34,071 nt of DNA from Verrucomicrobiota bacterium (GTDB taxonomy: Bacteria; Verrucomicrobiota; Verrucomicrobiia; Limisphaerales; J093), in NCBI GenBank assembly GCA_022710935.1, contig JAKLFY010000069.1, positions 1 to 34,071 of the forward strand. Reading direction: 5' to 3'. The translations under genes and the position numbers were made by a program. Positions 1 to 34,071 of this stretch are shown here, in pieces. Under the pieces are notes generated by a model that saw only the letters and a program-made list of their open reading frames with translations, made no database searches and was not told the origin of the DNA. Position 1 is the first letter of the stretch; each line of letters begins with the position of its first letter.

Positions 1-172
1 TCAAGCTCTCGCAGTCGAACACCAGATCCGCGTCCGCCGATTCGGGATCCTCCCACACCAGGCGCTCGAGAATCCCGTCCTCACCCCGGAGGAACGCCAC
101 GAAGGCCTGGGGCAGTCGGACGCCATGAAACCGCTCCACTTCCCGAATCTCATGTTCCGTGAGAGTTTTCAT
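1..172 (-). CDS. SUKH/SMI1-KNR4-like protein, N-terminal part only
   Basis: The gene starts with ATG at 172 and runs off the left edge, leaving 57 visible codons. The N-terminus reads MKTLTEHEIREVERFHGVRL and continues with PQAFVAFLRG. The pattern of an acidic helix (IxxVExxxGxxLPxxFxxFL) is the opening motif of SMI1/KNR4 (SUKH) domains. In bacteria these are often immunity proteins for polymorphic contact-dependent toxins, or general small proteins of unknown role. No signal peptide is present, so a cytoplasmic location is expected. The C-terminal two thirds of the domain and any toxin partner lie outside the window, so the immunity role is only an inference from the family. Confidence 0.55.
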   Translation of the reverse strand, partial: MKTLTEHEIREVERFHGVRLPQAFVAFLRGEDGILERLVWEDPESADADLVFDCESL

Positions 173-326
173 GCCGCAGATGGCTGTGTGATCCGGGCTA
201 GACGCTGCGGCTCACCGACGCCGGGCCAACGGTGTTCGATTGCTAACCGGGACCCGATCCCGGCGTTCGGCGCAACCGGCTGGTTCGGCCCTCTATTGGC
301 TCGCTCTTGCCGTTTGAGTTTCTTGA

Positions 327-348
327 CTCTCCGTGTCTTCGCGGTTTC
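327..348. repeat. Dispersed CCGTGTCTTCGCGG-type short repeat
   Basis: The gap 173-388 holds no gene I can support. It carries a short sequence, CTCTCCGTGTCTTCGCGG and following bases. Its reverse complement resembles the CACAGAGACACGGAGA motif at 33161-33176. A looser relative, with the words GTCTTGGCGTCTTTGGGCC and TTTGCGTGA, lies near 28980-29007. Such motifs recur in intergenic DNA of many environmental bacterial genomes. A function is not known to me. Confidence 0.35.
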
Positions 349-388
349 AGACCAGTCACAAGCTGACGACCAGCCTCCCCCTCGTCCA

Positions 389-1186
389 TCAAGGCCTCGG
401 CGCGGTCGTCCCCGGCGGCCCGTGAACGGACGGCGCCACCGTCGCCGGGCCGTCTCGCCTGATCTCGACGTCGAGATCGACATCCGGCTTGGGCGTGGCC
501 GGCGGGCGGCGGAGTCCGCCCTGCATCAACTCCGCCCCACTCTTCTGCGCTGTGCCGTACAAACCCCGCCGCATCCAGTCCAGGCGTCGGGAGATGACCA
601 GATCTTCCTTTGTCTTCTTGATCTGTTCGCGCAGCTCCGCCAGATCGCTGAACCGCCGTTCCAGATCGGCCTTCTCGGCCTGCAGGCGCTTGAGTTCCTT
701 GAGCAGGAACGAGCGGTTGCCCTCCGACTCATCGAGCCGTCTCCGAGTGTCGGCAATCCTGGTCTCGAGATCGGCGATCGCGGCCTGCATCTCGTTCGCC
801 CTCCGTTCGAGCTCGGTGTTGGCGCCCTCGAGTTCCGCGATCCGTCCGTCACGCCTGTTCACCATGACCTTGGCGGATTCGAGTTCTTCGCGCGTGGCCT
901 TGATTTCGGCCTCGGTCTTGCCCAGCAAGCCGCGCGTTTGAGAGAGCTGTGACAGACTCTGTTCGAGATCCACGCTCTTGGCCTGCAGAGTGGCCGTCAG
1001 GTTGCTGTTGGCCCCGATCTGCATCGCCAGTTGCCGATCCCGCTCATCGATCTGCTGAAGCAGACGCCGAATCTGCTCGTCGTCCGCCTGCTTCTGCGTC
1101 ACCGCCACATGGTGGCGGTACCAGAGGCCTCCGCCCAGGCCGAGGCAAATCAAAATCAGGATGACCGTCCAGATCTTCGTTTTCAT
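389..1186 (-). CDS. Single-pass membrane protein with long coiled coil
   Basis: A 265-residue protein. Residues 5-22 form one hydrophobic membrane helix (KIWTVILILICLGLGGG). A heptad-rich, strongly charged coiled coil follows from about residue 30 to 200 (for example ELERRANEMQAAIADLETRI). A short Pro-rich, probably disordered tail ends it. Topology suggests an inner-membrane anchor with a periplasmic coiled coil, but no catalytic motif is visible. I chose ATG 1186 because it opens directly with the membrane helix. An in-frame ATG at 1210 would add eight polar residues. I recall similar proteins from Limisphaerales genomes, but a function is not known. It lies downstream of the glycoside hydrolase on the same strand with a 216-bp gap, so it is probably a separate unit. 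Confidence 0.75.
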   Translation of the reverse strand: MKTKIWTVILILICLGLGGGLWYRHHVAVTQKQADDEQIRRLLQQIDERDRQLAMQIGANSNLTATLQAKSVDLEQSLSQLSQTRGLLGKTEAEIKATREELESAKVMVNRRDGRIAELEGANTELERRANEMQAAIADLETRIADTRRRLDESEGNRSFLLKELKRLQAEKADLERRFSDLAELREQIKKTKEDLVISRRLDWMRRGLYGTAQKSGAELMQGGLRRPPATPKPDVDLDVEIRRDGPATVAPSVHGPPGTTAPRP

Positions 1187-1402
1187 CGTGTCTACATTCC
1201 GTGTATTCATGCCCTTTGGCAAGCCGACAGGCTCCCGACAGGCCCCCGTCGGTGCCTCTTGGTTGTTGTCGGTCTTCTGTCGCCCGGTGAGGGCACCGGG
1301 CCTGCACCGGATGGAGACTCCCGCTGTAGACCTGTGCCGCCACGCGGCGCAAACTGGATTCCCACCGACACCCCCCAGATGCACTGGGTCCCCGTGTGCC
1401 CC

Positions 1403-4400
1403 TCACTCCGGTGGGGACACAACCTCGATGCGCGCAGCCACATCGCGAGCGAAGGGCGGGACAGCGATCCGCGCGGCCCCATGAACAACGTCGAGCGTCT
1501 CTTCCCCCGTCACCAGGCCGTGGCGCGTGTCCCACCACTGCACCCGGCTCGGCCCATCGGGCCAGCCCTTCAGATCGAACTCGGCCCCCTGGACTTCTCC
1601 CGGCTCCTGCTGGGGAACGCGAGCCAGGCCGGCCCACCCTGCAGCGCGATGAAACAGCCACACCCACGCGCGATTGCGGGTCCTCAATACCACCAAACGC
1701 ACTCGGTCCTCCGCGGTCAACCCAACCGACGCCTCCAGACCGCCGGCGGTCCAGGGAACATCCCTCAGAAACCGACTCAGCGGCTTGTATGCGGGATAGG
1801 CGTTCTTCTGGTCGAGACGCTCCCACCACCAGGCCAACGCCGTGCCCGATGCCCCCGACAGAGCGGATGCCCAGAGTGCGTTGTGGAAATCCGCCAGTTC
1901 CGGACTCTGCTTCATCAGATCCGTGATCCGCCATTGGTTGTCTGCCAAGCCGAACTCACCCAGGAACGCCGGCTTGTGCGGAGCGTGCTCGCGAAGCCAG
2001 CGCGCTCGATCGAGCACAGCCTCGACCTCGTCGGCAAGCCGGGCCGCGTCGGACGGACGCAGATAGAAATGCGTGTCGGCCAGATCGAGTTTCGGATGCC
2101 GGCAATCCCGTGCAGACGGGCCCCAGGTGCTGGTTGTTCTCAGATGATGATAGACATCCGTGACCTCCAGGTCGTCGCCCAGGGCCCTGTAAAACCGATC
2201 CGTCGGCAAACCTGGATTCATCTCGTTCCAGTACTCCCACGCGGCCACGCTTGTCGACCAACCCCACCGGGCCACGGCGTACCGCATCAACCTCCTTGCA
2301 TCGGCAATTGCGCGATCGTACTCGCCGCTCGCAGGATCCTTCAGCGCGTTCATATACAGATCGCGCGTGAGCAGAACGAGCTGGAGATGCAGGCCGTGCC
2401 TCTCGGCGCTCGATACCACCTCGTCCAACATGAAACAGTCCAACGGATTGTACCACCCGCGCGCCGGACGACTGACATCGGCCTCCCAGAGCAGCTCAGG
2501 CTCGCCATCCGCCTCTTTCAACGACACGTCCGCGATCCATGCCGCGCCACCGCCTTCGAGCCTGAACCGCACCGGATCGAGCCAGTGCTCCTCGCCTCCC
2601 GTCGCAAACTCCTTGCGGAACTCGAACCACACCGGCTCGCCGGTCGAGGCTGGCAACTCCTCGAACGAACGGCCCTGCAGCCCGACTTCGAGCCGCCCTC
2701 CGCCTTCGACACGCCCCTTGCCCCGAAGGATGTACCGTGTCTTGGGCCTCAGCGCGACCGGATGCGACGGATTGGCCTCGATCGACGGACGATCCCGCGA
2801 CAAGCGCAGGCATTTCCTGCCCGACGACTCGTCCCCAGGCATCGGCACAAAGGGCGGACGCCAGTCCCAGGAGCGTCCCCAGGCGCTCTTGCGCGCTTCG
2901 ATCGCCATCGCCCAATCCTCGCAACATGCCCACACACGCAGATAATTCGCGCCGTTCGCGTTGAGCTGCGCAAAGACCTCCTCGACCCGGCCGAGCGTGA
3001 CATGCTGACTGTTGCCGATGAACGCCAGGTTTTGCCCGATTGGGAAAAAAGGCCGCCCCTCCGAGAACTCGAGAAACCGCGGGTCCTTCGTGCTCACCCG
3101 CACGAAGCCCGGACGCGCTGAATCCCTGACGCAAAATCGGACTGCGCCGGAACGGAACACGCCACGCGCGTCCGAAACGCGGGCGACGGCCAGATGCGAG
3201 CCAAGTTCGCCCGACGCGAATCGCGCCTTCCATCCGGCTTGGCCTACCGGATAGACCCAGTCGCGCTTCTGCCCGCCGAGCCCCAGGCGCCGATGCTCGA
3301 AGTCCTGGGCGTAGAACCCCGGCACGGCAAGCAAACGCCCGCCCGGCGTCGTCACCTCGAGGTCGACCCGGACCTCATCCGGGTCAAACGGACACACGTA
3401 GGTCGTCGGCAGTTGGAGACGAAACTCGACCTTCTCATACTTGCCGACATCCGGATTCAGACACTCGAGTCCAACGCCTTGCGGGGAACGGGCAGGCTCA
3501 GACTCGATCGAGGCAGGCACGGGTTCGAATCCGGCCCGCTTTAGACCTCGATGGATCACCGGATTGCCCCGCAAGCGATCCCAAACCCGCCCTGTCCGGT
3601 GATTCTCGATCATCAGCAGGATCGGTCCCTGATCGATGCCCAGCACGTCCGAACCCCACCAGTCCGCCTGAAGATTGAATGCGTCGCGAAATCCGTACGG
3701 ACTCCACAGTCGCGTGCGATAGTTGTTGTCGAGGTTTCGGAGCACGGCGAGCGACTCCGCCGGCGTGAATGGGATCGACCCACCAGCCGCGGTTGGCGCA
3801 ATCGTCCCGTCGTCGTTCTCCGGAGGCGGCACGCCTCGAGCCGAATACCCCTTGGGCCCATCGCATGCGGTGAATCCCCAAAGGTCCGGTCCGTACCCGG
3901 CGAAGCATCCGGGATTGGCAACAGCGTACGCTTGTTGGGCCAATGTCGCCCGACGCGAGTTTTCGAAATACGTGATCCCTCGGCTCCGCATCGGGGCGTC
4001 GGCGACGGCCCGCAGATCGATCCAGCATTGCGTGTATTGATGCCCGATCGTGCCGGCTGGGGCGTCCCCTTGGGGTCTTTCCCAGAATGTGCGAAGCGTC
4101 GTCAACACGCGCGCGCGCCCCTGCTCACGCGTGATCCAACCGTGATCGATGCCAATCCCAATCGCCGTCAGACCGAAGCCGACGGCGGCGATACTGCAAA
4201 AGGAGGTCGGTGTGCTCCGATCGCGCACCAGGCCGTTGGTCGGATTGGCCTCGCTCCAGAAGTAGTTGAAAGCCGACGCCTGAAGCAGTTCGAGGAAGTC
4301 CCCGTCACTCGCCATCGATTCCCCTCCGGGCTCAACAGATCGCGACCCGGACGACGCCCCTGGCCTGTCCGCCGGTCTCTCGCCCCCCCCGCTCGGGCGA

Positions 4401-4501
4401 CCGACCTCGACCGGCCCCGCGCAGACAATGGCCTCCATCCCGCGAAGCAGCACAGCCATCGCACAGGCGACCGACCAGAACTCGAGACGCATAACGCCCA
4501 C
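1403..4501 (-). CDS. Secreted multidomain glycoside hydrolase: deleted glycoamylase-like domain, DUF5060, GH5-type TIM barrel
   Basis: A 1,032-residue exported protein with a signal-like N-terminus (hydrophobic residues about 6-28). Residues 65-330 match the glycoamylase-like family (PF10091): FNYFWSEANPTNGLVRDRS, GFGLTAIGIGIDHGWITRE, TYFENSRRATLAQQAY, LWGFTACDGPKGY and LGIDQGPILLMIENHRTGR. The middle of that domain is missing: the text passes from ERPQGDAPAGTIG straight to HQYTQCWID (about residue 153). Residues 350-475 resemble DUF5060 (KYEKVEFRLQL, PFDPDEVRVD, RPGFVRVS). The rest is a cellulase/mannanase-type TIM barrel with EYWNEMNP (Glu760, likely acid/base) and AFLGEFG (Glu849, likely nucleophile). 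It is interrupted at about residues 560-665 by a beta-rich, CBM-like insert. The likely role is degradation of a plant or microbial beta-glycan in the periplasm or outside the cell. GTG 4501 is chosen because GAGG lies six bases upstream; ATG 4492 is the alternative. Confidence 0.82.
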   Translation of the reverse strand: MGVMRLEFWSVACAMAVLLRGMEAIVCAGPVEVGRPSGGGERPADRPGASSGSRSVEPGGESMASDGDFLELLQASAFNYFWSEANPTNGLVRDRSTPTSFCSIAAVGFGLTAIGIGIDHGWITREQGRARVLTTLRTFWERPQGDAPAGTIGHQYTQCWIDLRAVADAPMRSRGITYFENSRRATLAQQAYAVANPGCFAGYGPDLWGFTACDGPKGYSARGVPPPENDDGTIAPTAAGGSIPFTPAESLAVLRNLDNNYRTRLWSPYGFRDAFNLQADWWGSDVLGIDQGPILLMIENHRTGRVWDRLRGNPVIHRGLKRAGFEPVPASIESEPARSPQGVGLECLNPDVGKYEKVEFRLQLPTTYVCPFDPDEVRVDLEVTTPGGRLLAVPGFYAQDFEHRRLGLGGQKRDWVYPVGQAGWKARFASGELGSHLAVARVSDARGVFRSGAVRFCVRDSARPGFVRVSTKDPRFLEFSEGRPFFPIGQNLAFIGNSQHVTLGRVEEVFAQLNANGANYLRVWACCEDWAMAIEARKSAWGRSWDWRPPFVPMPGDESSGRKCLRLSRDRPSIEANPSHPVALRPKTRYILRGKGRVEGGGRLEVGLQGRSFEELPASTGEPVWFEFRKEFATGGEEHWLDPVRFRLEGGGAAWIADVSLKEADGEPELLWEADVSRPARGWYNPLDCFMLDEVVSSAERHGLHLQLVLLTRDLYMNALKDPASGEYDRAIADARRLMRYAVARWGWSTSVAAWEYWNEMNPGLPTDRFYRALGDDLEVTDVYHHLRTTSTWGPSARDCRHPKLDLADTHFYLRPSDAARLADEVEAVLDRARWLREHAPHKPAFLGEFGLADNQWRITDLMKQSPELADFHNALWASALSGASGTALAWWWERLDQKNAYPAYKPLSRFLRDVPWTAGGLEASVGLTAEDRVRLVVLRTRNRAWVWLFHRAAGWAGLARVPQQEPGEVQGAEFDLKGWPDGPSRVQWWDTRHGLVTGEETLDVVHGAARIAVPPFARDVAARIEVVSPPE

Positions 4502-4683
4502 GCCCGCCCTCTATACCGCGCTCGCCTGCACGTTTCACCACTTTTTGCCACCGCGAAGCCGGAGTTCACAAGAGAAGTCAGCATGCAGGCTGGGAAAAGC
4601 CCGGATTTCGTTGTCATCTTCCCGGTCGTGAGAAATCCGGGGACGGCCAAGGGAAGCCGCCTCTTTTCGGTGCAAAAAAGTCA

Positions 4684-4712
4684 TTGGCGCTGGGAAGGGC
4701 TTCGGCTACATT
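4684..4712 (+). promoter_or_regulatory. Probable sigma70-type promoter for ptsH-gatC-gatA
   Basis: TTGGCG (4684-4689) and TACATT (4707-4712) are separated by exactly 17 bases. Each hexamer matches the consensus at four of six positions. Transcription would start near 4719, leaving a leader of roughly 37 bases before the chosen ptsH start. The rest of the 4502-4755 gap shows nothing else I recognise. Confidence 0.45.
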
Positions 4713-4755
4713 CCGGCGCTGCATCATGAGCGCACACGAAGCTGTTCATCAGCAA

Positions 4756-5025
4756 ATGAACTCGTCCAAAGACATGTTCATCACGAACAAGCTGGGCATT
4801 CACGCCCGGCCGGCTTCGATGTTTGTTCGTCTTGCCAACCAGTTCAAGTGCGAGGTGGCCGTGGAAAAGGACGGTGAGATTGTCAATGGCAAGAGCATCA
4901 TGGGGCTGATGATGCTTGCGGCGGGTCCAGGGTCCAAGATCCGGGTCCGCGCCAAAGGCGCCGACGCGCCCCAGGCTATGGAAGCCCTCGCGGGCCTGGT
5001 AAACTCGAAGTTCAACGAGGAGTAG
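4756..5025 (+). CDS. ptsH: HPr phosphocarrier protein
   Basis: An 89-residue HPr-family protein. HPr receives phosphate from enzyme I on a histidine and passes it to EIIA partners of the phosphotransferase or nitrogen-PTS system. The active-site segment NKLGIHARPAS puts the phosphorylated histidine at residue 16. NGKSIMGLMML carries the serine (residue 47) equivalent to the Ser46 that HPr kinase modifies in many phyla. Starting at ATG 4756 gives the usual HPr length and histidine position, and leaves room for the promoter at 4684-4712. An in-frame ATG at 4726 would add ten residues. No enzyme I or EII gene is in the window, so the role could be regulatory instead of sugar transport. gatC follows after seven bases. 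Confidence 0.92.
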   Translation: MNSSKDMFITNKLGIHARPASMFVRLANQFKCEVAVEKDGEIVNGKSIMGLMMLAAGPGSKIRVRAKGADAPQAMEALAGLVNSKFNEE

Positions 5026-5032
5026 GATTCCA

Positions 5033-5320
5033 GTGTCCGCTCCTCATGTTGACATCCACCGCATCGCGCGCCTGGCGCGGCTTGAACTGAGTCCCGAGGA
5101 AGAGACCCGGTTCGGCGCCGAGTTGGGGAATGTGCTCGACTACATCAAACTGCTCGAGGAGGTCGATGTCCGCACGGTCGAGCCGATGGCCCATGCCGTC
5201 CCGCTCAGCAACGTGACGCGGCCCGATGCAGTGCGACCTTCCCTGTCGCACGCCGAGGCCTTGAACCAGGCGCCCTCCCAATCGAACGGCCTGTTCATCG
5301 TCCCTCGAATCGTCGAGTAG
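5033..5320 (+). CDS. gatC: Asp-tRNA(Asn)/Glu-tRNA(Gln) amidotransferase subunit C
   Basis: A 95-residue GatC. This small subunit stabilises GatA against GatB in the GatCAB complex, which converts misacylated Glu-tRNA(Gln) or Asp-tRNA(Asn) to the correct amidated form. Family features are IHRIARLARLELSPEEE near the N-terminus, LGNVLDYIKLLEEVDV, then VEPMAHAV and the C-terminal FIVPRIVE. The start is GTG at 5033, preceded by AGGA about five bases upstream, inside the seven-base gap after ptsH. gatA follows after 12 bases, so ptsH, gatC and gatA are probably co-transcribed. gatB is not in the window. Confidence 0.95.
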   Translation: MSAPHVDIHRIARLARLELSPEEETRFGAELGNVLDYIKLLEEVDVRTVEPMAHAVPLSNVTRPDAVRPSLSHAEALNQAPSQSNGLFIVPRIVE

Positions 5321-5332
5321 CGCCCCGCCCTC

Positions 5333-6811
5333 ATGCCCAATCGCCTCACCGTCTGCGATTTGTCCCAGCTCCTTTCCCGGCGGGAATTGAGCGCCCGCGA
5401 GGCGACCCAGGCGTGTCTCGATGCCATCCGGCAGCGCGATCCTCTCGTGCGGGCATTTCTGCATGTGGACGAGGCGGGGGCTTTGGCACAGGCGGATGCC
5501 GCGGACGCAGCCCGTCGACGCGGGAAGAGTGCGGAAACACACCCGCTCCTGGGCGTTCCGCTGGCGATCAAGGATGTCATCGCTGTTCGCAACCAGCCGC
5601 TGACCTGCGGATCGCGCATTCTGGCACAGTACATTGCCCCCTACGACGCCACCGTCACGACGGCGTTGCGCAGGGCGGGCGCAGTCTTCTTGGGCCGACT
5701 GAACATGGACGAGTTCGCGATGGGAAGCTCGACGGAGAACTCGGCGTTTGGCCCGACGCGGAACCCCTGGGATACAACCCGGATTCCGGGAGGGTCCTCG
5801 GGCGGCTCGGCCGCCGCCGTCGCCGCCGACGAATGCAGCGCCGCGCTCGGGTCGGACACCGGCGGTTCGGTCCGGTTGCCGGCCGCGTTTTGCGGCGTGG
5901 TGGGCCTCAAGCCGACCTACGGACGCGTCTCGCGTTACGGGTTGGTGGCGTACGCGTCCTCCCTCGACCAGGTCGGGCTGCTGACCAAGACGGTGCAGGA
6001 CGCCGCGCTTCTGCTCGAAACCGTGGCTGGGCACGATCCCCTCGATTCAACCAGCGTGCCGCAGCCGGTGCCGCCCTATGTTGCCGGCTTGGACCAGTCA
6101 GTCGCCGGATTGAGAGTCGGCCTGCCCCGAGAGTACTTTGTCCAAGGGGGTCTCGACCCCGAGGTCAGACACTCCGTCGAGCAGGCCATCGCCCAACTCG
6201 AATCCCTCGGCGTCAAACCCGTCGAGGTCTCGCTTCCGCACACGCGCTATGCCCTGGCCACCTACTACTTGATCGCTCCCGCCGAGGCCAGTGCCAACCT
6301 CGCCCGCTTCGACGGCGTCCGGTACGGCCTGCGCATCGACGGGGCGGACCCGATCGAAATGTACGCGCGGACGCGTGGCGCCGGCTTCGGGACGGAGGTA
6401 AAGCGGCGCATCATCCTGGGCACATACGCTCTGAGCAGCGGTTACTACGACGCCTACTACCTCCGCGCCCAAAAGGTCCGGACCCTGATCCGCCAGGATT
6501 TCCTCGACGCCTTCAAGGAAGTCGATGCCGTCCTGACGCCGACCGCGCCCACGCCTCCATTCAAGCTCGGCGAAAGGCTGGCGGACCCGCTGCAGATGTA
6601 TCTGTCCGACGTCTTCACGATCTCCTGCAACCTCGCCGGCATCTGCGGGCTGAGCCTGCCATGCGGCTTCACAGCCTCCCCCAAACTCCCGATCGGAATG
6701 CAATTGCTCGGACCGCCCTTTGGCGAGGAGACCCTGCTCCGACTCGGGCACGCCTTCGAGCAATCGACGGATTGGCATCGCCACCGCCCGCCGCCGCGAA
6801 CAGGAACTTGA
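5333..6811 (+). CDS. gatA: Asp-tRNA(Asn)/Glu-tRNA(Gln) amidotransferase subunit A
   Basis: A 492-residue amidase-signature enzyme of normal GatA length. It hydrolyses glutamine and supplies ammonia to the GatB kinase site. The Ser-cisSer-Lys triad is visible: Lys80 in VPLAIKDV, Ser155 in [13 protein letters not shown], and the nucleophile Ser179 in [31 protein letters not shown] and the C-terminal LSLPCGF are typical of the family. The start ATG lies 12 bases after gatC. An imperfect hairpin follows about 30 bases after the stop. Normal composition and intact motifs give no sign of decay. Confidence 0.96.
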
Positions 6812-6843
6812 CTCATTTGCCACAGATTTCGTCCGGGGAGTAA

Positions 6844-6896
6844 CTTCAGCCCGGAAATCTCAAGCTGAGACGATGACACAGATTTCCGGACTGAGG
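6844..6896. repeat. Imperfect inverted repeat after gatA, possible terminator
   Basis: Arms of 17 bases, CTTCAGCCCGGAAATCT (6844-6860) and AGATTTCCGGACTGAGG (6880-6896), pair at 15 positions around a 19-base loop. There is no T-run, so a classical intrinsic terminator is not shown. The position between convergent gatA and the O-antigen ligase gene fits a transcript-end hairpin or a repeat element. Confidence 0.45.
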
Positions 6897-7023
6897 CAAA
6901 ACCGCGTCTGAACAGTCGCTCTCCACGCCAGTCGCCCGCGCGGTCTCGCACCTGACCCTGCAACCGTTGCGGTTGCCGGCGGACCGCGAGCGACTCCATT
7001 TCATAATCCCTTGCACGGCCCCC

Positions 7024-7072
7024 CATCTCCGATCTCCGATCTCCGATCTCCCATCTCCCATCTCCCATCTCC
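7024..7072. repeat. Seven tandem heptamers (CATCTCC/GATCTCC)
   Basis: Seven 7-base units, one CATCTCC, three GATCTCC and three CATCTCC, run without a break into the stop codon of the O-antigen ligase gene at 7072. Shorter arrays of the same units occur at 28083-28117 and 33808-33835. Confidence 0.85.
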
Positions 7073-9366
7073 TACTTCCTCACCGACACGATCGAGGTCG
7101 CGGCGGCTGCAACGAGAAAGGCGAAGAGGATCGAGTGGACTTGAAACGGATAATCGAAGCGCGCATGGACGAGGCATCCGCCCAGACCGGCCCAGACCAG
7201 GCCAAGAAAGACCGCTGAGACGCGGTGACCGCCGCGCAGCAGCGGGCGCAACACCGCCAGCGCCAGGGCACAGAACACCAGCAATGCGCCGATGCGTCCG
7301 AAGGTGATTCGCGTTTCGAGCCAATCGTTGTGGACGTACCACGGCCGGGTGAGCCTGGTTTGACGGTAGACCTCGTACATCGAGCTGAATGTCCCCGGGC
7401 CCGAGCCGAACCAGGGGTAGTCGGCGGCAATGCGGCGTCCCAGCTCGTAGATTTCGGTCCGGCCCTGGAGTTGTGCACCCAGAGATTTCGGTCCGGTCAA
7501 AGCTTTGCGGGGAATATCGAGTCGCGGGACTGGAAGTTGATCCGATCCGTTCTCATCGCCACTTCGTTGCCCGGATGAGCTGAGCAGGGCGCGCACCTGG
7601 GTCTGCGACAGCGCCTCTGCATAGAGTTGGGCGTGATGCACGGTGGGCGTGGCCGAAGGCCGCTTTGGATCCCGATCGCGCTGCACGCGCAGCACCGACG
7701 CGCTGATCTGGTTGGTCAAGGGTGGAAATCGCGACCGACTGGTGACGACCCGAAGCGGGTTGCCCTCGGCATACAATGCCAGATTCGTCTGGCTCCTCAC
7801 AGCGCTCACGGCTACCCGGCGTCCGCTGAACAGCGGAACGAAGTTGGTGCAGACCAGGCGGATTTGGTTGGTGGCAGGATTGCCGCGAAGCAGGAAACCG
7901 AGCGTGTCCTTATAGACATAGAGAAGCGCCGAGTTCTGCCCCGCATTGAACGAATCCGACATAAGGTAGGCCAGACTCCACCACCGCGCGACGCTCTCGG
8001 TGGGGCAGTCGAACACAAAGTGAAGCGAGAAATCAGAAAGCCCTCCCTCGACGCCCGTGCTAAAATGCGTAGGCGGTTCGAGCAATCGGGTCACCGCCTG
8101 CCATCCGCCCAATCGGGCCGCCCCGGCGCCCGCAAGGCCCAACAAGGCCACGAGGACAATCCCGATTCTTCGCACATGCGGCGTGCTCCCTGCCAAAAGC
8201 AAACCCGCCGAGACGATGAAAAGCCCAAAGGCCACCAAAGCACCCCCGCGGGAGCCCGCAAAAAAAGCCGCGCCAAACAGGAGAGAGGCCGCTGGCAGCA
8301 GGAGGATGTGAGGCGAATCGCCGGCGCGAGCCGCGCGGCGCACCGAGCTTCTTCGGGCATGGTGCAGATACCACCAGAAAGCAAGGCAGATGGGCCAGAG
8401 CAGGTTGAGGTACTGGGCGGCGTTGGCGTAGTAGTCGAATGGACCGAACTGCGTCCGGTTGATCCCCGCGTGCACAGGCTCGAAGACCCAGAGCAGCTTG
8501 GTCGTCCCCGAAAGCCGCTGCAGAATGCCCGCGATTGCCACCGCGGCGCCGTTGAGGCAAAGCACCCACAGCAGGCGCCTCAGCCGGGCCGGCAAGACTT
8601 CTGCCATAGCCCTGTGACGATTCGGAGTTCGCAGCTCGGAGTCTCGATATGCGAGATCCGCATCCGGCTCGCGGCCATGACCTTCGCGTCGGGTCTTTCC
8701 CAGGAACCAATCGCGAATAGCCCAGAAGCTGCAAGCCAGACCCAGATATTGCCAAAAAGCGAACCAACTGCTCGGCGCATCATAACTGTGCGGCAGCCAG
8801 GGAATCGTGCCGTCACGAGAGTCGAGACGGAACTGGGCGAGGTCGACTGTGGCGCGCGCGTTCAGAGCGCTGATCAGGCACCAAAGCACGAGGACCACCG
8901 TCAGCGTCCCCAACAGGCGCATCGGCCATCGGCCCGCGCCTTCGTCCCATCGCGCCGGCTCATACCCCGCGGCCCGGCAGTTCAGCCACTTGATTGCCAG
9001 GAGAAGCCCCAGAGCGTACCCGGCTCCGTTCATGGTCCAAACCGCCCAGGCGGGGATCGAAGCGATGGCCCAGACGGAGAACAAGACCATGGCGTAGATC
9101 AGCCATTCGGTCGCTCCGTCGGCCCATTGGCAGAGGCGGGGCGCAGCGGGCCCGGGGGCATGAACGGGGCGGGAAGAACGACCTGAGCGGGATGCGAATG
9201 AGAGAGCGGTGGCAGAACCGTGCGCCTCTTCGATGCGGCCCTGGTTTGACACAGGCCCGGCATCAGACCGCGCGGAGCCTGGGGAGAGATGCGGGCTTGC
9301 TCCTTGGCCTATTGCCTGCGCCCCCGATCCTCGGATTCCCATGTCCGATCCGCGCGGATCACTCAT
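7072..9366 (-). CDS. O-antigen ligase/polymerase-like membrane protein with inserted LamG-like module
   Basis: A 764-residue polytopic membrane protein of the Wzy/WaaL superfamily, which polymerises or ligates cell-surface glycans in the periplasm. Hydrophobic helices begin near residue 88. The family core comprises AGSRGGALVAF (about 370-380), GRTEIYELGRRIAADYPWFG and GSGPGTF (about 635-660), and the conserved HNDWLE with its histidine. The large periplasmic loop between SRGG and GPGTF contains an extra ~150 residues (about 443-595). Its end, HHAQLYAEALSQTQVRALL, matches the closing strand and helix of LamG/concanavalin-like domains. The family is usually 400-500 residues, so the insert explains much of the excess. 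ATG 9366 overlaps the permease stop by 8 bases (ATGAGTGA), which suggests translational coupling. A longer reading from 9441 would overlap the permease by 83 bases. Confidence 0.8.
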   Translation of the reverse strand: MSDPRGSDMGIRGSGAQAIGQGASPHLSPGSARSDAGPVSNQGRIEEAHGSATALSFASRSGRSSRPVHAPGPAAPRLCQWADGATEWLIYAMVLFSVWAIASIPAWAVWTMNGAGYALGLLLAIKWLNCRAAGYEPARWDEGAGRWPMRLLGTLTVVLVLWCLISALNARATVDLAQFRLDSRDGTIPWLPHSYDAPSSWFAFWQYLGLACSFWAIRDWFLGKTRREGHGREPDADLAYRDSELRTPNRHRAMAEVLPARLRRLLWVLCLNGAAVAIAGILQRLSGTTKLLWVFEPVHAGINRTQFGPFDYYANAAQYLNLLWPICLAFWWYLHHARRSSVRRAARAGDSPHILLLPAASLLFGAAFFAGSRGGALVAFGLFIVSAGLLLAGSTPHVRRIGIVLVALLGLAGAGAARLGGWQAVTRLLEPPTHFSTGVEGGLSDFSLHFVFDCPTESVARWWSLAYLMSDSFNAGQNSALLYVYKDTLGFLLRGNPATNQIRLVCTNFVPLFSGRRVAVSAVRSQTNLALYAEGNPLRVVTSRSRFPPLTNQISASVLRVQRDRDPKRPSATPTVHHAQLYAEALSQTQVRALLSSSGQRSGDENGSDQLPVPRLDIPRKALTGPKSLGAQLQGRTEIYELGRRIAADYPWFGSGPGTFSSMYEVYRQTRLTRPWYVHNDWLETRITFGRIGALLVFCALALAVLRPLLRGGHRVSAVFLGLVWAGLGGCLVHARFDYPFQVHSILFAFLVAAAATSIVSVRK

Positions 9367-12300
9367 CGCTCTTGACTCGCGCCATTTCCATGCCGGCAGG
9401 CGCAGTGGCGGGCGCGCTGTCGGTCTCGATGCGCCACCCACGCCATTGGAGTTTGCGCCCGAGATCGTCGAGGAGGCTGTAGGCGATCGGGGTGACGATC
9501 AGTGTCAGCAGCAGGCACAAGGCCTGTCCGCCGATCACCACCACGGCCACCGCACGCCGCTCGGCCGCCCCCGGACCCGTCCCAAGAGCCAGCGGGGCCA
9601 TGCCGGCGATCAGCGTCATGGTGGTCATCAGGATCGGGCGCAAGCGCTCGCGGTTGCCGCGCAAAATGCCGGCCGCCCGGTCGAGCCCCGCTGCCCGCAA
9701 CTTGTTCATGTGATCGATTTGAAGAATGGCGTTCTTCTTGACGACGCCGAACAGGACGAGCAACCCCAGCGCTGAGTACAGGTTGATCGTCTGACCGGCA
9801 ATCAGGAGCGATAGAAAGGCAAAAGGCACCGACAACGGCAGCGACAGAAGAATCGTGAACGGATGGACGAGGCTTTCGAATTGGGACGCCAGAATGATGT
9901 ACATGAGGACCACGGAGAGGGCAAACGCCCAGAGAAACTCGTTGAAAGTGGTCTCGAGCTCGCGCGCACGTCCGGAAACACGCGTCGAGTATCCGGTCGG
10001 CAGACCCATCTTCGCCACCTCCGCCCGCAGCGCGGCGATGCGGTCGGCCTGGGCGAAGCCGGGCGCCACCGAGGCCCGGAGGCTGACCTGCCGCTGACGG
10101 TCCAACCGGTCGATCCGCGACGGACTTTGGGCGGGCACCAGCTTGACCACGTTGTCGAGTCGAACCAACCCACCCTGCCGCGGCACAAACAGACGGGCGA
10201 TGGTCGCGGGGTCATTGCGGTCGCCCTCTTTGAGCCGGATGGCGACATCGTAATCCTCGTTCATGCTCTCATCGCGAAATCGGGTCACCTCGGTGTCGCC
10301 TCCCACCATGATCCGCAACGCAGTCGCGATATCCTGCGTATCCACGCCGAGGTTCGCCGCCCGGTCGCGGTCGATCTCGACGCGGAGTTCAGGCGTGTCG
10401 AGTTTGAGCGTGGTGTCGGCATCCAGGAGGCCGAGTTCGGGCGCCTTCTCGCGCAGGGCCTCGGCGTAGCGCCAGAGTGTCGTCAGGTCCGGACCAAGAA
10501 GCGCGAAATCGATGTCGAAGTTCGGTCCGCCGCCGACGAATGTCTGCGGATTGCGCACCTGGAATCGGATGCCGGGGATGGCTGCGAGGCGGGCGCGGAT
10601 GATCTGTTGGATGTCGCGCTGGGTGTAGTTGTTCTCGAACGCTCGCCAGGGCGGCCACCGCAAAAGGCGTGTCCAGCGGAACGTGCGTTCGTCATGCGGC
10701 TTGAGCCGCAAAAAGAAGCTGGCGTTGTTGACGCTGCCCATGAAGCCGCTGCCGCTCGACGCAAGAACAAGGTCGACGCCCGGCGTGCCGCGCAGCTCCT
10801 TCTCGATCCGCTCGGACACCTCGTTCATCGAGACCAGCCCGGTGCCCTCGGCGGTCGTCACACGCACATCGAATTCCCCTTCGTCCACGTTGCTGGGCAG
10901 ATACTCCTGCCGCACGGCTTGATAGAGCGGCACCGACGTGGCAATGACCGCCAGGGCCAGGGCGGCGACCAGCCAACGCCGGCCCACCGCCCAGGCCAAA
11001 CCCGCCGTGTAAATCTGGTCGATCCAGCGATAAAAGCCGCTGCGCGAACGCGGTGCGGCGTCCTGATCGCCCCCGCCATTCACGTGCAACAGCCGGGCGC
11101 TCATCATCGGGGTGAGGGTGAACGACACCAGGAGGCTCACGAGCACCGCCACGGCCGCGGTGATCCCGAACTGATAGAGGAAGCGGCCCGAGATGCTCGA
11201 CATGAACGAGACTGGCACAAAGATCACCACCAGGCTGAACGTCGTGGCCATCACCGCGAGCCCGATCTCCGCCGTCGCCGCCCGCGCCGCCTCGAACGGG
11301 CGCATCCGCTTCTCCTCGACGAATCGGAAGATGTTTTCGAGGACAACGATGGCGTCGTCGATCACGATGCCCACCATGAGCACCAGGGCGAGCATGGTGA
11401 CGCTGTTGAGTGTGAAATCCAACGCCTTCATCATGCCGAAGGTCGCGATCACCGAGGTCGGGATCGCCACCGCCGCGATCACCATCGCCCGCCCATTGCG
11501 CATGAAGAGGAGCACGACCAGGCAGGCCAGGATGCTGCCAAGGATCAGATGCCGCTGAATCTCGTGGAGGGCCTCGTAAATGTAGCGGGACTGGTCGCGG
11601 ATCACCTCGACCCGCACATCGGACGGAAGCTGCGCCTTCAGCACATCGAGATTGGCCTTCACCGCCTCGATGACCGCAACGGTGTTCGCCCCCGATTGCC
11701 GCACAATCTCCATCGACACCGTCGGCACCCCGTCCAACCGCGAGATCGAGCGCTGCTCCTTGGTGCCGTCTTCGGCCGTGCCGATGTCGCGGATCCGGAT
11801 GGGCGAGCCGTTGCGGGTGGCGATCACCAGGTCGTTGAAGGCCCTGGGGTCGTTCAGCCGGCCTATGGTGCGCAGCGTATGCTCGCGCAACGGCCCCGTC
11901 ACGTTGCCGCCGGGGATGTTCGCGTTCTGCCGCACCAGGGCCTCCCGCACCGCCGTGATCGGAATCCGGTACGCCGCCAAACGGTCGGCATCGACCCAGA
12001 TGTTGATCGCCCGCTCGAGACCGCCATAGACATTCACCTCCCCCACCCCGAGCGACCGCTCAATCTGGGTCTTGATGATCTTGTCCGCGATCTCGGTCAA
12101 CTCGCGCGTCGACCGCGGACCCGACACCGCCAAGGTCATGATCGGCGCCTGGTCCGCGTCGGTCTTGGCGATCGTCGGCGGGTCGGTGTCGTCCGGAAGA
12201 TGGCGCAAGACGGTCGAGACCCGGTCCCGCACATCCTGGGCCGCGACGTCGATGTCGCGGTTGAGCTCGAAGGTCACGATGACGAAGGAGGAGCCGTTCC

Positions 12301-12556
12301 CGCTGACTGAGCGCAATTCCTGAATCCCCTCGATGGTGTTCACAACCTCCTCGATCGGCTGGGACACCAGCGATTCCATTTCTTCAGGCGATGCGCCAGG
12401 CAGACGGGTCATGATGCGCACGGTGGGCAGATCGACCGACGGAAACCGGTCCACCCCCAGATTCATGTACCCGGCCACGCCCACGACAACCAGGGCCATC
12501 ACGATCATCGTCGCGAACACCGGCCGACGGATGCAGATTTCAGCGAGCTTCTGCAT
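9359..12556 (-). CDS. RND efflux permease, HAE1/AcrB type
   Basis: A 1,065-residue inner-membrane proton antiporter. The N-terminus (MQKLAEICIRRPVFATMIVM) is typical of hydrophobe/amphiphile RND pumps. The proton-relay acidic pair lies in GIVIDDAIVVLENIFRFVEE in the fourth membrane helix. The second half repeats the architecture (LLVLFGVVKKNAILQIDHMN, then GNRERLRPILMTTMTLIAGM). The length is right for the family and no frameshift is seen. It overlaps the adaptor gene upstream by 17 bases and the O-antigen ligase-like gene downstream by 8. No outer-membrane factor gene is present here, so the pump probably uses a TolC-like protein encoded elsewhere. The substrate cannot be read from sequence. 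Confidence 0.95.
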   Translation of the reverse strand: MQKLAEICIRRPVFATMIVMALVVVGVAGYMNLGVDRFPSVDLPTVRIMTRLPGASPEEMESLVSQPIEEVVNTIEGIQELRSVSGNGSSFVIVTFELNRDIDVAAQDVRDRVSTVLRHLPDDTDPPTIAKTDADQAPIMTLAVSGPRSTRELTEIADKIIKTQIERSLGVGEVNVYGGLERAINIWVDADRLAAYRIPITAVREALVRQNANIPGGNVTGPLREHTLRTIGRLNDPRAFNDLVIATRNGSPIRIRDIGTAEDGTKEQRSISRLDGVPTVSMEIVRQSGANTVAVIEAVKANLDVLKAQLPSDVRVEVIRDQSRYIYEALHEIQRHLILGSILACLVVLLFMRNGRAMVIAAVAIPTSVIATFGMMKALDFTLNSVTMLALVLMVGIVIDDAIVVLENIFRFVEEKRMRPFEAARAATAEIGLAVMATTFSLVVIFVPVSFMSSISGRFLYQFGITAAVAVLVSLLVSFTLTPMMSARLLHVNGGGDQDAAPRSRSGFYRWIDQIYTAGLAWAVGRRWLVAALALAVIATSVPLYQAVRQEYLPSNVDEGEFDVRVTTAEGTGLVSMNEVSERIEKELRGTPGVDLVLASSGSGFMGSVNNASFFLRLKPHDERTFRWTRLLRWPPWRAFENNYTQRDIQQIIRARLAAIPGIRFQVRNPQTFVGGGPNFDIDFALLGPDLTTLWRYAEALREKAPELGLLDADTTLKLDTPELRVEIDRDRAANLGVDTQDIATALRIMVGGDTEVTRFRDESMNEDYDVAIRLKEGDRNDPATIARLFVPRQGGLVRLDNVVKLVPAQSPSRIDRLDRQRQVSLRASVAPGFAQADRIAALRAEVAKMGLPTGYSTRVSGRARELETTFNEFLWAFALSVVLMYIILASQFESLVHPFTILLSLPLSVPFAFLSLLIAGQTINLYSALGLLVLFGVVKKNAILQIDHMNKLRAAGLDRAAGILRGNRERLRPILMTTMTLIAGMAPLALGTGPGAAERRAVAVVVIGGQALCLLLTLIVTPIAYSLLDDLGRKLQWRGWRIETDSAPATAPAGMEMARVKSDE

Positions 12557-13877
12557 TGGACTGTCTGTTCGCCGCGCCCAATTCGCTCCGCGGCGCCGCG
12601 GCGCCCGCGACGCCCCCCGGCCCCGTGGCCGTGGACTGGCCGCCGCCTGCGGGCGCGGACGGCGTTTCGCTCAAGGTCGATTCCACAGTGACACGCTGCC
12701 CAGTCCGCAGGCCGGCCGGATCCAATACAACCGTCTGCCCGAGGGTGAGCCCGGACAGGACCTCGACCCGATCCGCGCGCTGACGTCCGGTGGTGATGTC
12801 CTTTTCGAGCGCTTTGTCATCCTGGACCAACACCACCTTTTCGATGCCGGCAAACGTCACCACGGCGTTGGTCGGCACGGTCAAGGCCTCCTGGCGATCG
12901 TCCACCACGATCGCCGCGCTGGCATACATCCCCGGACGCAGTGACCCGGGATTTGGCACGTCGGCCTCGACCCGCAGCATCCGGTCCTCCTCGACCAACG
13001 CGGGACTCAGACGGGTAATCGTGCCGGGATATGTGGCCGTGTCTCCTTCCGCATAGAGCCGCACCGTCTGCCCGGCCCGGACGAGCATCGACTCCCGCTC
13101 GGCAACCACAAGGCGCAGGCGGAGCGGATTGGTCTTCACCACGGTCACGATCGGCGCGCCCGTCGCCACGTATTCGCCCACGCTGGCCGGACGCGACTGC
13201 ACGGCGCCGTCGAACGGGGCCCGAACCGAGGCGTCGGCGAGCTGCTTGCGCGCGATTTCGTACTCGGCCCGGCGCTGAGACAGCGTCGCCATCCGCATCC
13301 GCGCCTCTTCCAGCGCCGTGGCGAACTTCGCCGCCGCCACCGTATGCGTCGCCTCGACCGTGTCGAACTCGGCGTCCGAGGCAATGCCGGACTTGAGGAG
13401 GCGGGCCACGCGGTCCTGGTTCTTCGAAGCCTCGTCGAGCACCGCCTTGGCCTGTTTGACCGAGCTCACCTCGTCAAGCGCGATCTCGTCATCGTCGCCA
13501 TCCAGAGGCAAACCCAGCGCCACGCGCGCCTGAGCCAGGGCGGCACCCGCCTGCTGCAGCCGCAATTCGTAATCGCGTGGCTCGACCTGGGCCAGCAGAT
13601 CCCCCGCCCGCACCACGCTCCCGATGTCTACCATCAGTTGCTGCAAACGCCCGGGCACTTTCGCGCTGAGCGTCGACTCCTCGTAGGCTGCCAGCGTGCC
13701 CGTCGCCCTGATGCTCCGCTCCATCGGACGCACCTCGACAGCCGCCAAACGCACCGGGCGCGCGGGTTCCGCCCCGTTCTGCCGCGCCTTCGCACCGGCG
13801 GCGGGCTTGCCGCACGAACAGAGCAGCAAGCCCGCCAGCACAAAAGCCGAAACCCGGCACAACACGGCGCAACGCAT
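12540..13877 (-). CDS. RND efflux periplasmic adaptor (membrane fusion protein), lipoprotein
   Basis: A 445-residue HlyD/AcrA-type adaptor that links the permease to an outer-membrane channel. The N-terminus is a signal ending in GLLLCSCGKP, with Cys22 the likely lipidated residue; Cys at position -2 of the lipobox is unusual. The lipoyl half-motifs flank a helical hairpin: VPGRLQQLMVDIGSVVRAGD and VRAPFDGAVQSRPASVGEYV. The beta-barrel contains LRPGMYASAAIVVDDR. The hairpin (about residues 105-200) is long and charged, as expected. The start ATG 13877 is chosen because it opens the lipoprotein signal. It precedes and overlaps the permease gene, forming a pump operon. The Ala/Gly/Pro-rich C-terminal tail is probably disordered. 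Confidence 0.93.
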   Translation of the reverse strand: MRCAVLCRVSAFVLAGLLLCSCGKPAAGAKARQNGAEPARPVRLAAVEVRPMERSIRATGTLAAYEESTLSAKVPGRLQQLMVDIGSVVRAGDLLAQVEPRDYELRLQQAGAALAQARVALGLPLDGDDDEIALDEVSSVKQAKAVLDEASKNQDRVARLLKSGIASDAEFDTVEATHTVAAAKFATALEEARMRMATLSQRRAEYEIARKQLADASVRAPFDGAVQSRPASVGEYVATGAPIVTVVKTNPLRLRLVVAERESMLVRAGQTVRLYAEGDTATYPGTITRLSPALVEEDRMLRVEADVPNPGSLRPGMYASAAIVVDDRQEALTVPTNAVVTFAGIEKVVLVQDDKALEKDITTGRQRADRVEVLSGLTLGQTVVLDPAGLRTGQRVTVESTLSETPSAPAGGGQSTATGPGGVAGAAAPRSELGAANRQSNAEAR

Positions 13878-14150
13878 GAGAAGGAGTCTATCCTGAAACG
13901 CCAACCGCTGGCCACGGAAAACAAACGCGCCACCGGTCGCTTGTGCGCCAACCAATGCCCTGCTATGTTGCCCACGACTGATGCAAGAGCGATGACAGGT
14001 CACATGCAGAGCGCCGAAACCGATTCTCGCCCGACGTGGCGGGCCCATCCGCGCGTGCCGTGTCCGCCGGCGACTGTGAGTGGATGCGCCTTGCATCAAT
14101 GGCGGAATTGAAGTCGCAAACGAGTGCACGAGACCATTAAACCAAAGCTT

Positions 14151-14780
14151 ATGCCACACCAACTGCCCCCCCTACCCTACTCGAAAGAAGCCCTCGAACC
14201 TCACATCGACACCCTGACGATGGAGATTCACCACGGCAAGCATCACCAGGCCTACGTCACCAACCTCAACAAGGCCATCGCCGGCAACGCAGCCCTCGAA
14301 GCCAAAACGATCGATGCCCTCATCAAGGACCTCGCGGCGGTGCCCGACGCCGTTCGCGGAGCCGTGAGGAACAACGGCGGCGGGCATTGGAACCACACCT
14401 TCTTCTGGAATATCATGGCGCCCAATGCGGGCGGCGCGCCCAGCGGCGCGGTCGCGGCCGCCATCAACGCCGCGTTCGGCAGCTTCGATTCCTTCAAGGA
14501 AAAGTTCGAAGCGGCGGGCTTGGGCCGGTTCGGAAGCGGGTGGGTTTGGCTCATCGCCAAGGCCGGCAAAGTCGAGATCGCCTCGACCGCGAACCAGGAC
14601 AATCCGCTCATGGGGAGCTCGATCGCCGGGTGCGACGGGGTGCCGATTCTCGGCGTGGATGTCTGGGAACACGCCTATTACCTCACGTATCAAAACCGCC
14701 GAGCCGACTACCTGAAGGCGTGGTGGAACGTCGTGAATTGGTCCGCGGTGGCCAAACACTACGAAGCGGCGGCCCGGTAG
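14151..14780 (+). CDS. sodA: Superoxide dismutase, Mn type
   Basis: A 209-residue Fe/Mn superoxide dismutase that converts superoxide to oxygen and hydrogen peroxide. Metal ligands are visible: His27 ([13 protein letters not shown]), His82 ([13 protein letters not shown]), Asp170 and His174 ([13 protein letters not shown]). The Gly-rich GGGHWNH segment, and Gln149 in TANQDNPL, indicate the manganese subtype. Iron enzymes place the active-site Gln in the first motif. ATG 14151 gives the standard N-terminus [19 protein letters not shown]. No signal peptide is seen, so it is cytoplasmic. The 273-bp gap to the divergent adaptor gene must hold both promoters, but I see no convincing hexamers. The recN stop lies two bases downstream, in convergent orientation. 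Confidence 0.96.
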
Positions 14781-14782
14781 TC

Positions 14783-16465
14783 TCAAGGCTGCCGGAGCAG
14801 CGACAACGCGTGACGCCGGGCGGCCTCGGTATGCCCGCCTAGCATGCGGGCCAGCTCAGTGATGCGCCCCGGCTGGTCCAGGCGCTCGATCGTCGATAGG
14901 GTTCGGCCCCCGTGAATCTCCTTGGTCACGGCGAAGTGGGCATCGGCGGCGGCGGCGACCTGGGCGAGATGGGTAATGCATAGCACCTGGCGGTGCCGGG
15001 CGACCGCCCGCATCTTTTCACCCACCGCGTTCGCCGTTTCGCCGCCGACATTGGCGTCCACCTCGTCGAAGATGAGCACCGGGATCTGGTCTTGAACGGC
15101 CAGAACGGTCTTGATCCCCAACATGGCCCGGGCCAGCTCGCCCGACGACGCAATGGCGCGCAGCGGTTTGGCTGGCTCGCCGGGATTGGGCGCGAAGTGG
15201 AACTCGACGGTGTCGATGCCGGCCAAGCCGGGCTGGGGATGGGGCGGCGGGTTGCGGGCGAGCGACTCGATGCGCACGTCGAATTCGCTCCGACGAAAGC
15301 CGAGATCGGCCAGTTGTCCGCTGACGGCGCGGGCGAGCCGGGCGCCGCACTCACGGCGGCGGGCGGAAAGGTCGAGCGCCGCGTCCCAGAGTTCGGACGA
15401 GACCCTGGCCAGCGCATGGTCCAGTCTGGCCAACTCTTCCGAGCGCCGTTCGAGTTGCTCGAGGCGCCTGGCGGCTTCTTCTCCAAACCGGATCACCGCA
15501 TCGATCGGGGCCCCGTACTTGCGCTTGAGCGTCTGGATCAGATCGAGGCGCTCTTCGAGGCCCTGCAGGCGGGCGGGGTCGAGATCGATGCGCTCGGCAT
15601 AGTGGGACAAGTCCCTCTCGAGATCGCGCAAAAAGGCAATCCCCTGCTCGAAGGCCTCGAGCAACGGCCTGGCATCGGGATCTGTGCGGTTCAACTCCTG
15701 GAGCAGCCGCCCGACCGTGCCGGCCTGACTGAGCACCGACCCTTCCTCGCCTCCGAGGGCATCGGCGGCGGCCTGTCCCAACTGAAGCCGCTGGGCGGCG
15801 CTGCTGGCGCGCTGGTATTCGCGCGCGACAGTTTCCTCCTCGTCGGGAGAGAGCCGGGCCGCGGCAATCTCGGCCGTCTGATGGCGGAGGAGATCGAGCT
15901 GTTGGGCGTAGGCGCGATCGTCGATGATCAGATCGGCCTTCTGCCTTTCGAGGGCGTCGCGCTCACGCACCAGGGCTTCCACCGTGGCAAGGCGCGCGTC
16001 GAGGGCGCCGAACGCATCGAGCAGGGCGAGTTGGCGGCTCGGATCGAGGAGAGACTGGTGCTCGTGCGGCCCGTGCAAATCAACCAGCCAATCCCCCACG
16101 CGCGAAAGGGTCTGGAGCGTGGTTGGCGTCCCGTTGACGAACTGGCGGTTGGCCCCGGCGGCGGTGAATGTCCTCTTGAGAATCAGTTGTCCGTCGGCGC
16201 ATGGATCCAGGCCCTGGTCTTCGAGCGACCGATGGAAGGCGCGGCTCAAATCCGTCACGTCGAACACCGCCTCGACGGCACAGCTCTCCTGGCCGCTCCG
16301 AATGAGACCGCGGTCCGCGCGTTCGCCCAGAACAAGACCCAGCGCGCCCAGAAGGATCGACTTGCCGGCGCCGGTTTCGCCGGTAATGGCCACCAACCCG
16401 GACGGGAGTTCGAGGATCACTTCGGACACCAATGCCAGGTTGCGGATGCGGAGCGTGGTCAGCAT
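14783..16465 (-). CDS. recN: DNA repair protein RecN
   Basis: A 560-residue SMC-like ATPase that helps repair double-strand breaks. The N-terminal half-domain carries LRIRNLALVSEV and Walker A ITGETGAGKSILLGAL (Gly29-Ser36). A long coiled coil fills the middle. The C-terminal half has the ABC signature-like SSGELARAMLGIK, Walker B VLIFDEVDANVGG, and CITHLAQVAAAAD. Most RecN proteins read SGGE in the signature; here it is SSGE. I chose ATG 16465 (MLTTLRIRNL), which gives normal length. Upstream in-frame codons would overlap the divergent gene at 16526. The two genes share a 60-bp divergent promoter region. Confidence 0.96.
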   Translation of the reverse strand: MLTTLRIRNLALVSEVILELPSGLVAITGETGAGKSILLGALGLVLGERADRGLIRSGQESCAVEAVFDVTDLSRAFHRSLEDQGLDPCADGQLILKRTFTAAGANRQFVNGTPTTLQTLSRVGDWLVDLHGPHEHQSLLDPSRQLALLDAFGALDARLATVEALVRERDALERQKADLIIDDRAYAQQLDLLRHQTAEIAAARLSPDEEETVAREYQRASSAAQRLQLGQAAADALGGEEGSVLSQAGTVGRLLQELNRTDPDARPLLEAFEQGIAFLRDLERDLSHYAERIDLDPARLQGLEERLDLIQTLKRKYGAPIDAVIRFGEEAARRLEQLERRSEELARLDHALARVSSELWDAALDLSARRRECGARLARAVSGQLADLGFRRSEFDVRIESLARNPPPHPQPGLAGIDTVEFHFAPNPGEPAKPLRAIASSGELARAMLGIKTVLAVQDQIPVLIFDEVDANVGGETANAVGEKMRAVARHRQVLCITHLAQVAAAADAHFAVTKEIHGGRTLSTIERLDQPGRITELARMLGGHTEAARRHALSLLRQP

Positions 16466-16525
16466 CTCAAGACTTTTCGTTCGCGCCCAATGTGTCGGGT
16501 CTGCTAACTTCAGGCAAAAGAAAAC

Positions 16526-17308
16526 ATGTCGTTTCGTCTGACTTTCCTGGGCACCGGGACATCGCAGGGCGTCCCGATGATCGGCCAGGATTATCCGCCC
16601 GCGTTTCTCGCCAATCCGCGCAATCATCGCTTGCGACCGTCGGTGTATGTCGAGACCGACGCCGTCAAGTTCGTCATTGACACCACCCCGGAGTTCCGGC
16701 TGCAGATGCTGCGCGAACGCATCCGATGGCTGGACGCCGTCCTGTTTACCCACGGCCATGCCGACCACATCATGGGACTCGACGATTGCCGTCGGATCTG
16801 CGATGTGCGCCACGGTCCGCTGCCGATTTACGCTTCAGCCGCCACCCTGGCCGATCTGAAGCGGGTGTTCTGTTATGCCTTCGACGGGCGGCCGATTCCC
16901 AAAGGCTACTTCCATCCCGACCCGCATGTGATCGACGGTCCGTTCCGGATCGGCGATCTGCATGTGCTTCCCTTCAACCTGCCGCACGGACGATTCGTCA
17001 CCACGGGATTTGTCTTCTTGCAGGGGACCCGCAAGCGCCTGGCCTACTTCAGCGACTGCAAAGAGGTGCCTGCCCCCGCCGCCGAAAAGGCCCGAGGGGT
17101 CGAGGTCGCCGTCCTCGATGCCCTCCGGCGGACGCCTCATCCGACTCACATGAACCTCGATGAAGCCCTGACCGCGGCCCGGCGGATCGAGGCCGGGCGG
17201 ACGTTCTTCACCCATTTGACCCACGAGTTCGATCATGACATCGATCAGGCCGAACTGCCCACGGGCGTTGCCTTCGCGTACGACGGATTGAAACTCGAGT
17301 TGAAATGA
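16526..17308 (+). CDS. Metallo-beta-lactamase-fold hydrolase, PhnP-like
   Basis: A 260-residue cytoplasmic metallohydrolase. The zinc motif [13 protein letters not shown] supplies His76, His78, Asp80 and His81. Later residues [17 protein letters not shown] and FFTHLTHEF fit the other metal sites. The opening [14 protein letters not shown] is characteristic of the PhnP/phosphoribosyl 1,2-cyclic phosphate phosphodiesterase-like branch. No phosphonate genes are nearby, so the physiological substrate is uncertain. The stop overlaps the next start as ATGA, indicating translational coupling with the TIGR03790 gene. Confidence 0.88.
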
Positions 17309-19008
17309 CTCTTCCAGCCCGCACATTCACAGGTCTGCTCGCCGGATTCGCGATCCGACTCTGGGCGGGCGGGGATGAAGTCGTGGTCGTCTACAACACG
17401 GATGTCCGACCCGATTCGCGCCTCGTGGCCCAGCACTACACCGGGAAACGCGCGGTGCCCGACAGGCAAGTCATCGGACTCAGCATGCCGCGGGACGAGG
17501 GGATGACGCGAACCGAATTCGAGAAGCGCCTGCAGGAACCGCTGCTGGCCGCCCTCGAACAGCGGGGACTGCTCACGTTCCACGACCAGATCGTGCCTGC
17601 CACGGACAACCAGCCGGGGCGCGTCGTCCGGCTCCCCGTCGCCGCCACGGTCCGTTACGTCGCCCTTTGTTATGGAGTTCCTGTGCGGATTCTCGAGGAC
17701 GCCAAGCCGACCGGCACGAACAAGACCTTGTTGCCCGCGCAGAGACGGGCCGCGGCCGTTGACAGCGAGCTGGCCTTGTTGCCCGCTCTTCATCAGAGAC
17801 TGCCGGTCGAGGGGATGCTCCGCAATCCGTTCCTGGGAACCGAGGCGATGTCCAGACTCGATCCCAAGGGCGGTCTTCTCATGGTGACGCGACTGGACGG
17901 CCCCAGCGGCAGCGTGGCCCGGAACCTGGTTGACAATGCCATGACCGCCGAAACACATGGCCTCTGGGGCCGCGCCTATTTCGATGCGCGCGGCCTGACC
18001 AAAGGCGGCTACAAGGTGGGCGATGACTGGATCATCGCGGCATCCGCGGCCGCTCGCCGCCACGGTTTTGAAACGACTCTGAACCTCGAGCCGGCCACCT
18101 TCGGCACGGGCTGTCCCCTGCCCCAGGTGGCGCTCTACGCCGGCTGGTACGACCAGACACCCTCGGGCCCCTTCAAGCAATCCACGGTCGAGTTCATGCC
18201 CGGCGCCATCGCCTACCACATCTTCTCCTACAGCGCGCGATCGATCCGCACCGCCGATACATGGGTCGGATGCCTGCTCGACCGCGGCGCCGCCGCCACC
18301 GTCGGCTTCGTCACTGAGCCGTATCTCGAATCCACCATCGAGGTCGGCGTCTGGTTCAGCCGCCTGATCGAGTCCGGCGCAACCTTCGGCGAAGCCACCT
18401 ACGCCGCCCTGCCCTCTCTATCCTGGCAAACCACCGTGATCGGCGACCCCATCTATCGACCTTTTCCGATTCGCACCGACAGCTCTCCCACCCGCCCGCC
18501 CGCCCTGCCCGAATCGCTCGTCCCGTGGTCCCGTCTGCGGGAGATCAATCTGCGGCTGGTGCGCGGCGACACGCCCGATCGAGTGGCTCAGAGTCTGGCG
18601 CGCGCCCCCGAGACTCGATCCAGCGCTCTGCTCGAACAGAAGGTGGGCGACCTGTGCGAGCAGGCAGGGAAGCTCGATGACGCCGTCGCAGCCTATCGCC
18701 GCGCGCTCGCGTTGCGCCCCAGCGACCAGCAGCGCGTTCATCTTCAGCTCGGCCTGGCCCGACTCCTCACCGCCCTGCGCCAATCCGACGCCGCCATTTC
18801 GGCTTACGAGCAGTTCCTCAACCAGAATCCAAAGTACCCCGATCGGATCGACGTTTACCGCAAGGCTCTGCTCCTCGCCCGCGAGATCAAGAACGAATCG
18901 CTCATCCGGCGTTACGAGGCCGAAATCCAGTACCTCACCCCGCCGCCCCCCGCCACCAACGCCCCGCCGCCGGCAGCGAAAGCCGCGGCCCCGGCCAAAC
19001 CGAAATGA
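17305..19008 (+). CDS. TIGR03790-family protein with C-terminal TPR repeats
   Basis: A 567-residue protein whose first ~400 residues match the uncharacterised TIGR03790 family: [44 protein letters not shown], and the late [14 protein letters not shown] and [15 protein letters not shown]. As I recall, the family is found mostly in genomes with PEP-CTERM/exosortase sorting, but its function is unknown. A weak hydrophobic N-terminus (residues 8-20) may be an export signal. Residues about 430-545 contain TPR-like helices ([39 protein letters not shown]). The tail is Pro/Ala-rich. It overlaps both neighbours by four bases (ATGA), so the three genes form one coupled unit. Confidence 0.78.
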
Positions 19009-20276
19009 ACTCGCGCTCGACGCTGTGGCCCTTGCTGGCCGACCTCCGCCAGCAATTCCCGCCTTCGAAAACACTCGACCTGGACCGGGTCGTCCAGGAG
19101 GCCCTTGCCGCAGTTGTCCCGTCCCTCGAACCCGGCGCGCGCGTGGCCGTCGCGGTCGGCAGCCGTGGCATCGCCAATCTGCAGACAATCGTGCGCGCGG
19201 CGGTGCGCGCGCTCGAAGCCGCCGGCGCCCACCCGTTCATCCTCCCGGCGATGGGCAGCCACGGCGGCGGCACGTCCGAAGGACAGGTCGCTCTGCTGGC
19301 GGATTACGGGATTACGGAATCGGCGCTGGGTGTTCCGATTCGCCCCTCGATGGAGGTCCAGACTGTCGGCAGCGTGATTCCCGGCTTCGATCTGTGTGTC
19401 AGCCGCGAGGCGCTGTCGGCAGACGGCGTCCTCCTCATCAACCGCGTCAAACCCCACACCGACTTCACCGGATCGATCGGGAGCGGTTTGCTCAAGATGC
19501 TGGTGGTGGGTCTGGGCAAACGGGCCGGAGCCGCCCAGTTCCACGCAGCCGCCTGCAGGTTGGGATACGAGCGCGTTCTCCGGGCCCACAGCCGAGCGCT
19601 GCTCGAGACCGTTCCCGTCATCGCAGGCCTGGCCATCCTCGAAGACCAGCGACACCAGACGGCCCGCATCGACGCGATCCGCCCCTCGGACATCGAACAG
19701 GGAGAACCCCTGCTCTGCGACGAGGCCAGGGCCATGATGCCCGGCCTGCCATTCGACGACATCGATCTCCTGATTGTGGATCGCATGGGTAAAAACCTCA
19801 GCGGAACCGGCATGGATCCGATGGTCATCGGACGCTCGATCCACGGCTATTCGCTCGCCGAGGAGACGCCCCGAACCGGGCCGCGCATCCGGCGCCTGTT
19901 CGTGCGCGACCTGACGCCCGAAAGTCATGGCAATGCCATCGGAATCGGGTTGGCGGACTTCACCACCACGCGCCTGGTTCAGGCCATGGACCGCGGGCTC
20001 ACCACGGTGAATTCGCTGACGGCGCTTTCGCTGCAAGGAGCCAAGATCCCTCTCCACTTCCAAACCGACCGCGAGGTCCTCGAAAAGGCGGTCGCAACGC
20101 TCGGGTTGGCCGACGTGCAGGATGCCCGCATCGTGCGCATCCTCGACACCCTCCACCTCGAGCATCTGCAGGTCTCCGTCCCGCTCGCCCGCGAAATCGA
20201 AGGCCGACCAGGGATCGAGACGACCGGAAATCCGCATCCATTCGAGTTCGACGCCACCGGCAACCTGGAGTCTTAG
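19005..20276 (+). CDS. LarA-type (DUF2088) domain protein
   Basis: A 423-residue protein related to the N-terminal domain of the nickel-pincer lactate racemase LarA. Recognisable segments are VAVAVGSRGIANLQTIVRA, PFILPAMGSHGGGTSEGQ and LINRVKPHTDFTGSIGSGL followed by LKMLVVGLGKRAG. Family members are thought to be racemases or epimerases of hydroxy acids, but many are uncharacterised. No larB, larC or larE cofactor genes are nearby, so nickel-pincer use is not supported here. ATG overlaps the preceding stop (ATGA). The stop codon TAG (20274-20276) overlaps the stop codon of the convergent gene. Confidence 0.8.
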   Translation: MNSRSTLWPLLADLRQQFPPSKTLDLDRVVQEALAAVVPSLEPGARVAVAVGSRGIANLQTIVRAAVRALEAAGAHPFILPAMGSHGGGTSEGQVALLADYGITESALGVPIRPSMEVQTVGSVIPGFDLCVSREALSADGVLLINRVKPHTDFTGSIGSGLLKMLVVGLGKRAGAAQFHAAACRLGYERVLRAHSRALLETVPVIAGLAILEDQRHQTARIDAIRPSDIEQGEPLLCDEARAMMPGLPFDDIDLLIVDRMGKNLSGTGMDPMVIGRSIHGYSLAEETPRTGPRIRRLFVRDLTPESHGNAIGIGLADFTTTRLVQAMDRGLTTVNSLTALSLQGAKIPLHFQTDREVLEKAVATLGLADVQDARIVRILDTLHLEHLQVSVPLAREIEGRPGIETTGNPHPFEFDATGNLES

Positions 20277-21202
20277 CCCTTCTTCTTTCCGTGGCTCTCA
20301 CGGAATGGAACGGGCCTTGGCCCTGGCACACCCCCGTCCAACTGCTTCACCAGCCACTCCAATCCGGCCAGGTTGTCCGCCAATCGTTCCTCGGCGTCTT
20401 CGTCCGTGTGGTTCAGGATGCCGACCGGCCCGCGCCAACCGCTGTCGCGGATCGTCTGGAGCAGGGAGAGATCGAGGTCGCCCTGGCCGAGCGGGAGGAT
20501 CTTCTTTCCGACGGCGTCGCCGCCGCGCACCATGCCGTTGAGGTTGAGGGCCAGCAAATGCGGCTTCATCCGCTCGAGCAGGGCGGGAAAACGGTCGAGA
20601 TGCTCGTGGCCGTGGTGGAGGTTGTAGACGATCCCGACGTTTGTGACGCCCTGGGCGCGCAGGCGTTCGATGATAGCGATCTGGTTCTCCGGTTCGCCGA
20701 ACCAGCCGCCATGATTGTAGAGCGCCACTGTGCACCCAATCCGCCCGGCGGCCTCCGCGATCGGACGCACCCGCCGGGCCTCGTCCCCGACGCGCGCGCG
20801 CACAGCCTCCGCCCCGCTCACCGCCTCCCCACCGCCCGTGACCCAAAGCTGGGCCTTGATGTCGTGTCGTCGCAGGACCTCGAGGATGAGCCGCGCCTCG
20901 TCGTTCAAAACCGTTGGGAACCACCAGGCGAGGAGTCGGACATTCCGCTGCTCGAGCGCCTCGATCTCCGCATCGAAGGTCGGAATGTGCTCGGCCCTGT
21001 AGTCGTAGGCGAACAGGCGCAGCCCCAGCCGATCGAGCATCGCTGCGCGCTCGACCGGGCCCCGCTTGAGGGCGTCGAACGGCACAATGCACCATGCGAC
21101 GAGATTCGTGCGGGCGAAGAGTTGGTAATCCTGGGCCAGGACTGCGAATGTGCCCACCCACAAGCCCAGGAGACCCAGGCGCCAGCTTCGAAGAGGATTC
21201 AT
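20273..21202 (-). CDS. Exported xylose-isomerase-like TIM-barrel protein
   Basis: A 309-residue protein with a signal peptide (WRLGLLGLWVGTFAVLAQ, probable cleavage near residue 24). It has a sugar phosphate isomerase/epimerase-type TIM barrel (AP endonuclease 2 superfamily). Strands with family flavour are VRLLAWWFPT, VALYNHGGWFGEPENQ, GIVYNLHHGHEHLDRF, LLALNLNG and VGILNHTDEDAEE. The usual metal ligands appear altered. The Glu before NHGG is Tyr, the Asp of the DxxH strand is Asn, and the last strand has Asn/His instead of Glu. Activity as a classical isomerase is therefore doubtful. It starts ten bases after ftsH on the same strand, so co-transcription is likely. ATG 21202 is chosen over an upstream TTG. 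Confidence 0.72.
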   Translation of the reverse strand: MNPLRSWRLGLLGLWVGTFAVLAQDYQLFARTNLVAWCIVPFDALKRGPVERAAMLDRLGLRLFAYDYRAEHIPTFDAEIEALEQRNVRLLAWWFPTVLNDEARLILEVLRRHDIKAQLWVTGGGEAVSGAEAVRARVGDEARRVRPIAEAAGRIGCTVALYNHGGWFGEPENQIAIIERLRAQGVTNVGIVYNLHHGHEHLDRFPALLERMKPHLLALNLNGMVRGGDAVGKKILPLGQGDLDLSLLQTIRDSGWRGPVGILNHTDEDAEERLADNLAGLEWLVKQLDGGVPGPRPVPFRESHGKKKG

Positions 21203-21212
21203 TGGCAAAATC

Positions 21213-23243
21213 TTAAGCGGTCGCGGGCGCCGGCGCGGTCAGGCCAGGCGGGAGCTTGGGCGGGACCGGTTTGGGGACCTCGGGCAGCGGCGTGGCCGCC
21301 TGCGCCCCGGTGGGAGGACTGGTCTGAGGCGCGGGAGGCGGCGGCGTGAGGCGCCCCGTGCGGACGATTTCCTCGACTTGGGCGCCTTCGAGCGTCTCGT
21401 ATTCGAGCAGCGAGTTGGCGATCAATTCGAGCTTGTCGCGGTTGTTGTGGATGATCTCGCGAGCCCGCTCGTAGCACTCGTTGGTGATCCGTTTCACTTC
21501 CGCATCGATGTCCCGCGCCGTCTCCTCGCTGTAATCCTTGCCCCGCACCATGTCGCGTCCGAGGAAGATGTACTCGTTGTCCTCGCCGTACTGGACCATC
21601 CCCAGCTTCTCGCTCATGCCGAAACTGCAGACCATCGACCGTGCCATTTGGGTGGCTTGCTGGATATCGCCCGCCGCCCCGGTCGAGAAATCGCCCGAGG
21701 TGATTTCCTCGGCGATGCGCCCGCCCATCGTGACGGTGATCAAATCGAGCAGCTCCTTGCGGCCGCGGTTGAGGATGTCGTCTTTCGGGAGATACATCGT
21801 CGCCCCGAGCGCCTGGCCGCGCGGGATGATGGTCACCTTGTGCAGGGGGTGCGTGTGTTCGAGCAGCACGTTCACAAGCGCGTGCCCGGCCTCGTGCCAC
21901 GCAGTGAACCGCTTCTGTTCCTCGGTCATCGCCAGGCTGCGCCGCTCGCGTCCCCAGCGCACCTTGTCGCGCGCCTCCTCCAACTCAGCCAGGGTGATCG
22001 CCTTCTTGTTGAAACGCGCCGCCAGCAAGGCCGCCTCGTTCAATAGATTCGCCAGCTCAGCGCCCGAGAACCCCGGCGTCCCGCGCGCAATCACGGACAG
22101 ATCCACGTCCGGCGCCAGCTTCACGTTCTTCGCGTGGACTTTCAGAATGGCTTCGCGCCCGCGCACATCCGGCAGATTCACCGTGATCTGCCGGTCGAAA
22201 CGCCCGGGCCGCAACAGCGCCGGATCGAGAACGTCCGGACGGTTCGTGGCGGCGATGATGATGATGCCGTCGGTGGTGTCGAACCCGTCCATCTCGACCA
22301 GAAGCGCGTTGAGCGTCTGCTCCCGCTCGTCATTCCCGCCACCCAGCCCGTGCCCACGGCTCCGGCCCACGGCGTCGATCTCGTCGATGAAAACCAGGCA
22401 GGGCGTGTTCTTGCGCGCCTGCTCGAACATGTCGCGCACACGGCTCGCACCCACGCCGACGAACATCTCGACAAAATCCGATCCGCTGATGCTGAAAAAC
22501 GAGGCGTCCGCCTCGCCGGCAATCGCTCGCGCCAGCAGCGTCTTGCCCGTGCCCGGCGGCCCCACCATCAGGATGCCCTTCGGAATGCGACCCCCGAGCT
22601 TCTGAAACTTCTTGGGATCCTTGAGGAATTCAACCAGTTCGGACACCTCATCCTTCGCTTCCTCGATACCCGCCACATCCTTGAACGTCGTGCGGTTCTT
22701 CTCCTTGTTCAGCAGCCGTGCCTTGCTCTTCCCGAAGCTCAGCGCCCCTTTGCCCGCCATCTTGATCTGCCGGATGAGAAAGAAGTAGACCAGGGCGGCG
22801 ATCAGGACAAACGGGAGAATGCCGTAAAGCAGGTTGACCAACATGGTGTTCGGCTCGGCCACCTTGAACTTGCCCGTCCGAAGCAACTGGTCCTCGAGAG
22901 CCTCCGACAGACGCGTCTCCACCTTGAACGGCACAGGCTCGGCCGTCTTGCTTTCCCCGGAATCGACGTACTTGCCGGTGATCTCCCGCCGCAGCGATTG
23001 CGGATTGTAGTAAATGGTCGCTTCCTGAATCAGATCGTTCTCGACCAGGTTCAGAAACTCGAGGTGATTCAACTCCCTGAACCGCGATTCCGTCCGGTCT
23101 TTGAAGAAAACCAACAACGGTATCAACGTCAGAATGGCCAGCCAAAGAAGCCACGTCCGCGGAGGAACGCGCGGATCATGCCCGCGTTTCTCCTTCGGAC
23201 CCGGCTCGTTGCGCTTGTCGTCGCTCACATCGTCGCTCTTCAA
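21213..23243 (-). CDS. ftsH: ATP-dependent zinc metalloprotease FtsH
   Basis: A 676-residue membrane-bound AAA protease for quality control of membrane and regulatory proteins. Two membrane helices (about 31-47 and 136-157) flank the periplasmic region. Walker A is GPPGTGKT (228-235) and Walker B is VFIDEID (284-290). The second region of homology includes [17 protein letters not shown]. The zinc site is HEAGH (450-454). The C-terminal ~40 residues are Pro/Ala-rich. The start appears to be TTG at 23243, preceded by AGGA four bases upstream; GTG 23228 is an alternative. An exported TIM-barrel gene follows closely. Confidence 0.96.
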
Positions 23244-23310
23244 TGCGTCCTAGCCTAGCATTGGCCTTCCGCCACTGCAACCGTTTGACGCGCCGTTTGA
23301 CGCCCCCCGG

Positions 23311-24681
23311 TCACCCCTCCCGGCTCCAACACCACTCGAGCCACCTTCGGGTCTCCAACCTGATCTTGAACCTCTCCGCCATCCGGAGCCCCTCCACCCA
23401 GAAAAGCTCCCCCGCCGCCGTCAGCGCAGTCACCCGCCGATGCCGTTCGGCTCGAGGCACGCCGGCATTGACAAACAAATCCTGAAGCTTCGCGCCGGCT
23501 TCCTGCCCGATCGGACAAAACCGGTCGCCCGGCTGCCAGTGCCGCAGCACAATGGCCGAGCCGACCCGATCCGCGTCGAAACACTCCCGCTGCGGACGCC
23601 GGGCCACTCTCTCCCTGCCGCGCCGCGTCACGATCCGCCACGCCACCGTCATTCCGCCAAAAACAACACTCCCCGAATCTCCGTCCAATCGCACCGAATG
23701 CCGTTCCCCGCGAAACCGCGCTCCGGCAGTCCTCTCGACCTCAACATGCCCCCGGACATCGCTCCGGACAGTCAAGCCCGCGCCGATCATCCGGGACACG
23801 CCTGGCTGCGTTCGAAGCGCCTCGACCAATTCAAACTCCGGATCGATGCCAGACTCGATGAACTGCTGGACGAGAATGCGGCGCTGGACAGCCACGTGCA
23901 GCGTGCCGAACGCCGCCCGGCGCCGTGCCCCGCGCCACTCGCGAGCCAGATCGTTGACCAGATCGGCCTCCGCGCCAACCAGCGCCGCCGTTCTCGCCAC
24001 CGTGGCCGCCAACCCGCGGCCGACACGCCGCCTCAGCTTCGGAACGATCTCGATCCGAAGCCAGTTCCGGCTCATGTCGACGCATGCATTGGTCCGATCT
24101 TCGCGCCAGGACACACCAGCATGCGCAGCCCACTGTCGCAACGTCGCCCGGGTCTGACCCAGGAGAGGGCGAACGAGTTGGACCCCAGCATCTGCGGGCG
24201 ACGGCCCAAGCCACTTGATCCCCGCCAGTCCTTCCCCACCCGCGCCCCGCAGCAGGCGCAGCAGGACAGTCTCGATCTGGTCGTCAGCGTGCTGGCCGAG
24301 GGCGACTTTCGAGGAACCCGACTGCGCAGCCACCTCGGCAAAAAACCGGTGCCGCGCCTGGCGTGCCGCCATTTCGATCGAGATCCCGGGCTGACGCGTC
24401 CGCAGCGCACTGTCGGCCCACCCGACCACACACGGCCATCCCAGGCGCCATGCGCTGTCGAGAACCAGCGCCTCGTCCCGATCCGCCTCGCGGCCGCGAA
24501 GCCCGTGATTGAAATGCGCGACGATCAAGGACCACCCGGAATCGAGCGCCAGTTCATCGAGCAACCGCAACAACACCATCGAATCGAGCCCGCCCGAGAC
24601 CGCCACCACAATGCTTTCCCCACGCTCGAACAGCCGGCGCGTCAAAACGGCCGCCCGCACTTCAGCAACCAGGTCAGACAC
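23311..24681 (-). CDS. tilS: tRNA(Ile)-lysidine synthetase
   Basis: A 456-residue enzyme that converts the wobble cytidine of tRNA(Ile2) to lysidine so that it reads AUA. The PP-loop is VVAVSGGLDSMVLLRL (SGGLDS at 29-34). FNHGLRGREADRDE and ALGQHADDQIETVLLRLLRG are family signatures. The C-terminal TilS domain ends with LRHWQPGDRFCPIG and LQDLFVNAGVPRAERHR. The start is GTG at 24681 with no clear ribosome-binding site. It follows a 33-codon membrane gene by 45 bases. ftsH lies 67 bases downstream on the same strand, the tilS-ftsH order common in many bacteria. Confidence 0.95.
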   Translation of the reverse strand: MSDLVAEVRAAVLTRRLFERGESIVVAVSGGLDSMVLLRLLDELALDSGWSLIVAHFNHGLRGREADRDEALVLDSAWRLGWPCVVGWADSALRTRQPGISIEMAARQARHRFFAEVAAQSGSSKVALGQHADDQIETVLLRLLRGAGGEGLAGIKWLGPSPADAGVQLVRPLLGQTRATLRQWAAHAGVSWREDRTNACVDMSRNWLRIEIVPKLRRRVGRGLAATVARTAALVGAEADLVNDLAREWRGARRRAAFGTLHVAVQRRILVQQFIESGIDPEFELVEALRTQPGVSRMIGAGLTVRSDVRGHVEVERTAGARFRGERHSVRLDGDSGSVVFGGMTVAWRIVTRRGRERVARRPQRECFDADRVGSAIVLRHWQPGDRFCPIGQEAGAKLQDLFVNAGVPRAERHRRVTALTAAGELFWVEGLRMAERFKIRLETRRWLEWCWSREG

Positions 24682-24726
24682 AGCACACAGCGCGGCGAGG
24701 CCGCAGCCAAAGGTCGGAGGGCCGTG

Positions 24727-24828
24727 TCACGAATAGACGAGGAATAAGACCAGGTTGAGCACGACAACAGCAATCACCACACCCCAAAGGAGGCGTTTGG
24801 CGGACTTCGCTTCGTCCGGGCGGTTCAT
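24727..24828 (-). CDS. Small single-span membrane protein, 33 residues
   Basis: A short frame with ATG at 24828 and TGA at 24727-24729. It encodes a polar, charged N-terminus (MNRPDEAKSAKR) followed by one strongly hydrophobic helix (LLWGVVIAVVVLNLVLFLVY). The pattern is that of a type I/II small membrane protein with its charged end in the cytoplasm. It sits between the Tat-exported protein gene and tilS on the same strand, with gaps of 58 and 45 bases, so it is likely part of that transcript. There is no strong ribosome-binding site. No family is recognised. The clean transmembrane pattern is the main reason to believe it is real. Confidence 0.5.
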   Translation of the reverse strand: MNRPDEAKSAKRLLWGVVIAVVVLNLVLFLVYS

Positions 24829-24886
24829 CAGGTGAAATGTCACGGCGACCGGTCAGATGACATCAAAAGTTGGTGAGAAATGCGGG

Positions 24887-26452
24887 CTAGGCTTCTTCGA
24901 CGACCTTCAACTCGAGCGTGCCAGCCAGCTCCATCACCGCATTGCGGAAATCGCCATAGCAGGTGACCCGATGCCAGCCCCATTGGTCCCAGTACCGGAA
25001 TAGCTTCTCGATGTCGCCAATCGGTTCGGCGCAGAGCTTGGTCCGGCAGGCCCGGTCGTCCAGATCGTTCGCCACCGTCCGTGCGCGATGCATGATGACT
25101 TCCTTCCGCTTCTGATCGAACTGAACCGTGGTCGTGAGGTAGCCAACCGGCAGAATGGACCGGACCGATGCGCCCTGACGATCCTCGGAATGCGTCATGA
25201 TCTCGAACGGACTCGCCTTGCCGCGCGGGCCGAACGGCTTGTTCGACGCCACGCAATGGGCATAGACGATCTCGCGCTTCGACGTGTCAATCACCGGATC
25301 GGAGATGTAGCCGGGCCGGCCATGGCTCAGGATGGTCAGGATGATCATCGCCGACGTGGACCGCACGTCGGCTTCGCATGCCCCAACCATGCCTTCGTTG
25401 AGCAATTGATGGAAACCGAGACACGGATAGGCGTGGATGTGCCCGCCGTAGAAACCGCCCAGGCAGTCGATGGTGATCGCGTTGGCGATGTACTTCTTGA
25501 GCAGCGCCTTCTGGGCCAGATACATCGCCGCACTCTCTTCGAGTGTCTTGCGCGTCACATCCGTGACGTCCGTCGCCCCCCGCTGCCAGCGATCCGCCAA
25601 CGCCCCCGCCTGGTCCTTGTCCGCGCTCTTCCATGCATCGTTCAACTCCGCAAACGCCACGTTGTAGACGGAAATGCCCAAAACAGGCTCCGCCCACCCC
25701 GATTCCGTGCCCCGTACGGCCAGAATCCGCGATTCCTTCATCTGGCGTAAACATTCCGGAATCCCCGTGGTCGGCATCGGGTCCGGGACGATGCCCGACG
25801 TGCTCGCAAAAGGCGTCCGCCCACGCCGCGCAACCGACGTCACTTCGCCAAAACGCCTCGCGGATAGCCCCTCCTTCATCAGACCAAAGCACTTGACCGC
25901 CTCGACCAGGTCGTCCGCGCTCGACGAGGAAACAAAGCCGACGTTGCCGGCCCCCTGGCGTAGGAACGCGGCGTTGTAAACCAGGAAACCGCCACTGCCG
26001 CCATACTTGAAATCCACGTACAAGACCGGCTTGCCCGAAGCGGCGATTGTCTGCACCACCCGGTTCCACGCGTTCATCTGGCACACGATGTACCCGTCAA
26101 TCGACGCTGATTCATCGGCCGCCAGGATCTCCTTGGCCTGCTCCGGACCCGTAGCCATCGATGCCAGGAATTCAAACTCCCCACACCGCTGAGCCAGAAT
26201 TGTATTGATTCCCTCCATCACAGGCCGGAAATCGAACCCCTTGTTCGGCCAATCCGGACCCGGCTGAACCGGTGCGTGCAGGGCGTAGATGATCCGAATC
26301 TTCATCTTCGGGGCCGTCACCTCAGCCCCCCGAGACCACGCGGGAAGTGTCAGCGCACCCGCCGCCGCGGCGCAACGCGCGCAACCCGAAAGGAATCGAC
26401 GCCGGCTGACGCCGCAGCTCGAACACTGGAGAAACGATCGGTCGGTCTTCAT
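24887..26452 (-). CDS. Tat-exported protein resembling L-fucose/L-arabinose isomerases
   Basis: A 521-residue protein with a twin-arginine signal (SRRRFLSGCARC, residues 16-27, followed by an Ala-rich stretch). It should therefore be exported folded. The body recalls the L-fucose isomerase-like fold: DGYIVCQMNAWNRVV, VLYVDFKYGGSGGFL, VTIDCLGGFYGG-like text (here ITIDCLGGFYGG), and a late sugar-binding region with CHE/CYGD-type residues. A function is not established. The start ATG 26452 is supported by GAAGGG six bases upstream and by the position of the Tat motif. The Cys-rich segment before the Arg pair (LQCSSCGVS) is unusual for a Tat signal. The 33-residue membrane gene and tilS follow. 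Confidence 0.7.
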   Translation of the reverse strand: MKTDRSFLQCSSCGVSRRRFLSGCARCAAAAGALTLPAWSRGAEVTAPKMKIRIIYALHAPVQPGPDWPNKGFDFRPVMEGINTILAQRCGEFEFLASMATGPEQAKEILAADESASIDGYIVCQMNAWNRVVQTIAASGKPVLYVDFKYGGSGGFLVYNAAFLRQGAGNVGFVSSSSADDLVEAVKCFGLMKEGLSARRFGEVTSVARRGRTPFASTSGIVPDPMPTTGIPECLRQMKESRILAVRGTESGWAEPVLGISVYNVAFAELNDAWKSADKDQAGALADRWQRGATDVTDVTRKTLEESAAMYLAQKALLKKYIANAITIDCLGGFYGGHIHAYPCLGFHQLLNEGMVGACEADVRSTSAMIILTILSHGRPGYISDPVIDTSKREIVYAHCVASNKPFGPRGKASPFEIMTHSEDRQGASVRSILPVGYLTTTVQFDQKRKEVIMHRARTVANDLDDRACRTKLCAEPIGDIEKLFRYWDQWGWHRVTCYGDFRNAVMELAGTLELKVVEEA

Positions 26453-26630
26453 GATTTGCCCTTCTTCTGCCCAACGTTGTTTGCCCATCCCGCTCTTCAC
26501 ACGCATCGCCCGCCGGTCGCGCCTGCCGCCCAGCGGACACCCTGCGCCGCGGCCCGAACACCGTCTGGACTCGCCTGCAGCCGCCGCCCGGAACAGACAA
26601 TGACGGTCACGGGCTTCACCGGCAAGGTTT

Positions 26631-26876
26631 ATGGCGCGAGCCGGCAGAGTCAAGCCAACCGTGCGTCCGCACAGCAGTTCTCACTTTGCGTGCAGGGCCT
26701 TGCCCGAACATCGCAGGACGCCCATGTGCGCCGGACTCACGCATGGCGGCGTGATCTTCGTTCCCAGGACGATTGCTCAGGCCGATACCCGCCTTCTCCT
26801 GCGCAGGTTGAACGGACTGATCGAGCGGGAAGGCAAGGCGGACTGGCGCTCGCGCGTCTTCTGGCTCAGAGTTTGA
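26631..26876 (+). pseudogene. C-terminal stub of a DUF5615-like (PIN-like) toxin
   Basis: The frame 26631-26876 contains THGGVIFVPRTIAQADTRLL followed by RRLNGLIEREGKADWRSRVF and WL. This resembles the end of DUF5615/PIN-like toxin proteins (GVILVPR, IEREGxADWRNRVxWL). The N-terminal catalytic part with its Asp residues is missing and the upstream reading is unrelated. It marks the left edge of the TA-rich accessory region. The match is by eye and short. Confidence 0.4.
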
Positions 26877-26894
26877 TCTGCTCCCGTTGCGGTC

Positions 26895-26973
26895 TTTGTC
26901 GGAACCTTCGTCGCAACCTTTGTCGGAACCCTCGTCGACCATCCGCGTGTCCGGCGACGAAGGTTGCGACGAA
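26895..26973. repeat. 12-bp tandem repeats with an inverted copy
   Basis: Four imperfect 12-base units of the form TTTGTCGGAACC / TTCGTCGCAACC occupy about 26895-26938. An inverted copy, CGACGAAGGTTGCGACGAA (26955-26973), pairs with TTCGTCGCAACCTTTGTCG (26907-26925) at 18 of 19 positions. The structure ends 56 bases before the nucleotidyltransferase start, so it could form a hairpin in the leader. Confidence 0.7.
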
Positions 26974-27029
26974 ACCATCGCCAGTCCGGCGTGGACAATG
27001 CCGGCACACGGAAAGTAGACTCCGCTCTC

Positions 27030-27563
27030 ATGGAATTGAGCGATTTCATCCGCATCGCGCGCGAGGAGCCAGCGCTCGGCTTTCTCGTCATCGGCGGGTA
27101 CGCGGTGGCGGCGCACGGGCACACCCGCGCCACCTTCGACGTCGATTTCCTGGTACGCCAGGCGGAGCGGGAAGCCTGGTTCGCCCGGCTGACGGCGGCA
27201 GGACTCGCTCGGTTTGCTGAGACGCCAGCGTTCGCCCAGTTCACCCAGCCCGACGGCGGCGATGGACTTGACTTGATGTTCGTTGACGACTCGACGTTCA
27301 ATCGGATGCGCCAAGCCTCCGAAGAGCGTGACTTTGGCGGCACACTGGCGCGCGTCCCCTGCCTGGATCACCTGCTGGCGCTGAAGCTGCACGTTCTCAA
27401 ACAAGCGTTGCCGCATCGCACGTCCAAGGATGCCGATGATGTCGAGATGTTGATCCGACGCAACGGGCTGGATCTGAAGGACGTGCGATATGAGGAACTG
27501 TTCTTGAAGTATGGCACCCGCGAAATCTACGAAATCTTCCTCCGACTCCTGCGGACTCCGTGA
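27030..27563 (+). CDS. Nucleotidyltransferase-fold protein (MNT/AbiEii-like)
   Basis: A 177-residue protein with the polymerase-beta nucleotidyltransferase signature: IGGYAVAAHGHTRATFDVDF, with Gly22-Gly23 and the metal-binding pair Asp37 and Asp39. DLMFVDDSTFNRM later supplies the likely third acidic residue. RVPCLDHLLALKLHVLKQ and KDADDVEMLIRRNGLDLKDV are typical of the AbiEii/MNT-like branch used in toxin-antitoxin and abortive-infection systems. ATG 27030 is chosen because the fold begins there; an upstream reading adds residues from the hairpin region. A small frame overlaps its 3' end by 53 bases and is a likely partner. Confidence 0.8.
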   Translation: MELSDFIRIAREEPALGFLVIGGYAVAAHGHTRATFDVDFLVRQAEREAWFARLTAAGLARFAETPAFAQFTQPDGGDGLDLMFVDDSTFNRMRQASEERDFGGTLARVPCLDHLLALKLHVLKQALPHRTSKDADDVEMLIRRNGLDLKDVRYEELFLKYGTREIYEIFLRLLRTP

Positions 27564-27747
27564 CGCAGCGCCCCCGAGCGTGGACCTGAATCTCCCGGAC
27601 CCCGAGGGATTCCGCTCGCTGCCGCCTGTGGTTTCGCTGGCGAAGATGATCGAAAGAAACCGCCAGTTCCGGCAGTGGTTCCCCGCCGGGCTGCCGAGCG
27701 CCATCGAGCGGTGGCAGGCGCGGGTGACTGAGGAGTTTCGGCTTTGA
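27511..27747 (+). CDS. Small partner protein of the nucleotidyltransferase
   Basis: A 78-codon frame overlapping the nucleotidyltransferase gene by 53 bases. The conserved-looking part begins at about residue 24 (VDLNLPDPEGFRSLPPVV, then IERNRQFRQWFPAGLPSAIE and RWQARVTEEFRL). I recall similar small proteins next to nucleotidyltransferases in related genomes, but cannot name a family. It may start at ATG 27511 or at a GTG near 27579, just after the upstream stop. Tight coupling with the upstream gene suggests a two-component module in which one protein controls the other. This is inference. Confidence 0.55.
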   Translation: MAPAKSTKSSSDSCGLRDAAPPSVDLNLPDPEGFRSLPPVVSLAKMIERNRQFRQWFPAGLPSAIERWQARVTEEFRL

Positions 27748-27825
27748 GCCGGAGTCGGAAGAGGAGCACTCGCCGCCGTCCAATTGCAGAAACATAGCGG
27801 GCATGCGATTGTCCGCGCGTGCCGT

Positions 27826-27900
27826 GGAGCGGGGACGTCCTCGTCCCCGACGATGGCAGTCGCCAATGGTGTTCGCGGGCGACGAGGACGTCGCCCCTCC
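27826..27900. repeat. 75-bp imperfect inverted repeat, MITE/REP-like hairpin
   Basis: The left arm GGAGCGGGGACGTCCTCG with following TCCCCG, and the right arm ending GACGAGGACGTCGCCCCTCC, are nearly complementary over about 24 bases. They enclose a ~25-base centre. Each arm also contains GACGTCCTCGTC or its complement. It lies in a 180-base stretch without a gene. Confidence 0.65.
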
Positions 27901-27940
27901 AACGCGCATGTTCGCACGGGCAGTGATGGGGGGGATGGCA

Positions 27941-28010
27941 CCGAAGTGCTGGAGATCGAAGTCACGGTCGAGAGTCTGGACGTGACCGGCGAGGAGCAGA
28001 AGACCTCCGC
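27941..28010 (+). pseudogene. Fragment of a CcbP-like gene
   Basis: The frame reads TEVLEIEVTVESLDVTGEEQ. It matches TEVLGIEVTVESLDVTDEEQ of the complete CcbP-like gene at 31819-32169 in all but two residues, and the DNA is also very close (compare 31976-32038). Nothing of the rest of the gene is present, so it is a duplicated internal fragment. Confidence 0.7.
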
Positions 28011-28082
28011 AGGAAAACCAGCCGCCTTAACGCACGTGTGTGAGCGAGAGAGCCGGCTCCGGCCGTTGGCCACACAGTCCCC

Positions 28083-28250
28083 CATCTCCCATCTCCGATC
28101 TCCCATCTCCGATCTCCCCCGGAGGCTGACCAATTGCGACCTCCGGAAAGCCCATGCCGCGAAAGCCCGCAACCTCAGCTCGACCACCCCCGACAACCGC
28201 CTCCCCAGCCGTGCCATCTGTCAGTAGTGTGGACTCGACCCCATTGCCTT
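28083..28250. repeat. Composite repeat, copy 1 (heptamers, transposase-start-like segment, core A)
   Basis: Five CATCTCC/GATCTCC units (28083-28117) lead into a segment shared with 33808-33950. Common words are TGCGACCTCCGGAAA, CCCCCGACAACC and CCTCCCCAGCC. It ends with core A (28219-28250, TGTCAGTAGTGTGGACTCGA then CCCCATTGCC). On the minus strand the segment reads MARLGRRLSG, the same opening as the transposase stub at 28781. Confidence 0.7.
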
Positions 28251-28252
28251 CT

Positions 28253-28340
28253 CGCTTTGCCGAAATCCGCCGCGCCAATCTCACCCTCTTCCCCTACGCG
28301 ATCTGGTTCTTCCAGCCCGGCGACGAGATTTCCATCCGCC
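28253..28340 (+). pseudogene. Possible ParE/RelE-like toxin fragment
   Basis: Directly after core A the frame reads RFAEIRRANLTLFPYAIWFF. The motif RRANLxxFPYAIxF resembles the core strand of ParE/RelE toxins; the intact toxin at 29341 has RRANLRRFPHAVFY. The frame then becomes unrelated. The assignment rests on about 15 residues. Confidence 0.35.
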
Positions 28341-28400
28341 GGAATGGCCGGCAAATGGCCTGGGGGCATCTGTTCAGCGTCTATGCGGCGCATTGCGCTT

Positions 28401-28781
28401 TCAATAGGATAACATGTACGCACGCACGCACGCGGACTGCAAGAAGAACCGTGCCGCCGCGCTGCCGTCCCTTTCCCGGCAGGGCCAGATCGATCGCCTG
28501 ACCTGACCCCTGCAGGCATAAAGGTCAGTCCCGGCTATTGGCTGTCGTAGCGTGTTCTTCAACGCGTTCACGCTCCCCATCTGCAAGCGTCGCCCAAGCC
28601 ACGCCAGGGTCTTCGTCGTCTCCCGCCGCAGACGCAGCGCGATGCGCGTCGTCTGCCGGTCGGTCTTGGGCTTCGCACCCAGGTCTTTCTCCGACCGGTT
28701 GCGTCGCACCAATTCCTCGTTCACCAACCGCTCCGCCTTCTCCTCCTCGCCCCCCGACAACCACCCCTCCAGCCGCGCCAT
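28401..28781 (-). pseudogene. C-terminal stub of a REP-associated (IS200-like) transposase
   Basis: The minus-strand frame opens MARLEGWLSGGEEEKAERLV and continues NEELVRRNRSEKDLGAKPKT, RLRRETTKTLAWLGRRLQMG. This is the helical C-terminal region of RAYT/Y1 transposases (eELxRxGWxExdL, RLRxETTxTLxWIAxRLxMG). The catalytic HUH domain and its tyrosine are absent. The last ~45 residues are unrelated read-through. Its first codons lie next to core B, and the same start region is found in two other repeats. Confidence 0.65.
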
Positions 28782-28782
28782 T

Positions 28783-28815
28783 TGTCAATAGGACGGATCT
28801 GACCCTGTTGCCTTT
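28783..28815. repeat. Dispersed ~30-bp repeat, core B
   Basis: The sequence TGTCAATAGGACGGATCTGA followed by CCCTGTTGCCTTTC is one of five related, same-orientation copies (28219, 28783, 29765, 30500, 31742). The stretch 28816-29090 downstream holds no gene I can support. Confidence 0.75.
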
Positions 28816-29090
28816 CCGTATATCCCAATAACACCTCTGTAAATCGGGTTCGAGACCGCTGCATCTCATTCGTGATCGTGTCCCTTCCCGCTAGATCGCT
28901 GGTGAACCCACGTGGGGGAAATGAGCCCTGAGGCGCAAAGGGGAGCCATGGAGAATGATGGGGGTTGGATCTTTCTTTCCGTCTTGGCGTCTTTGGGCCT
29001 TTGCGTGAACCGCCCCCGTCCGCGGACGAGCCTGCCCCATCGCCTCGAAAAACCCTCGCTTCCAGCAGCCGTTGGCGCTAAGTTCCTGCC

Positions 29091-29372
29091 ATGAGCGTCG
29101 AGCAAATCGAGCAACAAATCCAGCAGTTGCCGGCCACCGAACTGATCCGGTTGGCCCAGTGGTTCAGGGGCTTCCTGGCGTCCAAACCGGGCACCAGTGC
29201 CGGCGCCGAGGCCGACTGGCAGGAGCCGCCGGAACTGGTTGCCGAACTGGACCGGCGCCTTGCTGAATTCACCGCCAACCCAGGCATCGCGGTTCCTTTC
29301 GAGCCCGACTACTTCGAGAACCTGAAGCGCCAGCTTGCGGATGAGCGCACCCAGAAGGCATCCGCTCGCTAG
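29091..29372 (+). CDS. Antitoxin of a RelE/ParE-type pair (putative addiction-module component)
   Basis: A 93-residue small protein. The N-terminal helices (VEQIEQQIQQLPATELIRLA) and the later ELDRRLAEFTANPGIAVPFE, DYFENLKRQLADER fit the putative addiction-module antitoxin type that accompanies RelE/ParE toxins. The DNA-binding or dimerising part would be at the N-terminus. The toxin gene starts inside its 3' end (overlap 32 bases). A fragment matching residues 52-73 lies at 33651-33722. Confidence 0.75.
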   Translation: MSVEQIEQQIQQLPATELIRLAQWFRGFLASKPGTSAGAEADWQEPPELVAELDRRLAEFTANPGIAVPFEPDYFENLKRQLADERTQKASAR

Positions 29373-29646
29373 AGCGGACATCGAGCGCGAAGCGCGCTGG
29401 TACGATACCCAGCGGCCGGGGCTGGGCAGCGATTTCGTAGATGAGGTCCAGCGCGTCATTGATGGGATTGCCGGGAATCCGCTACGCCACAGCATCCGGC
29501 TCGGCAACTGGCGCCGGGCCAACCTCCGACGGTTTCCGCACGCGGTATTCTATCAGGTGATTGACGACGAGCCAGTGGTGTTTGCCGTCCTGCACGCCAA
29601 GCGCGATCATGGCCCCCTCCTCGAAACCAGACTGCGGACGGTCTGA
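29341..29646 (+). CDS. RelE/ParE-family toxin
   Basis: A 101-residue toxin of the ParE/RelE fold. HPLARADIEREARWYDTQRP forms the first helices and GLGSDFVDEVQRVIDGIAGN the second. NWRRANLRRFPHAVFYQVID and VVFAVLHAKRDHGPLL form the antiparallel sheet and tail. ParE members poison gyrase and RelE members cleave ribosome-bound mRNA; the sequence alone does not decide. ATG 29341 is chosen over an upstream TTG. The pair looks intact. Confidence 0.86.
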   Translation: MSAPRRHPLARADIEREARWYDTQRPGLGSDFVDEVQRVIDGIAGNPLRHSIRLGNWRRANLRRFPHAVFYQVIDDEPVVFAVLHAKRDHGPLLETRLRTV

Positions 29647-29669
29647 GCCGGGACGCCTCCAATGAACCC

Positions 29670-29735
29670 ACCCTCACCCCGGCCCTCGCCCATCCGATGG
29701 GAGAGGATGTCCCGCTATGCGCGACGGGTGAGGGT
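29670..29735. repeat. Hairpin-forming CCCTCACCC repeat after the toxin gene
   Basis: ACCCTCACCC (29670-29679) pairs perfectly with GGGTGAGGGT (29726-29735), and an inner pair (CCCATC/GATGGG) lies between. It begins 23 bases after the toxin stop. It may end transcription or be a REP-like element. Confidence 0.6.
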
Positions 29736-29764
29736 GAAGGTGTCTCACATGCCACGGATCTCTC

Positions 29765-29795
29765 TGTATGTACGGCTCTGACCCGATTGCCTTTC
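29765..29795. repeat. Dispersed ~30-bp repeat, core C
   Basis: TGTATGTACGGCTCTGACCC then GATTGCCTTTC, in the same orientation as the other cores, 48 bases before the next antitoxin start. Confidence 0.75.
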
Positions 29796-29842
29796 CCTGG
29801 CTGGAGTTTGACACACCGTTGCCGGTGCGTGACACTGCTTCC

Positions 29843-30127
29843 ATGACAATTGAATTGGCGAAAGACGTCGAAGACTTCTTGCATGAGCAGGTCCGCGCCG
29901 GGGTCTGTGCGGACGCCAGTGAACTCGCCAATGACCTTCTGCGCTCAGTACGCGAGCAGCAGCGCAGGCCGCTGGAAGTCACGCCGGAGCTTGAAGCGTG
30001 GCTGCTCGAGGCCGCTGACAAACCCGCCACCCCCCTGACTGAAGTGGACTTCGACCGCATCAGGCAACGAGCCCAGGCACGCACCCCACCCTCGAAGGCA
30101 TGCATATCCTGTTCTACGAAGTGTTGA
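29843..30127 (+). CDS. ParD-like antitoxin without an intact toxin
   Basis: A 94-residue ribbon-helix-helix-type antitoxin: MTIELAKDVEDFLHEQVRAG, then ADASELANDLLRSVREQQ. The N-terminal strand and the two helices resemble ParD. The C-terminal toxin-binding tail (about PATPLTEVDFDRIRQRAQAR) is followed by about 14 residues (TPPSKACISCSTKC) that read through unrelated DNA. Normal ParD proteins stop soon after the RxxARxxAR-like tail. The adjacent toxin exists only as a C-terminal stub in another frame, so a deletion has probably fused the two genes. Confidence 0.75.
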   Translation: MTIELAKDVEDFLHEQVRAGVCADASELANDLLRSVREQQRRPLEVTPELEAWLLEAADKPATPLTEVDFDRIRQRAQARTPPSKACISCSTKC

Positions 30128-30195
30128 CTGGCGAACTGGTCTTGCGGCGTGCCATGCACGGCCGCCGTGACCTGCCCCGCCGCTTGCTCGAATAA
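30100..30195 (+). pseudogene. C-terminal stub of a ParE-like toxin
   Basis: In a second frame, overlapping the end of the ParD-like gene, the DNA encodes MHILFYEVLTGELVLRRAMH followed by GRRDLPRRLLE and TAA at 30193-30195. This is the closing strand and helix of ParE toxins (HxIFYxV, VRVLHGRRDLPxLL). The first ~65 residues of the toxin are absent. Confidence 0.7.
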
Positions 30196-30234
30196 CCCGG
30201 GCCCCACTGAGCGGTAGACCGTGCGGCAGATTCT

Positions 30235-30533
30235 GCCTTGCCTCCCTCTTACATCCGACCCGCCTGCCAACCTATCCGCCGAACCTCGAAGAGCGCACGC
30301 GGAGGCCTTGCCCACGCGACGCTCGTCCGCAGCCCAAGCACGGTGAACCATGCCGCCACGCCAGCCGGGCCGGCTTCCACCAGGCTGAAAGGCGACAGTC
30401 CGTCAAGGCGGCCCCGGCATCTCCATTGCGAACTCGAGGTGCGGAGTGGCCGCTCGGCCCAGACACACATCCACTCGCTACCGCCTTGCCATCGCTAATT
30501 GTCATATGTACGGATCTAATCCGTTTGCCTTTT
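30235..30533. repeat. ~300-bp repeat, copy 1, ending with core D
   Basis: This stretch without a gene aligns with 31478-31775 over its whole length. Shared words include CCGGCTTCCACCAGG (one extra T in copy 2), GCGGAGTGG, TCGGCCCAGACACAC and ACCGCCTTGCCATCGC. Both end with TGTCATATGTA. Core D occupies 30500-30533. A UPF0175 antitoxin starts 80 bases later. Confidence 0.8.
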
Positions 30534-30612
30534 CGTTCTTGAGGCTTTCGCTCTTGCGGCCTGGACCGCCGTCTCGCTTGACGCTGAATGGCACACAAGT
30601 CAATAGTCCACC

Positions 30613-30867
30613 ATGAGCGTTACGCTGGAGTTCGACGAAGAAGTCTTGGCCGGCCTGCCGCTTGGCCCTGGGGAACGGGAGCGGCACATGCAGATCGAAC
30701 TGGCCTGCCGTTACTATGCCAAAGGCTGGCTCTCTTTGGGCCAGGCCGCCCGGCTGGCGGGTCTCGACCACTACGCCTTTGGCGTCGAGTTGGGCGAGCG
30801 GGGTATTCCCCGGCAATATGGACTGACCGAAGCGCAAGAAGACCTCGCTCATGCGCGCTGTCAGTAA
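30613..30867 (+). CDS. UPF0175-family antitoxin
   Basis: An 84-residue UPF0175 protein. VTLEFDEEVLAGLPLGPGER, then ELACRYYAKGWLSLGQAARL and GLDHYAFGVELGERGIP follow the family pattern: a beta strand, then a helix-turn-helix-like segment. Such genes typically precede a DUF3368 PIN-domain toxin, as here, with a 17-base overlap. The protein probably binds both the promoter and the toxin. Confidence 0.88.
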   Translation: MSVTLEFDEEVLAGLPLGPGERERHMQIELACRYYAKGWLSLGQAARLAGLDHYAFGVELGERGIPRQYGLTEAQEDLAHARCQ

Positions 30868-31339
30868 CACTTCGCCCCTCTCGAATCTCGCCATCATCGG
30901 CCGACTCGAGCTTCTGGCCCGCCGATACACTGAAGTCATTATCCCGCCCGAGGTCGCGCGCGAACTAGCGGCTCTGACCCACAGTGCTGCCCAAAAGCAA
31001 CTCCAGTGCGCCCTGGCCCAAGGCTGGCTGCGGGTGGAAACCGCAACCTCGATGCCGCCGCTGTCGCTGCCCTTCCCCCTCGACGACGGGGAATCCGCAG
31101 CGATCGCTCTTGCCTTGGCGCTCAAAGCCGACGTGCTGCTCATCGACGAGAAACGAGGGCGGATCGCAGCCCGCGCGTTCGGTTTGGCTGTCGGTGGTTT
31201 GTTGGGCGAACTGTTGCACGCCCGCCACCGGGCCTGGATTCCCACCTTGCGCGACGAAATCACTCGCCTTCGCCAAGAGGCCGGCTTCTTCGTGGATGTC
31301 GAGATCGAGAGGTTCATTCTCTCACAGGCTGGCGAATAG
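30851..31339 (+). CDS. DUF3368 PIN-fold toxin
   Basis: A 162-residue putative ribonuclease. VSNTSPLSNLAIIGRLELL is the DUF3368 opening. Acidic residues likely to bind metal lie in VIIPPEVARELAAL, LDDGESAAIALALALKADVL and LIDEKRGRIAARAFGLAVGG. The protein ends with RFILSQAGE and is of normal length. It overlaps its antitoxin by 17 bases. The module appears intact and functional. Confidence 0.88.
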   Translation: MRAVSNTSPLSNLAIIGRLELLARRYTEVIIPPEVARELAALTHSAAQKQLQCALAQGWLRVETATSMPPLSLPFPLDDGESAAIALALALKADVLLIDEKRGRIAARAFGLAVGGLLGELLHARHRAWIPTLRDEITRLRQEAGFFVDVEIERFILSQAGE

Positions 31340-31477
31340 CGATCGCACCGCCGAAAACCCACCTGTGCAACCACCCCACGCGCTTTGTAGCTTTGCGCGC
31401 GGTTTATGACGGTGCGGTGGAAACCTCTTGCTGCCCTCTGCCCAGCCCTGCCCGAACGTTCCCGTCGCCGCCGCCAT

Positions 31478-31775
31478 GTCTGCCTCTTCCATCCGACCTG
31501 CCCGCCGGCCTGTCCGCCGAAGCTCGAGAAGCGCGGACGCCGAAGCGTTGGGGCGGGCGGCGCCCGTTCGCAGCGCAAGCGCGGTGCACTGTGCCGCAAC
31601 CCCAACCGGACCGGCTTTCCACCAGGCAGCAAGGCAACGCGCCCCTGCGGCCGATCCGCTACCTCCACTAGAGAATCCAGGCGCGGAGTGGGCATTCGGC
31701 CCAGACACACCTCCGCTCGCCACCGCCTTGCCATCGCCAAGTGTCATATGTATGGCCCTGACCCGATTGCATTTC
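31478..31775. repeat. ~300-bp repeat, copy 2, ending with core E
   Basis: The second copy of the repeat at 30235-30533, at roughly three-quarters identity by eye. It ends with core E (31742-31775, TGTCATATGTATGGCCCTGA then CCCGATTGCATTTC), 43 bases before the next gene. The remainder of the gap (31340-31477) shows nothing I recognise. Confidence 0.8.
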
Positions 31776-31818
31776 ACGGAGGGTTGCGAATCTCTGAGCG
31801 TGCGGCCAGGATCGAGGT

Positions 31819-32169
31819 ATGACGAAATCGAAACGCCAAAGACCCCGCCCGAATCTGTCCAAAGCCAAGCTCGATGAGATGATCGGGGAAGCCACCGTGG
31901 ACGCCTATGGGGACTCCGAACAAGTCATGGGCTTCTTCTGCATGCTCGAAGAACACCTCCAATTGCCGTTCAACACCGAAGTGCTGGGGATCGAAGTCAC
32001 GGTTGAGAGTCTTGACGTGACTGACGAGGAGCAGATCGTCGCCGTCTGCTCACGCGGCAAGTGGCGGCAGTGCATCTCCGTTTTGGATCTGCCTCTGCCC
32101 TGTCCTGCGCCGCAGGGCGCGGAATGGATCGACGCGTTTCGCTGCTGGGCACGGGGGAACTCACTATGA
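31819..32169 (+). CDS. CcbP-like calcium-binding protein
   Basis: A 116-residue acidic protein resembling the CcbP family (PF11535), named after a cyanobacterial calcium-binding protein. Segments are KLDEMIGEATVDAYGDSEQV, FFCMLEEHLQLPF, TEVLGIEVTVESLDVTDEEQ, IVAVCSRGKWRQCISVLDLP and GAEWIDAFRCWARG. I infer calcium binding only from the family name. Its stop overlaps the start of the next gene (ATGA). A fragment of a second copy lies at 27941-28010. Confidence 0.72.
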   Translation: MTKSKRQRPRPNLSKAKLDEMIGEATVDAYGDSEQVMGFFCMLEEHLQLPFNTEVLGIEVTVESLDVTDEEQIVAVCSRGKWRQCISVLDLPLPCPAPQGAEWIDAFRCWARGNSL

Positions 32170-32852
32170 GACGGCAACCCATCCACATCGACCGCGACAA
32201 GCTGCGCGCCGCGATTCGCAAGCTCGGCAACCAGCACATCTTCTACATGCTGAGCGACGCCATCGACCTTCTGCCCCCGGCCAAACTCCACAAGATCGCA
32301 AAGAAGTACCTGCACTTGGAGCGGCTGCGCCCTGACGCGGAAGAGGCGACGAGATCGAGCTTGCTTGCCGACGTGAAGCGTTTCGAAAAGGCCAGTTTGG
32401 CTGGCGAGTACTACGAGTCGTTTGATGTCAACTCCAGGAACTGCACGGAGCAATCAAGCGGGACCAGCGCCTGGATTGCCGAGCATGGTCGGCTCCTTGA
32501 TCGATGTGTGACCGACATAAAGAAGAGTGATCCGGCGGAAGTGCGTGAGGCCATGGACATCCTCTTCGGGCTGCTGGACCACATCGATGAATGCAACGAT
32601 GACATCGTCTTCTTTGCGGACGAGGCCGGCTCGTGGCAGGTCGGCGTGGACTGGGCCAGGGTGTTGCCTGTTTGGTTTAAGGTCCTCTCGGCCACGGCCG
32701 GACCGGAGGAGTTTGCCGGGCGGATAACGGCCTTGCTCTCGAATCACTACTGTTACGGACGCGACAAGATGCTCGCCATCGCGCGCCGGACGGCCACGCC
32801 GGATCAGCGCAAGGCGCTCGCCCAACCGACCAGGAAAAGCGTGCGCTCGTGA
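32166..32852 (+). CDS. Unknown protein coupled to the CcbP-like gene
   Basis: A 228-residue protein that starts within the stop codon of the CcbP-like gene (ATGA). The N-terminus, IDRDKLRAAIRKLGNQHIFY then MLSDAIDLLPPAKLHKIAKK, forms two helices. The rest is helical and rich in acidic residues (DDIVFFADEAGSWQVGVDWA). No signal peptide or membrane segment is seen. I do not recognise a family. The shared transcript suggests a common job with the upstream protein. Confidence 0.72.
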   Translation: MRRQPIHIDRDKLRAAIRKLGNQHIFYMLSDAIDLLPPAKLHKIAKKYLHLERLRPDAEEATRSSLLADVKRFEKASLAGEYYESFDVNSRNCTEQSSGTSAWIAEHGRLLDRCVTDIKKSDPAEVREAMDILFGLLDHIDECNDDIVFFADEAGSWQVGVDWARVLPVWFKVLSATAGPEEFAGRITALLSNHYCYGRDKMLAIARRTATPDQRKALAQPTRKSVRS

Positions 32853-32998
32853 GTTGCGTCAGCTGGGGTGCTTTGCCCCAGGCCTTCAATCCGTGCAATG
32901 ACGAGTGGAAAGCACAGCGCGAGCCGCTGGAGCAAGTCCTGACGCCTTGGGAACTTGAATCGGCCCGTGCCGCCACCCTCAACGCCCACAACACTGCA
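32849..32998 (+). pseudogene. N-terminal stub of a large DNA methylase-helicase protein
   Basis: Overlapping the preceding stop as GTGA, the frame reads WGALPQAFNPCNDEWKAQRE and then LTPWELESARAATLNAHNT. This matches the segment GWGGLPQxFDPxxxxW...LTPEEYxAARxSTLNAHYT found near the N-terminus of giant N6-methylase/SNF2-helicase proteins (DarB-like and related plasmid or phage defence proteins). The Tyr of NAHYT is replaced and the rest is missing, so it is a remnant. Confidence 0.6.
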
Positions 32999-33228
32999 AC
33001 TCCCTTCGTCGGCGACGAGCCGTCCCCGCTCCAATCCGCGCCCGCGGATCGTCACGATTCCGTGCGACCTCCGAGCGTCGCGTGCCGCCCCTCAACCATG
33101 AACCCTCAACCACTTGTGTGGTTGATTCCCCTCGCTGACTGTCACCGTGCCGATTCAACCACAGAGACACGGAGAGCGCGGAGAAGGCCGTCCCCATTGC
33201 CGGGCACAATCTGGGTTGGATTCCGAAT
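32999..33228. other. Gene-free stretch with a small hairpin and a dispersed repeat
   Basis: No coding sequence is supported. TCAACCAC (33106-33113) pairs perfectly with GTGGTTGA (33118-33125) around TTGT. A CACAGAGACACGGAGA motif lies at 33161-33176. The words GGCGACGAGCCGTCCCCGCT near 33013-33032 recall the arm of the 75-bp hairpin at 27826. Confidence 0.5.
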
Positions 33229-33325
33229 CTATGACTGCAGCTTGCGATAGAACTCCCTCGGCGAAAAGACAGTCACGCCAAAGGGCTTCTCCAGCGCCAA
33301 CAGATCCTTGTCCTTCGTGACACCA
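33229..33325 (-). pseudogene. C-terminal stub of a VapC-like PIN toxin
   Basis: The minus strand just after the AbrB-type antitoxin encodes HGVTKDKDLLALEKPFGVTV followed by FSPREFYRKLQS and TAG (33229-33231). This is the last strand and helix of PIN toxins (VTxDKDLLAL, PREFYRxL). No in-frame start is present, and all upstream catalytic residues are missing. Confidence 0.65.
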
Positions 33326-33328
33326 TGG

Positions 33329-33598
33329 TCACGCTTTGCCCCTACGCCGGCCCGCGCGGTACTTCTTGATTTCCTCCTGAATCTCAGCCTCGTCGGCAGC
33401 GGTGATGGGCCGGGTGCGGCGTCCCGCGTCCAGCGTCTTGAACACCGCCCTCAGCTCGGCCTCGGTCGGCTCCGGCACCGCCGTCACATAGAAACCCTCG
33501 CCCACCTCGGTAATCCGCAGCGAGGTTCCTGGCCCAATACGCTTGCGCTCACACATGGCCTTCGGCAACACCACCTGACGCTTCGTGGTCACTGTCAT
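33329..33598 (-). CDS. AbrB/MazE-type antitoxin (SpoVT-AbrB fold)
   Basis: An 89-residue DNA-binding protein: MTVTTKRQVVLPKAMCERKR then IGPGTSLRITEVGEGFYVTA. The swapped-hairpin start (TxKxQVxLPKxxxExxxIxPGT) is diagnostic. The C-terminal acidic helix would contact a VapC toxin. ATG 33598 is preferred; a GTG at 33610 would add four residues. Its toxin survives only as a stub immediately downstream. Confidence 0.82.
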   Translation of the reverse strand: MTVTTKRQVVLPKAMCERKRIGPGTSLRITEVGEGFYVTAVPEPTEAELRAVFKTLDAGRRTRPITAADEAEIQEEIKKYRAGRRRGKA

Positions 33599-33613
33599 CG
33601 TTGTCGTCACGCT

Positions 33614-33630
33614 CGTAGGATTATCCTACG
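33614..33630. promoter_or_regulatory. Perfect palindrome, probable autoregulatory operator
   Basis: CGTAGGATTATCCTACG has 8-base arms around one base and lies 16 bases upstream of the AbrB-type start. On the minus strand it contains GATAAT, a -10-like hexamer. TTGACC (33640-33645) lies upstream, though the 14-base spacing is short. The position fits autorepression by the antitoxin. Confidence 0.55.
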
Positions 33631-33650
33631 CTCGGGTTCGGTCAAGCTCT

Positions 33651-33722
33651 GGCCCACTCGACCGCCGCCTCGCTGAGTTCACCGCCGACCCAGCTATTGC
33701 CGTTCCTTTGGACCCGGACGCC
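33651..33722 (+). pseudogene. Fragment of the addiction-module antitoxin
   Basis: The frame reads LDRRLAEFTADPAIAVPLDP. It matches residues 53-72 of the intact antitoxin at 29091 (LDRRLAEFTANPGIAVPFEP) except at four positions, and the DNA is also close. No other part of the gene is present. Confidence 0.65.
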
Positions 33723-33807
33723 CGACGCCTTGAACCGCAATGCTGCGCACCGATCCGTTCAGCTTGCCCGCATCCTGCGCAAAACCTCCGTCATCCGCTC
33801 TGGCCCC

Positions 33808-33950
33808 CATCTCCGATCTCCCATCTCCGATCTCCCCCGGAGCCTGACCGATTGCGACCTCCGGAAACCCCTGCCTCGAAGATCCCAACCCCAGGACGAC
33901 CGACCCCCGACAACCACCTCCCCAGCCCCGCCGTTTGTCAATAGTAGATT
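33808..33950. repeat. Composite repeat, copy 2
   Basis: Four CATCTCC/GATCTCC units (33808-33835) are followed by the same segment as 28118-28224, ending with TGTCAATAG. The second half of the core (CTGACCCGATTGCC) is absent. The remaining bases to 34071 show only a short palindrome (GTTACGGTAAC at about 34016) and no gene. Confidence 0.7.
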
Positions 33951-34071
33951 CTGGTGAAGGGCGTAGGGTTTTTCAGCAGGGATTGTGAAGGGAACGCGGG
34001 TTTCATCGCCTCTTGGTTACGGTAACGTCTAACGGGGGCGTTGTCAGGATGACTTCGGTTGGTTTTCGAAG

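Follow-up and report, generated by a model that had tools for sequence, protein, structure and literature searches.

A putative fusion of two glycosidases in a Verrucomicrobiota genome, with a PF10091 domain shortened in frame at a probably eroding locus

Introduction

The described proteins closest to the first half of the gene discussed here are the GH144 enzymes XcSGL and CpSGL (structure 5gzh), which relate to the PF10091 family, the nearest solved relative being XcSGL (XCC2207) in the complex of its E239Q mutant (8xul). In the work on these enzymes (PMC12102758), residues E239, F286 and Y367 of XcSGL are named as the defining residues of the clan (GH-S), with E239 acting as the general acid and Y367 stacking on the glucose in subsite -3, while the activity of the E211Q variant of CpSGL (E211 being the equivalent of E239) is described as drastically reduced, and an acidic residue equivalent to E142 of CpSGL is presented as the most plausible base. 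The closest described relative of the second half is ManDH5, a GH5 beta-D-mannanase from Dictyoglomus thermophilum (9gmj, 9gpa, 9gpc).

The window analyzed here is a stretch of 34,071 nucleotides, contig JAKLFY010000069.1 (contig C226 in our numbering) of a 7.5-Mb Verrucomicrobiota assembly (GCA_022710935.1) of 259 contigs. On its minus strand (1403..4501) it carries a gene of 1032 codons, with neither stop nor frameshift, whose predicted product of 1032 amino acids joins a truncated PF10091/GH144-type domain to a ManDH5-type, GH5-like enzyme. Compared to XcSGL and CpSGL, the truncated domain is homologous over both of its whole flanks (E-value of 1.7e-55 to 8xul), it superposes on their barrel and it retains the equivalent of Y367, but it lacks approximately 140 residues, including the counterparts of E239, F286 and the base candidate, leaving an incomplete barrel, and it is fused to a GH5 partner. 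The GH5-like half shares its overall fold with ManDH5, along with E303 and the second catalytic glutamate, but it is longer, with an extra beta domain inserted at approximately residues 550 to 690 (as read from the unaligned profile range), and it is positioned behind the PF10091 remnant. Long multidomain proteins are also present among PF10091 carriers: of five long open reading frames (ORFs) that were scanned, four combine the domain with DUF3131 and CBM9, but in these the PF10091 domain is complete from position 2 or 3, and none of the five long ORFs possesses a GH5 or a DUF5060 partner.

The fused gene and its two halves

All parts of the gene are encoded on the minus strand. The PF10091-type domain is represented by an N-terminal piece (residues 62-152; 4046..4318), delimited through alignment with 30 full-length homologues, and by a C-terminal piece (residues 153-330; 3512..4045), followed by a fusion linker (residues 331-343; 3473..3511), delimited by comparison with the separate genes described below, and by the GH5-like half (residues 344-1032; 1406..3472), which consists of a DUF5060-like N-terminal domain, the inserted beta domain, a (beta/alpha)8 barrel and a C-terminal beta domain. 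Pfam recognizes PF10091 at residues 153-313, where only profile positions 58-220 of 221 are covered, and this partial match still scores 192.2 bits, against a gathering score of 27. The DUF5060 model scores 23.2-24.1 bits at residues 352-435, under its cut-off of 27.2. A search against NCBIfam and one of the whole window against Rfam returned no match. A joint alignment of the two halves (A1) was badly mixed and was left out.

The gene unites two glycosidases, each of which has its own gene in the relatives examined. In another Verrucomicrobiota genome (G012) the two halves match separate genes on different contigs (C294 and C148), with 64-68% identity for the PF10091 half and 56% for the GH5 half; as in the fused gene both domain types are present, but here the barrel is intact and each protein has an N-terminus of its own. 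The PF10091 proteins of this genome and of genome G005 stop just past the counterpart of residue 328, and the separate GH5-like proteins begin, with their own N-terminus, ahead of the counterpart of residue 340. What is missing at the fusion point is the PF10091 stop, any spacer, and the start and the N-terminus of the GH5 gene. ORFs of both types at one locus were found at none of 28 GH5-like loci and none of 31 PF10091-like loci (the flanks inspected varying in length), and a motif search of one further region (L105) revealed no long PF10091 ORF. The PF10091/GH144-type, endo-beta-1,2-glucanase-like domain is probably secreted.

The GH5-like half is well preserved. Its predicted model (pLDDT of 91.9) finds ManDH5 as the best fold match (Z-score of 38.3, rmsd of 2.5, 509 residues aligned, 27% identity), a match that covers both the (beta/alpha)8 barrel and the DUF5060-like beta domain. 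Residues E760 (2222..2224), the putative acid/base, and E849 (1955..1957), the putative nucleophile, align with the WEFWNE and GEFGL motifs of ManDH5, the pairing of E760 with E303 having been counted by eye, and each is a glutamate in 26 of 26 homologue rows. One of the 116 conserved columns of this half is broken. From fold and residues, this half is probably still made and active, on beta-mannan or a related glycan. The preliminary description of this locus had called the C-terminal catalytic domain intact, which holds at the conserved positions, but this domain does not belong to PF10091 and corresponds to a separate GH5-like gene in the relatives.

Interspersed repeats adjoin the gene on both sides. 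A repeat of approximately 138 bp lies directly downstream of the stop (1250..1387, no strand assigned); it has at least 41 matches in the window's genome (40 of 220 candidates having been scored) and dozens in the sister species considered below. A repeat of approximately 80 bp lies directly upstream of the start (4517..4600, no strand assigned) and is found in several places in the sister genome. Elsewhere in the window, short segments (7019-7072, 28078-28118 and 33804-33836) match a tandem array of the GGAGAT type in the sister species, where the array adjoins the amidase gene (approximately 4360-4510 of locus L042).

The deletion in the PF10091-type domain

In the window's protein the sequence GDAPAGTI152 passes directly to G153HQYTQCWID, the join falling between bases 4046 and 4045 (junction codons at 4043..4048, minus strand). 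The counterparts of I152 and G153 are separated by 137-164 residues in 31 homologous ORFs, most commonly by 140 (14 of the 31), and by none in the window. These lengths were measured in ORFs of the fetched loci that match both flanking pieces of the first domain, the 31 ORFs representing 30 distinct genes (L018 and L046 are one gene). Eight more ORFs were left out as partial or split: four stem from a single gene that appears two times, split over two frames (L019/L049), three are cut short (L056, L077, L082), and the alignment of one did not separate (L057). This split gene is a PF10091 homologue of genome G019, and its division over two frames points to a possible frameshift or a sequencing error. 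The preliminary description had placed an in-frame loss of the middle of the domain between 4020 and 4075, with the reading frame kept, and the join between I152 and G153 bears this out, as does the alignment with full-length proteins, in which the segment is present in all 30 distinct genes and absent from no homologue. The FYHFLD-type motif that was expected within the lost stretch does belong to it, as the homologue alignment shows, while the size first proposed, approximately 200 residues, was an overestimate.

The consequences for catalysis can be read from the alignment with 8xul, in which the residue numbers follow a constant offset of 14, counted by eye in the printed alignment. E239 corresponds to the glutamate of the GYNE motif, F286 to the phenylalanine of LFGHQY and Y367 to the tyrosine of YxARG. 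The general acid position is a glutamate in 30 of 30 homologues, the base candidate, in the SSID motif, is an aspartate in 30 of 30, and the F286 position is a phenylalanine in 29 of 30; all three fall into the gap in the window. The SSID aspartate is matched to E142 of CpSGL by spacing and through alignment with 4gl3, not from CpSGL itself, and is thus a putative counterpart. The Y367 position, a tyrosine in 30 of 30 homologues, is maintained in the window as Y219. With the general acid, the base candidate and F286 all lying in the missing segment, the N-terminal half is no longer able to act as the enzyme: judged by its sequence, the glucanase center is gone and this half cannot work as a GH144-type glucanase.

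The AlphaFold2 model of residues 60-340 is confident overall (pLDDT of 88.4, pTM of 0.87), with values below 50 at the join (model residues 88-95, corresponding to residues 147-154), and it superposes on 8xul with a Z-score of 30.5 and an rmsd of 2.0, aligning 265 of 442 residues, in agreement with an (alpha/alpha)6 barrel that is short of approximately 140 residues. As the input alignment (A3) consisted of 30 homologue rows, all of them intact, this model demonstrates descent and not stability of the partial barrel. The structure prediction proposed in the preliminary description thus placed both pieces on the barrel, but the join is modeled poorly and stability of a partial barrel does not follow from it.

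The missing segment was sought across all contigs of the window's genome and in the sister genome G001 and was not found, while the same query matched three positive controls (G002, G012 and G003); a segment split off or moved elsewhere was rejected on this basis. It was also considered whether other lineages lack the segment naturally. In a scan of 320 genomes of the order (95 matching, the window's own included) and in a scan of 387 genomes of the phylum (43 matching, own included), only the window's row, among the matches listed, spans the whole query (1-269), and no homologue naturally devoid of the segment is present among the 31 ORFs in which the gap length was measured. A third lesion, the loss of an N-terminal domain, was considered as well. 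The homologues in G002 and G012 possess approximately 80 extra residues ahead of the barrel ("FN3-like" being our own label), but some homologues (L061, L065 and L067 among them) also have short N-termini, and this candidate was dropped.

As to how the segment may have been lost, the left edge in most homologue rows reads G-x-I-G-[YH]-[RK]-G-W-F-Y-H-F and the right edge P-L-F-G-H-Q-Y, with GTI|GHQY remaining in the window, and a G-H motif is common to both edges in many homologues, with one to seven bases identical in register. RecA-independent deletion at short direct repeats is described in PMC5426353. Slippage between the edge motifs is plausible, but it is a guess, as the two edges share only one to seven bases in the homologues. 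The in-frame nature of the join is not improbable in itself, being expected once in three times at random.

The sister species and the age of the loss

Along the genes for HPr, GatC, an amidase (GatA-like) and genes beyond, the genome of the sister species (G001) has the same gene order as the window, with identity of approximately 91%. Its copy of the fused gene is reduced to a fragment of the GH5 half, the counterpart of bases 1733-2609 (877 bp, 89.4% identical, without gaps; codons 632-922). Bases 2610-4670, covering the first two thirds of the gene, are swapped for approximately 180 unrelated bases (6675-6852 of locus L042) that have no match in the window, and bases 1381-1732 are gone, the fragment therefore abutting the 138-bp interspersed repeat.

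The 292 codons present in both genomes give a dN of 0.071 and a dS of 0.275 (ratio of 0.26), while 13 other ORFs of the window show dS of 0.21-0.33 and ratios of 0.07-0.25 (16 ORFs were compared, and three that are antisense to likely genes, with ratios of 0.87-2.56, were set aside). Of the 40 amino acid differences, 17 could be polarized to the G001 side and four to the window side, with 19 remaining ambiguous, and of the 91 conserved columns in the shared stretch, 12 are broken in G001 versus two in the window. Given these 12 versus two broken columns and 17 versus four changes, decay is under way in the G001 copy, and in the window the GH5 half has been maintained by selection.

The remnant itself breaks none of 98 conserved columns (columns with the same residue in no less than 93% of the remaining rows), while the 30 intact homologues break between zero and 13 each, seven of them none. 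A simulation that assumed 0.125 neutral changes per site after the species split (half of a dS of 0.25) predicts 23 broken codons in a remnant left unconstrained from that split onwards. A free sequence would show no break with a probability of 0.002 after a quarter of the split time, of 0.07 after a tenth and of 0.26 after a twentieth. The remnant has thus been without selection for at most about one tenth of the time since the split. The absence of breaks indicates either a very recent loss, or a remnant still under selection, or a genome that in fact carries an intact gene, and it agrees with a loss so recent that no new function could have taken shape yet.

Alternative explanations

The last of these possibilities amounts to an assembly artifact, in which the genome would possess an intact PF10091 domain and the contig would have been misclosed where coverage was interrupted, through a short word common to both sides. 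An intact gene would be expected to break none of the 98 positions, similar IGH and FGH motifs are present at the edges, and the genome is split into many contigs, all of which speak for such a misclosure. However, the missing segment is present on no other contig, the window contains no N, and the shared word would be at most about nine bases, presumably below the k-mers of assembly. The window also passes through the 138-bp repeat, with at least 40 genome places, with the right neighbors on either side, as indicated by two G001 contigs; these lie on either side of the repeat and both stop there, which supports the order of the window contig. We consider an artifact unlikely. More improbable still is the proposal that the fused gene is in its entirety a pseudogene of recent origin, with fusion and deletion both being symptoms of decay and neither half being used. 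The decaying fragment in the sister species, the repeats on both sides of the gene, and the loss of the N-terminus of the GH5 gene at the fusion are in line with it, but the 1032 codons are open where the simulation predicts approximately 1.3 stops in a tenth of the split time and 11.9 over all of it, the GH5 half is conserved as described, with both catalytic glutamates kept, and both joins are in frame.

The preliminary description had further suggested that the N-terminal part may now serve as a binding or scaffold module instead of an enzyme, and the first element of this suggestion stands, in that the active-site segment is absent, while the new role is not supported: no sign of retained or new binding was seen, and the truncated form is present in no relative examined. 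Repurposing of the remnant, which would now assist the GH5 enzyme by binding or scaffolding and no longer by catalysis, could draw on the confident helices of both pieces, superposing on the solved barrel, on the kept reading frame, and on the retention of Y219, whose counterpart is the residue reported, in the work cited above, to stack on the subsite -3 glucose in XcSGL. However, a model built on aligned intact homologues inherits their fold, with the join predicted poorly, the truncated form is present in no other genome among the matches listed, and unbroken residues needed for the lost chemistry point to recency and not to a new role; we regard such repurposing as very improbable. Equally remote, in our estimate, is the more specific proposal that the barrel, with about two thirds left after the in-frame loss, has been kept under selection as a non-catalytic part that targets or stabilizes the fused GH5 enzyme; if it were true, this would be a very young pseudoenzyme domain caught at birth.

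Conclusion

The explanation we favor, and consider probable, is that a fused gene, at a locus undergoing erosion, has recently suffered an in-frame deletion, so that a catalytically dead glucanase remnant stands ahead of a probably active GH5 enzyme. Two glycosidases with separate genes in the relatives examined, one of the PF10091/GH144 type and one of the ManDH5 type (GH5 with the DUF5060-like domain), are fused here, and the first domain would very recently have lost approximately 420 bp in frame, the probable mechanism being slippage or annealing of strands at the IGH and FGH motifs, which resemble each other. Gone with this stretch are the general acid, the base candidate and a residue of one subsite, making the first half catalytically dead, and the remnant would be a passenger without a function of its own. 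The compared sequences show that the two halves are fused, where the loss lies and how large it is, which residues it took, that the remaining sequence is conserved and that the copy in the sister species is decaying, while occurrence of the deletion in the cell, and not in the assembly, is what we infer. Literature searches on glycosidase pseudoenzymes produced nothing close, and those on DUF5060 with glycoside hydrolases produced unrelated work only.

If the deletion is real, this gene presents a snapshot of the death of an enzyme domain, with the active site gone and the conserved surroundings all in place, and this locus in the sister species would show decay one stage further on. For the PF10091 family more generally, an annotation, even one as strong as the match observed here (192 bits), is no guarantee of a working beta-1,2-glucanase.
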